A DNA stretch of 64,000 bases. Source: Pseudomonadota bacterium. GTDB taxonomy: Bacteria; Pseudomonadota; Gammaproteobacteria; Steroidobacterales; Steroidobacteraceae. Below, one piece after another: positions 1 to 64,000 of the stretch. A model generated the notes under the pieces. The model searched no databases, was not told the origin of the DNA, and saw nothing but the letters and a program-made list of their open reading frames with translations. How positions within the stretch are numbered: position 1 is the first letter of the stretch; every line of letters begins with the position of its first letter. The translations under genes were made by a program, and so were the position numbers. The DNA is taken from positions 41,565 through 105,564 of the forward strand of contig JAKAXA010000013.1 in NCBI GenBank assembly GCA_021816775.1, given 5' to 3'.

Positions 1-156
1 ACGGGCCGGACCGCAATGACCGCGTTCCTGATTTCCAGTCTGATCGTCGCGAGCATCTGGATTGTCGCCGATACGTACCGCGGTGTGCCGTGGCTTGCCG
101 TTGGCCACCCCGCGTGGGACGGCGAGCCGGGTCTGCACGCGCAAGAAGGCGCCTAG
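1..156 (+). CDS. C-terminal fragment of an integral membrane protein (possibly CstA-like), truncated by window edge
   Basis: Frame 1 reads TGRTAMTAFLISSLIVASIWIVADTYRGVPWLAVGHPAWDGEPGLHAQEGA then TAG; one hydrophobic helix. Family assignment tentative. Confidence 0.45.
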   Translation, partial: TGRTAMTAFLISSLIVASIWIVADTYRGVPWLAVGHPAWDGEPGLHAQEGA

Positions 157-194
157 CGGCAGCGCGGCAGAAAGTCTTGCCGCACGTCCGGGGC

Positions 195-1334
195 TCAGTC
201 GGAGGCGACCTCGAAGTCCGCATCGACTTCGGCAGCCCAGGCAAGCAGCCCGCCTTCCAGGTGCCCCGGTGCGGCAATCCCGGCACGCCACGCGATCGCA
301 CACGCGAGGAGGCTTCGGTGTCCGGAGCGACAGAGAAAAACGGGATCGCCAGCGCCCGCGAACTCTGCAAGACGGCTCTCGAGTTCCCGCAGCGGAATGT
401 TGCGCGCTCCCTCGAGATGCCGGGCGGCGAATTCCCGCGGCTCGCGCACGTCAATCAGGACTAACGGCGGCCCGGCCGATTCGGCCGACGCCAGCAGATC
501 ACGCAAGTCGATCGCCGAAAGACGGCGCGCGGCGAGCGTCTCGGTGTCACACGCCGGGCCGATGTCCCTCGGCGCCGTGATCTGAGGATGCTCGCCGCAC
601 ACCCGGCAGTCATGGCGCCGGCTGACGGGCAGCTCCGTGAAGCTGAGCTCGAGCGCATCGTAGCTCAGGAGCCGGCCGATCAGCGGCGCGCCGATGCCTG
701 CGGCGATCTTGATGGCCTCATTGGCTTGTATCGTGCCCAACACGCCGGGCAGCACCCCGAGTACGCCGGCTTCGGCGCAGCTGGCCACTGCGCCCTCCTC
801 GACCTGCGGAAACAGACAGCGGTAACACGGGCCCAGACCCGGAATGTACGTCATGGCCTGGCCCTCGAAGCGGTGAATCGCCGCCGTGACGAGCGGCCGG
901 CCGAGCAGCACGCAGGCGTCATTGACCAGATAGCGAGTGCTCAGCCTGTCGCTGCCGTCGAGTACGATGTCGTAACCTTCGATAACTTCACAGACGTTGT
1001 CCGCGCGCAGCGTCAACGCGTGGGTCAGCACTGCTATTTCCGGATTCAGGGCGAGCAGGCGCCGGCGTGCTGCCTCCACCTTCAGCTGCCCGAGATCCTC
1101 GGTGCCGAACAGCACCTGGCGCTGGAGGTTGGAGAGCTCCACCCGGTCGAAATCGACGAGCCCCAGCGTGCCGATACCGGCAGCGGCCAGATACAGGGCA
1201 GCCGGACAGCCAAGTCCCCCCGTTCCCACCACGAGCACGCGGGTGTCCTTCAGCCGTTGCTGGCCGCTCGGTCCGATCTCAGGCAGGCTCAGATGCCGTC
1301 GATATCGCGCTCGCTCGTTCGCGCAGAGCGTCAC
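195..1334 (-). CDS. MoeB/ThiF-family adenylyltransferase with C-terminal rhodanese domain
   Basis: VLVVGTGGLGCPAALYLAAAGIGTLGLVDFDRVELSNLQRQVLF E1-like motif; CysXXCys pairs; C-terminal rhodanese VLIDVREPREFAARHLEGARNIPL...VFLCRSGHRS. Confidence 0.92.
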   Translation of the reverse strand: MTLCANERARYRRHLSLPEIGPSGQQRLKDTRVLVVGTGGLGCPAALYLAAAGIGTLGLVDFDRVELSNLQRQVLFGTEDLGQLKVEAARRRLLALNPEIAVLTHALTLRADNVCEVIEGYDIVLDGSDRLSTRYLVNDACVLLGRPLVTAAIHRFEGQAMTYIPGLGPCYRCLFPQVEEGAVASCAEAGVLGVLPGVLGTIQANEAIKIAAGIGAPLIGRLLSYDALELSFTELPVSRRHDCRVCGEHPQITAPRDIGPACDTETLAARRLSAIDLRDLLASAESAGPPLVLIDVREPREFAARHLEGARNIPLRELESRLAEFAGAGDPVFLCRSGHRSLLACAIAWRAGIAAPGHLEGGLLAWAAEVDADFEVASD

Positions 1335-1337
1335 GAC

Positions 1338-1604
1338 TCACCCTCCGGTCAGCGCACAGATCACGTGCACCGTGTCGCTGGTGCCGACCGGTGCGGAAAG
1401 CTCTTGCGCTTCGCGGGCGTTGACGTAGAAGCGGATGTGCGGGCGGATGCGGCTCTGCTCATCGACGAGGCGGAATCGGATGCCCGTGAAGCGGCCTTCC
1501 AGGCTTGCGAGCACTTCCTCCAGAGTGGTTCCGTCCGCTGGGACCTTGAGCGCGCCGGCCGTGTAGGAGCGCAGCGGGCTGGGAATGTGGACCGTGCAGC
1601 TCAT
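1338..1604 (-). CDS. MoaD/ThiS-family sulfur carrier protein
   Basis: 88 aa MSCTVHIPSPLRSYTAGALKVPADGTTLEEVLASLEGRF...DTVHVICALTGG; ends in the typical GG C-terminus; adjacent to MoeB. Confidence 0.88.
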   Translation of the reverse strand: MSCTVHIPSPLRSYTAGALKVPADGTTLEEVLASLEGRFTGIRFRLVDEQSRIRPHIRFYVNAREAQELSAPVGTSDTVHVICALTGG

Positions 1605-1626
1605 CGGGAACAGATCGTCGCCGCGT

Positions 1627-2739
1627 CTAAATTGCGTGCGTGACCGAGTAGATCTCCGGTAGATGGCGCGCAATGCATCGCCAGATCTCCCCGCTGTTGA
1701 CACTCGCCCACACCTCGCCGCCGGTGGTGCCGAAGTACAGGCCCAACTGCGGCAGACGATCGTCCGTGCACATTGCCTGGCGCAGAACGGTGAGCCAGGC
1801 CTGCGATTTCGGCAGTCCGTCGTCGAACCGCCGCCACCGCCTGCCACCGTCGTTCGTGCGGTACACCGCCGGCTTGCCGCCGATCGAGGTTCGCGGCCAC
1901 ACCGTCTGTCCGTCCATCGGGATCACCCAGGCCGTGTCGGGATCGGTCGGATGGAGCACGATCGGAAAGCCGACGTCGCCGATGTTCTTCGGCATCGCCT
2001 GTCCAATCCGCACCCAGCGCCGCGCGGGCCGATCGAGGCGATAGATGCCGCAGTGGTTCTGCTGGTAGAGCCGATCGGGCGCGCGCGGATGCATCGCCAA
2101 ACAGTGCGGATCATGTCCGAATTGCGCGTTGGGATCCGGCAGAAAATCGGCCGCGCAGCCTTCGTTGAGCGGCGTCCAATCGGCACCCCCGTCGGTCGAC
2201 TCGAACACCCCTCCAGCGGAGATCGCCAGATACAGGTGCTTCGGGTCCCGCGAGTCGATGCGCACGGAGTGCAGCAACTCCCCGTCCGGCGTGCCGAACC
2301 CGACCCATTTCGAGCGCATCGGATGATCGTTGAAGCCGGCCACCGGCTCCCACCGCTCACCGCAGTCCTCGGAGCGGAACAGGCCCGCCGGCGAGCTGCC
2401 GGCATACCAACTGCCGCGCTCGCTGGCGTGACCCGGTGTTAGCCAGAAGACCTTCTGCACCGCCCGTGCGGGTTCGCCGTCGGCCGCCTTGCGGAATGCC
2501 GGAGGCTGGCCCGCCTCCTGCCAGGTCCGCCCCCGGTCACTCGAGCGGTACACGGTCGGCCCCAGATGCCCGGTCTTGGCCGCCATCATCAGTACGCGCG
2601 GCTCCCGCGGGTCCTGCACGATGTGATGGATGATATGTCCCAGAAACTGGGGACCCGACAGCTTCCAGCTGCGCCTGCGTGCATCAGGACGAACAGTGAA
2701 GGCACCTTTGCGAGTCCCGATCCACAGCGTCGCGGCCAT
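1627..2739 (-). CDS. BNR/Asp-box repeat beta-propeller (exo-alpha-sialidase-like)
   Basis: Repeated Asp-box-like motifs (SSDRGRTWQEA, SEDCGERWEPV, STDGGADWTPL, TNDGGRRWRRF). Confidence 0.8.
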   Translation of the reverse strand: MAATLWIGTRKGAFTVRPDARRRSWKLSGPQFLGHIIHHIVQDPREPRVLMMAAKTGHLGPTVYRSSDRGRTWQEAGQPPAFRKAADGEPARAVQKVFWLTPGHASERGSWYAGSSPAGLFRSEDCGERWEPVAGFNDHPMRSKWVGFGTPDGELLHSVRIDSRDPKHLYLAISAGGVFESTDGGADWTPLNEGCAADFLPDPNAQFGHDPHCLAMHPRAPDRLYQQNHCGIYRLDRPARRWVRIGQAMPKNIGDVGFPIVLHPTDPDTAWVIPMDGQTVWPRTSIGGKPAVYRTNDGGRRWRRFDDGLPKSQAWLTVLRQAMCTDDRLPQLGLYFGTTGGEVWASVNSGEIWRCIARHLPEIYSVTHAI

Positions 2740-3224
2740 GGCGCACAGCATTCCAGCGCCGGGGCATGCGGTCAACTCCTCCGCGCGAGGGGCCCGGGCT
2801 GCCGCGGTTGAGCCTCCTGCCGGGCCACGGTCCGCAACCCAACGGAGACCTGCGATCCTGTCGGCTCGATGCCAACGCCAATGACCGGCGCTGGATGCGG
2901 CAGCAGTAGAAGAGTCGTCGTTAAGTCAATGATTAATATCTGAATATTCTTAGACCCGTCTTCACGGCGCGCCGCCGGTGACCGCCGCCGCCGATTCAAG
3001 CGGGCGATGCCGATCCTGTCAGCAGATCTCGGGCGCTCGCCGCACTGCGGCTGCGCGTCGTCGCGTGGAACCACTCCTGGATCGCTTCAGGCATCGCCGA
3101 ATGAACGAGGCGGGTTTTGATGTCGTCATTTGCGCAGCCGTGGCCCCGGCGCGGCGATGCCTCGCCGCTCTCGATGCGTCGATCATCCGCGATGCGCTGC
3201 GTCGGCGGGCATCCGCCGCCGCTC

Positions 3225-3238
3225 TTGATGCACATCAA
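3225..3238. promoter_or_regulatory. FNR/Dnr-type palindrome TTGATGCACATCAA
   Basis: TTGAT-N4-ATCAA read directly; 52 bp upstream of the Rieske gene start. Confidence 0.7.
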
Positions 3239-3290
3239 GGAGCGCGTCCGTGGATTGGCCGTAGTGTTTGCTCACGGTTGGAAAAGAGCA

Positions 3291-3613
3291 ATGAACATGA
3301 CGCAGTGGATTGAAGTCGCCCGAGCCGGCGACATCCCGGATCGCACCGGCAAGGTGATTCCCCTCGGCGGATCCAATCTCGCCGTCGTCAACCTGGACGG
3401 TGAGTATTTTGCTCTGCGGGACGTATGCACCCATCGGGGCAGCGACCTCGCCAACGGCTGGGTAGAGGGCGACCGGGCACTGTGTCCATGCACCTTGCCG
3501 AGTTCTCCGTCCGAACGGGCACCGCAGTCAAAGCGCCTGCGTACGAAGCCGTGCACACCTTCCCGGTCCGCGTGCGCGACGGGGTCATCGAGGTCCGCGA
3601 TGACCGCCCATGA
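3291..3613 (+). pseudogene. Rieske [2Fe-2S] ferredoxin, apparent single-base frameshift near 3487
   Basis: MNMTQWIEVARAGDIPDRTGKVIPLGGSNLAVVNLDGEYFALRDVCTHRGSDLANGWVEGDRALCP in one frame; HLAEFSVRTGTAVKAPAYEAVHTFPVRVRDGVIEVRDDRP in another; the CPWH motif lacks one base (tgtccatgcaccttgcc). Confidence 0.75.
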
Positions 3614-3830
3614 CCGCGACGAAGCGCTTTCGGCGCTCGCCGGGCTGCTCATACGTGCACTCGTGAGCCTGTCTGAGGCCGCAGATGCCCAGCACCACAT
3701 CGCCTGCACCCTCGCCGCTCGCGCTTGGTGCGTTCTGCACGATTCCCGGCCGCGCGAGGCGGAACGCTTCAACGGCGCATTGCACAGACTGAGCCGTGTT
3801 CAATACAACCCACCTGAGAAGGAGTCCCCC

Positions 3831-4076
3831 ATGTCACAAGCCCGAATTCTCGACGTTCGACCGCTCATTCCCATGGAACGGCACCGCCAGATCTTCGAGA
3901 CCTATCGCGCGCTCAAGCCCGGTGAGAGCTTCGTGCTGGTCAACGACCACGACCCTCGGCCGCTTTACTATCAGTTCGACGCTGAGCACACGGGCGAGTT
4001 CTCCTGGAACTATCTGCAGCGGGGGCCGGACACCTGGCAGTTCGAGATCGGCCGCCCCGCAGCCGTTCACTCCTGA
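3831..4076 (+). CDS. DUF2249 domain protein
   Basis: MSQARILDVRPLIPMERHRQIFETYRALKPGESFVLVNDHDPRPLYYQFDAEHTGEFSWNYLQRGPDTWQFEI; RBS-like agaaggag upstream. Confidence 0.85.
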   Translation: MSQARILDVRPLIPMERHRQIFETYRALKPGESFVLVNDHDPRPLYYQFDAEHTGEFSWNYLQRGPDTWQFEIGRPAAVHS

Positions 4077-4384
4077 ATGCCGAAGTGCGCCTTGGCGATG
4101 GGCGTCATCCGTTGCGGTGACCAGGCGGGCTCCCAGACGAGGTTGATGTCCACAGCACTGATGCCTGGAAGGCTTCTGGCGCGCTCGTAGACACCCGCGA
4201 GGATGTAATCCTGAGCCGGACAGCCCGGGGTCGTCATGGTCATGCTGATCTTGACGACGCCGGCGTCCACCGCCAGCTCATAGACCATGCCGAGATCGAC
4301 GATGTTGTAGCCGAGCTCCGGATCGATCACCTCGTGCAGGGCGGCCAGCACGTACTGGCGATCCGGCGTGATTGCCGCATCCAT
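4067..4384 (-). CDS. MIP18/DUF59-family metal-sulfur cluster assembly protein
   Basis: VLAALHEVIDPELGYNIVDLGMVYELAVDAGVVKISMTMTTPGCPAQDYI motif. Confidence 0.9.
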   Translation of the reverse strand: MDAAITPDRQYVLAALHEVIDPELGYNIVDLGMVYELAVDAGVVKISMTMTTPGCPAQDYILAGVYERARSLPGISAVDINLVWEPAWSPQRMTPIAKAHFGIQE

Positions 4385-4389
4385 GGCGA

Positions 4390-4908
4390 TCAGCCCGCGC
4401 ACCGGATCAGCAGCCGGACACCCTCGCCCACCGTCTCGGTGTGGATCACCGCGCCGCGAGCCTGCAGCTCCGGGTAGAGAAAGACCGGCTCGCGCTCGTT
4501 GAGCGCCTCGAGCACCTGGCCCGGCGCGAGGTGCTCGAGCGCCTCGAGGATCCGCATCATCGGCTCAGGCGGCGAGAGCCCGCGGTTGTCGAGGACCGCA
4601 CTCGGCATGGGCCATTCATCGCTCGACGTATGCGGGACGGCCGCAACCGCCGCAGCGCCGGAGCCCGCCTCTGCTCCCCGAGGCGCGAACAGCACCTCCC
4701 AGTCCCCTTCGCCGTGTCGAACGGCACTGTGCTCGAAACCCTTGCGTCCCAGCACGGCGTAGAGCGGTAGCGGCTCGAATGTGACCAGCAGACGCAGCGG
4801 CTGGCCCGGCGCGAGGCGGCCCACGGCCTGCATGATCTTCGGCAGAGGCTCCCCCCCACTGCGCAGGATTTCACGGACATCAAGTGTGAGTGGCTCGGTC
4901 ATGGTCAT
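4390..4908 (-). CDS. DUF2249 domain protein (two-domain)
   Basis: LDVREILRSGGEPLPKIMQAVGRLAPGQPLRLLVTFEPLPLYAVLGRKGFEHSA... followed by a second similar segment. Confidence 0.8.
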   Translation of the reverse strand: MTMTEPLTLDVREILRSGGEPLPKIMQAVGRLAPGQPLRLLVTFEPLPLYAVLGRKGFEHSAVRHGEGDWEVLFAPRGAEAGSGAAAVAAVPHTSSDEWPMPSAVLDNRGLSPPEPMMRILEALEHLAPGQVLEALNEREPVFLYPELQARGAVIHTETVGEGVRLLIRCAG

Positions 4909-6248
4909 TCTCTCGGGCTCGCTAGGAATGGAGGAATCGCGGCTTCGGCGTGGCGCGCTTGCACGTAGTGGCCCCGCCAGGCACGCCAGTACTCGGTGAC
5001 GAGGCCGGCAGTCGCGAGCGCCACGAGCGCGATGCACGAACGAAACCCGGGCGCGCTGCCGGACAGGGCGAAGGCGCTGCCGAGGAGTATGGCGGCGAAA
5101 TACAACACGAACCATTGACCGCCGCGTCGTTCACGGACCAGGTCCTGCACGCGGGGCACGGAGGCGCGGCCGAGCGCGCTGCCGTAACGGCCGAGCCAGG
5201 TCAGAAATGGAATGATCTTATAGAGTTGAGTCAGCCCGAGGCCGCCGAGCCATCCGAACACGACCAGGAAGACGCTCACCGGCGCGCCGGCCGCGGGACG
5301 GCCCGTGCCGAGGCTGCTGATCGCCAGCGCCGCGGCGAGTCCGAGGAAGCCGAAGGCGCCCACCGCGGCCCGGTTGTGCACCTCGATCGCCGTGCGCCGG
5401 CGCGTGCGGTAGATCCGGCGGATATCCCACAGGTAGATCGCCACGGCGATGGTGATCGCCACATATCCGCTCGACTGCGCTATGCGCAGGAAACCGGCCG
5501 AGACCCACACCTGCGCCACACCGGCCGCGACGGCCAGAGCGAACCCCAGAGTGCCGAGAATGTGGACGCAATCGCCCGGGATGCCCCGGTCCTCCGGGGC
5601 GAGCATGAACATCGGCAGCAGCTTGTAGCTGACGCCCATGGCCGTCAGCGTGAACCATCCGCCGAGGCCGGCCAGCGCATGATCGCCGAATGCATTGAGC
5701 AGCCCAGCCAGGTACGGCGCAAGCGCCGGCACCGTGAACGCCAATGCGAACGACAGCCCGAGCATCACCGTGATGACCAGGAACACAAGTCCCGTGAGCA
5801 CCATCCGCCCGGGCAGCGCCAGGGGGCGTGCGCGCACCAGAGGGACGCCCACGTTCCACGATGCGGCCAGCACTCCCAGCAGCACTGCGGTTGCGCCAGC
5901 CGGCAGCGCCATGGCCAGAACCGGCGAGGCGGTGATGCCGAAGAAGCCGCAGATCATGCCGCCGAGCCCGACCTCGATGCCGATCAGAGCCCAAAGCGCC
6001 ATGCGCTGGCTTGTCAGCGGGCGCGCGGTGATGACCGGCACGAACTGAAACAGCGCCCCCAGCATCATCAGCAGCAGCCACCCGATGACCAGCAAATGGA
6101 CCGCGGCCAGCGTGCCGGGTGCGGACAGCGCCCGCGCCGGCCAGGTCATGCCGGCGAGGATCAGCCCCTGGGCCGCCAGAAAATTCACGAGCGCACAGGC
6201 AAACAGGAGCAAGGTCCAGCGCGAGAGCCGGTTGCTGAGCGTGGCCAT
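4905..6248 (-). CDS. NnrS/CcoN-like multi-TM membrane protein
   Basis: About 12 hydrophobic segments with conserved His (HLLVIGWLLLMMLGALFQFVPV, FGDHALAGLGGWF); context with DUF2249, NorB, NnrS. Confidence 0.6.
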   Translation of the reverse strand: MATLSNRLSRWTLLLFACALVNFLAAQGLILAGMTWPARALSAPGTLAAVHLLVIGWLLLMMLGALFQFVPVITARPLTSQRMALWALIGIEVGLGGMICGFFGITASPVLAMALPAGATAVLLGVLAASWNVGVPLVRARPLALPGRMVLTGLVFLVITVMLGLSFALAFTVPALAPYLAGLLNAFGDHALAGLGGWFTLTAMGVSYKLLPMFMLAPEDRGIPGDCVHILGTLGFALAVAAGVAQVWVSAGFLRIAQSSGYVAITIAVAIYLWDIRRIYRTRRRTAIEVHNRAAVGAFGFLGLAAALAISSLGTGRPAAGAPVSVFLVVFGWLGGLGLTQLYKIIPFLTWLGRYGSALGRASVPRVQDLVRERRGGQWFVLYFAAILLGSAFALSGSAPGFRSCIALVALATAGLVTEYWRAWRGHYVQARHAEAAIPPFLASPRE

Positions 6249-6282
6249 TGACGAAGCGTCCGCGCACCCGCGCGTCTTCGCC

Positions 6283-6296
6283 TTGACGCCGGTCAA
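6283..6296. promoter_or_regulatory. FNR/Dnr-type palindrome TTGACGCCGGTCAA
   Basis: TTGA-N6-TCAA, upstream of the minus-strand 4067-6248 cluster. Confidence 0.6.
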
Positions 6297-6299
6297 GGG

Positions 6300-6986
6300 T
6301 CAATGCATGTGGCGGCGGAGCCGGTCCACATCGGTCACCGTCACTTCGTCCCCGGCGACCTCGATCAGACCCTCATCGGTGAGACTGCGCAGTGTCCGCG
6401 AGAGCGTCTCCGGCGTGACGGCCACGTGCGCCGCAATCACCACCTTGCGTGTCGGGAGAGTCACGGTGAATCGGCCACCAGCATCGGACGGGACAAGCCC
6501 CAGCAGATAGTGCACGACCCGGTAGCGGCTGTTCTGCAGCGCCAGCGTCTCGATCTCGTCCCAGTGGGCCTGGATGCGCCGAGTCATCTGCGCCATCACT
6601 GCCCGGCAGGTGGCGAACGATTCCTGCAGGATTCCGAGGAAGGTTTCGCGGTCGAACGCGACCAGTTCGGCCGCCTCCACCGCTTCCCCCGAGACCGGAT
6701 ATCGCGGCGCATCCATGAACAGGATGCTCTCGGCGAACGTCTGTGCGGGGCGGATCAGCCGCATGACCTTCTCATCACCCTCCGGTGAGAGGCGATAGAG
6801 CTTCACGCAGCCGCTGCGCAGCAGGAAGAACTGCCCCGCCGCATCCCCGTGACTGAAGAGCGGCTCGCCTGCGGCCAGCCGCCTCGCAGCGGCCGTCGCC
6901 AGCAGCCGCGCCTGCTGCGCCTCGGTCAGCGCACAGAAGAGGTAGTGGTGGCGCAGCTCACGCGCCAGCGCGCTGTCGGCCTGCAT
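6300..6986 (-). CDS. Crp/Fnr-family transcriptional regulator (Dnr-like)
   Basis: cNMP-binding fold (GEPLFSHGDAAGQFFLLRSGCVKLYRLSPEGDEKVMRLIRP) plus C-terminal HTH (VTPETLSRTLRSLTDEGLIEVAGDEVTV). Confidence 0.88.
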   Translation of the reverse strand: MQADSALARELRHHYLFCALTEAQQARLLATAAARRLAAGEPLFSHGDAAGQFFLLRSGCVKLYRLSPEGDEKVMRLIRPAQTFAESILFMDAPRYPVSGEAVEAAELVAFDRETFLGILQESFATCRAVMAQMTRRIQAHWDEIETLALQNSRYRVVHYLLGLVPSDAGGRFTVTLPTRKVVIAAHVAVTPETLSRTLRSLTDEGLIEVAGDEVTVTDVDRLRRHMH

Positions 6987-7107
6987 GATGATTCCGGTGT
7001 ATCCGCCATGAAGTGGTGATTGGCGTCATCAGGGTGAATGGGCGCCAAAGCTATACCAGCGCGAGGCCGAGCGGCAAGCTGCGCTCCGCGGCCCGTGGGC
7101 GGCGCCC

Positions 7108-7121
7108 TTGACGGCCATCAA
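7108..7121. promoter_or_regulatory. FNR/Dnr-type palindrome TTGACGGCCATCAA
   Basis: Located 67 bp upstream of the ferredoxin-norB-nnrS genes. Confidence 0.65.
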
Positions 7122-7188
7122 GGCGCACAGATTGCCCTGACCGCTATGGTTTGCGCCTCGAGCCGCGCAGCGCGGCACGGAGGCCGCT

Positions 7189-7512
7189 GTGGCCCACGTC
7201 GTCACTGAAAACTGCATCAAATGCAAGTACACCGATTGTGTCGAAGTATGCCCCGTGGACTGCTTCCATGCCGGCCCCAACATGCTGGTGATCGACCCGG
7301 ACGAATGCATCGACTGCACCCTGTGCGTCCAGGAGTGCCCCGCCGAGGCGATCTTCCCCGAGGATGAGGTGCCGCCGAGCCAGAACCACCTCTTCGAGCT
7401 CAACAGGCAGCTTGCCCGCAAGTGGCCCGTGCTCGCGCAGAAGATTCCCGCGCCCGACGATGCCGAGCAATGGGACGGCGTGCCCGAGAAGCTGCCGCTG
7501 CTGCAGCGATGA
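7189..7512 (+). CDS. fdxA: Ferredoxin, 7Fe-type FdxA
   Basis: [54 protein letters not shown]. Confidence 0.92.
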
Positions 7513-7702
7513 GCGCGCGGCACGCAAAGCCGCACCGCCGCTCGGCGGTAGTGCCGATCGCCGCGCCTTCGACCCCGCTGGCACTTCTACCTATTCACCC
7601 TCGGATGCCCCTCCGGGAATTATTCTCGTACCACGACATACAGGCGCCCACACCGGCAGCGATTCTCACCCGCAGCACGGCGTCCTTGCGAGGAGTGCGT
7701 AG

Positions 7703-10039
7703 ATGACAGACCCAGTCACAATGTCCGCAGCGAGCCACGAAGACGGCGTCGGCAACGTCCTCAAGTGGGTGCTGCTTGCGGTCGCTGTCGTGACGTTCGC
7801 GCTGTTTGGCTGGGCGACCAGCCGCACCTACCAGCTCGCCCCGCCCACCCCGGCGCGCTTCCTCGCGCCCAACGGCGCGACCGTGCTCACGGCGGCAGAC
7901 ATCGAGGCGGGCAAAGCCGGCTTCCAGCGCGCCGACCTCATGGACTACGGGAGCCTCTACGGCATGGGCTCCTATTTCGGTGAAGACTACACGGCCGCGA
8001 ACCTCGTCAAGCTCGCCGCGCTCACCGAGCAGAGCCTCGCCATGGAGCGATTTGGCAAGCCCTACCGGGCGCTCTCGCCGGGCGATCGCTATGAGGTCAG
8101 GACGGCGATGCGCCAAGCGTTGCAGGGCATCGATCTGACGCAGTCCGTCGTATCGCTGCCGGACGCGGTGGCGCGATCGATCGCGGCGCTGCGTGCTCAG
8201 ATCGCGAGCGCCCTGCTCAAGCCGGACTATGCCAGGGGCTGGACGCAGGCTCACAGCCTCGATGCCGCCAGCGCCGCGCAGACCGCCGATTTCCTGATCT
8301 ACTCGTCGATCACGACGGTCGCCCGCCGCCCCGGCGGTGTGGCCTCCCGGACGCAGAACTGGCCGTACGAGCCTCTGGTCGGCAACACTCCCACGACCAG
8401 CACATTCATCTGGACGTGGGTCAGCTTCTGCTTCACTTTCTTCGCCTTCGGCGCAGTGATCTTTCTGTATGAGCGCTATATCCACGGCCCCGACCCGGGG
8501 ATCATGGAGCCGGTTCTGGCGTTGCGGCCGCTGACGGCGAGCCAGCGGCGCATCGGCAAGTACTTCCTGGCGGTCGCGGCAGTGCTGCTGCTGCAAATCC
8601 TCGCCGGCACCGTGATGGCGCACTACTACACCGACCGCAGCAGCTTCTACGGCATTCCCGTCGATCGGTTCCTGCCGTTCAACTTCGCCCGCGACGTGCA
8701 CATCCAGACCCCGATCGTCTGGATCGGCCTGTCGTGGATCGGCGCCGGGCTGTTTCTCGCGCCGATCATCGGGCGCGCCGAGTCCAGGGGGCAGGCCTGG
8801 CTGCTCGATGCGCTCTTCTGGGTGACGGTCGCGATCGTCGTTGGCGCGCTCGCCGGCAATTACCTCGACATCATGGGCTATCTGCACAAGGGCTGGTTCT
8901 GGTTCGGGCAGCAGGGCCTGTCCTACATCCAGCTCGGCCGGGCCTGGCAGATCGGCTTCTTCGCGGGCCTGGCGATCTGGAGCGCACTGATGTTCCGGGC
9001 GTTGTGGCCGAGCCGCGCAGCGATGCGCACCGCGACGCGGGCCTTCTGGTGCGGAGCGATCCGCCTGGAGCACCTGCTGTGGGCCTCCACGGCCAATATC
9101 GCGCTGCTTTACGCATTCGGCATGATCCCGCTCACCGGGATCGAGAAGTCCTTCACCATCACCGATTTCTGGCGCTGGTGGGTGGTGCACCTGTGGGTCG
9201 AGCAGTCCTTCGAGTTCTTCGCCGCCGCCGTGAGCGCCTACCTGCTGATGGCCACCGGGCTGGTCTCGCGTCAGCTGTCCGAACGGGCGGTGTATCTGGA
9301 GCTGATTCTGATCTTCCTCGGCGGCGTGCTCGGCACGGGACACCACATGTACTGGGTCGGCGAGCCCGGCCTGTGGGTTGCGGTCGGTTCGATGTTCTCC
9401 TTCATCGAGGTGCTGCCGCTTCTGCTGCTGGTCATCGAGGCGTTGCAGCAGCACCGTCTCATCAAGGCCGCGGGCAGCTTCCCGTACGGGCTCGCCTACC
9501 TCTACGTGATGGGGGCCGCGTTCTGGAACTTCGTCGGCGCCGGAGTCTTCGGCGGCGGCACGCTGAACGCACCGCTCGTCAACTATTACGAGCACGGCAC
9601 CTTCCTCACCCTCAATCACGCCCACACCGCGCTGTTCGGCGCTTTCGGCCTGCTCGGCATCGGGCTCATCTACTTCTGCCTGCGCTACGCCGCTGGCGAG
9701 CAGCACGCCTTCAGCGAGAAGGCCGGCCGCTGGGCCTTCTGGCTGTACAATGGCGGGCTGGCGCTGTGGATCGTGTTCAATTTCTTCCCCATCGGCTGGC
9801 CGCAGCTCGCCGCGGTCTACGAACATGGCTATGCCTACGCGCGCAGTCAGTCGTTCTATGCGACCACGACCTTGTGGCAATGGATGCGCATGCCCGGCGA
9901 CATCGTGTTTGCCGCGGGCGCGCTGCTGATGGCGTGGGATTTCCTGGTCAAGCTGCGCCCGCTCCAGCGCCGCTCGGTCGCTCCCGTCACTCGCGGAGCA
10001 GCCCCGCTGGCGCGGCAGGCTCATAAGGAGGCGCGTTGA
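7703..10039 (+). CDS. norB: Quinol-dependent nitric oxide reductase (qNOR)
   Basis: 778 aa; heme-copper oxidase subunit I-like core (GTGHHMYWVGEP, NHAHTALFGAFGLLGIGLIYFCLR) with NorB N-terminal extension. Confidence 0.92.
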   Translation: MTDPVTMSAASHEDGVGNVLKWVLLAVAVVTFALFGWATSRTYQLAPPTPARFLAPNGATVLTAADIEAGKAGFQRADLMDYGSLYGMGSYFGEDYTAANLVKLAALTEQSLAMERFGKPYRALSPGDRYEVRTAMRQALQGIDLTQSVVSLPDAVARSIAALRAQIASALLKPDYARGWTQAHSLDAASAAQTADFLIYSSITTVARRPGGVASRTQNWPYEPLVGNTPTTSTFIWTWVSFCFTFFAFGAVIFLYERYIHGPDPGIMEPVLALRPLTASQRRIGKYFLAVAAVLLLQILAGTVMAHYYTDRSSFYGIPVDRFLPFNFARDVHIQTPIVWIGLSWIGAGLFLAPIIGRAESRGQAWLLDALFWVTVAIVVGALAGNYLDIMGYLHKGWFWFGQQGLSYIQLGRAWQIGFFAGLAIWSALMFRALWPSRAAMRTATRAFWCGAIRLEHLLWASTANIALLYAFGMIPLTGIEKSFTITDFWRWWVVHLWVEQSFEFFAAAVSAYLLMATGLVSRQLSERAVYLELILIFLGGVLGTGHHMYWVGEPGLWVAVGSMFSFIEVLPLLLLVIEALQQHRLIKAAGSFPYGLAYLYVMGAAFWNFVGAGVFGGGTLNAPLVNYYEHGTFLTLNHAHTALFGAFGLLGIGLIYFCLRYAAGEQHAFSEKAGRWAFWLYNGGLALWIVFNFFPIGWPQLAAVYEHGYAYARSQSFYATTTLWQWMRMPGDIVFAAGALLMAWDFLVKLRPLQRRSVAPVTRGAAPLARQAHKEAR

Positions 10040-11280
10040 ACATGCACGCTGAGTCTGACACCGGCGCCCGGCGGACGCTGCTGTCCTACGGATTCCGGCC
10101 GTTCTTTCTGGCAGCGGCGCTGTGGGCGGCGATCGCGCTCGCGCTGTGGATCACGATGCTCCTGACGGGGCTTGAGCTCCCGAGCCGCCTCGCTCCGCTC
10201 GACTGGCATATCCATGAGATGCTCTTCGGTTTCGTGCCGGCCGCGGTGGCGGGCTTTCTGCTGACTGCCATTTCCAACTGGACGGGCCGCCGTCCCGTGA
10301 GCGGCGCGCTGCTGGGGCTGCTCCTGAGTCTGTGGCTCCTGGGACGCCTTGATGAGCTGCTCAGCGCGTTCTTCCCCGCATGGCTTGCGATCGCCGCGGA
10401 CCTCGCCTTCCCCTTCGCGCTCACCGCGGTCGTGGCCCATGAGATCATCGCATCGCGCAACCGGCGCAACTACCAGATGATCGCCCCGATTGCGGTGATC
10501 GCTCTGGCGCAGTTGCTCATGGATCTCGGCGCGCAGGGCGGTGTCACGGCGCTCACCGGCTACGGCTGGCGGCTCGGCCTGGTTGCGATTCTCATTCTGA
10601 TCTCGGTGGTGGGCGGGCGCATCGTGCCGAGCTTCACGCGCAACTGGCTGGCCGCGCGCGGGACGAACCGGCTGCCGCCGGCGGCCGGGCGGCTGGATCA
10701 GGTCTCCCTGGCGGCGCTGCATGCGGCACTCATGGCCTGGGTGCTCTTTCCGTCGGCGCGACTCACCGGAGTGGCGCTGCTAGCCGGCGCAGCGCTCAAT
10801 CTGTGGCGCGTGCTTCGCTGGCGGGGCTCCGCGACACGCTCGGAAGCGCTGCTCCTGGTCCTGCACGTCGGATATCTGTGGCTGGTCGCGGGTGTCGCCG
10901 CGCTGGGCGTCGCGATTCTCGATCCCGGCTTCCCGCTCGATGCCGCGATCCACTCGCTCACCGCTGGCGCAATCGGCACCATGATTCTCGCGGTCATGAC
11001 CCGCGTCAGCCGCGGACACACGGGTCGAGCGCTCTCTGCGGATGGCGCCACCATTCTCATCTACGTGATGGTCATCCTGGCGGCTGCGGCGCGGATCACC
11101 GCGGCGCTCGTGCCCGTCGTTTGGGAAGAATTCCTGCTCGGGGCCGCCGCGCTGTGGATCGGCGCGTTTGGGCTGTTCGCGGTGCGCTACGGTCCGTTCC
11201 TGCTTCGGCGCCGAAGCGCGTCGGGTGCCGCGCAAGCCGTGGCCGTCCAGGTCCCGAGGACGGCTTCCAGCCCGCATTGA
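10036..11280 (+). CDS. nnrS: NnrS family protein
   Basis: LLSYGFRPFFLAAALWAAIALALW...DWHIHEMLFGFVPAAVAGFLLTAISNWTGRRP...GRIVPSFTRNWL; overlaps norB stop. Confidence 0.92.
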   Translation: MNMHAESDTGARRTLLSYGFRPFFLAAALWAAIALALWITMLLTGLELPSRLAPLDWHIHEMLFGFVPAAVAGFLLTAISNWTGRRPVSGALLGLLLSLWLLGRLDELLSAFFPAWLAIAADLAFPFALTAVVAHEIIASRNRRNYQMIAPIAVIALAQLLMDLGAQGGVTALTGYGWRLGLVAILILISVVGGRIVPSFTRNWLAARGTNRLPPAAGRLDQVSLAALHAALMAWVLFPSARLTGVALLAGAALNLWRVLRWRGSATRSEALLLVLHVGYLWLVAGVAALGVAILDPGFPLDAAIHSLTAGAIGTMILAVMTRVSRGHTGRALSADGATILIYVMVILAAAARITAALVPVVWEEFLLGAAALWIGAFGLFAVRYGPFLLRRRSASGAAQAVAVQVPRTASSPH

Positions 11281-11415
11281 CCAGTCGCTGCGCAGGAGCC
11301 TTCATCGACGCCACCACGGCACACTCGCCCGCTTCGCGATGCCGGGCTCGTCCCCGCAACCCTCGCGACGATGCCGATCGCCGCTGCACCCAGCCGCAGC
11401 GGCTTCGCGGCTCAC

Positions 11416-11838
11416 TCAGGCGGCGCCGCGCAACTCGGCAAACAGGCCCTTCTCCTCCCGCTCGTGGTGGTGCTCCACCACGTGCTTTAAGGTCTTCTCC
11501 TCATCAAGCAGCGCGATCATCGCTGCAGCCGTCACCCCGAACCGGCGTGCGCGGGCCAATCGTTCCATGGCTTTGCGCACGAACTGCTCAATGCGGCGGT
11601 GTTCTGCCAGGTAGACCTCTGGTCCCCACCGGGATCGGCCGGCGCGGCAGTGCGCCAGCAGGTGCCGTTCCTCGAATTGCATGTGGGCTCGCAAGCGTTG
11701 CTCATACTCCACGAGCAGCTGCGCCGCCTGCGCCCAGCGGCGCTCCACCAAGGCCTCCTGATGTCGCGCGAACACTTCACCGAGGGCAAGATGTTGCGCA
11801 AGAAGGTCATCGATATGTCGGGCTGGCATCCTCATCAC
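11416..11838 (-). CDS. Hemerythrin/HHE-domain protein
   Basis: HxxxE/HHHERE pattern: HMQFEERHLLAHC...AEHRRIEQF...LKHVVEHHHEREEKGLF. Confidence 0.82.
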   Translation of the reverse strand: MMRMPARHIDDLLAQHLALGEVFARHQEALVERRWAQAAQLLVEYEQRLRAHMQFEERHLLAHCRAGRSRWGPEVYLAEHRRIEQFVRKAMERLARARRFGVTAAAMIALLDEEKTLKHVVEHHHEREEKGLFAELRGAA

Positions 11839-11859
11839 CCCGGGAAAGCAGGCTCTCTC

Positions 11860-12120
11860 TCAAATGACGCCGTCTCCGGCGAGCCACTCCTGAAATTCGC
11901 GCATCGAGTTCTCGAACTGCGGCTTGTAGGAGGGATCACAGGCGTGGCTCCTCGGGTCGCGTACAGTGTCGCGATAAATAGCAAGCGTACGCACGACCCA
12001 GGCACGTGCCGCCTCCGAACCATCGCGTCGCACCAGAAACGCGATCCGGTCGAATTCGGATCGCGGCTCGAGATGGGAACATCGCAGGGGCGATCCCATC
12101 CGGCCGATCCCTGCGCTCAC
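11860..12120 (-). CDS. Hypothetical protein
   Basis: 86-aa ORF, SEFDRIAFLVRRDGSEAARAWVVRTLAIYRDTVRDPRSHA...FENSMREFQEWLA; coding-like composition. Confidence 0.55.
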   Translation of the reverse strand: MSAGIGRMGSPLRCSHLEPRSEFDRIAFLVRRDGSEAARAWVVRTLAIYRDTVRDPRSHACDPSYKPQFENSMREFQEWLAGDGVI

Positions 12121-12248
12121 GGATCAGCTGCCGCGAGTCCCCGATCCCTGGGGAACGCTGCGCGCAACGAACCGTGCTGCGCTCGTGTCGGGCAGCGCAT
12201 TGAGCTTCATGTTCAAGCCCGCCGGACCACCTGACCCGTGGCAGTGAG

Positions 12249-12632
12249 TCATCCTGGCCCCGCCGAGGCGCCATGCAGCTGCGTTGTGCCCGCCTGACAG
12301 ACCCCGGCCTCCTCCATGGCCGACAGCGCGACAATGGAGTGCGCGTAGGCGCCTCCGGCGCGCATTTCCGCCGCAACCCAGATCGCTTCCATGATCTCCT
12401 CTGGCCGCGCGCCATGCCTGAGCGCCGCTTGGGTATGCCCGCGGATGCAATAGGGGCATTGCGTCACATGCGCCACGGCGACGGCGATCAACTGCTTCGT
12501 TTTGGTCGGTAGCGCGCCGTCTGCGAATACCTCGCGGCTGAATGCCTCAAACGCCTGCTCGGCTTTCGGGGCGAGCGTGCGCCGCTGCGCGCTCCATTTC
12601 GGTGCGGAGCTCGGATAGACAGACTCGCTCAT
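12249..12632 (-). CDS. Carboxymuconolactone decarboxylase/AhpD-like protein
   Basis: KTKQLIAVAVAHVTQCPYCIRGHTQAALRHGARPEEIMEAIWVAAEMRAGGAYAHS. Confidence 0.88.
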   Translation of the reverse strand: MSESVYPSSAPKWSAQRRTLAPKAEQAFEAFSREVFADGALPTKTKQLIAVAVAHVTQCPYCIRGHTQAALRHGARPEEIMEAIWVAAEMRAGGAYAHSIVALSAMEEAGVCQAGTTQLHGASAGPG

Positions 12633-12724
12633 ACGCGTTCTCCTCCATGGGGGGATCTGCCGGGGAGGCTGTGACTTCAATCCCGCGCAGGCAGAGAGCT
12701 TGCGCAACCGGCGCGGATACTGCC

Positions 12725-12738
12725 TTGACCGGTATCAA
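12725..12738. promoter_or_regulatory. FNR/Dnr-type palindrome TTGACCGGTATCAA
   Basis: In the divergent intergenic region between the AhpD-like gene and the NDH-2 side. Confidence 0.6.
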
Positions 12739-12795
12739 GGGCAGCGGCGCTGCTCAGCGGGTCGATGCACCGAACATGGCGCTGCGGGTACCACC

Positions 12796-12948
12796 ATGAC
12801 CGGTCGAATCCTGGAATTGTTCCAGAAGCGGGACACCTCGGCGCCTCGCGCGCACCGATGGCGCAATGAACTCGCAAACGAGGCCGGGGACGGGTTGATA
12901 TCCGCACAGTTACCGATGGCGCTCGACCCGGGTCCGGTGGCTGAATGA
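12796..12948 (+). CDS. Small hypothetical protein
   Basis: 50-aa ORF MTGRILELFQKRDTSAPRAHRWRNELANEAGDGLISAQLPMALDPGPVAE downstream of the 12725 box; weak evidence. Confidence 0.3.
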   Translation: MTGRILELFQKRDTSAPRAHRWRNELANEAGDGLISAQLPMALDPGPVAE

Positions 12949-13002
12949 CGAGTGCGTACGCGAACCTTGAGGGGACCGGCCGACAGCGCTGCGCGTGAGG
13001 CG

Positions 13003-14505
13003 ATGATTTCACACACTCGAGACGAGCCGACGCTCATGACGGCCGCGGATGACCCCGCGCGATCCGAGCATGAGGCGCCGAGTCCGCGCAAAGCGGACGG
13101 CCCAGCCGGTCAGGATCCGGCGGCACGCCCGAGCGCGAGCGACCCACAGCATGCGCCCGCCACGGCGGTATCCCCAGGTCCACCCGCACGCCGCACGCAG
13201 CCGCACAAGATCGTCATTGTCGGTGGTGGCGCGGGTGGCTTGGAGCTCGCCACGATGTTGGGCGACAAGTTCGGCAAGCGAGGACGTGCGCGCATTGAGC
13301 TCATTGACCGGGAGCGCACGCACCTGTGGAAGCCGCTGCTGCACGAGGTCGCGGCCGGCAGCATGGACCTGAGCGTCCACGAGCTGAGCTATCTCGCCCA
13401 GTCCCACTGGCATCACTTCCGATTCCGGCTGGGACAGATGATCGGCCTCGACCGAGCGCGGCGCGAGGTGCATGTCGCTTCCGTGCTCGATGAGGCCGGC
13501 GCGCAGATCACCGCCGAGCGCCTCTACACCTATGACACCCTGGTCATCGCGGTGGGCAGTCTGACCAATGACTTCGGCACCCCGGGCGTCAAGGAGCACG
13601 CCATTGCGCTCGAGACCACCGCCTCGGCGGCGCGCTTCCACCGCCGTCTGGTCGATTCCCTGATCCGTGCCCACGACCAGCGCGAGCCGCTGCGGCCGCC
13701 GCAGCTGCAGGTCGCGATCATCGGCGCGGGCGCCACGGGCGTCGAGCTGGCAGCGGAGCTGCACAACACCACCCGCGATCTGGTGTCCTTCGGGCTGGAC
13801 CGGATCGACCCGGACGAGGACATCCAGCTCATTCTGATCGAAGCCTCACCACGAATCCTGCCGGCGTTGCCCGAGAGACTCTCCGATGCCGCCGCGTCAC
13901 TGCTCGGCAAGCTTGGCGTACGGCTGCGCACCGGCGCGCGCGTCGCCGAAGTCATGAAGGACGGCGTCAGACTCGCGGACGGTCAATTCATTCCCGCGGA
14001 GCTGGTGGTCTGGGCGGCCGGCGTCAAGGCGCCGGATCTTCTTCGGGATCTCGATGGGCTCGAGACCAATGGAGTGAACCAGCTGATCGTGGGCGCGACT
14101 CTGCAGACCAGCCGCGATGAGAATGTCTTCGCCATCGGCGACTGCGCCGCCTGTCCGTGGCTCGGCAGAGAGGGCAATGTTCCGCCGCGCGCCCAGGCGG
14201 CGCACCAGCAGGCCGCTCACATGGTCAAGCAGATGCAACGGCGTTTCGGCGGGAAGCCCCTGCTGCCCTACCGCTACCGCGACTTCGGCTCCCTCGTGTC
14301 CTTGGGCCGGCACAGCACGGTCGGCAATCTGATGGGCGCGCTGGTCGGCGGAAACCTGATGCTCGAGGGTTACTTCGCCCGGCTGATGTACCACTGGCTG
14401 CGCAAGATGCACGAGCTCGCGCTGCATGGCCCCACGAAGGTGACCCTGGATACGCTGGCCAGGCTGATCACCCGACGAACGGAGCCGCACGTCAAGCTGC
14501 ATTGA
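13003..14505 (+). CDS. ndh: Type II NADH dehydrogenase (FAD-dependent pyridine nucleotide oxidoreductase)
   Basis: KIVIVGGGAGGLELATMLGDKFGKRG... and VAIIGAGATGVELAAELHN dinucleotide-binding motifs; NVFAIGDCAACP. Confidence 0.9.
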   Translation: MISHTRDEPTLMTAADDPARSEHEAPSPRKADGPAGQDPAARPSASDPQHAPATAVSPGPPARRTQPHKIVIVGGGAGGLELATMLGDKFGKRGRARIELIDRERTHLWKPLLHEVAAGSMDLSVHELSYLAQSHWHHFRFRLGQMIGLDRARREVHVASVLDEAGAQITAERLYTYDTLVIAVGSLTNDFGTPGVKEHAIALETTASAARFHRRLVDSLIRAHDQREPLRPPQLQVAIIGAGATGVELAAELHNTTRDLVSFGLDRIDPDEDIQLILIEASPRILPALPERLSDAAASLLGKLGVRLRTGARVAEVMKDGVRLADGQFIPAELVVWAAGVKAPDLLRDLDGLETNGVNQLIVGATLQTSRDENVFAIGDCAACPWLGREGNVPPRAQAAHQQAAHMVKQMQRRFGGKPLLPYRYRDFGSLVSLGRHSTVGNLMGALVGGNLMLEGYFARLMYHWLRKMHELALHGPTKVTLDTLARLITRRTEPHVKLH

Positions 14506-14577
14506 CGCCCCGCTCCACCGCGGCGCGCACAGCGGCGCCGAGCGGCGCGCCGGGTCACCCCCGCGGCCGGCCCGCGC

Positions 14578-15081
14578 CTACGGGCTGATCTGCACCTCGA
14601 TCGGTGTAGTGCCCCGCAGCGTCGCGAGGATCACGCAGTAGCGCTCCGCAGTCCGCACCAGCCGTTCGCGGGCAGCCTGATCCGCCGAGCTGTCGAGCTC
14701 GAAGCGCAGCGTGATGCGTTGGATTCCGACCGGGACCGTCTTGTCGACGGCGAGCGTGCCGCGCGCATCCCAGACCCCTTCGGCAACGATCCGCCCGCCC
14801 GTGACCGCAACCCCCGTGGCGGTGGCGACGGCAAGCAGCGTGACCCCGGCGCACGCCGCAAGAGCCTCGAGCAGCATGTCCGCGGAACAGGCCGCCGCTC
14901 CGGTGCCGCCGGTTGCAGGGTGCAGGCCGGCGACGCTCGGGCGGTCCGGCACGAGCCGCACGGCGAGGGAGGCGGGCTCGAGACTCACCTCGATTCGCGA
15001 AGTGACGAGCGCCGAGTCCGGCGTGGATCGATACGCCTGCTTGATGGGCGTCTGCAGCGCCCGTAGTTCGTCAGCATTCAT
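14578..15081 (-). CDS. OsmC family protein
   Basis: CSADMLLEALAACAGVTLLAVATATGVAVTGGRIVAEGVWDARG...RLVRTAERYCVILATLRG. Confidence 0.85.
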   Translation of the reverse strand: MNADELRALQTPIKQAYRSTPDSALVTSRIEVSLEPASLAVRLVPDRPSVAGLHPATGGTGAAACSADMLLEALAACAGVTLLAVATATGVAVTGGRIVAEGVWDARGTLAVDKTVPVGIQRITLRFELDSSADQAARERLVRTAERYCVILATLRGTTPIEVQISP

Positions 15082-15141
15082 CGCGGCCGCTCCACTTCAG
15101 TAACACCTCGGCGCACAGCACGCGGGCGGGTTTGCGCCGGT

Positions 15142-17304
15142 TCACGCCGCCGGTTTCGGGCTGAGGTACTTGGCAAACCAGCGCAAAGCACGCTCCAGCA
15201 CGTTTCTCTCATCGGCGGGCTTGTGAAAGCCGTGACCCTCGCCGGCGTAGACCACCAGCTCGGTGGCAACCCCCATGGCGCGCAACGCATGCCAGAACTC
15301 GAAGGACTGCGGCGCCGGGCACTCGCCATCGTACTGCCCTACCACGATCAACGAAGGCGTCTTGTCGTTCTGGATGAAGTTGATCGCCGAGCTCTTCGCG
15401 TAGACCTGCGGATCCTGGTACACCGAGGCGCCGAAGAACGGAATCATCCACTCGTCGATCGAGTTCTCGCCGTAATAGCTCTTCCAGTCCGACAGACCGG
15501 CGCCCACGACCGCGGCCTTGAAGCGCTTGGTCTGGGTCGGGGCAAACATGGACATGAACCCGCCGTAACTCCAGCCGGTCAGGCCAAGGCGGTTGTTGTC
15601 GATCGGGTATTTCGCTTCCACCCGGTCGATGCCGGCCAGGATGTCGCGCAGGTCGCCGTAGCCCATGTCGCGCCGAACGGCCTTGGCGAAGCGCTCGCCC
15701 TCGCCGAAGCTGCCGCGGGGATTCGGCATCAGCACGAAGTAGCCCATTGCCGCCAGTGGCACCGGCCCGTAGCCGTCCCAGGGCCAGCTCGGGCGCGTCG
15801 CCCAGCTCGGCCCGCCGTGCACGAACACGATCATCGGATAACGTCTGTGCGGATTGTAATGCGCCGGGAACAGGAGCCAGCCCTGGACGTGGAAGCCCTG
15901 GTTCAGCCAGTGAACCGACACGGCCTTGCCCCACATAGTCCTGACGTTGGCGTTGACGTGCGTGATGGCATGCGGTGCGTCCATGACGCCCACAGGCTCG
16001 CGTGCGAGGTTCGTCCGCAGGGTGGCAGCGTCGATCTCAGGCGGTGTGTCGAACGTACTGTAGATGAACGCGACCAGATTGTGCGCCCCCGAGACGGATA
16101 CCGCGGAAGCGAACGTTCCATCGCTGACGTTGGACGCCACTCGGAACAGCCGCTGCTGAGTGGCGGCGGCGTGTCCGTGCAGCCGGAAGAGGGACAAGCG
16201 CGTGGATCCGCCGGCGAAGGACGACACCAGCAGCGCGTGATCGCCGGTCCAGGTCAGCCAGGACGGGGTGATGCCGATCCCAGGGGTGACATCGGCCGGC
16301 TGCCCCCCGTTCGCGCCGATGACGTAGAGATCCCCGCCGGTCGCCCCTTGATCGCTCATCAGTCCGCCGATGAAGGCGATCTGCGCGCCGTCGGGCGACC
16401 AGCGCGGCAGTGCTATCTGCAGACCGTGCAGCGGACCTGCGACCGACCCGGGATCCAGAGCGACCCGCGGCGCCCGGCCCACCGTCTGGGTGTAGAGCTT
16501 CGCCACCCACCAGTTGTCGCGCCCGGGCGGCGGGGCGCCGACATAGGCGACCCGATCCCCGCGCGGGGCCCAATCATACTCGTACACGAAAATCGACCGG
16601 GGCGTGATCTGACGGACCGCTCCGCCGTCCACCGGCAGCATCGCGAGGCGCTGGTGCTCGACACCGGTGCGGCCGATCACCCCGATCTGCGGCTTGGTCG
16701 CGGACACGGCGGCGATGGGATGCAGATCGCCCTTCACGTAAAGAAAGCTCAGCCCGCGGCCGTCCGGCGTCCAGGCGAGCTCGTGCACGAAGCCGTCCAG
16801 ATGGGTGATGCGCCGGGCCTGGCTGCCCGCGGCGCCGACCTCGTAGACGTCCCGCTGGTTCGCCGTCTGCTTCGCGTGATTGCAATTGGAGAGGAACGCC
16901 AGCGTGCGGCTGTCCGGCGACCACGCCAGGCTGCCGTAATGGCACGATCTCACGGCATGGGGAATCACCACCGTGCGCACGTGTGATCCGTCCGCGGCGG
17001 CAATCTGCAGAATCTGAGCGGACTTGGCCCGCTTCGACGGGGTGCCCTTGCCCGGCCCGGCGTGATGCGGCGCACTCGCCTGCGCAGGCAGAGTGAGCGT
17101 CCAGGCAATCGCCGCTCCGTTCGGCGCAACCGAAACGGCATTGAACCGCCGCACATCGCGCAGCCGCCGCATGATCTGCGCAATCCGTGCCGCATCGCGT
17201 TCCCCAGGCTTCGCCACGGCCGCCTTGCAGGGCTGATGCATCGCGGCGGCGCCGAGGCAAGTCAACAGGGAGGCCGTCACCACGGTACCACGGCGCAATT
17301 TCAT
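15142..17304 (-). CDS. S9 family peptidase (prolyl oligopeptidase/dipeptidyl aminopeptidase)
   Basis: WD40-like N-terminus; catalytic domain PMIVFVHGGPSWATRP...LGLTGWSYGGFMSMF...LIVVGQYDGECPAPQS...GEGHGF; N-terminal signal peptide. Confidence 0.92.
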   Translation of the reverse strand: MKLRRGTVVTASLLTCLGAAAMHQPCKAAVAKPGERDAARIAQIMRRLRDVRRFNAVSVAPNGAAIAWTLTLPAQASAPHHAGPGKGTPSKRAKSAQILQIAAADGSHVRTVVIPHAVRSCHYGSLAWSPDSRTLAFLSNCNHAKQTANQRDVYEVGAAGSQARRITHLDGFVHELAWTPDGRGLSFLYVKGDLHPIAAVSATKPQIGVIGRTGVEHQRLAMLPVDGGAVRQITPRSIFVYEYDWAPRGDRVAYVGAPPPGRDNWWVAKLYTQTVGRAPRVALDPGSVAGPLHGLQIALPRWSPDGAQIAFIGGLMSDQGATGGDLYVIGANGGQPADVTPGIGITPSWLTWTGDHALLVSSFAGGSTRLSLFRLHGHAAATQQRLFRVASNVSDGTFASAVSVSGAHNLVAFIYSTFDTPPEIDAATLRTNLAREPVGVMDAPHAITHVNANVRTMWGKAVSVHWLNQGFHVQGWLLFPAHYNPHRRYPMIVFVHGGPSWATRPSWPWDGYGPVPLAAMGYFVLMPNPRGSFGEGERFAKAVRRDMGYGDLRDILAGIDRVEAKYPIDNNRLGLTGWSYGGFMSMFAPTQTKRFKAAVVGAGLSDWKSYYGENSIDEWMIPFFGASVYQDPQVYAKSSAINFIQNDKTPSLIVVGQYDGECPAPQSFEFWHALRAMGVATELVVYAGEGHGFHKPADERNVLERALRWFAKYLSPKPAA

Positions 17305-17467
17305 GTCACGATCTCCACGTCGTCGTTCTGGAAAAAAGCGCGATCGAAACGAAAAATACTAGCACGCGCGCCGTCGAACGTCGAATCATGGCGCCCCTGG
17401 ACAGCGTCTTCAGTTTCATTTTCCACGGCGGATTCCGGCTCGCGCGCATCGCGACCATGCCGCACGA

Positions 17468-18050
17468 ATGTCGAGCGAGGGCGATGCCAAGGTCGTTTGC
17501 GGGAGGACGCCGGAGTCGGCGACCATGCTGGCCAACCTCAAGCGGGCGATGGCCATTACCACCTCCCTCAACCGCCTGACGTTCAGCGATGCAGAGGAGA
17601 TTCGGACATTGTTCAGCCAACTCATTGGCAAGACGGTGGACGAGAGCGCTCTGCTCATCCCGCCTTTCTCTACCGCCGGCGGGGATGAAATCCGTGTCGG
17701 GGAAAATGTCTTCATCAACCAGAACTGCACTTTACTATGACCTCGGCGGCCTCGACATCGCGGACGATGTGATGATCGGGCCGAACGTGAGCCGCATCAC
17801 CGCGGGGCATCCCGTCGAGGCGTCGCGGCGCCGTGACGATCGGCAAGCCCATCGCAATTGAGCGAAGAGTCCGGATCGCAGCCGGCGCAACAATCATCGG
17901 CGGGGTGACGGTAGGCGAAAACTCCGTTGTGGCCGCAGCTGCGGTCGTCACCCGGGACGTGCCCCCCAATACCCTCGGCGGGGAAAATCCGGCGCGAGTC
18001 ATCCGGTCGATCGGCGAGGACCGAATGAGCGTGCACATTCCCGTGGCACG
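17468..18050 (+). pseudogene. Hexapeptide-repeat sugar O-acetyltransferase (maltose acetyltransferase-like), frameshifted
   Basis: Homologous segments occur in different frames: ...GENVFINQNCTLL*, YDLGGLDIADDVMIGPNVSRITAGHPVEASRRRD, then VTIGKPIAIERRVRIAAGATIIGGVTVGENSVVAAAAVVTRDVPPNT. Confidence 0.8.
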
Positions 18051-18254
18051 GCAATTCACAACGGCGATGGTGCGTTGTGATCTGATGGGCCTCCCTGAGC
18101 GAACGCGCCAGAAGAAGCCTTGCGCTGTTGCCTGCGCCGTGTCAGGCAAACCGGCGTCGCGGACGCAGGTCTGCTCGGTCCGCTCATACCGTCACGGCGG
18201 GAGCGGCCGGCCGGCCGGGACGCGGCAGTGCCGCGTGCAGCGCGCGCTCACCGC

Positions 18255-18929
18255 TCAGAATGCGCAGACCGTCTCGTGCAGCAAGGGAGCGGACTTGATC
18301 CAAGCTCGCACGCCGCTCTCGCCTGCCCGGGCGTGCAAAGCCTCCCCGGGCGGCAATCGCAGCCACGACCAGCGGCTGAGCTCCTCGCCGCCCTCAGTGA
18401 TGCCGCCGCTCAGCACCAGCAGCTCGAGGCCCCGTGCATTCGGGATGTTGATCGAGGCGCGCGCCGCCCACTCGTCGATCCGGACCTGCTCGTAGGCGTC
18501 CTCGAAGAGGATGATCGAGCTGACCTGACCACAGTCCGGCTCCTGGTGCCGTCCTTCGCCCGGGCGCCGCGCAACCGGCTGCAGGTCATCCCTGCGGAAC
18601 TGCCAGAGCTTGACGAATATGATGCAGCCATCCGTACTGCCCGGCGCATGGGCGGTTCCAGGCGGGTTCCTGACGTAAGCGCCTGCGGGATACTCGCCGC
18701 TCTCGTCCTCGAAGGTCCCCTCGAGAACCAGGAACTCCTCGCCGCCGGGATGGGTGTGCCGCGGGAAGCGGCTTCCCTTGGCATAGCGGACGATGGAGCT
18801 CGCCCGCGCCTTCTCATCGCCTATCCGGAACAGCATGCGGCGCTCGACGCCGGCGGTGGGGCTCGCGACCCAGTCCAGTCGGGCCGCATGCACGCGCGCG
18901 CGCTTGGAAAGATCGTTGTTCAGAAGCAT
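18255..18929 (-). CDS. ChrR-like cupin domain protein
   Basis: GSRFPRHTHPGGEEFLVLEGTFEDESGEYPAGAYVRNPPGTAHAPGSTDGCIIFVKL. Confidence 0.85.
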   Translation of the reverse strand: MLLNNDLSKRARVHAARLDWVASPTAGVERRMLFRIGDEKARASSIVRYAKGSRFPRHTHPGGEEFLVLEGTFEDESGEYPAGAYVRNPPGTAHAPGSTDGCIIFVKLWQFRRDDLQPVARRPGEGRHQEPDCGQVSSIILFEDAYEQVRIDEWAARASINIPNARGLELLVLSGGITEGGEELSRWSWLRLPPGEALHARAGESGVRAWIKSAPLLHETVCAF

Positions 18930-19194
18930 GGTGGGCCTCCGCGCCGTGTCCCCGTTGGTGACCGTCGCCGCAACACCGGGTAGCGCTCGAGCACTGCCTG
19001 GCGTGACCGAGCCGGGCCGCGGCAATCTGTTCGCGCTTGCGCCCCCGCAGCGAGCGTGAGCTGCGGCCGAGGCAGGCAGACATCCTGCATTATACCGTCA
19101 AGTCACCATCGCGCCCATCGCGAAGCCCGCCGCGTTCATTCGCGTGGAACTCGGACGGGCACTTTTCGCCCGCGGCGAGACAATGCGACGACGG

Positions 19195-21249
19195 CTAGCG
19201 GAGGGACTCTGCCGCGCCCAGGACGACGGCCTCACCGCTTACGGCATCGTGATCCGTCTCGCACCCGAGGAGAGCCTCGATCTCCTGGCGGACCCGGCCG
19301 GCGGTGAACCCGAACTGGGACAGCAGTTCCGGACCCTTTCCGGAGGCGCCAAAACGGTCGATGCCGAGGATCCGGCCTTCGATTCCGACATACGGCCACC
19401 ACGAGAGCGTCGCGCCGGCTTCGACCGCGAGCCTGCGACGGACCGCCCTGGGCAGCACGCTTTCGCGATACGAGGCATCCTGCGCATCGAATACCTGGGT
19501 CGAGGGCATGGAGACCAGCCGTACGCGCCGTCCCGCCGCATTCAGCGCCCTGACTGCCTCCGCGGCGATTGCAACCTCGGAGCCGGTTGCAATCACGAGG
19601 CATTCCGGGATTGCGGCGCTGTCGATCAGCACATAACCTCCCCGCCCGGTCATGTCCTGCTGCCGGCTCTCGCGCGGCTGCTGCGCGAGAGCCTGGCGTG
19701 TCAGCACAATGGCCGTGGGTCCCGGCCGCTCGATGGCGGCCGTCCAGGCCACCGCGGTCTCGAACGCATCGCACGGGCGCCACACGTGTACGTTGGGCAG
19801 TGCCCGCAGACTCGTCAGGTGTTCGACCGGCTGATGCGTCGGTCCGTCCTCGCCGAGCCCGATGGAGTCGTGCGTATACACGAGCACGACCGGAACGTTC
19901 ATGAGCGCCGCCATGCGCACGGCATTGCGCGCATAGTCCGAGAACACGAGGAAGGTGCCTCCATAGGGCAAGAACCCGCCGTGCAGCGCCATGCCGTTCA
20001 TCATGGCGGTCATGCCGAACTCGCGCACGCCGTAATGCAGGTAATTGCCGCCGTCGGCCGAAATCTCGCGCGCAGTCTTGAACCGCGTGTTGTTCGACGG
20101 TGTGAGGTCAGCCGAACCGCCGAACATCTCCGGCAGCGCCGGACCGATCAGGTCGAGAACCGCCTGGGACGACTGCCGGGTCGCCTGCGGCGCAACCTGC
20201 GCCCGAGCGCTCGCGAGCGCCTGTGCCGCAAGGGCTGGCCAGGCTGGCGGGCGCGCCCCGCTGATGCGCCGCTCGAGCTCGCGCGCCAGAGCCGGGAATG
20301 CCGCGCGATAGCGCTCGAGCAGTTCCCGCCAGAGGCGTTCCTCCTCAGCGCCGCGCGCACGATGATCCCATGCGGCGCGCAGCGGCTCGGGGACGACGAA
20401 CGGCTCGTGGGGCCAGCCGATGGCCGCGCGCGTGGCCGCGACCTCGTCGACGCCGAGCGCCTCACCGTGCGCGTGCGCGGTGCCCTGCTTGTGCGGGGCA
20501 CCCCAGCCGATCACGGTCTTGCAGCAGATCAAGGACGGTCGCGCGCTCTGCGCGCGCGCCGCCTCGATGGCCTTGGCGACCTGCTCGCCATCGTGCCCGT
20601 CGACATCGGCGATGACATGCCAGCCGTAGGCGGCAAAGCGCTGCGGCGTCTCGTCCGTGAACCATCCCTCGACGCGCCCGTCGATCGAGATTCCGTTGTC
20701 ATCGTAGAGCACGATCAGCTTGCCGAGGCCCAGCGTGCCGGCGAGCGAGCAGGCCTCATGCGACACGCCCTCCATCAGACAGCCGTCGCCGCAGAACGCG
20801 TACGTGAAGTGATCGACAACCGGGTATCCCGGCCGGTTGAATTCGGCCGCGAGCAGCCGCTCCGCGAGCGCCATCCCGACGGCGTTGGCGAGTCCCTGGC
20901 CGAGCGGCCCGGTGGTGGTCTCGATGCCGAGATCGGGCTCGTACTCCGGATGCCCCGGCGTGCGGCTGCCGAGCTGGCGGAAGCCCTTCAGATCCTCGAT
21001 GCCGAGCGGATATCCGGTCAGATACAGCAGCGCATAGAGCAGCATCGAGCCATGGCCGTTGGAAAGCACGAAGCGGTCGCGATTGAACCAGCGCGGATTT
21101 TCAGGATTGTGGCGCAGAAATCCGCCCCAGAGCGCCTCGGCGACGTCCGCCATGCCGAGCGGCATGCCCGGATGCCCCGAGTTGGCGCGCTGCACCGCGT
21201 CCATCGACAGGGCGCGGATGGCGTTGGCAAGTTCCCGACGAGTGCTCAT
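19195..21249 (-). CDS. tkt: Transketolase
   Basis: [41 protein letters not shown]...[19 protein letters not shown]...[19 protein letters not shown]. Confidence 0.97.
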
Positions 21250-21326
21250 AGTGAACCCCAAGGGGCCTCGCGGCCCGGTGTTGGCCGGCTTGCGCCGGCG
21301 GCGCCTCGTGAATGCCGCGCGCCGGC

Positions 21327-22388
21327 TCAGCCGGCGCGACGCAGCCGTTCGTGCCGGTAGCGCTCGGCCATCTGCTCGAGCGGCACGGGACGGATCAGTC
21401 CGCCCTGCCCGGCACAGCCGAAGGCTTCAAAGCGCTCCTTGCACAGGCTCCGCGCCGCAGCCGTCGCCGCTTTCAGAAACCCACGCGGATCGAAATCCGC
21501 CGGCTTCTGCGCGAGCGAGCGCCGCACCGCCGCCGTCATGACGATGCGGATATCGGTGTCGATGTTGACCTTGCGCACCCCATGGCGGATGCCTTCCTGG
21601 ATCTGCTCCACGGGCACTCCGTAGGTCTCCGGAATGTCCCCGCCGTACTCGCGCAGGATCGCGAGCCAATCCTGCGGCACCGAGGAGGAGCCGTGCATGA
21701 CCAGGTGCGTGGTGGGAACGGCGCGGTGGATCTCCTCGATCCGCGTGATCGCCAGCACCTCCCCGCTCGGCTGGCGCGAGAATTTGTAGGCGCCGTGGGA
21801 GGTGCCGATCGCGATGGCGAGCGCATCAACACCGGTGCGCTCGACGAAATCCACGCATTGCCCCGGATCGGTGAGCAGCTGTTCGCGCGAGAGCTTGCCC
21901 TCGGCCCCAACGCCGTCCTCCTCGCCCGCGAGGCCCGACTCGAGCGATCCCAGGCAGCCGAGCTCGCCCTCGACCGACACGCCGATCGGATGGGCCATCT
22001 CGACCACCCGTCGCGTGACCTGCACATTGTATTCGTACGAGGCCGGCGTCTTCATGTCCTCGAGCAGCGATCCGTCCATCATGACACTGGTGAAGCCGGA
22101 GCGGATCGAGCGCTGGCAGACCCCGGGGCTCGCGCCGTGGTCCTGGTGCAGCACGAGCGGCACATGCGGCCAGGTCTCGACCGCCGCCTGCACGATGCGC
22201 CTGAGGAAGGACTCCCCGGCGTAGCTGCGCGCGCCCGCGGAGGCCTGCAGAATTGCCGGGCTGTCCGTCTCGGCGGCGGCCTGCATGATGGCCTGCACCT
22301 GCTCCATGTTGTTGATGTTGAATGCCGGCACGCCATAGCCGAACTCGGCCGCGTGATCGAGCAGTTGTCGCAGTGAAATCAGCGCCAT
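21327..22388 (-). CDS. fba: Class II fructose-bisphosphate aldolase
   Basis: [35 protein letters not shown]...[10 protein letters not shown]...[13 protein letters not shown]. Confidence 0.96.
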
Positions 22389-22444
22389 GGAAGCCTCCCC
22401 GTGGTGTTCAGATGCAACGCCGCAATGCGATAGCGCCCCGGCGC

Positions 22445-23347
22445 TCAGCGCGGCGCGGCGCCGCGCTCCCGGCCGCGAGCGTCGTTGCGCCGCTCGATGA
22501 GCCGCCAGATCATCGGCGTGAAGATCAGCTGCATCGCCAGATCCATCTTCCCGCCGGGACACACGATGGTATTGGAGCGCGACATGAACGAGTCCTTGAG
22601 CATCGAGAGCAGGTAGGGAAAGTCGATGCCGCGCGGGTTGGCGAAGCGGATGACGAGGAACGATTCGTCCGGCGTCGGGATGAACCGGGCGATGAAGGGA
22701 TTCGAGGTGTCGACGACCGGCACGCGCTGGAAATTGATGTGCGTGCGCGAGAATTGCGGACAGATGTAGCTCACATAGTCGGGCATGCGCCGCAGAATGG
22801 TCTCGGTGACCGCCTCGGCCGTGTAGCCGCGCGTGGACTTGTCGCGCTGCAGCTTCTGAATCCATTCCAGGTTGATGACCGGTGTCACCCCGATCAGCAG
22901 ATCGACGTGCTTCGCGACGTTGACCTCCTCGGTCACCACCGCGCCATGCAGCCCCTCGTAGAAGAGCAGATCGGTCTCCCCCGGCAGGTCGTCCCAGGCG
23001 GTGAAGGTGCCGGGGGGCTGGCCGTAGGGGGCCGCCTCGGCGGCATCGTGCAGGTATTTTCTCGCCTTGCCGGCGCCGCTCTGGCTGTAAGTGCGGAACA
23101 GCTCCTCGAGCTCGGCGAAGAGGTTCGTCTGTGGTCCGAAATGACTCAGGTGCTGATCGCCCTTCTCCAGGGCGCGGGCGAACTGCTCCTTCATCTCGGC
23201 CCGGTCATAGCGATGGAAGCTGTCGCCTTCGACGAACGCGGCCTTGATGTGCTCGCGCCGGAAGATCTGCTCGAAAGTCTTGCTGACCGAGGTGGTCCCG
23301 GCGCCCGAGGAGCCAGTGACCGCGATGATGGGGTGGCGGACCGACAT
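22445..23347 (-). CDS. prk: Phosphoribulokinase
   Basis: [47 protein letters not shown]; Calvin operon context. Confidence 0.96.
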
Positions 23348-23360
23348 GGTGATCGTTGCC

Positions 23361-24461
23361 TCAGACGGTGGGGGTCGTGAACAGGCCGCGCGTGCCGAAC
23401 AGCGGAACGTCGAGCTCGAATTCGTTGTGATCGCGGTGATAGCGCTCGATGCGCTCGACTTCCGCGCGCGCCCCGAAGATGAAGCTCACCTGCTGATGCA
23501 GGCTCTCGGGCCTGACCTCGAGCAGCGGGCCGAAGCCCGTGCTCGCGCGCCCGCCGGCCTGCTCGATGAGAAAGCCGATCGGATTCGCCTCGTAGAGCAG
23601 CCGCAGCCGTCCCGCCTGCTGCGGCTCGCGGCGGTCGCGCGGATACAGGAAGACCCCGCCGCGCATCAGGATGCGGTGCGTCTCGGCGACCAGCGAGGCG
23701 ATCCAGCGCATGTTGAAATCGCTGCCGCGCGGCCCGCTCTGCCCCTGCAGGCATTCGTGCACGTAGCGGCGGATGGCCGGCTCCCAGTGCCGGGAGTTCG
23801 AGGCGTTGATCGCGAATTCGCTGGTCGTCTCGGGAATGCGCAGGTTCGGATGGGTGAGTGAGAACTCGCCGATTTCCCGATCAAGCGTGAAGCCGTGCAC
23901 GCCGTGCCCGATGGACAGCACCAGCATGGTCGCCGGCCCGTAGATCGCGTAACCGGCGCACACCTGGGAGCTGCCGCTCTGCAGGAAGTCCCCGACGGTC
24001 GGCTCGCTCACCCCCTCGGGGCAGCGCAGCACCGAGAAGATGCTGCCGACCGAGACATTGACGTCGATGTTGGAGGAGCCGTCGAGCGGATCGAACAGCA
24101 GCAGGTACGGCCCGCGCGGATACTGCGGCGGTATCGGGTACGGGTCTTGCTGTTCCTCGGTGAGCATGCCGGCGAGCTGTCCGCCCCATTCGTTGGTGCG
24201 CAGGAAGATCTCGTTCGCGAGCACATCGAGCTTCTGCTGCGGCTCTCCCTCAGCGTTGATCGTGCCCGCCTCGCCGAGGGCATTGGCGAGGGCGCCCTTG
24301 CCGATGAGCGCAGCGATGCGCTTGCATGCCAGGCGCACGTCGTGAATCAGCGCGGTGAGTCCCCCGGCCCCGGCGGCCCCGGGGGCTGCATTGAGCCGGC
24401 GCTGTTCCTCTATGAGAAAGCGCGTGAGGGGTGTCGCGTTGGGCATCGCATCAGTGTTCAT
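23361..24461 (-). CDS. fbp: Class 1 fructose-1,6-bisphosphatase
   Basis: [42 protein letters not shown]. Confidence 0.96.
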
Positions 24462-25386
24462 GGGCCCCCTCTTCGGCGAACACGCGGCTGGCGCGGATGT
24501 CGGCGGTCTCGATCGTCTCGAGATCCTCGCGGGTGATCGGCGCGCCGCGCCGCTCGAACAGCCGGCTCGCCTGGCGCAGACGCGCCCGGTCGAGCGCGTT
24601 GCGGATGGATCGCGCATTGGCGAAGTGCGGCTGGTCGCGCCGCAATTCGATATACGCGCGCAGCGCTGCATCCGCATCGGCGCTGAGCCGATAGTGCATC
24701 TGCTCGAGCATCAGGTGCGCGATGGCGAGCAGCTCGTCTGAGCTGTAGTCGGGAAACTCGATGTGATGCGCGACACGCGAGGAGAGGCCGGGGTTGCTGT
24801 GGAAGAAGGTGTCCATGCGCTGCTTGTAGCCGGCAAAGATCACCACCAGATCCTCGCGCTGGTTCTCCATCACCTGCAGCAGTATCTCGATCGCCTCCTG
24901 GCCGTAGTCGCGCTCGTTTTCCGGACGGTACAGATAGTAGGCCTCATCGATGAACAGCACCCCCCCCATGGCGCGCTTGAGCACCTCGCGTGTCTTGGGG
25001 GCAGTATGCCCGATGTACTGCCCGACCAGGTCATCGCGGGTGACGGCAACCAGGTGTCCCTTGCGCACATAACCGAGGCGATGGAGGATCTCGGCCATGC
25101 GCATGGCCACGGTGGTCTTGCCGGTGCCCGGATTGCCGGTGAAGGACATGTGCAGCGCCGGCGCGCCGGCGCTGAGCCCGAGCGTGCTCCTGAGCTTGTC
25201 AATGAGCAGCAGAGCGGCGATGTCGCGGATGCGCCGCTTGACCGGCGCGAGTCCGACGAGATCGCGCTCCAGGCTGTCGAGCACCTGGCCGACCTGCGAA
25301 TCGCGGTAGGCCGCCTCGAGGTCGAGTGGGGCGGCTGCCGAGCCCTCCGGCCCCGCGGACGGGGGTGTTTCGGTTACGGCGTTCAT
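24451..25386 (-). CDS. cbbX: CbbX, AAA+ red-type Rubisco activase
   Basis: [80 protein letters not shown]. Confidence 0.96.
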
Positions 25387-25392
25387 CGCAGA

Positions 25393-25809
25393 TCAATACC
25401 GCTCTCCCTCGGGGCGGTCGCACGCGTAGGCCCGGGTCGTGTAGCGCACCGCGCGTCCCGGCCCCTCCTCTCGCACCAGCGCGAATCCCGGCTCCTGCGG
25501 CGGCCGGTTGACGAGGAACGAGAGGCGCAGCGACTCGCGACCGCGCGTCGCATCGAAGGCGTTGACCTTGATGTAGTGCCGGGGAAAGATTTTCCGGCAC
25601 GAGGCGATCTCGGCCATGATGCCGGCGGCGTCGCGGATGTCGAACATCGGCATGCCGAACATTTCCCAATAGGAATTGCGCGGATGCGGATCGTCCGTGT
25701 ACTCGATCGACACTGCCCAGCCGTTGGCGAGGCTGTACTCGAGCTGTTTGCGGATCTGCGCGTCGGTCAGTTCCGGCAGGAAGGAGAAGGTACCTTGAGT
25801 GATGCGCAT
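25393..25809 (-). CDS. cbbS: Rubisco small subunit
   Basis: MRITQGTFSFLPELTDAQIRKQLEYSLANGWAVSIEYTDDPHPRNSYWEMFGMPMF. Confidence 0.96.
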   Translation of the reverse strand: MRITQGTFSFLPELTDAQIRKQLEYSLANGWAVSIEYTDDPHPRNSYWEMFGMPMFDIRDAAGIMAEIASCRKIFPRHYIKVNAFDATRGRESLRLSFLVNRPPQEPGFALVREEGPGRAVRYTTRAYACDRPEGERY

Positions 25810-25836
25810 GGCGGTGCCTCGGGCTGACGGTGTGGA

Positions 25837-27420
<1,584 letters not shown>

Positions 27421-27454
27421 TCATTAGGTCTAGTTAGATATTTTTGCCTTCTCC

Positions 27455-27469
27455 ATAAGAGTTTCTTAT
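27455..27469. promoter_or_regulatory. CbbR (LysR-type) operator-like inverted repeat ATAAGA-GTT-TCTTAT
   Basis: Perfect 6-3-6 palindrome between divergent cbbL and cbbR; contains TNA-N7-TNA (TAA GAGTTTC TTA). Confidence 0.65.
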
Positions 27470-27475
27470 TGATTT

Positions 27476-28492
27476 ATGCGCAATGTCACGCTCCGCCAGA
27501 TGCGGGTCTTCACTGCGGTGGCGCGGCATCTGTCCTTCACGCGCGCCGCGCGTGAGCTGCACCTCACCCAGCCGGCGGTCTCGCAGCAGATGAGGCTGCT
27601 CGAGCAGGAAGTCGGCATGCCGCTCATCGAGCAGATCGGGCGCAAGATCCGCCTGGCGCCGGCGGGCGTGGAGCTGCTGCGCTACGCCAATCAGGTGACC
27701 GAGCTGCTGCGCGAGGCCGGCGAGGCCATCGCGGCCATGCGCGGGCTGAAGCGCGGACTGCTGAAACTCGGTGCGGTGAGCACGGCGAAGTATTTCGCGC
27801 CGGCGCTGCTCTCGGCGTTCACGCCGGATTACCCCGAGGTGACCATCAAGTTCACGGTCGGCAACCGCGGCGAGATCGTCAGGCTCCTCGCCGCCAACGA
27901 GCTGGATCTGGTCATCATGGGTCGCCCGCCGATGGAGCTCGTCACCGCAGCAACGCCCTTCGCCCCGCATCCGTCCGTGATCATCGCCCCGCCGGAGCAC
28001 CCGTTGGCCGCGCGCCGGCGGATACCCCTCGAGGCGCTCGCCGAGGAGAGCTTCATCGTGCGCGAGGAAGGCTCGGGAACACGCGCCTCGATGGAGCGGC
28101 TGTTCGCCGAGCACCGGGTGCCGTTTCGCACGCTGATGGAGGTGAGCAGCAACGAGACGATCAAACAGGCCGTGATGGCCGGCATGGGCCTCTCGTTCAT
28201 CTCGGCGCACACCATCGGGCTTGAGATCGATGCCGGCCGGCTCGCGGTTCTCGATGTGGTGGGCCTGCCGGTCATGCGCGAGTGGTACGTGATCCAGCTG
28301 CAGGAGAAACGGCTGCCGCCGATTGCCGCGGCGTTCCGCGCCTTCATGCTCGAGCATGCCGCGGATATCATCGCCCGCACCGTCGGAGCACCGCTCAGCG
28401 CCGAGGGCCGTCCCGCCCGCGCGCCGCCTCCGGCCGCCGCGCGGCGTCGCCCACCCGCGGCGCGCGGCCGTAGCGCCCGCCCAGCACGCTGA
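27476..28492 (+). CDS. cbbR: LysR-family regulator CbbR
   Basis: MRNVTLRQMRVFTAVARHLSFTRAARELHLTQPAVSQQMRLLEQEVGMPLIEQIGRKIRL; divergent to cbb operon. Confidence 0.93.
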   Translation: MRNVTLRQMRVFTAVARHLSFTRAARELHLTQPAVSQQMRLLEQEVGMPLIEQIGRKIRLAPAGVELLRYANQVTELLREAGEAIAAMRGLKRGLLKLGAVSTAKYFAPALLSAFTPDYPEVTIKFTVGNRGEIVRLLAANELDLVIMGRPPMELVTAATPFAPHPSVIIAPPEHPLAARRRIPLEALAEESFIVREEGSGTRASMERLFAEHRVPFRTLMEVSSNETIKQAVMAGMGLSFISAHTIGLEIDAGRLAVLDVVGLPVMREWYVIQLQEKRLPPIAAAFRAFMLEHAADIIARTVGAPLSAEGRPARAPPPAAARRRPPAARGRSARPAR

Positions 28493-28534
28493 GCAGCGAC
28501 CGCCGGATACGATTCGCAGCAGGAGTGAGCAGAC

Positions 28535-29164
28535 ATGTCTACTGACCGCACAGATCGGCACACCCACTGGCAGAACGTCTATCGGACCCGGCGCACCGAT
28601 TCGGTCAGCTGGTTCCGCCCGCACCTGGAGGTTTCCCTGGAGCTGCTCACCACGGGTGGAATCTCCGCCGCGTCACGGGTGATCGACATCGGTGGCGGCG
28701 CATCGACGCTGGCCGATGACCTGCTGGCGCGGGGGCTGCGCAAGGTGAGCGTTCTCGATGTGTCTGAGGAGGCATTGGCGCACGCGCGCCAGCGCCTCGC
28801 CGAGCGTGCAGATCTCGTGCACTGGCTCGCGGGCGATGTGCTCGAGGTCGCGCTTCCCTCGGGCGGGTTCGATTTCTGGCATGACCGGGCCGTGCTTCAC
28901 TTTCTCACCGACCCGGCCGACGCCGCCCGATATGCGCAGATCGCAGCGAACGCCCTCGCCCGCGGCGGATGTGCGGTGATTGGCGGGTTCGCACCGGACG
29001 GCCCCGAGCGCTGCAGCGGGCTGCCCGTCGCGCGCCGTTCAGCGCAGCAGATTGGAGCGCTGTTCGAGCCCGCCTTCACGCTCGTGCAAAGCCGTGCGGA
29101 GCGGCACCGAACCCCGGCCGGCGCCGAGCAGTCGTTTGCGTACGCGCTGCTGCAGAGGCGCTGA
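28535..29164 (+). CDS. Class I SAM-dependent methyltransferase
   Basis: VIDIGGGASTLADDLLARGLRKVSVLDVSEEALAHARQRL...FDFWHDRAVLHFLTDP. Confidence 0.88.
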   Translation: MSTDRTDRHTHWQNVYRTRRTDSVSWFRPHLEVSLELLTTGGISAASRVIDIGGGASTLADDLLARGLRKVSVLDVSEEALAHARQRLAERADLVHWLAGDVLEVALPSGGFDFWHDRAVLHFLTDPADAARYAQIAANALARGGCAVIGGFAPDGPERCSGLPVARRSAQQIGALFEPAFTLVQSRAERHRTPAGAEQSFAYALLQRR

Positions 29165-29423
29165 TCGGATCTGAGCTGCAGAGTGTTTTATTTTAATTTA
29201 TAGTGTATTACACTGTATTTCTCATCTAGATTATCATATAGATGGGAACCGTCCCCCCTCCGCGGCCAAATGCCGTAACCGACCTGATCGGCGCCTCTCG
29301 GGCAGGTACGCCCTTCGGCGTTCGCTGTACCCGTCGGCGCATGTCGCGCGATAATCGGCCCCTCGGGGAGGCGCGCTGAGCGCCACTGCACAACAACATC
29401 GACAACAACCGGCGAGGCTTGCC

Positions 29424-31037
29424 ATGCGTGAAGTGTTTCGAGGCGCCCAGGGATTCTCGCTGCCGTTGATCGCCGGCCTCCTGCTGCTGTCGACCGCGCC
29501 CCCTCGGGCGCAAGCCCAGACACCGTTTCTCGGACCGGTGCCCGCGCCGACGTGTCAGCGCGGAGACCGGGTCGAGACCGGTGTCGACGGTCAGCTGACG
29601 GCCGCCGAGCGCGCCAGCGGCGCCTCGAAGGACCCGTACAACTGCAATCTCAAGATCGTCGGCGAATACGCCGGTCAGGGCGCCGGCCACCAACTGATGT
29701 GGTACGGCCATTGCGCCTATGTCACCACCGAAGGCTTCGAGGCCGGACAGAAGGGGATCCCGCCGCTGCGCGATCCGGGCATCCAGGTGCTTGACGTGGC
29801 GAAGCAGCGCGCCCCGAGGTATGTCACCCATCTGGACAGCCCGGCGGCGCTGTATGACTGGGAGGACGGGTCGGTGAACCCGCAGCGGGCGCTGCTCGGC
29901 ACGGCCGAGAGCTGGGTGGGCTCAGGGCCCCAACCGGCCGTTGCATTTTATGATGTGTCCCACTGCGCCCACCCGCGACGGCTCTCGAGCGTGCAGATCC
30001 CGGATCCGCACCTGAAGGCTCACGGCGGTAATTTCGCGTACGATGGCAGGACCTATTGGATCAGCGGATTCGGTAATCGTCGCCTCATCGCCATCGACGT
30101 CACGCATCCGCGTCATCCGAAGGAACTCATCGACTGGGATTTCCCCCACGATCAGCCGGGCGGCGCCGGCGCCGACCAGCGCTGTCACCGGATCTCCCTC
30201 AACCAGTTCACCGTCGATGGGCATCCGCCGGGCACACTGCTCTTCTGCGGTGTGGTGGGGCACCTGGTGCATGCGGGCGACTTCAGCTCGGGCAATGGCC
30301 TCGTGATCTACGATGTCAGCCAGGTCCAGCAGCGACGAGCGCACCCGGTGATCCGGGTCCTCGGCTCGCTCTATTGGAAGAACGGCGACATTGCCATCGA
30401 GCCGGATCTGGCGTTCATCGACGGCAGGCCCTATGTCGGCATGGGGGATGAGTGCGGCTCGGGCGGATGCGACGATCCCCAGGGCGCGATCGCCGCCTGC
30501 CGCGCGGGGCTGCCGCCGAACGGCCTCGAGCGGCTCATCGACATCAGCAACCTCGCCAAGCCGAAGCTCGCCGCCCTGCTCATGATCGGCGTGGATGATC
30601 CGAAGAACTGCGCGCTCACCGAGCACGACATCACCGCCACCATGGGCGGTTACGGCTACAGCGTGCACGACTGCACGTTCGACAACCCGCGCGATGCGAA
30701 GCTGCTCGCCTGCTCGAGCCATCAGGCAGGCGTTCGGGTGTTCGACATCCATAATCCCTACAGGCCGCGCGAGATCGCCTACTTCGTGGGCCCTGCCCCG
30801 CCGAGTCCGACGGAGATCGATCCGGGCTCGCTCCTCAATGTGTTCCAGGGGGTGACTCCCCCGATCAACTTCGCGTGGTCGAAGGCCCACAGCCGCTTCG
30901 TGTGGCGGCACGGGCAGCTGTACCTGTGGGTCACCTCGAGCCACGGCGGCTTCTACACGCTGAAGTTCGAGAACCAGGCGGCAATCGCGAGATTGAAGCC
31001 CGTGCCGACGCCGGGGAACGAGGACTACCAGGACTGA
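29424..31037 (+). CDS. Secreted beta-propeller protein (LVIVD-repeat-like)
   Basis: N-terminal signal sequence; repeats such as GIQVLDVAKQRAPRYV, LIAIDVTHPRHPKELI, GVRVFDIHNPYRPREIAYF. Confidence 0.7.
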   Translation: MREVFRGAQGFSLPLIAGLLLLSTAPPRAQAQTPFLGPVPAPTCQRGDRVETGVDGQLTAAERASGASKDPYNCNLKIVGEYAGQGAGHQLMWYGHCAYVTTEGFEAGQKGIPPLRDPGIQVLDVAKQRAPRYVTHLDSPAALYDWEDGSVNPQRALLGTAESWVGSGPQPAVAFYDVSHCAHPRRLSSVQIPDPHLKAHGGNFAYDGRTYWISGFGNRRLIAIDVTHPRHPKELIDWDFPHDQPGGAGADQRCHRISLNQFTVDGHPPGTLLFCGVVGHLVHAGDFSSGNGLVIYDVSQVQQRRAHPVIRVLGSLYWKNGDIAIEPDLAFIDGRPYVGMGDECGSGGCDDPQGAIAACRAGLPPNGLERLIDISNLAKPKLAALLMIGVDDPKNCALTEHDITATMGGYGYSVHDCTFDNPRDAKLLACSSHQAGVRVFDIHNPYRPREIAYFVGPAPPSPTEIDPGSLLNVFQGVTPPINFAWSKAHSRFVWRHGQLYLWVTSSHGGFYTLKFENQAAIARLKPVPTPGNEDYQD

Positions 31038-31107
31038 GCACGCCCCCGGCCATGCCGGAGCGGTCGCAGGGGCGCTGCCGCCTGCGATGGGCGCAGCAGC
31101 GGCGCTC

Positions 31108-31701
31108 TCACGGGCCGGACAGCGGCGCGCGCGACCGGCACGCCTGTGCGTGCGCCCCGACTGTCGCGCTCGGCGTGCCGATGAACGCGTCGATGAATTT
31201 CGCGAGATCGTCCCAGTCCGTCAGCTCGTGGTCGCGCCGGGTGTCGGTCGGCCCGCCCCTGCGCGCGGCGATGCGCTTCATCGCCCATCGGGTGAACAGA
31301 CCGTAGGTGCTGTAGCGCAGCGCGCCGGCGACATGATGGATGCGCTCGGGCGTCCAACCGGTTTCCCGAACGAAATCGGCGACGCACCGCGCGAGGTCTG
31401 CCGCATCGCGCGGAGCGGAGCCGGCGGCGGTCAGCGAGACCGACAGAAACGCATTCGTCTTGCCGCTGATCGCGGAGCGGTTTCGTTTGACGAAATCGAT
31501 GATCGGGCGCTGATAGTGCCCGGCATGGAGTGAGGCGGCAAGCACGACGGCATCGAAACCCCGCGGCTCGGGGATGAACGCCGATTCGCGGGCGTCGGCC
31601 GTCAATACCTTCTGACCGCTCTGTAACAGGCGGCTCGAGACGAAGCGTGCAATTTTGCGCGTCTGCCCCTCGCTCGTGCCATAGACGAGGAGCACGTTCA
31701 C
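31108..31701 (-). CDS. Flavodoxin-fold protein, HemG-like protoporphyrinogen dehydrogenase
   Basis: VNVLLVYGTSEGQTRKIARFVSSRLLQSGQKV...DAVVLAASLHAGHYQRPIIDFVKRN. Confidence 0.8.
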   Translation of the reverse strand: MNVLLVYGTSEGQTRKIARFVSSRLLQSGQKVLTADARESAFIPEPRGFDAVVLAASLHAGHYQRPIIDFVKRNRSAISGKTNAFLSVSLTAAGSAPRDAADLARCVADFVRETGWTPERIHHVAGALRYSTYGLFTRWAMKRIAARRGGPTDTRRDHELTDWDDLAKFIDAFIGTPSATVGAHAQACRSRAPLSGP

Positions 31702-31884
31702 GGGACTGACCGGACTGTCGGGCTGCGCATCGGGCCCCGGACCATTACACCCAGCTTGATGCAACTTACCGAATCCCCGCAGGAGGCGCATCAGAGCAAA
31801 TACGCACTCTCCCGGGCCACCGCGCGCGCCAGACTATCCGCCTGTGCGCGCAGACCTCCCGGACCGTGCGCTCAAGGAGCACCC

Positions 31885-32337
31885 ATGGACAGTCAGCTGC
31901 GAACACAGATCCAGCGAGTCCTCGATCAGAACCGGGTCATGACTCTCGCCACGGTGAGACCCGACGGCTGGCCACAGGCCACCACGGTGAGCTTCGCGCA
32001 CGAGGGCCTCACCCTGTACTTCCTGTGCGGCCCGGACAGCCAGAAGGCGGCCAACCTGGCGCGCGACGGTCGCGTGTCCCTGACCGTCGACCACGACACC
32101 GACCAGGTGATGGCTATCGAGGGATTGTCCATGGCGGCCCGTGCGGAGCCGGTGGTCGATCCGGCCGAGGCGGACGCTGCGCTGCGGTTACTGCTTGCAC
32201 GCTACCCGCCGCAACATTCGCTGCCCGTGACGGCGCCCAGCCCGTCGGATGTACGCATCTTCCGCGTGACCCCAACCGTCATCTCCGTCCTGGATTACCG
32301 CAAGGGCTTCGGCCATACGGACCTCGTCACCTGCTGA
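31885..32337 (+). CDS. Pyridoxamine 5'-phosphate oxidase-like protein
   Basis: VMTLATVRPDGWPQATTVSFAHEGLTLYFLCGPDSQKAANLARDGRVSLTVD. Confidence 0.85.
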   Translation: MDSQLRTQIQRVLDQNRVMTLATVRPDGWPQATTVSFAHEGLTLYFLCGPDSQKAANLARDGRVSLTVDHDTDQVMAIEGLSMAARAEPVVDPAEADAALRLLLARYPPQHSLPVTAPSPSDVRIFRVTPTVISVLDYRKGFGHTDLVTC

Positions 32338-32515
32338 CGCCGTGACGGTCGATCGGCCCGATCCGTGAGCCGTCTCACTCGCGGCGCCTTGCTGGGTAAT
32401 TCTACGGATTCTCCAGTCGATCCAGTCAGCCTAGTTTGGCGCCGAGCGCGCCGGGCTGTCGAACACGTCCTGACAGCCCGGCGCATATCGCCCATGCCTT
32501 ACGAGGAATATGCAC

Positions 32516-32986
32516 ATGGCCGCAAAACCCGCGACGCTTCCGAAACCGGAAACCGATGCCGCGCATGCACTCGCCAGAGTGCTGGCGGATACCTACATGC
32601 TGTATCTGAAGACGCACAACTTTCACTGGAACGTGGAGGGCGCGAATTTCCGCAACCTGCACCTGATGTTCGAGGAACAGTATCAGGCTCTGTGGAAGTC
32701 TCTCGATGTGCTCGCCGAGCGCATCCGGGCCCTCGGGCAATACGCGCCGGGCACCTATGCCAAGTACAGAGCGCTCGCGACAGTCAATGAGACCGACACC
32801 CTCCCGACGGGCGTGGCCATGGTGCGGGAGTTGGTCGCGGATCACGAGATACTGGTCCGCACCATCCAGGTCGGCCTGGCGGCCGCGCACGCGAGCGGCG
32901 ATGAGGGCACGGCGGGGCTCCTGGCCGAACGGCTGCTCTACCATCAGAAGCAGATCTGGATGATGCGCAGCACACAAGGCGCATGA
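32516..32986 (+). CDS. dps: Dps family DNA-binding ferritin-like protein
   Basis: LADTYMLYLKTHNFHWNVEGANFRNLHLMFEEQYQALWKSLDVLAERIRALG. Confidence 0.93.
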   Translation: MAAKPATLPKPETDAAHALARVLADTYMLYLKTHNFHWNVEGANFRNLHLMFEEQYQALWKSLDVLAERIRALGQYAPGTYAKYRALATVNETDTLPTGVAMVRELVADHEILVRTIQVGLAAAHASGDEGTAGLLAERLLYHQKQIWMMRSTQGA

Positions 32987-33161
32987 GGCCTCTGAAGGCC
33001 GCCAGGCGCTCACCGGTGCAGTCCCGCGCTGTGCGCCGCCGGCCCCGCTCTGCCAGCGGCGCCTGCGGGACCGGCTGCGGACAGGCCCCCGGGCGGCAGG
33101 CGGCATGCAACCCTCTGAGGCAGCGCCTGCCCACCGGTGAGGCAGGCTGCACCGATGCCGC

Positions 33162-34022
33162 TCAGCGGCCGGCCGCCTCACTTGCCCAGCCGGCCTCCTC
33201 GATCGCCGCAAGCGGATCCGCCGCATCCCATCGGCTCGCATTCAACCGGCGGCCCGTGATCGTATCGGCCGCGCGCGACACCAGCCACAGCAGCGGCGCC
33301 ACGATGATCTCCGGATCGAGCAGCCGATCCCGAATGGCCTGCGGCGCACCCGGCGGGATCATGCCCGTCAGGGTCGCGCCGCCCGGCAGCAGCGCGTTGA
33401 CCGTCACACCGGTGCCGTGCAGATCCTGTGCCCAGATGAGGGTCTCGGACTCGAGCGCCGCCTTGGACGGACCGTAGGGCGAGAACCCCGCCCGGCGCAT
33501 GGTGGAGTGGTTCATCGAGATGTTGATGATGCGCCCCCAACCCGCGCGGATCAGGTGGGGCGCTGCGGCCCGGGCCATGAGGAACGGGCCGTTGATATTG
33601 GTGTCGATCACCATGCGCCAGGTGGCGGGCTCGACTTCCCAGAAACGCGTCGGCTCGCTCATGAAGCGCTCGCTCACATACTTCATGCCGCGGCCCGCAT
33701 TATTGACGAGGATGTCCAGCCGGCCGAACCGCTGCAGGGCGGTCTCGACGACGCGCTGCGCGTCCGCCTCGCGAGTCACATCGGCCATCATGGGGACAAT
33801 TGACCCCCCGCTCGCCGCGCCGGCCGCCGACTCGACCTCGCCTCGCTCGCGAGCGGCGGTGGCCAGCACGCGCACCCCGCAGCGCGCCAACGCGAGCGCC
33901 ATCGCCCGGCCGAGGCCCCGCCCGCCGCCGGTGACGATGGCGACCCGGTCACCGCCGGCGCTCGCGGGCACGGCGCGCCGGTGCCGCGGCGCGAGCTTCC
34001 GCCGATCTGCTGGTTCCGCCAT
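33162..34022 (-). CDS. SDR family oxidoreductase
   Basis: VAIVTGGGRGLGRAMALALARCGVRV...LDILVNNAGRG...YGPSKAALE. Confidence 0.92.
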   Translation of the reverse strand: MAEPADRRKLAPRHRRAVPASAGGDRVAIVTGGGRGLGRAMALALARCGVRVLATAARERGEVESAAGAASGGSIVPMMADVTREADAQRVVETALQRFGRLDILVNNAGRGMKYVSERFMSEPTRFWEVEPATWRMVIDTNINGPFLMARAAAPHLIRAGWGRIINISMNHSTMRRAGFSPYGPSKAALESETLIWAQDLHGTGVTVNALLPGGATLTGMIPPGAPQAIRDRLLDPEIIVAPLLWLVSRAADTITGRRLNASRWDAADPLAAIEEAGWASEAAGR

Positions 34023-34176
34023 GCGTGCGCTCCGTGTGGGTACTGAATTGCCGGTCGTGAGTACCTTATCGTCGCGCACCCGCCGGCACAACGCGCCGGC
34101 GCCGCCGCGGGATGAGGTGACGGTTTGGGCCCGATGCGCGATGATGCGCTTGGCGCACCAACCCAGGAGACAAGTC

Positions 34177-34728
34177 ATGCGACGTTACCTAGCTCTTGCG
34201 CTTACGATCGTGCTGCTGGCATCCCAGTCGGCCTACGCCGCCCTGCCGGACGGAGCCAAGGCACCGCTGTTCACGGCCACGGCGACGCTCGGGGGCAAAA
34301 CCTACCCGTTCTCCCTGGCGAAGGCCCTGAAGAAGGGCCCGGTGGTGCTCTACTTTTATCTCGCCGCCTTCACGCCCGGCTGCACGCTCGAGGCGCACCT
34401 GTTCGCTAAGGCCATGCCGGAATTCAAGGCGCTCGGGGCCACGGTCATCGGTATCTCGCACGATCCGATCGCCAAGCTCAAGCGCTTCTCGGTGAGCGCC
34501 TGTCGCAAGAAGTTCCCCGTGGCCGCCGACACCACGGGACGGATCATGAGAGCCTATGATGCGGTCCTGCCGTCGAATCCGCTGCTCGCCAACCGCGTCT
34601 CCTACGTCATCACGCCGAATGACCGGATCTTTTATTCCTACACCAGCCTCGATCCCCGGCGGCACGTGGCGAACACACTGCGCGCACTGCGCCGTTGGGA
34701 TGCGGCGCACAAACCCACCATGCGCTGA
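34177..34728 (+). CDS. Secreted peroxiredoxin (AhpC/TSA)
   Basis: Signal peptide MRRYLALALTIVLLASQSAYA; GPVVLYFYLAAFTPGCTLEAHLF...VIGISHDPIAKLKRFS. Confidence 0.85.
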   Translation: MRRYLALALTIVLLASQSAYAALPDGAKAPLFTATATLGGKTYPFSLAKALKKGPVVLYFYLAAFTPGCTLEAHLFAKAMPEFKALGATVIGISHDPIAKLKRFSVSACRKKFPVAADTTGRIMRAYDAVLPSNPLLANRVSYVITPNDRIFYSYTSLDPRRHVANTLRALRRWDAAHKPTMR

Positions 34729-34779
34729 GCCCCGAGCGTCCGGGCGCGACCGCCGCGGACGTCGAGCGCACTGACCCGG

Positions 34780-34805
34780 CCGGCCCCCGATGATCCGGGG
34801 GCCGG
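34780..34805 (+). terminator. Strong GC hairpin downstream of peroxiredoxin (terminator-like, no U-tract)
   Basis: CCGGCCCCC-N8-GGGGGCCGG. Confidence 0.4.
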
Positions 34806-35316
34806 TCTGCCTCCGCTCTGCCCGGCGCCCGCTGATTAGTTGCTGTGCGGGCCGCCCGGAACGCTAGCCGCGCGCCAGCGCTGCCCGGGTGGGGGAGCTA
34901 TAGTCTGGACGAGCCGGCGCTGAAGGAATTGCGCACGTTGAGGCACTCGCTGCTGCGCAATCGGCTGACAGAGGCTCGCTCCTGACATAACGCGCCCGGC
35001 AGCCTGACGGCGCGGCGCTGGCAGCACCCACATGGCCGACCGCGCGGTAGTCGGGGACAACATGGTCAACTGCATGGCGAATACATGCAGATCGTGCAGC
35101 GGACCGCTGCGGGCCTGCACCGCATGCTCTGCCCGGTGCCGCTCGGGGGGAGGCGAAGCGTGAACGCCGTCACACTTCGCGCCTTGGCCGCTCGTCGGCC
35201 AGTAACCGCCGCCGGTCGGACCGGAGTGAAACACCGGGCGCGTGCAGATACAGTGACGTTCCAGGGAGCCCGGATTCAGACCAACCGTGCATAGGCCAGA
35301 CACAACTTCCACCCCC

Positions 35317-35892
35317 ATGCGCACGCGTATCCGCAGCGCACGGCGTCCGCGGGGCGTCACGCTTTTCGAACTCCTGGTCACCATGCTGATCATCGCCATC
35401 CTCGCGGCGATCGCCGTACCGAGCTATCGCTATATCACCACTTACAGCCGCATGAGCGCCGAGATGAACGCGCTGCTCGGCGACCTGCAATATGCCCGCT
35501 CCGAGGCGGTGCGCGAGGGGCAGGCAGTGTCAGTGTGCGTCGCCGCCAGCACGACCAGCCCGCGCTCGTGCGCCGCGGACGGCACGACGGCCTGGCAGGA
35601 TGGCTGGCTCGTGTTCAGCGATCTCAGCGACAACGGTGTTTACGACAAGACCGTCGGCGACGCGGTGCTGCGCGTGCAGCCTCCTATCACGAGCGGAGAC
35701 ACGCTCATCCAGGGAAATGGCATCAGCGTCATCACCTTCAATCATGAAGGCTTCGCCTATATCGGGCAGGCAACAGCCATGTTCACGCTGAACGATTCCG
35801 GCGGAGATTTGCAGCTGATGCGCTGTCTGTTCATCAGCGAGTCCGGCATGATGACCACGGCCCTTTACGCGGCGAATTCAACCTGCTCATGA
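35317..35892 (+). CDS. fimT: Type IV minor pilin FimT/GspH-like
   Basis: RGVTLFELLVTMLIIAILAAIAVPSYRY prepilin signal. Confidence 0.88.
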   Translation: MRTRIRSARRPRGVTLFELLVTMLIIAILAAIAVPSYRYITTYSRMSAEMNALLGDLQYARSEAVREGQAVSVCVAASTTSPRSCAADGTTAWQDGWLVFSDLSDNGVYDKTVGDAVLRVQPPITSGDTLIQGNGISVITFNHEGFAYIGQATAMFTLNDSGGDLQLMRCLFISESGMMTTALYAANSTCS

Positions 35893-36548
35893 CACGCGTG
35901 ACGCACATACGCGGGTCCCGCGGCTTCAGCATGGTCGAAGTGCTGGTCGCGCTCATCATCATCGCCATCGGCCTGCTCGGCATCGCCAAGATGCAGGCAC
36001 TGCTACTGGCCGATACCGGCGTTGCGCGCGTTCGGGCGTTGATTGCGCTCGAAACCTCGAGCCTGGCGGCATCGATGCACGCCAACCGCGCTTACTGGTC
36101 AACCGCCTCGAGCTGGAACGACGTGCCCAGCGGCCTGACAATCGCCATCAATCCCGCCAACACGTCGTCGCCGGTGACCGCCTCGGACGCCACGCTACAG
36201 TCCGCGATAACCGCTGCGCTCGCCAACGAGGGGGGGTCGCCGTCTATCTCCGGCAGCGGCGCCCCCGCCAGCTGCGAGACCGGAGGTGCATCGGTTCCGT
36301 GCACACCCGTCAACATGGCCGCCTATCAGCTCACTCAATGGGAGCAGGCCATGCACAACGTCGTCGGCAACGCCTCCACCAACGTCTCGTGCAATACCAG
36401 CGGGCCTCCCGTGAACGCCGTAACCTGCACAATTACGGTGCAATGGTACGAGAACACCGTCAACGCCAACACCACGGAGGGGACCGCGGAACAGACTTAC
36501 GGCAACGCGTTTTACCAGCAACAATACCAGTTGGTGGTGAACCCATGA
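35889..36548 (+). CDS. pilV: Type IV minor pilin PilV
   Basis: RGFSMVEVLVALIIIAIGLLGIAKMQA; operon position. Confidence 0.9.
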   Translation: MTRVTHIRGSRGFSMVEVLVALIIIAIGLLGIAKMQALLLADTGVARVRALIALETSSLAASMHANRAYWSTASSWNDVPSGLTIAINPANTSSPVTASDATLQSAITAALANEGGSPSISGSGAPASCETGGASVPCTPVNMAAYQLTQWEQAMHNVVGNASTNVSCNTSGPPVNAVTCTITVQWYENTVNANTTEGTAEQTYGNAFYQQQYQLVVNP

Positions 36549-37354
36549 CCCGCGTTCACGCATCGCTTCGCCAGCGGCACCGCGGTTACTCGCTGATCGA
36601 ACTGCTCATCGCGCTCGCGATCGCACTGTTTCTGATCGCCGGAGTCCTCATCGTCGATCAGACCATGCACAGGACGTACTCCGACCAGAACGCCCTGGCG
36701 CAGATCGAGGATACGGAGCGGTTCACCATGACCGTCCTCGGCGAGGTCACTCGTGGCGCGGGCTACTACCCGGATCCGGCGCAGACTTCTCTGGTCGCAG
36801 CGCTGCCTCAGGAAACGACTACCGCACCGAACAGCGCCGGCGATTCATTGACGTTCGCGAGCGGACAGACGATCGACGGTGTCTCGCACAGCGCCGTCGT
36901 CAATGGCGCCACGGTCAGCAGCGATTCGATTGCCGTGCGCTACATGACTGCGAACAACGATGGCATTTCGATGTGCGATGGGCAGTCGAATACGACCGGC
37001 GGCAATGCTGTCTGGGTAAATTACCTGTACACCCAGGACACCGGAGGCATGCATTACCTGTACTGCCTGGTGCAGAACGAGACTGCGAACGAATGGAGCG
37101 CCCCCATCCAGCTTGCCGCCAATGTGCAGAACATGCAGATCTGGTACGGCCTGAATACCACCGGAAGCGGAACCAGCATCGATACGTATGTGCCCGCTGC
37201 GGATATGACCGCCACGGACTGGGCGCTAATCACTTCGGTGAAGATACTGGTGACGTTCACGAACCCGCTTCACTCCGTGTACAAGGAGCAGGGCCAGAAG
37301 CAGGTCCTGCTGTTCACCAAAGTCATTGACGTCATGAGTCGCACCGGTTCATGA
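36545..37354 (+). CDS. pilW: Type IV minor pilin PilW
   Basis: RGYSLIELLIALAIALFLIAGVLIVDQTM; operon position. Confidence 0.88.
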   Translation: MTRVHASLRQRHRGYSLIELLIALAIALFLIAGVLIVDQTMHRTYSDQNALAQIEDTERFTMTVLGEVTRGAGYYPDPAQTSLVAALPQETTTAPNSAGDSLTFASGQTIDGVSHSAVVNGATVSSDSIAVRYMTANNDGISMCDGQSNTTGGNAVWVNYLYTQDTGGMHYLYCLVQNETANEWSAPIQLAANVQNMQIWYGLNTTGSGTSIDTYVPAADMTATDWALITSVKILVTFTNPLHSVYKEQGQKQVLLFTKVIDVMSRTGS

Positions 37355-37947
37355 AGCTGACAACTACATCTCGCTGCGAAGCCGGGCTGCAGCGCGGCAT
37401 GGTGCTGATCACCACGCTGCTGCTGTTGATCGTCATCACGATTCTGGCCCTCGCCATGTTCCGCGGCGTGGGGCTTGAGAACCGCATCGCCGGCAACGCG
37501 CTCGACAAGCAGCGCGCGCTGCAGGCAGCTGACAGCGCCCAGCAGTACGCGGAACAGTGGATCGTCGAAAACGTCATGTCGCAGACGCCCGTCGACTGTG
37601 CCGGCAATCCCGGTTCCACCGCCGCGATTGAGATCTGCACCGAACCACTGGCCAACGAGGTCGCGAACGGACAGGTTGCCACCGTGCCGTGGTACATCAA
37701 TAGCGTCCCCGTCGGCGCCAGTTACAATCCAGGCAACGTGGTGACCACCAGCACGTCTGGGGGAACCACGACGTTATACGGTCTGCCGGTCACGTATATA
37801 GGGGAGCTCGGCACGGACGCCACCTATGCCAACGCGACCGACTATGTCGTCGACGCGTGGTCCTACGGTGGCTCGGACGACACAGTCGCGGTGGTTGAAA
37901 GCACCTACCAGATCCGCCGTTACGTCGCATCGGCCACGAGCCCGTGA
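37351..37947 (+). CDS. pilX: Type IV minor pilin PilX
   Basis: QRGMVLITTLLLLIVITILALAMFRGVGLENRIAGNALDKQRALQAADSA. Confidence 0.88.
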   Translation: MKLTTTSRCEAGLQRGMVLITTLLLLIVITILALAMFRGVGLENRIAGNALDKQRALQAADSAQQYAEQWIVENVMSQTPVDCAGNPGSTAAIEICTEPLANEVANGQVATVPWYINSVPVGASYNPGNVVTTSTSGGTTTLYGLPVTYIGELGTDATYANATDYVVDAWSYGGSDDTVAVVESTYQIRRYVASATSP

Positions 37948-37964
37948 GCGAGAGGAGATTGCCA

Positions 37965-40900
37965 ATGGTCCGCAACAAGGTATGGCTGACGACATTGCTC
38001 GCCCTGTGCGCACTGCATGGAATTTCCGCACGGGCCAACGTAAATGTGTCCGAGGATTTCACCGGAACGACCACGCAGAATCCATGGTATTTCTTCAACG
38101 GCGCGTGCCTGACCGCGAGCACCACGAGTGCGACGGCCTCGCCCGGCCCCGGCACACCGCCCGGCTGCACGGCCGACCCCTATTACAACGAGAATCTGGT
38201 CGGCGGATACAACGGCACGACGGGTAGCTCACAGACGCTGCCCGACCCGGTCGGCGACGGGGCGCTGCGCTTCACCAACGGGTGCCTGTATGACGGCAAC
38301 TGCGACAACGGCGGCAAGGCGCAGAACGGCGCAATCGTTTCCGCCGACACTTTCTCCACCAACCAGGGCCTCGACATTACATTCAAGTCCGTGACCTACC
38401 GCGGCGACTCCGGCGGCGCCAACAGCGACGGCGCCGACGGCATGAGCTTCTTCCTGATCGATGCCAGCCAATGGTCCCCGGATGTGGACCCGATCGGCTC
38501 CTGGGGCGGCAGTCTCGGCTATTCCTGCTCGAACTCGAACGCCGATTACCACGGCATGATGGGCGCCTATCTGGGCCTCGGTATCGATGAGTACGGCAAC
38601 TTCCTAAACGGCACCACCAACACGCTTAACGAGCAAAGCCTGTGGACCAGCGGCGACAACACCGCGTCCGGCGGCGGCTACCAGCCCAACCGCATCGGCA
38701 TGCGCGGCGCCGGCAGCATCGCCTGGCCCTGGCTGAACGAGAATTATCCGAGCGATTACCCGAGCACGCTCTCCTCCAGTCAACAGGCCGCCGCGGTCCG
38801 GAGCACCTGCCAGACCGGCTACGTGTGGAATTATTCGAATCCGGACAGCCCGCTGGTGACCACGACGCCGGTGATGGACTACCCGGCGATCCCGAACGCA
38901 TATGAGGTGATCTCAAGCAAGATCGCCGACGAGTACGCCACCGGCGGTTACTCGCGCCAAGACGCCACGCCCATCACCTACCACCTGAAGATCACCTCGA
39001 ACGGCCTGCTCAGCCTGTGGTACAGCTACAACGGCGGCTCATGGATCGGCGTGCTGGAAAACCAGAACATCACGGCCTCGAACGGCCCGCTGCCCGAGCA
39101 GCTGCGCTTCGGGTTCGCCGGATCTACCGGCGGTGACAGCAACATCCACGAGCTGCTGTGCTTCAAGGCGACGCCGGCAAGCCAGTCGTTGAGCTCCTCG
39201 ACGATCAACCAGCAGCAATCCTCGCGCGTGCAGAACGGCACGCAGGAGTACTTCAGCTACTACGACCCGAGCGACTGGACCGGCGATCTGACTGCCTACG
39301 AGCTGGTCACCACCAGCACCGGCGGACTGGCGATCGCTTCGGCGGCCAACTGGGACGCCTCCTGCGTGCTGACGGGCATACCGAGCGGCAGCACCTGCCC
39401 CAGCACCGCCCAGTCCGGGCCGATCGCCGCCGAGGCGCCGACGAGCCGCGTGATGCTCACTTGGAGCGGCGCCGCCGGCATCCCCTTCGAATGGTCGAGT
39501 ATCACTGCAGCCGAGCAGTCCGCATTGGATGCCGGCCAGACCGTAACCATCGGCGAAGACCGCCTGCTCTACCTGCGCGGGGACCGCAGCAACGAAATAA
39601 CTCCCTCTGGGACCGGTCTGTTCCGCGACCGTGACAGCGTGCTTGGGGACATCGTCGATTCCAGCCCCGCGTGGGTCGGACCGCCCTCGAAGATGGCCTA
39701 CAGCGCCTACGAGACGCCGCTCACCTGGCAGGACAGGCTCTACCCGAACACCGTTATGCCGGAAAACTCTGGGCAGACGTACACCCAGTACGCCGCCGCC
39801 GCTTCAACCCGGCTCAACGTCGTGTACGTCGGGGCCAACGACGGTTTCATGCATGGCTTCGCGGCGGGCTCGTTCGACTCCACCGGCACAGTCTTCAACA
39901 GCGCCGACAATACCGGCGAGGAAGTGCTCGCCTTCATGCCGCAAACCGTGATCGATGACATCCATAACTCATCGAACGCCAATCTTGATTACTCCAATCC
40001 GCAGTACGGTCACAACTTCTACGTCGACGCGAGCCCTGGGGTAGGTGACCTGTATTACCAGGGCGCTTGGCACACATGGCTCGTGAGCGGCCTAGGGGCC
40101 GGCGGGGCGGAGATCTTTGCGCTCAATGTGACCAATCCGAGCAATTTCAGCGAGGGCAACGCGTCAAGTCTGGTGATGGGTGATTGGACGCCGGCGACCC
40201 TCACCTGCGCCAATGTGTCAAACTGCGGCAACAACCTAGGCGACACTTACGGCACTCCGGTGATCCGCCGCCTGCACAATGGCGACTGGGGCATCATTTT
40301 CGGCAACGGGCTCGGAAGCACGAGCGGCGACGCGGGCATCTACGTCATGACCATCGATCCGAACACCGCAGCCATAACGACGTACTACCTCTCGACGGGC
40401 CAGACGGGCAAGAATGACGGTATCGCCTTTGTTGCGCCGGTCGACATGGCCGGCGACCATATCACCGATTACGTCTACGCGGGCGACGTCAACGGCAACG
40501 TCTGGCGCTTCGACTTGACTAGCAACTCGCCGTCGAACTGGGCGGTAACGCCCGGAGAACCGATCTTCACTACGCCCACAGGCCAGCCGATCACCTCGGC
40601 GGTGCAGCCGGCCTTCATCACCAACCCGACCACAAACGAAACGCAGCTGATGTTGTATTTCGGCACGGGTCAAAAATTCCCGGTCACCAACACCAGCGCC
40701 ACCAGCTACGCGAGCGGTACGCAGTCGTTCTACGGCGTCTGGGACTGGAACATGGATAGCTGGAACGCGCATCAACTGACCCAGTTCGCAAGTCTGAGCT
40801 CCTCGGCAGCGGTGAGCCTGCTCGGGTCAGCCGTCACCTCCACCACACTCGGCGCGGGCAATCTGCAGCAGCAGACGGTGAGCGTCGACAGTTCCGGTGA

Positions 40901-41390
40901 CCGCAACATCACCACCACGACACCGATCTGCTGGGCGGGCAGCACCGCGTGCACCTCGGGCAACGACCAGTTCGGCTGGTATATCAACCTGCCGGGCGTG
41001 AATTCCGCCTACAACCAGACCACCAACGAGCAGGTGGTGTTCAGCCCGGAGATCGTCAGCACGGCGGTGGTGTTCAACTCTACGCTGCCGGGCATCGATT
41101 CTCCGCTCGCCTGCAACGCGGGGACCGACCATGGATGGACTTACGCGATCGACGCGCGTACCGGCGGTGCGCTCCAAAGTTTCTTCGTCAACAACGGCAA
41201 TACCCATACAATCGCCTACGAGTCCGACGCGAGCGGCACCGATTCGGTGGTGACGACCGGCGGCACCGGGTCCACCCCGGTCAGCTATTATCTCGTCTAC
41301 CAGACGAACAGCGGCCAGCACGGCATGCAGGAGATCAGCGTCCCCAACAATATCAGCGGGGCACGCGAAACCTGGGTCGAGTTGCGCTAG
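37965..41390 (+). CDS. pilY1: PilY1-like pilus tip adhesin with lectin-like N-terminal region
   Basis: C-terminal propeller GDIVDSSPAWVGPP...VVYVGANDGFMHGF...DYVYAGDVNGNVWRFDLT; N-terminal GADGMSFFLIDASQW...GGSLGYSCSN...GMMGAYLGLGIDEYGNF. Confidence 0.88.
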   Translation: MVRNKVWLTTLLALCALHGISARANVNVSEDFTGTTTQNPWYFFNGACLTASTTSATASPGPGTPPGCTADPYYNENLVGGYNGTTGSSQTLPDPVGDGALRFTNGCLYDGNCDNGGKAQNGAIVSADTFSTNQGLDITFKSVTYRGDSGGANSDGADGMSFFLIDASQWSPDVDPIGSWGGSLGYSCSNSNADYHGMMGAYLGLGIDEYGNFLNGTTNTLNEQSLWTSGDNTASGGGYQPNRIGMRGAGSIAWPWLNENYPSDYPSTLSSSQQAAAVRSTCQTGYVWNYSNPDSPLVTTTPVMDYPAIPNAYEVISSKIADEYATGGYSRQDATPITYHLKITSNGLLSLWYSYNGGSWIGVLENQNITASNGPLPEQLRFGFAGSTGGDSNIHELLCFKATPASQSLSSSTINQQQSSRVQNGTQEYFSYYDPSDWTGDLTAYELVTTSTGGLAIASAANWDASCVLTGIPSGSTCPSTAQSGPIAAEAPTSRVMLTWSGAAGIPFEWSSITAAEQSALDAGQTVTIGEDRLLYLRGDRSNEITPSGTGLFRDRDSVLGDIVDSSPAWVGPPSKMAYSAYETPLTWQDRLYPNTVMPENSGQTYTQYAAAASTRLNVVYVGANDGFMHGFAAGSFDSTGTVFNSADNTGEEVLAFMPQTVIDDIHNSSNANLDYSNPQYGHNFYVDASPGVGDLYYQGAWHTWLVSGLGAGGAEIFALNVTNPSNFSEGNASSLVMGDWTPATLTCANVSNCGNNLGDTYGTPVIRRLHNGDWGIIFGNGLGSTSGDAGIYVMTIDPNTAAITTYYLSTGQTGKNDGIAFVAPVDMAGDHITDYVYAGDVNGNVWRFDLTSNSPSNWAVTPGEPIFTTPTGQPITSAVQPAFITNPTTNETQLMLYFGTGQKFPVTNTSATSYASGTQSFYGVWDWNMDSWNAHQLTQFASLSSSAAVSLLGSAVTSTTLGAGNLQQQTVSVDSSGDRNITTTTPICWAGSTACTSGNDQFGWYINLPGVNSAYNQTTNEQVVFSPEIVSTAVVFNSTLPGIDSPLACNAGTDHGWTYAIDARTGGALQSFFVNNGNTHTIAYESDASGTDSVVTTGGTGSTPVSYYLVYQTNSGQHGMQEISVPNNISGARETWVELR

Positions 41391-41401
41391 GATGATGGGC
41401 C

Positions 41402-41854
41402 ATGATGCGAATACACACTGAGATGCAGAGCGGCGGATTCACCCTGATCGAACTGATGATCGCGCTGGTGGTCGTGGCGATACTCTCGGCTATCGCCTAT
41501 CCGCTCTACGAACATCAGATCGAAGAGTCACGCCGCACCGAAGCGCGCACCGCCCTGACCGAGCTCGCAGCGCGCGAAGAGCGGTATTTCGCGACGAACA
41601 ACGCATACACGAGCAGCGCGAACTTTCTCGGCTACGGTGCCAACAGCTGGCCGATCACGGTGGGCAGCGGGTACTTTGTGCTGTCCAAGCCCAGCGTCAA
41701 TAACAGCGCCAATCCGCCTTATTTTTTGCTGACGGCCACGGCTGTCGGCCCCCAGCTTGGCGACACCCAGTGCCAGCAGTTTACGATCGACTCCACGGGT
41801 GCGGAAGTCTCGTACGACAGCTCGAACGGCGTGAGCACATCCACCTGCTGGTAA
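41402..41854 (+). CDS. pilE: Type IV pilin PilE
   Basis: GGFTLIELMIALVVVAILSAIAYPLYEHQIEESRRTEARTALTELAAREERYFATNNAYTSS. Confidence 0.92.
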   Translation: MMRIHTEMQSGGFTLIELMIALVVVAILSAIAYPLYEHQIEESRRTEARTALTELAAREERYFATNNAYTSSANFLGYGANSWPITVGSGYFVLSKPSVNNSANPPYFLLTATAVGPQLGDTQCQQFTIDSTGAEVSYDSSNGVSTSTCW

Positions 41855-42251
41855 TGCCGCGCCAGGCCCCCCGGGGCGGTTCCTGTCCGCGTGCCCCGGA
41901 CGGCCTGGGGCCAGTGGCCTCAGCGTGCCGAAGGGCGTAAGTGCCCGGTCCGAATACCTCGATGCAGCCGCGCGGACACGGGCTGCCGGGGCGGCCGGCA
42001 GTCGGCACGAACGCCCGACCTGGGCGCGGATCGGCCGCGACGGAGTAGGCTTGTGGCCCGGTCCCTGTGTTCTAATGGAGCGAACCGGCGCACCATAGCG
42101 CTCGAGTGCTGACCAAGTCCTGATGCGGGACCGGGCGTGCCTTGAAGGGCGGGCACGGCGTCCCTATTTCGGGGTGGAACCGACCGCGCCCAGGCGGGGT
42201 CGAAGCACGGGGCCCGCGCGCCCAAAAACTGTTCATCATCCGGAGCGCATC

Positions 42252-42653
42252 ATGGATTATCAGACCGCCGAAAACCAGGCCGTGCAACTGCAGAACCAAG
42301 CCGATCAGGTCGGCCAGGGCGTCAAGGCGCTGGCCGACAAGCTGCAGTCGAAACTGACCGATCAGGAGCTCTCGCGCGAGCTGACGCTCGATCTGCGCGA
42401 GACGGCGCTCGCCATCCAGAAGCAGAACCAGTCGGCGCTGATGCTCATCCAGCAGATGGCCGAATACATCCACTCCCTCGAGTCGCACATCAATTCCCAA
42501 CCCCAGCCGACCTATCAGACCCGCGGCTGGGCGCAGCAGCCCTACGCCGGCACCGGCGGCGGGTTCATGAGCAACGTCATGTCGGGACTGGGCATGGGCG
42601 CCGGCTTCGGCCTCGCCAGCGACCTGGTGGGCAGCATCTTCAACGCCTTCTGA
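42252..42653 (+). CDS. Small coiled-coil protein with glycine-rich C-terminus (unknown)
   Basis: MDYQTAENQAVQLQNQADQVGQGVKALADKLQSKLTDQELS...GGFMSNVMSGLGMGAGFGLASDLVGSIFNAF. Confidence 0.7.
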   Translation: MDYQTAENQAVQLQNQADQVGQGVKALADKLQSKLTDQELSRELTLDLRETALAIQKQNQSALMLIQQMAEYIHSLESHINSQPQPTYQTRGWAQQPYAGTGGGFMSNVMSGLGMGAGFGLASDLVGSIFNAF

Positions 42654-42815
42654 GGCCGTGCAGGCCGCGTCCCGGGCCGGCTTGCGGCCCGGGCATGTCA
42701 TAATGGCGGGCGAGCCCCACCCTGGAGTCCGGGAGCCCCGCGTGTCGAGAGCGCAACCGCCCGCCGCCACCACACGCCTTGCGCCGAAGCGCCCCGCACG
42801 GCCTGGGGGGCGCTG

Positions 42816-44069
42816 ATGCCCGTCTTCACTCTGATTTCGGCGGTGATCGCCGTGGTCGCCTTGAGCGGCTACGCCAACCACAAGCTCGTGCGCCTGCCCG
42901 ACAGCATCGGCATCACGGTGGTGGCGCTGCTGCTGTCGGTGGGCACCGTGACCGTCGGTCAGTTCGTGCCGCAGGTGGCGGCCTGGGGCGAGCAGGTGGT
43001 GCACGGGGTCGACTTTCCGGGCCTGGTGTTCCACGGGCTGCTCGGGCTGTTGCTGTTCGCGGGGAGCCTGCACGTCGATGTCGTCGCGCTGCGGCGCGCG
43101 CGCTGGATCGTGCTGCTGCTCGCCACCGTGGGTGTCGTGATCTCGACGGCGGTGATCGGGTGGACGTTCTTCTACCTGACGGATCTGCTGGGCCTGCCGA
43201 TCACGCTGCGTGAGAGCCTGCTCTTCGGGGCGCTGATCTCACCGACCGACCCGATCGCCGCACTCGGTCTGCTGAGCAGGGCGCAGGTGCCGGCGTCGCT
43301 GCTCACCAAGATCACCGGGGAGGCGCTCTTCAACGACGGCACGGGCGTCGTGCTGTTCGTCATCCTGCTCGGAATCAGCGCTGCACACATGCCCGACACG
43401 GGTCACATCGCCGCGCTGTTCGCGCGGCAGGTGCTCGGCGGGACGGCCTTCGGTGCGCTGGTTGGTTTCGGCGCCGTGGCGCTGCTGCGCACGGTGGACA
43501 GCCCGTCGGTCGAAATCCTCATCACCCTCGCGCTTGCGACGGCAGGCTACGACGCGGCTCTGGCGCTGGCGGTTTCCGCGCCGATCGCAACGGTGGTGAT
43601 GGGTCTGGCGGTTGGATGGCACGGGCGCCGCTATGCGCTCGCCCAACCCACGCGCGAGCGGCTGTTCCAGTTCTGGCAGCTTACGGACGATCTGCTCAAC
43701 CTGCTGCTGTTCGGCCTCGTCGGACTGCAGCTCACTGCGCTCGCCGGCACGGTGCGCGAGTACCTCCTTCCGGCGGCGCTCGCCCTGCCCCTCGTGCTGG
43801 CGGCCCGCTTCGTGAGCGTCGGCCTGCCGACCACGCTGCTGCGGCGCTTTGCGCGGCTCGAGCAGCGCTTCGAGCGGCACTTCGTGAAGCTCATGACCTG
43901 GGCCGGGCTGCGCGGAGCGCTGTCCGTGGCCCTCGCGCTGTCGCTGCCGCCGGGACCCGCCCGGGCGCTGATCGTGACGGCCACCTACCTGATCGCCATC
44001 TTCAGCATTCTCGTGCAGGCGACCACGGTCGGCCCGCTCGCTCGCCGGTGGCTCGGCACGAGCGGCTGA
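42816..44069 (+). CDS. Na+/H+ antiporter, CPA1 family
   Basis: ESLLFGALISPTDPIAALGLLSRAQVPASLLTKITGEALFNDGTGVVLFVILLG...MTWAGLRGALSVALALSLP. Confidence 0.92.
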   Translation: MPVFTLISAVIAVVALSGYANHKLVRLPDSIGITVVALLLSVGTVTVGQFVPQVAAWGEQVVHGVDFPGLVFHGLLGLLLFAGSLHVDVVALRRARWIVLLLATVGVVISTAVIGWTFFYLTDLLGLPITLRESLLFGALISPTDPIAALGLLSRAQVPASLLTKITGEALFNDGTGVVLFVILLGISAAHMPDTGHIAALFARQVLGGTAFGALVGFGAVALLRTVDSPSVEILITLALATAGYDAALALAVSAPIATVVMGLAVGWHGRRYALAQPTRERLFQFWQLTDDLLNLLLFGLVGLQLTALAGTVREYLLPAALALPLVLAARFVSVGLPTTLLRRFARLEQRFERHFVKLMTWAGLRGALSVALALSLPPGPARALIVTATYLIAIFSILVQATTVGPLARRWLGTSG

Positions 44070-44084
44070 GGCGCCCCGCCGGCC

Positions 44085-44927
44085 TCAGATCCAGCTGCCG
44101 TCTCCCCCGTTGTCCCACCCGCCGCCGCTCCCATCGTCCCAGGAGCCGGGGTCGTTCAGTCCGAAGTCGTTGCCGCCGAGGTCCGCATTGGCCTGCGGGT
44201 CGATCGCCGGCGCCGCCGCGGCATCGGGAATCAGGCCCCCGCCGCCGCTATTGCCCTCCAGCATGTGACCCACGAGCGCCTCGCCTGCGGCCACACCGGC
44301 GCCAATTGCGACGCCCGAGGCGAGATTGCCCATGATTCCGGAGCCGGTCTGCGGATACCCCGGGGCGTAGCCGGGCGGATAAGCTCCCGGCGGGTACCCG
44401 CCGGGTGGGACGCCCATCGGGCCCGGCCCGGGAGCCATGCCCGAGGGATACTGTCCCGGATAGGGCGGGCGGTAGGCGGCCATGCGCCGGCGCACGAACA
44501 TCCACACCACCAGCACCCCGCCGATCAGCAGCAGGGCCCACCCGAGGTGCGCCCGGTGAGGCGCGCGCGCACGGCCGGCACCGCTCGGCACCACGCCCAG
44601 CTCGCGCTGCAAATCGCGCACCGCGCGGGCACTGGCGAAGGTCAGCCCCGGGGCGAGCGCCTGCGCCTGGGCGAGCTGGCGGCGCGCATTGCCGAAATTG
44701 CCGGCCCGGGCCTCGACCTCGGCAGCCACGAAGTGCGCGTTGGCACTGTTCGGATGATCGCGCAGCACCTGTGCAACCATCTGCTCGGCCTGGGTGATGT
44801 GCCCTGCCCGCGTGGCGAGGAAAATCTGATGCGCGCTCGGATCGGCGGCGAGCGCTGCGCCGGCGCTGAAGGTCAGGAGCACGCCCAGCGGGAGTCGAAA
44901 TCGCTTTGACATCGTGAGACTCATCAT
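44085..44927 (-). CDS. TPR-like membrane protein with PPGxYPPG-rich and glycine-zipper C-terminal region
   Basis: HQIFLATRAGHITQAEQMVAQVLRDHPNSANAHFVAAEVEARAGNFGNARRQLAQAQALAPGLTFA; one TM; GVPPGGYPPGAYPPGYAPGYPQTGSGIMGNLASGVAIGAGVAAGEALVGHML. Confidence 0.75.
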   Translation of the reverse strand: MMSLTMSKRFRLPLGVLLTFSAGAALAADPSAHQIFLATRAGHITQAEQMVAQVLRDHPNSANAHFVAAEVEARAGNFGNARRQLAQAQALAPGLTFASARAVRDLQRELGVVPSGAGRARAPHRAHLGWALLLIGGVLVVWMFVRRRMAAYRPPYPGQYPSGMAPGPGPMGVPPGGYPPGAYPPGYAPGYPQTGSGIMGNLASGVAIGAGVAAGEALVGHMLEGNSGGGGLIPDAAAAPAIDPQANADLGGNDFGLNDPGSWDDGSGGGWDNGGDGSWI

Positions 44928-45057
44928 CTTTGGCAGTCCCCCTGCGGGTTCTGAATGCGGGGCCCCGCGGCGCGGAGATTGCCCGGATTGGCACAAGATG
45001 TGGGGTTGGGCCCCGCCCGTACAAGCCCCCTGCGCGCCCAGCCTCCCCCGAAGCCGC

Positions 45058-45870
45058 TCACTCGGAGCCGATCCGGGCCAGGCCAACCTCTGAGCCCGGT
45101 GCCGCGGGCGCACACGCCTGCGCTTCGGCCAGCAGCGCAAGCACGTGCGCCCGGCCGCGACGGCAGGCCTCCGGCAGGTCCGCCCCCGCCGCCAGCGCGG
45201 CCGCGATCGCCGAGGCGAGCGCGCAGCCGGTGCCGCGCCGGCTGGCGCTCAGGCGCGGTCCGGACAGCCACAGGGGCTGCGCCTGCGGCCGCACAAGCAC
45301 ATCGGCGGCCGCCTCGCCGCCGGCATGCCCCCCCTTGATGAGCACCGAGCGCACGCCCTCGGCGAGAAGCCCGCGCGCCCAGCCCACGAGGCGAGCCGGC
45401 TGCGGATCGGTGTCCAGGGGCTCGCCGGCCAGGCAGGCGGCCTCGGGAATGTTGGGTGTCAGGAGGGTGGCGAGCGGAAACAGCCGCGCCCGCAGCCGCC
45501 CGAGCCCGCCCTCCTCGAGCAGCGCGGCCCCCGAGGAAGCGCGCAGGACCGGATCGAGCACCAGCGGCACCGCCGGCGCCGACTGCAGAGCGTCTGCCAC
45601 CGCGTCGATGGTGGCGGATTCGGCCAGCATGCCGATCTTCACCGCGCCCACCTCGCGCGTCGCGAACGCCGCCTCGATCTGCAAGCGAACCTGCTCCGGG
45701 GGCACCGCGTGCACACCGAGCACCCTGACGTCGGTCTGCGCCGTCACTGCGGTCACGGCGCACAGGGCATCGGCCCCCATGATCTCGAGCGTGCGCACAT
45801 CGCGCGCCAACCCCGCTCCACCGCTGCTGTCGGAGCCTGCGATCACCAGCACGGCCGGGCGGCGCGCCAT
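45058..45870 (-). CDS. thiD: Hydroxymethylpyrimidine/phosphomethylpyrimidine kinase
   Basis: VLVIAGSDSSGGAGLARDVRTLEIMGADALCAVTAVTAQ...LLTPNIPEAACLAGEPL. Confidence 0.92.
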   Translation of the reverse strand: MARRPAVLVIAGSDSSGGAGLARDVRTLEIMGADALCAVTAVTAQTDVRVLGVHAVPPEQVRLQIEAAFATREVGAVKIGMLAESATIDAVADALQSAPAVPLVLDPVLRASSGAALLEEGGLGRLRARLFPLATLLTPNIPEAACLAGEPLDTDPQPARLVGWARGLLAEGVRSVLIKGGHAGGEAAADVLVRPQAQPLWLSGPRLSASRRGTGCALASAIAAALAAGADLPEACRRGRAHVLALLAEAQACAPAAPGSEVGLARIGSE

Positions 45871-45873
45871 GGA

Positions 45874-46842
45874 TCACTCCCCGAGGGCAATGAGGGCCAC
45901 GTCGCACACCTGGCGCTCGAGCAGCGCGCGCCCGGCGCGCCACGCTCGGATCCCCGACCGGCAGCACAGTACCACTCGTGCCCCCGAGGGCAGCGGCTGG
46001 CAGGCCACCTGGTCGACCCCGAGGCGCAAGGCATCCGGAAACGGCGAGACGGGCGCCTCGGCGAGGCTGCGCAGATCGATCACCACATCGCCGGTGCGCA
46101 CCTGCGGCGCGGCGATGAAGCGCAGCAGCGGCTCGGGCGGTTCACTCGCGCCGGCGAACGAGAACCCGCCGAAGCGCAGCGTCGCCAGATCGACGCTCAC
46201 CACGCGCGCGAGCACCGGCGGGGTGAGCCCAAGCAGCTGCGCGAGCGTCAGGTGCGCCTGCAGCGTGCCCAACACTCCAACGGCGCTGCCGAGCACACCG
46301 GCCTCGGCGCATGAGCCCGCGCGCTGTGGCATCTCGGGAAACACGGCGCGGTAGCTCGGCGCTGCGCCGCAGAAGACACCGGCGTAACCGGACTGGCCGA
46401 CCACCGAGGCGCTGATGAGCGGCTTGCCCTGGCGGCGGCACTCATCGCTGAGGGTGTAGGTCAGCGCGAGACTGTCGGCCGCATCGACCACCACATCGGC
46501 CCGGGCGCACCACCGGGCGGCGTTCGCCGGCGTCAGCCGCTCGACCGCCGCTTCGATCGAGACCTCCGGGTTGAGGGCCGCAAGGCTCGCGGCGGCCACC
46601 GGGGCCTTCGGCGCCCCGACATCGCCCATGCGGTAGAGCGGCTGGCGGTGCAGATTCGACAGCTCCACCCGGTCTGGGTCGAGCACCTCGATGCGTCCGA
46701 CGCCGGCCGCGCACAAGTACTGCAGCACCGCGCAGCCGAGTCCCCCGGCGCCCGCAACGAGCACTCGGGCCGCCGCGAGGCGCCCCTGGCCGCCCTCGCC
46801 GACCTCCGGCAACACGATCTGGCGTGCGTACCGCTCGCTCAT
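45874..46842 (-). CDS. thiF: ThiF-type adenylyltransferase (C-terminal rhodanese-like segment)
   Basis: RYARQIVLPEVGEGGQGRLAAARVLVAGAGGLGCAVLQYLCAAGVGRIEVLDPDRVELSNLHRQPLY; within thi operon. Confidence 0.9.
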   Translation of the reverse strand: MSERYARQIVLPEVGEGGQGRLAAARVLVAGAGGLGCAVLQYLCAAGVGRIEVLDPDRVELSNLHRQPLYRMGDVGAPKAPVAAASLAALNPEVSIEAAVERLTPANAARWCARADVVVDAADSLALTYTLSDECRRQGKPLISASVVGQSGYAGVFCGAAPSYRAVFPEMPQRAGSCAEAGVLGSAVGVLGTLQAHLTLAQLLGLTPPVLARVVSVDLATLRFGGFSFAGASEPPEPLLRFIAAPQVRTGDVVIDLRSLAEAPVSPFPDALRLGVDQVACQPLPSGARVVLCCRSGIRAWRAGRALLERQVCDVALIALGE

Positions 46843-47438
46843 GAGCGGACCTCGCCCGCGGCGACCCAGGCGCGCATGCGGGCCTCGGGATCGGGATTGC
46901 GCACGATGTCGGTGACCACCGCGGCGCAGTCGGCGCCGGCGGCGAATACGCCCGCCAGGCGCTCGAGCGTGAGTCCGCCGATCGCCACCAGCGGCAGTCC
47001 GCCGATGCGCCGTTTCCACTGCCCGATGCGCTCGAGGCCCTGCGGCGCGAAGGCCATCGTCTTCAGCAGCGTCGGGTAGATCGGCCCGAGCGCCACGTAT
47101 TGGGGCGCAAGCGCGAGCGCGCGCTCGAGCTCGACCTCATCATGCGTGCTGATGCCGACCCGCACACCCGCGCGGCGCAGCGCCGGCACGTCGGCGGCAT
47201 CGAGATCACCCTGACCCAGGTGCACGAAATCGCAGCCCTCCTCGAGAGCGAGCTGCCAGTAATCGTTGACGATGAGCTGCGCGCCGGCGCGCCCGCACAG
47301 CTGCTGCGCCGCGCGGATCTGCTCGCGCAGCCCCTCCGGGCGCCCCTTGATGCGCAGCTGAATCAATCGCACGCCGCACGGCAGGAGCCGCGCGATCCAC
47401 TCGGCGCTCGCGACGATGGGATAGACGCGTGCGAGCAT
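46839..47438 (-). CDS. thiE: Thiamine phosphate synthase
   Basis: VRLIQLRIKGRPEGLREQIRAAQQLCGRAGAQLIVNDYWQLALEEGCDFVHLGQGDLDAADVPALRRAGVRVGISTHDEVE. Confidence 0.92.
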   Translation of the reverse strand: MLARVYPIVASAEWIARLLPCGVRLIQLRIKGRPEGLREQIRAAQQLCGRAGAQLIVNDYWQLALEEGCDFVHLGQGDLDAADVPALRRAGVRVGISTHDEVELERALALAPQYVALGPIYPTLLKTMAFAPQGLERIGQWKRRIGGLPLVAIGGLTLERLAGVFAAGADCAAVVTDIVRNPDPEARMRAWVAAGEVRS

Positions 47439-48211
47439 CAGCGCAGCAGCGCAGTGCCCACCGCCGGCGTCGAGGGGACCGCCATGTCGCGCGGCTCCAT
47501 CGGCCCGGCGAGAAACGCCTCGCGGCCCGCGGCGATGGCCTGGGCGAACGCCGCGGCCATGCGCGCCGGATCGGCCGCCTGCGAGACTGCAGTGTTGATC
47601 AGCACCGCATCGAATCCCAGCTCGAGCGCCTGGGCGGCGTGGGACGGCACGCCGATGCCGGCGTCGATCACGAGCGGCACGCCGGGGAAGCGGGCGCGAA
47701 GCGCCTTGAGGCCAAAGAGATTGTTCAGGCCATGGCCCGATCCGATCGGCGAGCCCCACGGCATCAACACCCGACAGCCGGCCGCGCACAGCCGCTCCGC
47801 GACGATGAGATCCTCGGTGGTGTAGGGGAACACCTCGAAGCCCTCGGCGCAGAGGATCCGGGCGGCCTCCACCAGGGCGAACACGTCCGGCTGCAGCGTG
47901 TCTTCCTCGCCGATCACCTCGAGCTTCACCCAGCTGGTGCCAAACACCTCGCGCGCCATGTGCGCGGTGGTGACCGCTTCCTTGACCGTATGGCAGCCGG
48001 CGGTGTTGGGCAGGACGCGCACGCCGAGGTCGCGCACGATCGACCAGAAGGCTTGTCCGGCGCGCTCGCCCGCCGCCTCGCGCCGCAGCGAAACGGTGAG
48101 CACCTGCGCGCCGCTCGCCTTGACCGCCTCGGTCAGTATCGCCGGCGAGGGATAGCGGGCCGTGCCGAGCAGCAGCCGTGAGCGCACCGACACGTCGTAG
48201 AGCGTGAGCAT
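47438..48211 (-). CDS. thiG: Thiazole synthase
   Basis: [35 protein letters not shown]...[22 protein letters not shown]...[32 protein letters not shown]. Confidence 0.95.
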
Positions 48212-48409
48212 TCAGCCCCCCTGCATGGGCGCGAGCACTTCGAGCCGGTCGCCCTCGGCGAGCGCGGCGGCGGCGCGCGATGCGGCCGGCACGAACTCGC
48301 CGTTCACCGCCGTGGCAATGACCGCGTCGGCGAAGCCGAGCTCCGCGAGCGCCGCGGCAAGATCCGCGGCGCGCACTTCGCGCCATTCACCGTTGATCTG
48401 GATGTTCAA
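48212..48409 (-). CDS. thiS: Sulfur carrier ThiS
   Basis: MNIQINGEWREVRAADLAAALAELGFADAVIATAVNGEFVPAASRAAAALAEGDRLEVLAPMQGG with GG terminus. Confidence 0.93.
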   Translation of the reverse strand: MNIQINGEWREVRAADLAAALAELGFADAVIATAVNGEFVPAASRAAAALAEGDRLEVLAPMQGG

Positions 48410-49392
48410 TGCATCACCTGTGGGTCCTCGCGCCCCTCGAGCACGAACTCGGCGGCACGGCGCGCCAATGCCGGAGCGGCGAGGAACCCGTGCCGGAACA
48501 GGCCGTTGACGTACAGCGTGCCGCCGCGGCGCGTGAGGCGCGGCAGGTTGTCGGGAAAGGCCGGGCGCACTCCGGTGCCGATCTCGACGATTTCCGCCTC
48601 ACCGAAGGCCGGGTGCAGCGCATAGGCCGCCCCGAGCAGCTCGAGCATCGCGCGCGCCGAGATGCGGCTCGCCTGATCGCTCTCGATCATGGTCGCGCCG
48701 ATCATGTAGCGTCCGCTGCCCCGCGGCACTACGTACACCGGCGTGCGCGGATGCAGCACGCGGATGGTGCGCGTGAGCGTCAGGTCCGGCGCCTGGACGT
48801 GCAGCATCTCTCCCTTGACGCCGCGCAGATCGGTGAGCACGGCCCGCGCCCCGAGCCCGGTGCAGTCGATGACGCACTCGCCCTCCCGCGCACCGCCCTG
48901 CCCGCCCTCGGTGCCGAAGTGGATCGTGCCGCCGAAGCGGCGCACGCGCTCGGCGAGCGCCTCGAGCGCGGCGCGCGGATCGATGTGCGCCTCCTCCTTG
49001 AAGTAGAGCCCATGCTCGAAGCGTCCGGCGAGGTCCGGCTCGAGCGCCGCAATGCCCTCGGCATCGAGCCACTCGAAGTGCTCGGTCCGGCGCGCGAACT
49101 GCCTGAGCTCCCCGAGGTCGCGCGCGTGTGCGAGCACCAGAGTGCCGCGGCGCACCATGCCGGGGTACCTCTCGGCCCACCACGCGAAGCCCTCGTCCCC
49201 GAGCGCCACGATGTGCGGCGGGGCGCTCACTCGCTCGCACCAGGGCGCAAGCATGCCGCCGGCGAACCAGGAGCAGCCGGCCCCGCCGAGGGAGGCGTTG
49301 CGCTCGAACACCTCGACCGGGGCGCCGCGCTCGGCGAGCTCCACCGCGCAGGCAAGTCCGGCGACGCCGGCACCGATCACTGTGGCGCGCAT
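48406..49392 (-). CDS. thiO: Glycine oxidase ThiO
   Basis: MRATVIGAGVAGLACAVELAERGAPVEVFERN...YVVPRGSGRYMIGATMIESD. Confidence 0.92.
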   Translation of the reverse strand: MRATVIGAGVAGLACAVELAERGAPVEVFERNASLGGAGCSWFAGGMLAPWCERVSAPPHIVALGDEGFAWWAERYPGMVRRGTLVLAHARDLGELRQFARRTEHFEWLDAEGIAALEPDLAGRFEHGLYFKEEAHIDPRAALEALAERVRRFGGTIHFGTEGGQGGAREGECVIDCTGLGARAVLTDLRGVKGEMLHVQAPDLTLTRTIRVLHPRTPVYVVPRGSGRYMIGATMIESDQASRISARAMLELLGAAYALHPAFGEAEIVEIGTGVRPAFPDNLPRLTRRGGTLYVNGLFRHGFLAAPALARRAAEFVLEGREDPQVMH

Positions 49393-49395
49393 CGC

Positions 49396-51213
<1,818 letters not shown>

Positions 51214-51261
51214 TCAACCGCAGGAGACCCAGACACGCAGCCGCGAGAAAGCCCGCGAGAA

Positions 51262-51366
51262 CAACTTTCCTACGCCAGCATGAACTGGATCAGGTTCGAA
51301 GGGTCGCCGCGCCGCGCCTGCAGGCGCCATCGGCCTCTCAGCCCCTTGCCGGGGCTCCCCCAGTCA
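51262..51366 (-). ncRNA. TPP riboswitch (thi-box)
   Basis: Minus strand: GACTGGGGGAGCCCCGGCAAGGGGCTGAGAGGCC...GCGACCCTTCGAACCTGATCCAGTTCATGCTGGCGTAGGAAAG; upstream of thiC. Confidence 0.95.
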
Positions 51367-51683
51367 CGGCGCTGACGATAGTACGCCACCGCTCGCCGGT
51401 CAACGGCGTGCGCCGCAAGCGCGAACGCGGCCTGTCGCGCCGACCGCAATGGCGCAATGCATCCACCCCCCTTTGGATTCTCTCGATGTGCAGGCTCGCG
51501 GCCCGCAGTCGCTACGTGACACGCCGACGGAACTCGCCGGTCACGGTCTCGGGCGCCCCGCAAACCGCACCGCTCGCTCGCCAACCGGCACAAGCGCCCG
51601 GGCGCACCGGCGCCGCTGCGCCGCTCAGCGCACCGGCGATCGCGCCGCGTTGGCGGCCGCCGCAGGCGGCGCGCCGTGCCGCC

Positions 51684-52046
51684 TCACTCGCGGTGGATCG
51701 CGTGGCTGGCCTGACCGCCCTTGCGTCCCGCCTCGGCGGCGAGCTGGCGGTTCTGCGAGAAGCTGCGCTTCTCGTCCGGCACGCTCTGACCGCCCTTGCG
51801 GCCGGCTTCGGCGGCGAGGCGACGGTTCTGCGAGAAGCTGCGCTTCTCGTCCGGCACGCTCTGACCGCCCTTGCGGCCGGCTTCGGCGGCGAGGCGACGG
51901 TTCTGCGAGAAGCTGCGCTTGCCGTCGGGCACGGCCTTGCCGCCCATGCTGGCGATCTGGCGCTGGCGTTCGTGACTCATGGATGCAAATCCACGTCCAC
52001 TGGTCGCCTTCTGGGCTTGGGGTCCCTCATGAGCTGGGTGAATCAT
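51684..52046 (-). CDS. KGG-repeat stress-induced protein (GsiB/Con-10-like)
   Basis: Three ~25-aa repeats (RKGGQSVPDEKRSFSQNRRLAAEAG) plus MGGKAVPDGKRSFSQNRR. Confidence 0.88.
   Translation of the reverse strand: MIHPAHEGPQAQKATSGRGFASMSHERQRQIASMGGKAVPDGKRSFSQNRRLAAEAGRKGGQSVPDEKRSFSQNRRLAAEAGRKGGQSVPDEKRSFSQNRQLAAEAGRKGGQASHAIHRE
51713..51937. repeat. Three in-frame 75-bp tandem repeats within the KGG protein gene
   Basis: gaccgcccttgcg...ttctgcgagaagctgcgctt repeats start at 51713, 51788 and 51863. Confidence 0.92.
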
Positions 52047-52180
52047 GAGTGCTCTCCTTTGGTGGGACATAGAACGGGTTCGGGGGGGAACCCGCGGCGG
52101 CAGTGCCGCCGCTCAACATAAGACCCGCGGTAGGCCCCTCGGGTTCCTGCCACGTCTGCGCCCCCGGGAGGGGAGACGTC

Positions 52181-52864
52181 TCAGCCCCGAGCCGGTTTAA
52201 CCGCTTTCGTCGAAGTTCGTGGCTTTTTGGCCTCCATCTTTGCATCAATCGCGGCAATTTCACGCTTCAACACGACCTGCACATCGGCCGGCGGGTGCAT
52301 GGCCAGCAGCTTGCCGAAGCGGCTGCGCGCCAAGGCCAGATCGCCGCGGCGCATGGCCTCTGCGGCGCCGAAGAACAATGCCTTCGGTGAGTTCGGATCG
52401 ATGACCAGCGCCTGCTCGATCAGCTCCCCCGCCTTCCCGTTCAGCGAGGAATCCCGGATCAGTATCATCGCCTCGGCCTCGCCAATCAATGCCGGCGCGC
52501 TGCGCCCGCCGGCGACCGCGGCGGCGCGCTGGAACGCCCGTACCGCGAGCGGGTACTCCTGCAGCACCACATAGGATTTACCGAGCTTCAGCCAGTCATC
52601 GAGGTCCTTCGGGTGCTCATCGAGGTGATGGATGAGCTGCTCGACCGGCGATTCGGGTGAGGCGACGCCGGGATTGGCCTGCCATGACCAGTTGCTGAAC
52701 TTCACGTACATCGCCGCCGAGCCGCCGGCCAGCACCACGCATGAGAACAACGCCGCCCAATGCGCCGGCGGGCGCTGCGTGCGCAGCGGGCGGATGAGCG
52801 GAATCACGACCAGGCCGGCGGCGATGACAATCAGCATCGTCGCAAAGAGAATGAAGACGATCAT
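52181..52864 (-). CDS. ccmI: Cytochrome c maturation TPR protein CcmI
   Basis: Two TM segments then TPR: LDEHPKDLDDWLKLGKSYVVLQEYPLAVRAFQRAAAVAGG; operon position. Confidence 0.85.
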   Translation of the reverse strand: MIVFILFATMLIVIAAGLVVIPLIRPLRTQRPPAHWAALFSCVVLAGGSAAMYVKFSNWSWQANPGVASPESPVEQLIHHLDEHPKDLDDWLKLGKSYVVLQEYPLAVRAFQRAAAVAGGRSAPALIGEAEAMILIRDSSLNGKAGELIEQALVIDPNSPKALFFGAAEAMRRGDLALARSRFGKLLAMHPPADVQVVLKREIAAIDAKMEAKKPRTSTKAVKPARG

Positions 52865-53337
52865 CAGGTGTGCTTTCCCGGGCCGGCTAGCCCGTCATCG
52901 AGGGACTCATCCTCGTCGTTGTCGTCACGAGCCGCCAGTGCCGCACGGCGGCGGATCACCCACGCGGCGCTCAGCGCGCCGGTGGCGAGCAGCACCACCG
53001 GGGCGAGCCAGAGCCACGCGGTCTTCAGCACGAACGGCGGCTTGAAGAGGATGAAGTAGCCGTAGCGCGAGACGAAGAAATTGCGGATCTGCTGATCGGT
53101 GGCGCCGGCGAGCAGCATCTGGCGGATCTGCCGGCGCATATCTGCCGCCAGACTGACCGGGGAGTTCGCGAGCGACTCGTCCTGGCATTGCATGCAGCGG
53201 AAGCCGTGGATCAGCCGCTCGTAGCGGACCTCGAGCGCGGGAGTCGGCATGCGCGTCGGAGCGATGGCGTGCGCGAACGGCGCGGCCAGCAGCAGCACCG
53301 CGGCGAGCGCCCCGCTGCGTAGCCCAGCGCGCATCAT
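52864..53337 (-). CDS. ccmH: Cytochrome c maturation protein CcmH
   Basis: RLIHGFRCMQCQDESLANSPVSLAADMRRQIRQMLLAGATDQQIRNFFVSRYGYFILFKPPF. Confidence 0.95.
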   Translation of the reverse strand: MMRAGLRSGALAAVLLLAAPFAHAIAPTRMPTPALEVRYERLIHGFRCMQCQDESLANSPVSLAADMRRQIRQMLLAGATDQQIRNFFVSRYGYFILFKPPFVLKTAWLWLAPVVLLATGALSAAWVIRRRAALAARDDNDEDESLDDGLAGPGKHT

Positions 53338-53876
53338 GAGCCGCTCACCGCAGGGGCTGCCGGCAGGCGCGGCAGGAAATCCCGCGCCCAGGCGCGCGGG
53401 GTGATCGGACCGATGTACTTGTACACGATGATGCCCTGGGGATTGACGAGGAAGGTCTCAGGCGCCCCGTACACGCCCCAATGGATCGCCTCGAGTCCGC
53501 CCGGGTCGAAGGCGATCTGCTGATAGGGATTGCCCTTGGCCTGCAAATAGGCGATCGCCTGGCGGCGGCTGTCCTTCCAGTCGAGCCCGATCAGGGGCAC
53601 GACGCCCGTGCGGGCGATGGCGAGCAGCTCCGGCTCCTCGATGTGGCACGAGACGCACCAGGTGCCCCAGACGTTAAACAGGTACCAGTGCCCGCGCAGC
53701 GCGGCGGTGCTGACCTGCTTGCCCGGATCGCTCAGGCTCGGCAGCGAGAAGCTCGGGGCGGGCTTGCCGATCAGCGGCGAGGGCACCAGATCCTTGCGCG
53801 GCGCCTGATGGATGCCGAGGGCGAGCAGCACCACGAGCACCGCGAACAGCGCCACCGGAATGAAGTAACGGATCAT
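53334..53876 (-). CDS. ccmG: Thiol:disulfide interchange protein CcmG/DsbE
   Basis: HWYLFNVWGTWCVSCHIEEPELLAIARTGVVPLIGLDWKDSRRQAIAYL. Confidence 0.94.
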   Translation of the reverse strand: MIRYFIPVALFAVLVVLLALGIHQAPRKDLVPSPLIGKPAPSFSLPSLSDPGKQVSTAALRGHWYLFNVWGTWCVSCHIEEPELLAIARTGVVPLIGLDWKDSRRQAIAYLQAKGNPYQQIAFDPGGLEAIHWGVYGAPETFLVNPQGIIVYKYIGPITPRAWARDFLPRLPAAPAVSGS

Positions 53877-55831
53877 CGCACCTTGCCCCCGGCGAGCGCT
53901 CCGGCCGCCTGATCCGCGGCCGGCTCGGCGATGCGGTAGCGCCGATCGGTGAGTGCGATGAGCCCGCCGCCGGCCATGATGAGCGCTGCGATCCAGATAT
54001 AGAGCACCAGCGGGCGAACCTGCAGACGGAAGCTCCAGCGGCCATCGCCGAGATCCTGACCCAGGGCCACCAGGATGTTGCTGCCGCGATTGATGAAGAT
54101 CGCCGAATGCGTGATGGCCATGTGCTGCACCCAATAGTTGCGCTTCTGCGGGTACATCACGGTCACCGCTCGGCCGTCGCGCGTGACGATCACCTTGGCC
54201 TGCTCGCCGCTGTAATCCGGGCCGTAAAGCGATTTGACGCCCTGGAACTGGAACGCGTAGCCGCCGTCGCGGGCCATCATCCCGCTCCTCAGCGCCACGT
54301 CCTGCTCGGCCGTGAACGCCTGCACGCTGGTGAGGGAGAACACGAACAGGCCGAGGCCGATGTGCGCGACGGTCATGCCGAGCACCGCGCGAGGAATGGC
54401 GATCCGCCGGCGCAGCCGATCGATCGGATCGATCAGCGAGGCGAGGATGATCCACGCCCCGAGCGTCATGCCCACCGGCGAGAGCACGCCCGCCCCGGTG
54501 AACACTCCGAAGGCCACCGCGCAGCCGATGAGCGCCGCGGCGGCGAGCGTCACGAGCAGCAGGCGGCCGCGCCCGCCGAGGCCGCCACGCTTCCAGCGCG
54601 CATGAATCCCGAACGGCAGCAGCGCCAGCAGCGGCAGCATCGAGATGAGGAACGTCGGGTTGAAGTAAGGCGGACCGACCGAGAGCTTACCCAGCCCGAA
54701 GGCGTTGGAGATGATCGGCGCCATCTCTCCGGCGAACACCGTGCCGCAGGCGGTCACCAGCAGGATGTTGTTGAACAGCAGAAACGACTCGCGCGCGGTG
54801 AGCTCGAAGCCGGCCTCGGACTGCATCTTCGGCGCCCGCCAGGCATAGAGCGCGAGCGCCGCCCCGATCATGATGCCGAGGAAACCGAGGAGAAACTCCC
54901 CGCGCCCGGGGCTCGCCACGAACGAGTGCACCGAGATGAGCACCCCGGAGCGCACCAGGAAGGTGCCGACGAGGCTCAAGGAGAACCCGAGCACCGCCAG
55001 CAGCAGCGTCCAGCTCTTGAACAGGCCGCGCTTCTCGGTCACCGCGAGCGAGTGGATGAGCGCGGTGGCCATCAGCCACGGCATGAACGAGGCGTTCTCC
55101 ACGGGGTCCCAGAACCAGAACCCGCCCCAGCCGAGCGTGTAATACGCCCACCAGCTGCCGAGGGCGATGCCGCAGGTGAGGAAGGCCCAGGCCGCCGTGG
55201 TCCACGGGCGTGTCCAGCGCGCCCACTCCCGATCGAGCCGCCCCTCGAGCAGCGCCGCCCCGGCGAACGCGAAGGCCACCGACAGGCCGACGTACCCGGT
55301 GTAGAGCAGTGGCGGGTGCGCGGCGAGCCCGGGATCCTGCAGCAGCGGGTTCAGCCCCAGCCCGTCCGCCCAGGGCGGATCGAGGCGCACGAAGGGATTT
55401 GACGTCAGCACGGTGTAGAGCAGAAAGCCGAGGCTGACCGCCCCCAGTACGCCGAGCACGCGCGCGGCGAAGTCGCGCGGCAGGCGCAGGGTGCCGAAGG
55501 CCGTCGCCACCGTCCAGCAGCCGAGCAGGAAGATCCACAGCAGCAGCGAGCCGGAGTGCGCTCCCCAGACGCCGGCGATGCGGTAGAACAGCGGCAGCGC
55601 GGAGTTGGAATTCTCGGCCACGTACCGCACCGAGAAGTCATTCTCGATGAACGAGCTCACCAGGCAGCCCATCGCGGTGGCGACCATGACGAACTGGCCG
55701 GCCACCGCCGGCACCACCGCGGCGGTCCACCTGTCACGCCGAAGAGCGGGCCCGGCGATGCCAAACAGCGCCTGCAGCCCGGCGAGCAGCAGCGCGAGGA
55801 TGAGCGCGAATTGCCCGAGCTCCGGGATCAC
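53873..55831 (-). CDS. ccmF: Heme lyase CcmF
   Basis: GIALGSWWAYYTLGWGGFWFWDPVENASFMPWLMATALIHSLAVTEKRG. Confidence 0.97.
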   Translation of the reverse strand: MIPELGQFALILALLLAGLQALFGIAGPALRRDRWTAAVVPAVAGQFVMVATAMGCLVSSFIENDFSVRYVAENSNSALPLFYRIAGVWGAHSGSLLLWIFLLGCWTVATAFGTLRLPRDFAARVLGVLGAVSLGFLLYTVLTSNPFVRLDPPWADGLGLNPLLQDPGLAAHPPLLYTGYVGLSVAFAFAGAALLEGRLDREWARWTRPWTTAAWAFLTCGIALGSWWAYYTLGWGGFWFWDPVENASFMPWLMATALIHSLAVTEKRGLFKSWTLLLAVLGFSLSLVGTFLVRSGVLISVHSFVASPGRGEFLLGFLGIMIGAALALYAWRAPKMQSEAGFELTARESFLLFNNILLVTACGTVFAGEMAPIISNAFGLGKLSVGPPYFNPTFLISMLPLLALLPFGIHARWKRGGLGGRGRLLLVTLAAAALIGCAVAFGVFTGAGVLSPVGMTLGAWIILASLIDPIDRLRRRIAIPRAVLGMTVAHIGLGLFVFSLTSVQAFTAEQDVALRSGMMARDGGYAFQFQGVKSLYGPDYSGEQAKVIVTRDGRAVTVMYPQKRNYWVQHMAITHSAIFINRGSNILVALGQDLGDGRWSFRLQVRPLVLYIWIAALIMAGGGLIALTDRRYRIAEPAADQAAGALAGGKVR

Positions 55832-56334
55832 CGCGCGTACTCCGTTGCGGCGACGACGCTGTGGTTCACCGTATGCGCCTGCACGGCGAGCGCCGGATCG
55901 CGCGAGTCGCCGTGACGGATGCCCCAGGCCTGGTGGATGCCGGGCGGACGGTAGTACTGATCGTGCTTGGCGAGCACCTGGTCGGCGAGGAACACCCCAT
56001 CGGGCAGCAGCTTGCCGTGCACGATCACGCCGGAGTTCTCGCGGAACAGGTCCGGCAGCACGCCGGTGTACTCGACCGGAATCTCATGCTTGAAGTCCGT
56101 GACCATGAAGCGCACCTCCATGCTGCCGGGCTTGCGCTGCACGCTGCCCTTGGCCACCATCCCCCCGAGGCGAAACGACTCGCCCACCGGCGCCTTGCCC
56201 GCGGCCACTTGGCTCGGCACGAAGTAGAAGGTCACGTTCTGGCGAAACGCCGAGAGGGCGAGACCGCCGGCGAGCGAGACGCCCGCGAGAATCCCGATGA
56301 CCAGCAGCAGCCTGCGGCGTCGAGTCGGTGTCAT
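55828..56334 (-). CDS. ccmE: Cytochrome c maturation protein CcmE
   Basis: VGESFRLGGMVAKGSVQRKPGSMEVRFMVTDFKHEIPVEYTGVLPDLFRENSGVIVHGKL...VLAKHDQYYRPP. Confidence 0.96.
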   Translation of the reverse strand: MTPTRRRRLLLVIGILAGVSLAGGLALSAFRQNVTFYFVPSQVAAGKAPVGESFRLGGMVAKGSVQRKPGSMEVRFMVTDFKHEIPVEYTGVLPDLFRENSGVIVHGKLLPDGVFLADQVLAKHDQYYRPPGIHQAWGIRHGDSRDPALAVQAHTVNHSVVAATEYAR

Positions 56335-56492
56335 GATTCCTCCTGCATCTCCAGTCTGCGCTGCGCCGCGCGCCGCGCCCGCGCGAGCAGCTGCTTCGCC
56401 CAATAGATGTTCAGGCCCATCACCCCGAGCGTGACCGCATAGGCCGGCCAGACCCACGGGTAGTACCCGCCCATGTCGAGAAATCTCATCAT
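56331..56492 (-). CDS. ccmD: Heme exporter protein CcmD
   Basis: Small ORF MRFLDMGGYYPWVWPAYAVTLGVMGLNIYWAKQLLARARRAARRRLEMQEES between ccmC and ccmE; below the ORF-track length cut. Confidence 0.88.
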   Translation of the reverse strand: MMRFLDMGGYYPWVWPAYAVTLGVMGLNIYWAKQLLARARRAAQRRLEMQEES

Positions 56493-57265
56493 GCGCCGAT
56501 CTCCTCTCCCGCCCAGCGCCCGCCCGGCTCGCCGCCGAGCGCCGCGCTGACCCAGCGCGCCGCCCGCTCGCGGTTGAGCACCTCAGCGCGCAGCCGCATC
56601 AGCAGCACCGCGCCGAAGAAGAGCGTGAACCCGAGGAACATGATGAGCAGCGGCACCAGCATCGAGGGCGGCATGGTGGGCTTGCCGAGATACATGACCG
56701 AGGGGCCCTGATGCAGGGAATTCCACCACACCACTGAATAATGAATGATGGGCACGTTGATGACCCCCACCACCGCGAGCACCGCGCTCACGCGGTCCGC
56801 CCGCTGCAGGTCCTCGAACGCCGCCCGCAGCCCCATGTAGCCCAGATACAGAAAGAACAATAGCAGCTCGGAGGTCAGACGCGGGTCCCATTGCCAGTAC
56901 GTGCCCCACATCGGCTTGCCCCAGAGCGAGCCGGTCACCAGCGTCGCGAATGTGAAGGAGGCGCCGATCGGCGCTGCGGCTGCTGCGAGCGCGTGCGCCA
57001 CTTTCATGCGCCAGATCAGGCCGATCCCGCCCGCCACCGCCATGAGCGTATACACCATGAGCGACAGCCACGCACTGGGGGCATGTACGTACATGATGCG
57101 ATACGCGTCCCCCTGCTGATAATCCGGCGGGGCGAGCCAGAGCCCCCCGATGAGCCCGGCGATGATCAGGATCGCGGCGGGCCAGGCGAACCAGGGGGTC
57201 AGCCGCCCGGCGGTGCGGTACACGTGCGGGGGGGATGCGAGTCGGTGAAACCAGGTCCAGGCCAT
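56489..57265 (-). CDS. ccmC: Heme exporter protein CcmC
   Basis: MYVHAPSAWLSLMVYTLMAVAGG...WGTYWQWDPRLTSELLLFFLYLGYMGLR. Confidence 0.96.
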   Translation of the reverse strand: MAWTWFHRLASPPHVYRTAGRLTPWFAWPAAILIIAGLIGGLWLAPPDYQQGDAYRIMYVHAPSAWLSLMVYTLMAVAGGIGLIWRMKVAHALAAAAAPIGASFTFATLVTGSLWGKPMWGTYWQWDPRLTSELLLFFLYLGYMGLRAAFEDLQRADRVSAVLAVVGVINVPIIHYSVVWWNSLHQGPSVMYLGKPTMPPSMLVPLLIMFLGFTLFFGAVLLMRLRAEVLNRERAARWVSAALGGEPGGRWAGEEIGA

Positions 57266-57278
57266 TACAGGTGAGCCC

Positions 57279-58016
57279 TCACTCGAGATTGATGCGCACG
57301 GCCGCCGCCGCCGCAAGCGGCGCGAGGGTCATGCCGAATACCGCCAGGGCGGCCAACAAGGTGAGCGGCGCGCCGTAGGGCTCACCGCGGATCGCCAGCT
57401 GCGTCGCGTGGGCGCCGAAGATCAGCACCGGGATGGCGAGCGGCAGCGTCAGCAGCGACAGCAGCGCGCCGGCACGGCGCACCCCCAGGGTGAGCGCCGC
57501 CCCAATCGCCCCGAGCAGACTCAGCGTTACCGTGCCGAGCGTCACCGAGGCGAGAATGCCAGGCAGCGCGCGCCCCGGCACACCGAGCGCGACGCCGGCG
57601 ATCGGCGCCATCAGCGCCAGCGGCAGCCCGGTGAGCAGCCAGTGTGCAGCTGTCTTGGCCGAGAGCAATCCCGTCAGCGCGCGACCCGAGAGCGCGTACT
57701 GCTCGAGCGTGCCGTCCTGGGCGTCGTCGCGGAACAGGAACTCCAGTGCGAGCAACGAGGCGAGCAGCGCCGCGGCCCACAGCACGCCCGAGGCGATGTG
57801 GCGTAAGCGGCTGAGCTCCGGGGTGATGGCGAGCGGAAAGAGCGTGGTCACCATCGCGAAGAAGGCGAGCGGCTGGACCAGCTGGCTCGCCTTGCGGAAC
57901 GCGAGCCTGAGGTCGCGCTCGAGCATCAGGCGGGCCACCCCCCAGGCCGAGGGCGCCGAGCCGCGTCCCAGCTGCACGCTCGGCAGCGCGGCTTGCATGA
58001 CATTCACCTCAGCCAC
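57279..58016 (-). CDS. ccmB: Heme exporter protein CcmB
   Basis: LMLERDLRLAFRKASQLVQPLAFFAMVTTLFPLAITPE...LEFLFRDDAQDGTLEQYALS. Confidence 0.94.
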   Translation of the reverse strand: MAEVNVMQAALPSVQLGRGSAPSAWGVARLMLERDLRLAFRKASQLVQPLAFFAMVTTLFPLAITPELSRLRHIASGVLWAAALLASLLALEFLFRDDAQDGTLEQYALSGRALTGLLSAKTAAHWLLTGLPLALMAPIAGVALGVPGRALPGILASVTLGTVTLSLLGAIGAALTLGVRRAGALLSLLTLPLAIPVLIFGAHATQLAIRGEPYGAPLTLLAALAVFGMTLAPLAAAAAVRINLE

Positions 58017-58638
58017 CTCCCAGCTCCAATCGTCTCAGTCCCCGCTCGGACACCGCAAGCGGATGGTGCACGGCGGCCATGGCCAGCCCGCCGGCGGCGA
58101 GGTGTTCATCGATCAGGGTGCCCACCAGTTGCTGGCCTTCGACATCCAGATTGGTGGTAGGTTCATCGAGAAGCCATAGCGGCACGGCCATCAGGAGGAG
58201 CCCCGCGAGCGCCACGCGCCGCTTCTGCCCGGCCGAGAGCGTGCGGACCGGCCGGTCCGACCAGCGCTGGCCCCCGACCCGCTCGAGCGCCCTCTCGAGC
58301 TCGGAGCGCGCGAAGCGCCGGCGAACCCCGACCCAATAATGCAGGTTCTCGCGCCCGGTGAGCTCCATTTTCAACGGCGGCTCATGCCCGAGATACGCCA
58401 TCTGACTGTGAAAGCCGGGCAGATCCCGGTGCACGTCCTCGCCCCGCCAGCGGATCTGGCCGCCCTCCGGATAGGACAGACCGCACACCGTGCGCAGCAG
58501 GCTCGTCTTGCCGGCCCCGTTCGGGCCTGACAGTTGCAGGCACTCCCCGCTGTTGACCGAAAAGCCGACGCCGCGCAATACATGCCGCTCGCCACGCCAT
58601 AGGTGGAGATTTTCGACCTGGAGCATCGCCTCGGACAT
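58009..58638 (-). CDS. ccmA: Heme ABC exporter ATP-binding protein CcmA
   Basis: LQLSGPNGAGKTSLLRTVCGLSYPEGG...LSAGQKRRVALAGLLLMAVPLWLLDEPTTNLD. Confidence 0.95.
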   Translation of the reverse strand: MSEAMLQVENLHLWRGERHVLRGVGFSVNSGECLQLSGPNGAGKTSLLRTVCGLSYPEGGQIRWRGEDVHRDLPGFHSQMAYLGHEPPLKMELTGRENLHYWVGVRRRFARSELERALERVGGQRWSDRPVRTLSAGQKRRVALAGLLLMAVPLWLLDEPTTNLDVEGQQLVGTLIDEHLAAGGLAMAAVHHPLAVSERGLRRLELGGG

Positions 58639-58805
58639 GCCGCTTGTGGACCCATCACAGTCTCGATGGGCCGTAAGTCTCGCCAATTCGGGCATTTATC
58701 TCCATAGGCAGTCGGCAACCCCCCGTACGTAAGGGTGCGTATTGCACTGCCCCGCCCTTGGGTCCCTGTGGATCCGGCGCTCGGGTAGAATCAGCCGCCT
58801 GCCCT

Positions 58806-59156
58806 GCCCGGGTGGCGAAATAGGTAGACGCAAGGGACTTAACAAAAGTTGAGCACCCGGGGCGGAAACGCCCGGTGTGAATGGGGTCAAAGTCGGTGGA
58901 CCAGCAGCACGTTGCGGTGGCTGCAATACCGAGCTAAGCCGCGGCCCGCGGGGGGCGCGGAAAGTGTAGAGACTTGACGGCCCCTGCCTAAACCGCGCGG
59001 CGCGCACCGATGCGGCAGGGCAAAGGTAAAGTCCAGACCCCAAATGCGCGCCGGCCGGCAACAGGACCGAGCAGCGTGCAGCGGCGTAAGCCGTAGCGGG
59101 TACGAAAATCCCTCGGGGGCAACCCCATGCCGGTTCGAGTCCGGCCCCGGGCACCA
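58806..59156 (+). tRNA. tRNA-Leu(UAA), split by a group I intron; encoded CCA
   Basis: 5' exon GCCCGGGTGGCGAAATAGGTAGACGCAAGGGACTT (58806-58840) + 3' exon AAAATCCCTCGGGGGCAACCCCATGCCGGTTCGAGTCCGGCCCCGGGCACCA (59105-59156); acceptor GCCCGGG/CCCGGGC, anticodon stem AGGGA/TCCCT, loop CTTAAAA, T-arm GCCGG-TTCGAGT-CCGGC. Confidence 0.95.
58841..59104 (+). ncRNA. Group I self-splicing intron (IC3-like) in the tRNA-Leu anticodon loop
   Basis: P3 GGGGTC/GGCCCC, P7 GACTT/AAGTC in GTGTAGAGACTTGACGGCCCC...GGTAAAGTCCAGACC, P8 CCCTGCC/GGCAGGG, GAAA-capped P2, terminal G at 59104. Confidence 0.93.
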
Positions 59157-59366
59157 GGTGGGTTCAACCTCCACCTTCCCTGCCCGTCCTCCAACATCCC
59201 AACATTGCGCGGAAACACTGGAAATCGTAGGGTTTCCAGAGCGACGCGCGCCGACACCCGTCTACCGCCATCCAAGGGCATGATAACACGCCTGAGGTGC
59301 GAAAAGTGGGGTAAGGCGGGTCGGTGTGAGTCCCGGTTACCCCAAAGGGCTGGTGGAGCTGCGCCA

Positions 59367-60695
59367 ATGTTGTCGGATGCGAAAATTCGGAGCCTTAGAC
59401 CGAAGGAGAAGGCATACAAGGTCTATGACGATCGCGGGCTGTATACGGTGGTCAACCCGAACGGGTCGCGGTGGTGGCGGTTCAAGTACAAGTACGACGG
59501 CAAGGAGCGCGGGATTTCGCTCGGGGTGTACCCGGATGTGACGCTGCAATACGCGCGGGAGCAGCTGCAGGAGGCGCGGCAGTTGCTCGCTCGGGGGATC
59601 GATCCGAGTGCGCACCGGCGGACGGTGAAGATCGCCAGGGCGGACACCTTCAAAGTGATTGCGGAGGAATGGCTGGAGATGCAGGCGGAGCGGCTGGCGC
59701 CGATCACGATGGCCAAGGCGCGGTGGATTTTGGGCTCGTTCGTCTACCCTCGCCTGGAATCGCGGCCGATTGCCGAGATCACGGCACCCGAGGTCCTGGC
59801 CGTGCTGCGGCCGATCGAGGGCCGAGGGATGAATGAGACCGCCCACCGAGCTCTGCAGCGCTGCGGGCAGATCTTCCGGTACGCCATTGCGACGGGTCGA
59901 GCGACGCGGGACATCACGTCCGACCTACGGGGCGCCTTGGCGCCGGTCGTGGTGGAGAACCGCGCGGCGATCACGGAGCCGGCGAAGATCGGCGCCCTAC
60001 TCCGCGCCATTGATGACTACATAGGACATCCGACGACGCTGATTGCCCTGAAGCTGTCCCCACTCGTCTTTCTACCTCCCAGCGAGCTTCGGGCGGCGGA
60101 ATGGAGCGAAATCGACCTGCAAGCGGCAGAATGGCGCGTCCCGGCAGCGCGGATGAAGATGCGGGAGCGGCATATCGTTCCGCTGGCCTCGCAGGCAGTC
60201 GCCCTCCTCCGAGAGCTCCGCAGTGTGACCGGCAAGGGCAGATACCTCTTTCCGTCGCTTCGCACCGCGGATAGACCGATGTCCGTGAACACCGTGAATG
60301 CCGCCTTGCGACGCCTCGGCTATGCGAGTGATGAAATGACGGCACACGGCTTTCGAGCTATGGCGTGCACGTGCCTCAACGAACTCGGTTGGCACCCCGA
60401 CGTGATCGAATTACAGATGGCGCATGCGGAGCGGAACAAGGTCCGGGCCGCGTATAACCGGGCCGAGCGGCTCGCAGACCGCAGAAAGATGATGCAGGCT
60501 TGGGCGGATTATCTCGATGGGCTGCGCGCGGGCCGGCGCGAATCGAGGGTCACGGACGAAGCAATTCAACGTGCTGAGGGAATCCCGCAATGCGGGAACC
60601 GGGCACAAAGCGCGAGTAATTGCCGGAAACCGCCAAAATGTGGGGCTTCCGCCGTTTCTCAGCTGGAGCTATTTTGCGTCCCCGGTGGCGAGTGA
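59367..60695 (+). CDS. int: Tyrosine recombinase/integrase (P4-type, DUF4102 N-terminus)
   Basis: MLSDAKIRSLRPKEKAYKVYDDRGLYTVVNPNGSRWWRFKYKYDGKERGISLGVYPDVTLQYAREQ; catalytic region LSPLVFLPPSELRAAEWSEID...HGFRAMACTCLNELG. Confidence 0.93.
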   Translation: MLSDAKIRSLRPKEKAYKVYDDRGLYTVVNPNGSRWWRFKYKYDGKERGISLGVYPDVTLQYAREQLQEARQLLARGIDPSAHRRTVKIARADTFKVIAEEWLEMQAERLAPITMAKARWILGSFVYPRLESRPIAEITAPEVLAVLRPIEGRGMNETAHRALQRCGQIFRYAIATGRATRDITSDLRGALAPVVVENRAAITEPAKIGALLRAIDDYIGHPTTLIALKLSPLVFLPPSELRAAEWSEIDLQAAEWRVPAARMKMRERHIVPLASQAVALLRELRSVTGKGRYLFPSLRTADRPMSVNTVNAALRRLGYASDEMTAHGFRAMACTCLNELGWHPDVIELQMAHAERNKVRAAYNRAERLADRRKMMQAWADYLDGLRAGRRESRVTDEAIQRAEGIPQCGNRAQSASNCRKPPKCGASAVSQLELFCVPGGE

Positions 60696-60733
60696 AGCCG
60701 GGATCAGGTGAGAAGAGACCAACTGAGCACACT

Positions 60734-60961
60734 ATGTGCGTTTCGAATCGCGTTGTGATCGACTCCGCCCATTACGGGAAGCCCGTCATACACGGCACGC
60801 GGCTTCCGGTAGCTGTCGTCGTTGGCAGCCTGGCAGGCGGGATGTCATTTGCCGAAATCGAACACGAGTACGACATCACTGCTGACGATATTCGCGCGGC
60901 ACTAAAGTTCGTTATGGAGCTCGCCCAACAGCAATCGTTTCATCCGCTACCGGTACCATAG
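60734..60961 (+). CDS. DUF433-domain antitoxin-like protein
   Basis: VIDSAHYGKPVIHGTRLPVAVVVGSLAGGMSFAEIEHEYDITADDIRAALKF. Confidence 0.88.
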   Translation: MCVSNRVVIDSAHYGKPVIHGTRLPVAVVVGSLAGGMSFAEIEHEYDITADDIRAALKFVMELAQQQSFHPLPVP

Positions 60962-60985
60962 GCATTCCCTATAAGCGAAGCGCAG

Positions 60986-61435
60986 ATGCGAACAGTGTAT
61001 CTCGACCTCTGCTGTATTAACCGACCGTTTGACGACCAGCACCAGGCTCGCGTGCGGGTCGAAGCGGAAGCAGTTCTCGGACTGATCGAGCTGGCGAGAC
61101 GTGGCGAACTTCAGTGGATCGGCAGCGATATTCTGGACCTGGAATCCAGCCGCAATCCGGATGCCGACCGGCGGCGCAGGGTCGAAATGCTGCTGAGCTG
61201 CGTCACGTCAAAAGTGGCGGCAGGAGAACGGGAACAGCAGAGAGGCCGAGAGCTGGAAGGCATAGGGTTTGCCGCCTTCGATGCCCTGCATCTTGCCTGT
61301 GCTGAGAGTGCCGGCGCGCAGGTGCTATTGACTACGGACGACCGGCTGCGGGGCCGCGCCGGGCGCGAGACTGCCCGACTAGCCGTACAGGTAGAAAATC
61401 CGGCAAAATGGTACTCAGAGGCAGTTACACCATGA
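60986..61435 (+). CDS. PIN-domain protein (putative toxin)
   Basis: MRTVYLDLCCINRPFDDQHQARVRVEAEAVLGLIELA...FAAFDALHLACAESAGAQVLLTTDDRL. Confidence 0.82.
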   Translation: MRTVYLDLCCINRPFDDQHQARVRVEAEAVLGLIELARRGELQWIGSDILDLESSRNPDADRRRRVEMLLSCVTSKVAAGEREQQRGRELEGIGFAAFDALHLACAESAGAQVLLTTDDRLRGRAGRETARLAVQVENPAKWYSEAVTP

Positions 61436-61671
61436 ACGCGGCAATAGAAACTATCGACGGCGGCACCGCGACCCCAGCCGAGCTGCGGCGGGTCGGAATC
61501 GACGCGCTCGTCAAAGCCCTGGGACCGGTCGGCATGGCCCGGTTTCTTCAGCAGTTCGACCCTGGGCATGGAGATTACACTACCGAGCGGCAGGCCATCC
61601 TCGGGAATCCGACGGTCGATGAACTCGTTGACGAAGTGGGGCGTCGGCGAGGAACTCCGCCCTCCAAGTAA
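61432..61671 (+). CDS. Small hypothetical protein, third gene of the DUF433-PIN locus
   Basis: MNAAIETIDGGTATPAELRRVGIDALVKALGPVGMARFLQQFDPGHGDYTTERQAILGNPTVDELVDEVGRRRGTPPSK; start overlaps the PIN stop by 4 nt. Confidence 0.75.
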   Translation: MNAAIETIDGGTATPAELRRVGIDALVKALGPVGMARFLQQFDPGHGDYTTERQAILGNPTVDELVDEVGRRRGTPPSK

Positions 61672-61772
61672 CCCTTCAGCCTGTTCGACCGGGGAATGCT
61701 GCCCGATCGGCCAGGAGAGGTGGCGCGTTCAATGCGCCGGGAGGAAAAGCGCTATCAACTGAAGGAGTGCCC

Positions 61773-63757
61773 CTAGCGCGACTTTACTGGCCCTCGGACG
61801 ACGTTGTGGCGTAAGTGGCTGATGGGCGGGGGATTACAGGGAGAGGCTACGTATACACAAAGGGAGGCTGAGCCGGCACGAGATGACGGAAGAGGCGCAA
61901 CACCTCGGGGTCGGTCTGTTCCAGCGTCCACTCGCAGCGGGGTCGTCCGCCGCGTTTTCCGGCGGGCTTGAGCACCATGGCCAGGCGCACGGTGGCCAGC
62001 AGATCGAGCAGCCCCGAGAGCCCTTCGGTGCGATGCAGTTCTCGAGCCTGGAACTCGAGGAGCCGTCCGAGCAGCAGCGCCAGCAGGCAGCAGAAGGTGT
62101 GCACGCAGATCTTCTGATCGGTCCAGTGATACTGCGGGCGCACGGCCATGTGCTCATCGTCCTTCAGTTGGCGGAACGCCTCTTCGACCTCACTCTGACC
62201 ACGATAGGCGAGCAGGATCTGCTCGTCTGACCATTCGTTGCGGTCGGTGATGAGGAAGCGCTTGCCGTAGAGCTCATTGGCCAACGCATCGATCGCTGCG
62301 GTGTCGATCTGGTAATGCAGTCGATCGGCGCCGTCTTGGTCGGGGTGGTAGTCGGCTTTCAGCACGCGGCTCACGTGCTGCCCCGAGAGGATGGCTTGGA
62401 TTTGCCGCTGCGCGGCCTCCGCAGTGCGCGGCCCGGAGCGCGGCTTGGCGAGCTGGGTTTTCCAGCGCTCGAGCGCCCGGGTCGCCTTCTTCACATGCTG
62501 CATCAGGCCGCGGATCTGTCCCTGGCGCAGCTGCTCGCTGATCAAGAGCAGCACCGTGCGCCGCTTGCCCCAGATCTGCTGCTCCAGGCGCAGCACGGGG
62601 ATTGACCCGAGCCGCGGGCTCTTGAGGATGTGATACCGCTCGTGCGGGATGGCCAGCAGCTGCGGGTGCTGCGCGGGCACCAGGGAGGCGACGTAGCTGA
62701 AGGAAGCCTCATCGACCAGACGCTGGTTGGCCTTGGAGAGATTGCCTTTGTCGTAGACCAGGGTGATCTGATCGACTTCCACGGCAAGCTTCCCCAGGCG
62801 CTCGCGGATCAGCGTCAAGGAGTCGGGGAAGGAGCGCACATCGACGCGGGTGCCTTCGTAGACCTGCGAGCACAGCGGGATGTGCCCCTCCCGTGAGACC
62901 AGCAACGCGAGGCTGAAGAGGCGCAGGTCCGCGCGCTTTTGCTTCGAGTGCCCGCGCTGAGGGAGTTCGGGGCGCACGTTGGTGGAGGCGATGAAGGTGA
63001 AGAAGTTGGTGGCATCGTAGAAGAGCGTATCGAGCTTGATGCCGAGCTCGCGCACGATGCGCTCGGTCAGCTCGTCCTCGATTGCGCGCAGCGCCTCGAG
63101 CTTCACACAGTCCATCTGGTCCCAGAAGAACTGCGAGGTCAGCTGCTCGAGCTGAACCTGCGGAAAGAGCCGCGCGAGGGAGGTCTGCTGTGCCCAAGCG
63201 GCCCAACCTCGCTTCGAGCGCGGACGAATGGCCCGATTGAGTGCCGCCAGCAGCAGCGTGGTGCCGACCGACAGTCCCCGGGCTCCCTCGGGCACGTGCC
63301 GATCGATGATCTGCACCACCCCCAGCCGGTCCGCCGCGGCCTTCAGCGCCGCGACATCACCGTGCTGGAAGGAGCGGATCCGCAGCTCCCCCTGGGGCGC
63401 CTGCAGCAACCGGTTCAGTAGCTCATCGGCGCTGCCGAGATAAAGCAGCGGTACGGGGCGCGGCTTGCCGCGCACGCGGCGCGACTCGACGATCCGCCAG
63501 TAGGTGCGTCCGGCGACCCGGTGCTTTTGCAGGCTGGCCACTGGTTTTGTGTATACCATGGCCACAATGTCCTGTCAACCGCATATTGATCTCTACAAAC
63601 CTCGGACTACCAGCTATTGTAGCGGCGACGTGCTGAGACAATGTTTTGTATATACGGCACCGAGAGGTGGGCGCACGGCTTCAAAAGGCTGAAATTCAGC
63701 CCTTTTGCAAAACTCAGGACGTCAAAGGAGATGCGAGCGTCAGTAAAGTCGCGCTAG
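61773..63757 (-). mobile_element. IS1634/IS4-like insertion sequence
   Basis: Perfect 16-bp terminal inverted repeats ctagcgcgactttact (61773-61788) / agtaaagtcgcgctag (63742-63757), with partial complementarity further inward, flanking one transposase ORF. Confidence 0.85.
61847..63559 (-). CDS. IS1634/IS4-like (DDE) transposase
   Basis: MVYTKPVASLQKHRVAGRTYWRIVESRRVRGKPRPVPLLYLGSADELLNRL...LFYDATNFFTFIAST...YRGQSEVEEAFRQLKDDEHMAVRPQYHWTDQKICVHTFCC. Confidence 0.92.
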   Translation of the reverse strand: MVYTKPVASLQKHRVAGRTYWRIVESRRVRGKPRPVPLLYLGSADELLNRLLQAPQGELRIRSFQHGDVAALKAAADRLGVVQIIDRHVPEGARGLSVGTTLLLAALNRAIRPRSKRGWAAWAQQTSLARLFPQVQLEQLTSQFFWDQMDCVKLEALRAIEDELTERIVRELGIKLDTLFYDATNFFTFIASTNVRPELPQRGHSKQKRADLRLFSLALLVSREGHIPLCSQVYEGTRVDVRSFPDSLTLIRERLGKLAVEVDQITLVYDKGNLSKANQRLVDEASFSYVASLVPAQHPQLLAIPHERYHILKSPRLGSIPVLRLEQQIWGKRRTVLLLISEQLRQGQIRGLMQHVKKATRALERWKTQLAKPRSGPRTAEAAQRQIQAILSGQHVSRVLKADYHPDQDGADRLHYQIDTAAIDALANELYGKRFLITDRNEWSDEQILLAYRGQSEVEEAFRQLKDDEHMAVRPQYHWTDQKICVHTFCCLLALLLGRLLEFQARELHRTEGLSGLLDLLATVRLAMVLKPAGKRGGRPRCEWTLEQTDPEVLRLFRHLVPAQPPFVYT

Positions 63758-63873
63758 ATGCCATAGACGGTACGGTCCATGTCCTCATTGGTCGTAGGAC
63801 CCATTGGACCGTCGTAGCAGTGTTCCTCTACGCGCAAGAGCGGATCATCTAGTGTAGTGTCCCGTAAATGACG

Positions 63874-64000
63874 TTACAGCACACTCTTTTTGCCTCTGGA
63901 CAGGCTGGAACCGGGTTTAATCTGCTCCATTTTGGCTCGCGCTCGCGCGATCTTCTCGACGATCTCCTCGACCGTGGCTGTCCAGATAAAGGGCTTCGGC
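63874..64000 (-). CDS. IS630-family transposase C-terminus, truncated by window edge
   Basis: Reverse strand reads PKPFIWTATVEEIVEKIARARAKMEQIKPGSSLSRGKKSVL*. Confidence 0.7.
   Translation of the reverse strand, partial: PKPFIWTATVEEIVEKIARARAKMEQIKPGSSLSRGKKSVL

Follow-up and report, generated by a model that had tools for sequence, protein, structure and literature searches.

The genome studied here has a single detectable tRNA-Leu(UAA) gene, and this gene is split between U34 and A35 by a compact group I ribozyme that lacks an endonuclease gene and belongs to a proteobacterial group of introns turning over within the host genus (a reading to which we assign a probability of about 95%). 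The gene lies on the + strand of a 64,000-nt stretch of DNA (the window) and consists of a 5' exon ending in GGGACUU, the last base of which is U34 (58806..58840), a 264-nt intron of 66% GC with a terminal G (58841..59104) and a 3' exon reading AAAAUCCC...CACCA (59105..59156). Intron-aware ARAGORN calls tRNA-Leu(taa), i(36,264), i.e. a 264-nt intron after gene position 35 and thus after U34, and the joined exons (58806-58840 + 59105-59156) yield a perfect 87-nt tRNA-Leu(taa). The coordinates, junction and intron length previously proposed from the letters of the DNA (the sequence-only reading) were therefore right. The exon junction is real, because uninterrupted genes of congeners read exactly ...GGGACTTAAAATCCC..., an empty site found unbroken in 11 congeners; the 3' exon is also 100% identical to that of several intronless congeners. 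On DNA alone the junction could be shifted by up to 2 nt, since AA starts both the intron and the 3' exon; two features place it at U34/A35, namely the splice-site U.G pair within P1 and the G that ends the intron. This G, likewise foreseen, is position 59104, and its column (G299) is invariant in A1, the genus alignment (18 sequences, including one from a different family in the same order), which also supports the 5' exon. Plain ARAGORN without intron search and Rfam returned zero tRNA calls in the 64,000-nt window, just as had been predicted for scanners that lack intron support, so that annotation based on such scans would list tRNA-Leu(UAA) as absent. The authors of tRNAscan-SE 2.0 state that finding such insertions was not among its design aims (PMC8450103).

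The intron has the architecture of a group I ribozyme, with the P3-P8 and P4-P6 helices, a P7 pseudoknotted to P3, a U.G pair at the 5' splice site in 18/18 sequences and the terminal G (all following positions on the + strand). P1 (58838..58853) pairs exon CUU and intron AAC with GUUGAG and places the U.G at the splice site; its innermost pair appears in A1 in CG, GC, UA, AU, GU and UG forms. P2 (58854..58879, seen in A1) is capped by a GAAA tetraloop. P3 (58883-58888 with 58979-58984) is 100% paired and shows two-sided changes in 4/6 pairs among 27 distant relatives from outside the genus. P4 (58893-58897/58928-58932) is paired in 27/27 of these introns, again with two-sided changes, and is present in the genus alignment as well; P5 (58904-58908/58920-58924), supported by both sets, is one short stem-loop without a P5abc extension. 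P6 (58933-58935/58963-58965), the place at which relatives carry an HNH gene, is followed by P6a (58939-58943/58956-58960, seen in A1). P7, the guanosine-binding helix (58971-58975 with 59029-59033), is 99.3% paired; outside the genus 3/5 of its pairs show two-sided change (8-10 of 27 sequences), GACTT/AAGTC being replaced by GAGCA/TGCTC or GACTA/TAGTC. The P3 (GGGGTC/GGCCCC) and P7 pairings of the sequence-only reading thus proved correct, both covarying among distant relatives. Its P8 stood in part: TGCC/GGCA (58985-58988/59019-59022) is conserved, but relatives do not preserve the longer CCCTGCC/GGCAGGG, GGCACGG being found in L034 and others. The genus alignment and the distant relatives support this short P8 together with an extension, CCGC/GCGG (58993-58996/59012-59015). 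P9 (59037-59040/59098-59101) and P9b, a GNAA hairpin (59082-59085/59090-59093), show compensatory changes in 6/18 and in up to 7/18 sequences, respectively.

Taken over P1-P9, A1 comprises 60 pairs, in which 96.5% of the pair cells are standard and 19/60 pairs show two-sided changes; 0/500 shuffles were as good, and slid versions of the structure reached 29-42%. In the 27 introns from outside the genus 95.4% of the core cells are paired and 20/30 pairs show two-sided change (0/500 shuffles). The minimum-energy fold of the intron is a long-range mixture and not the native core, which is to be expected because the RNA is pseudoknotted. The insertion into the anticodon loop between U34 and A35, the compact size and the lack of a P5abc extension are structural features of subgroup IC3, in agreement with the proposal of a compact, endonuclease-free intron of the tRNA (IC3-like) kind.

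Introns of the protein-spliced bulge-helix-bulge kind sit in the anticodon loop of tRNAs in archaea and eukaryotes, and the position of the window intron matches theirs. Such an origin has virtually no probability here and is ruled out by the group I core: the 264 nt hold a full P3-P9 group I fold with covariation in P7, and intronless alleles exist as well as group I relatives in other bacteria. Hardly more credible, in our judgement very improbable, is a dead remnant that no longer splices. In its favor, no promoter-like site passed an otherwise uninformative promoter/terminator scan. Against it, all core pairs are intact, the U.G and the terminal G are kept, the tRNA exons are perfect, the intron core is 97% identical to that of the sister genome G067, and no other copy of the gene was found. 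The search for a second tRNA-Leu(UAA), an intact copy of which, with the split one unexpressed, had been named beforehand as a finding that would speak against the intron, covered an RF00005 census, a T-arm pattern and a pattern for intronless tRNA-Leu(UAA), and it came back empty in an assembly that is 97% complete in 90 contigs and from which a further copy could be missing. UUA codons are rare but used (6/13,866 codons in long ORFs of the window). Given that no second gene was found and UUA codons are in use, we infer that splicing is necessary; in half of the genus the UUA-reading tRNA apparently must be made by a ribozyme. The same census did not find tRNA-Leu(CAA), Gly(TCC), Thr(GGT), Ser(CGA), Ile(GAT) and Ala(TGC), which are missing from the assembly or also interrupted.

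Judged from its structure, the window intron is presumably self-splicing. The pre-tRNA would fold such that exon CUU and intron GAG pair to form P1 with the U.G at the splice site, a guanosine bound by P7 would attack the 5' splice site, and the freed 5' exon would then attack after the terminal G, joining the tRNA halves.

A covariance model built solely from the 27 proteobacterial introns outside the genus, and hence held out from it, finds the intron at 113.5 bits (E 3e-27) as its only match in the window. It also scores two further introns of the same genome, a tRNA-Ile(CAU)-like one (42.8 bits) and one in 23S rRNA (34.6 bits), and has no match in four intronless loci. RF00028 had been suggested as the judge, and the lack of a significant covariance-model hit as a refutation. 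With RF00028 there is indeed no match in 58600-59300, even at E<=1; the model of the group itself, in contrast, matches at E 3e-27. We dropped RF00028 for this purpose, as at its gathering threshold it detects 0/20 relatives with the same tRNA-Leu intron. Nawrocki et al. chose subtype models since a single alignment seemed unlikely to capture the diversity of group I introns (PMC6125680). The failure is a gap of that model and not of the intron, and a refutation test by RF00028 would wrongly sink the intron because the model is blind to the whole tRNA-Leu group. RF00028 does find the two other group I introns of the genome, at 68.9 and 55.5 bits. One of them lies in a second split tRNA (L070, G000:C54:49205-49487), which we read by eye as tRNA-Ile(CAU) (Ile2) and which ARAGORN miscalls as tRNA-Gln; the other (L001, G000:C54:151785-152023) interrupts the 23S rRNA just upstream of AGCGAAATTCC.

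The tRNA-Leu(UAA) introns of cyanobacteria and plastids (Anabaena type) interrupt the same gene at the same point, U34/A35, as had been claimed, and presumably share with the window intron the compact size, the UUGAG guide beside the splice site and the order of the core. In contrast to them, the window intron resides in a proteobacterial host, is high in GC and has a patchy distribution within one genus, and some of its relatives carry an antisense HNH gene. It is not the first of its kind, because split tRNA-Leu(UAA) genes have already been reported in other gammaproteobacteria. Vepritskiy et al. (2002) reportedly described a tRNA-Leu(UAA) intron in a deep-subsurface gammaproteobacterium. 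Thiomargarita nelsonii and Beggiatoa BOGUAY have a split tRNA-Leu(UAA) with a putative group I intron (PMC4853749), i.e. the same gene is split in Gammaproteobacteria; the structure is worked out here and not in that report, to which our analysis also adds a genus-wide distribution, a held-out model and HNH-bearing relatives. The Azoarcus-type tRNA-Ile(CAU) introns have similar core strings but lie in a different tRNA and, by inspection, after the CAU anticodon, whereas the window intron lies inside the anticodon; group I introns of tRNA-Ile2 in Acidovorax and Burkholderia are described with tRNAscan-SE 2.0 (PMC8450103).

Within the genus, 29/58 genomes show the split pattern alone and 11/58 the intact pattern alone, while none shows both. 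An even sample of the class gave 14/185 split and 107/185 intact, with one genome (G258) having both. This genome holds a split, HNH-bearing and an intact tRNA-Leu(UAA) (G258:C275, G258:C1; L250, L258); both alleles may be real, or the pair may be an artefact of binning. The pattern scan also caught intronless tRNAs that read AATCCCTTGAGC after the anticodon (e.g. L087, L150, L160); these were removed by intron-aware ARAGORN. Among the matches listed, split tRNA-Leu(UAA) genes occur in Achromobacter, Variovorax, Cupriavidus, Pseudomonas jinjuensis, Stutzerimonas, Lysobacter, Rhodanobacter, Thiohalophilus and one Planctomycetia bin; a search of phage records for the split gene gave no match at the DNA level. 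Cultured carriers of the intron include Peristeroidobacter soli and Thiohalophilus thiocyanatoxydans. The tRNA-Leu(UAA) intron of Vogesella mureinivorans (L139) is 179 nt long, and part of its P4-P6 domain appears to be missing.

The history of the intron was read against ccmA (ABC ATPase; 58009..58695, - strand), the divergent neighbour of the tRNA, which adjoins it in nearly all loci of the genus where the contig reaches far enough and was used as host marker. On the ccmA tree the intron changes state at least 8 times, 7 of these changes being forced by well-supported branches. One alternative is vertical descent, in which the intron is ancestral to the genus and was lost precisely and independently many times (e.g. 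by recombination with intronless DNA or cDNA). Several observations fit it: all 12 genomes of the window's subclade have the intron, which is thus stable there, some nearby splits recur in both the intron and the ccmA tree (e.g. L213 + window; L221+L224+L228), and shuffling the labels of the ccmA tree makes its fit to the intron data far worse. In the AU test the two data sets nevertheless reject each other's trees (p about 2e-5 and lower), no more than 6/24 splits are common to both, and well-supported conflicts exist, such as the intron clade L207+L208+L229 (100) versus L205+L229 (97) in ccmA. Introns of Peristeroidobacter and Steroidobacter, moreover, fall among those of the genus in the intron tree (the wide tree comprises 64 introns and leaves out the betaproteobacterial P7 form, AGAGAGCAGACGG). 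We regard vertical descent as a serious contender and lean somewhat against it. Since at least 8 state changes combine with the conflict between the trees, turnover and not simple descent is indicated; the data are best read as transfer or recombination combined with loss, between which the single marker ccmA cannot apportion the changes. The earlier choice between inheritance and separate acquisition is hereby refined to stability in the window's subclade and recurrent gains or losses in the genus as a whole. A 2014 review saw little evidence for horizontal movement of bacterial introns between species (PMC3984707).

While the window intron (264 nt) contains no endonuclease gene, other members of the tRNA-Leu(UAA) group to which it belongs bear an antisense HNH gene in P6. 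At least 9 named gammaproteobacterial introns, 688-706 nt long, encode an HNH protein of about 154 aa in the P6 loop on the strand opposite to the tRNA (L089, L092, L095, L102, L105, L126, L156, L162, L164); among the matches listed, such introns make up about 10% of the named relatives. An AGGAG-like site precedes the start in several of them. The proteins share an almost unchanging HNH core, LELDH..G....N...NLRLLCPNCHA, and all pairwise comparisons gave a dN/dS under 0.17, at dS values that were saturated or close to it. The HNH protein belongs to phage family phrog_10822 (E 1.6e-48), its best phage relatives being 37-50% identical. The congener G005 has a pseudogene with one in-frame TAG (L079, G005:C65:48731-49219, - strand), and in L189 only the first part of the gene is left; both represent steps of HNH decay. 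At E<=1e-20 the HNH subfamily occurs 3 times in 185 class genomes, each time within a tRNA-Leu(UAA) intron.

These genes suggest homing, in which the antisense HNH protein would drive the intron into empty tRNA genes and the window copy would descend from one that had lost the gene. The single P6 location of the conserved reading frame, the decayed and truncated copies, the confinement of the subfamily to this intron and the repeated state changes on the ccmA tree all speak for such a scenario. To be set against them are the lack of an intact HNH copy in all 58 congeners (0/58), the lack of any trace of the gene in the window intron, and the fact that ccmA is one gene which may itself have recombined; we consider the odds of homing evenly balanced. 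Slightly below even odds, and thus tentatively, we place the broader proposal that proteobacterial tRNA-Leu(UAA) introns are a mobile family whose dedicated antisense P6 HNH gene drives spread between genera, that the window intron is an HNH-free survivor after homing and decay, and that about half of the genus shows the outcome. An endonuclease gene inside a tRNA intron is also known from the tRNA-fMet of Synechocystis, where it is of the PD-(D/E)XK type and sits in P1 (PMC3073962), and antisense endonuclease genes are known in group I introns of nuclear rDNA, where they are eukaryotic and of the His-Cys type (PMC9548176); in the relatives of the window intron the gene is HNH, antisense, in P6 and in a bacterial tRNA-Leu. 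Within the limited literature searched, an antisense HNH gene was not described for any bacterial tRNA-Leu intron. The interest of the present case lies in a presence/absence polymorphism within one genus together with a variant that carries the HNH gene elsewhere in the group. With 29 split and 11 empty alleles in the genus, and live and decayed endonuclease genes in relatives, the old question of the coming and going of bacterial tRNA introns becomes directly testable.

Downstream of the gene, a tyrosine integrase (59367..60695, + strand; Arm-DNA-bind_3, Phage_int_M, Phage_integrase) starts 211 bp past the tRNA 3' end and is followed by DUF433 and PIN genes and a DDE-type transposase (59367-64000). 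The integrase is part of this island and not of the intron, and the island probably integrated at the tRNA-Leu 3' exon; the assembly contains the tRNA-Leu(UAA) 3' end a single time, and the contig stops at 64000, short of the far end of the island. On many contigs of the same genome duplicated 3' ends of tRNA Glu, Cys, Thr, Phe, Asn, Gly, Val and Pro are found, the kind of trace that islands leave on integrating into tRNA genes. Elsewhere in the window, Rfam places a TPP riboswitch at 51250-51371 on the - strand (69.3 bits).
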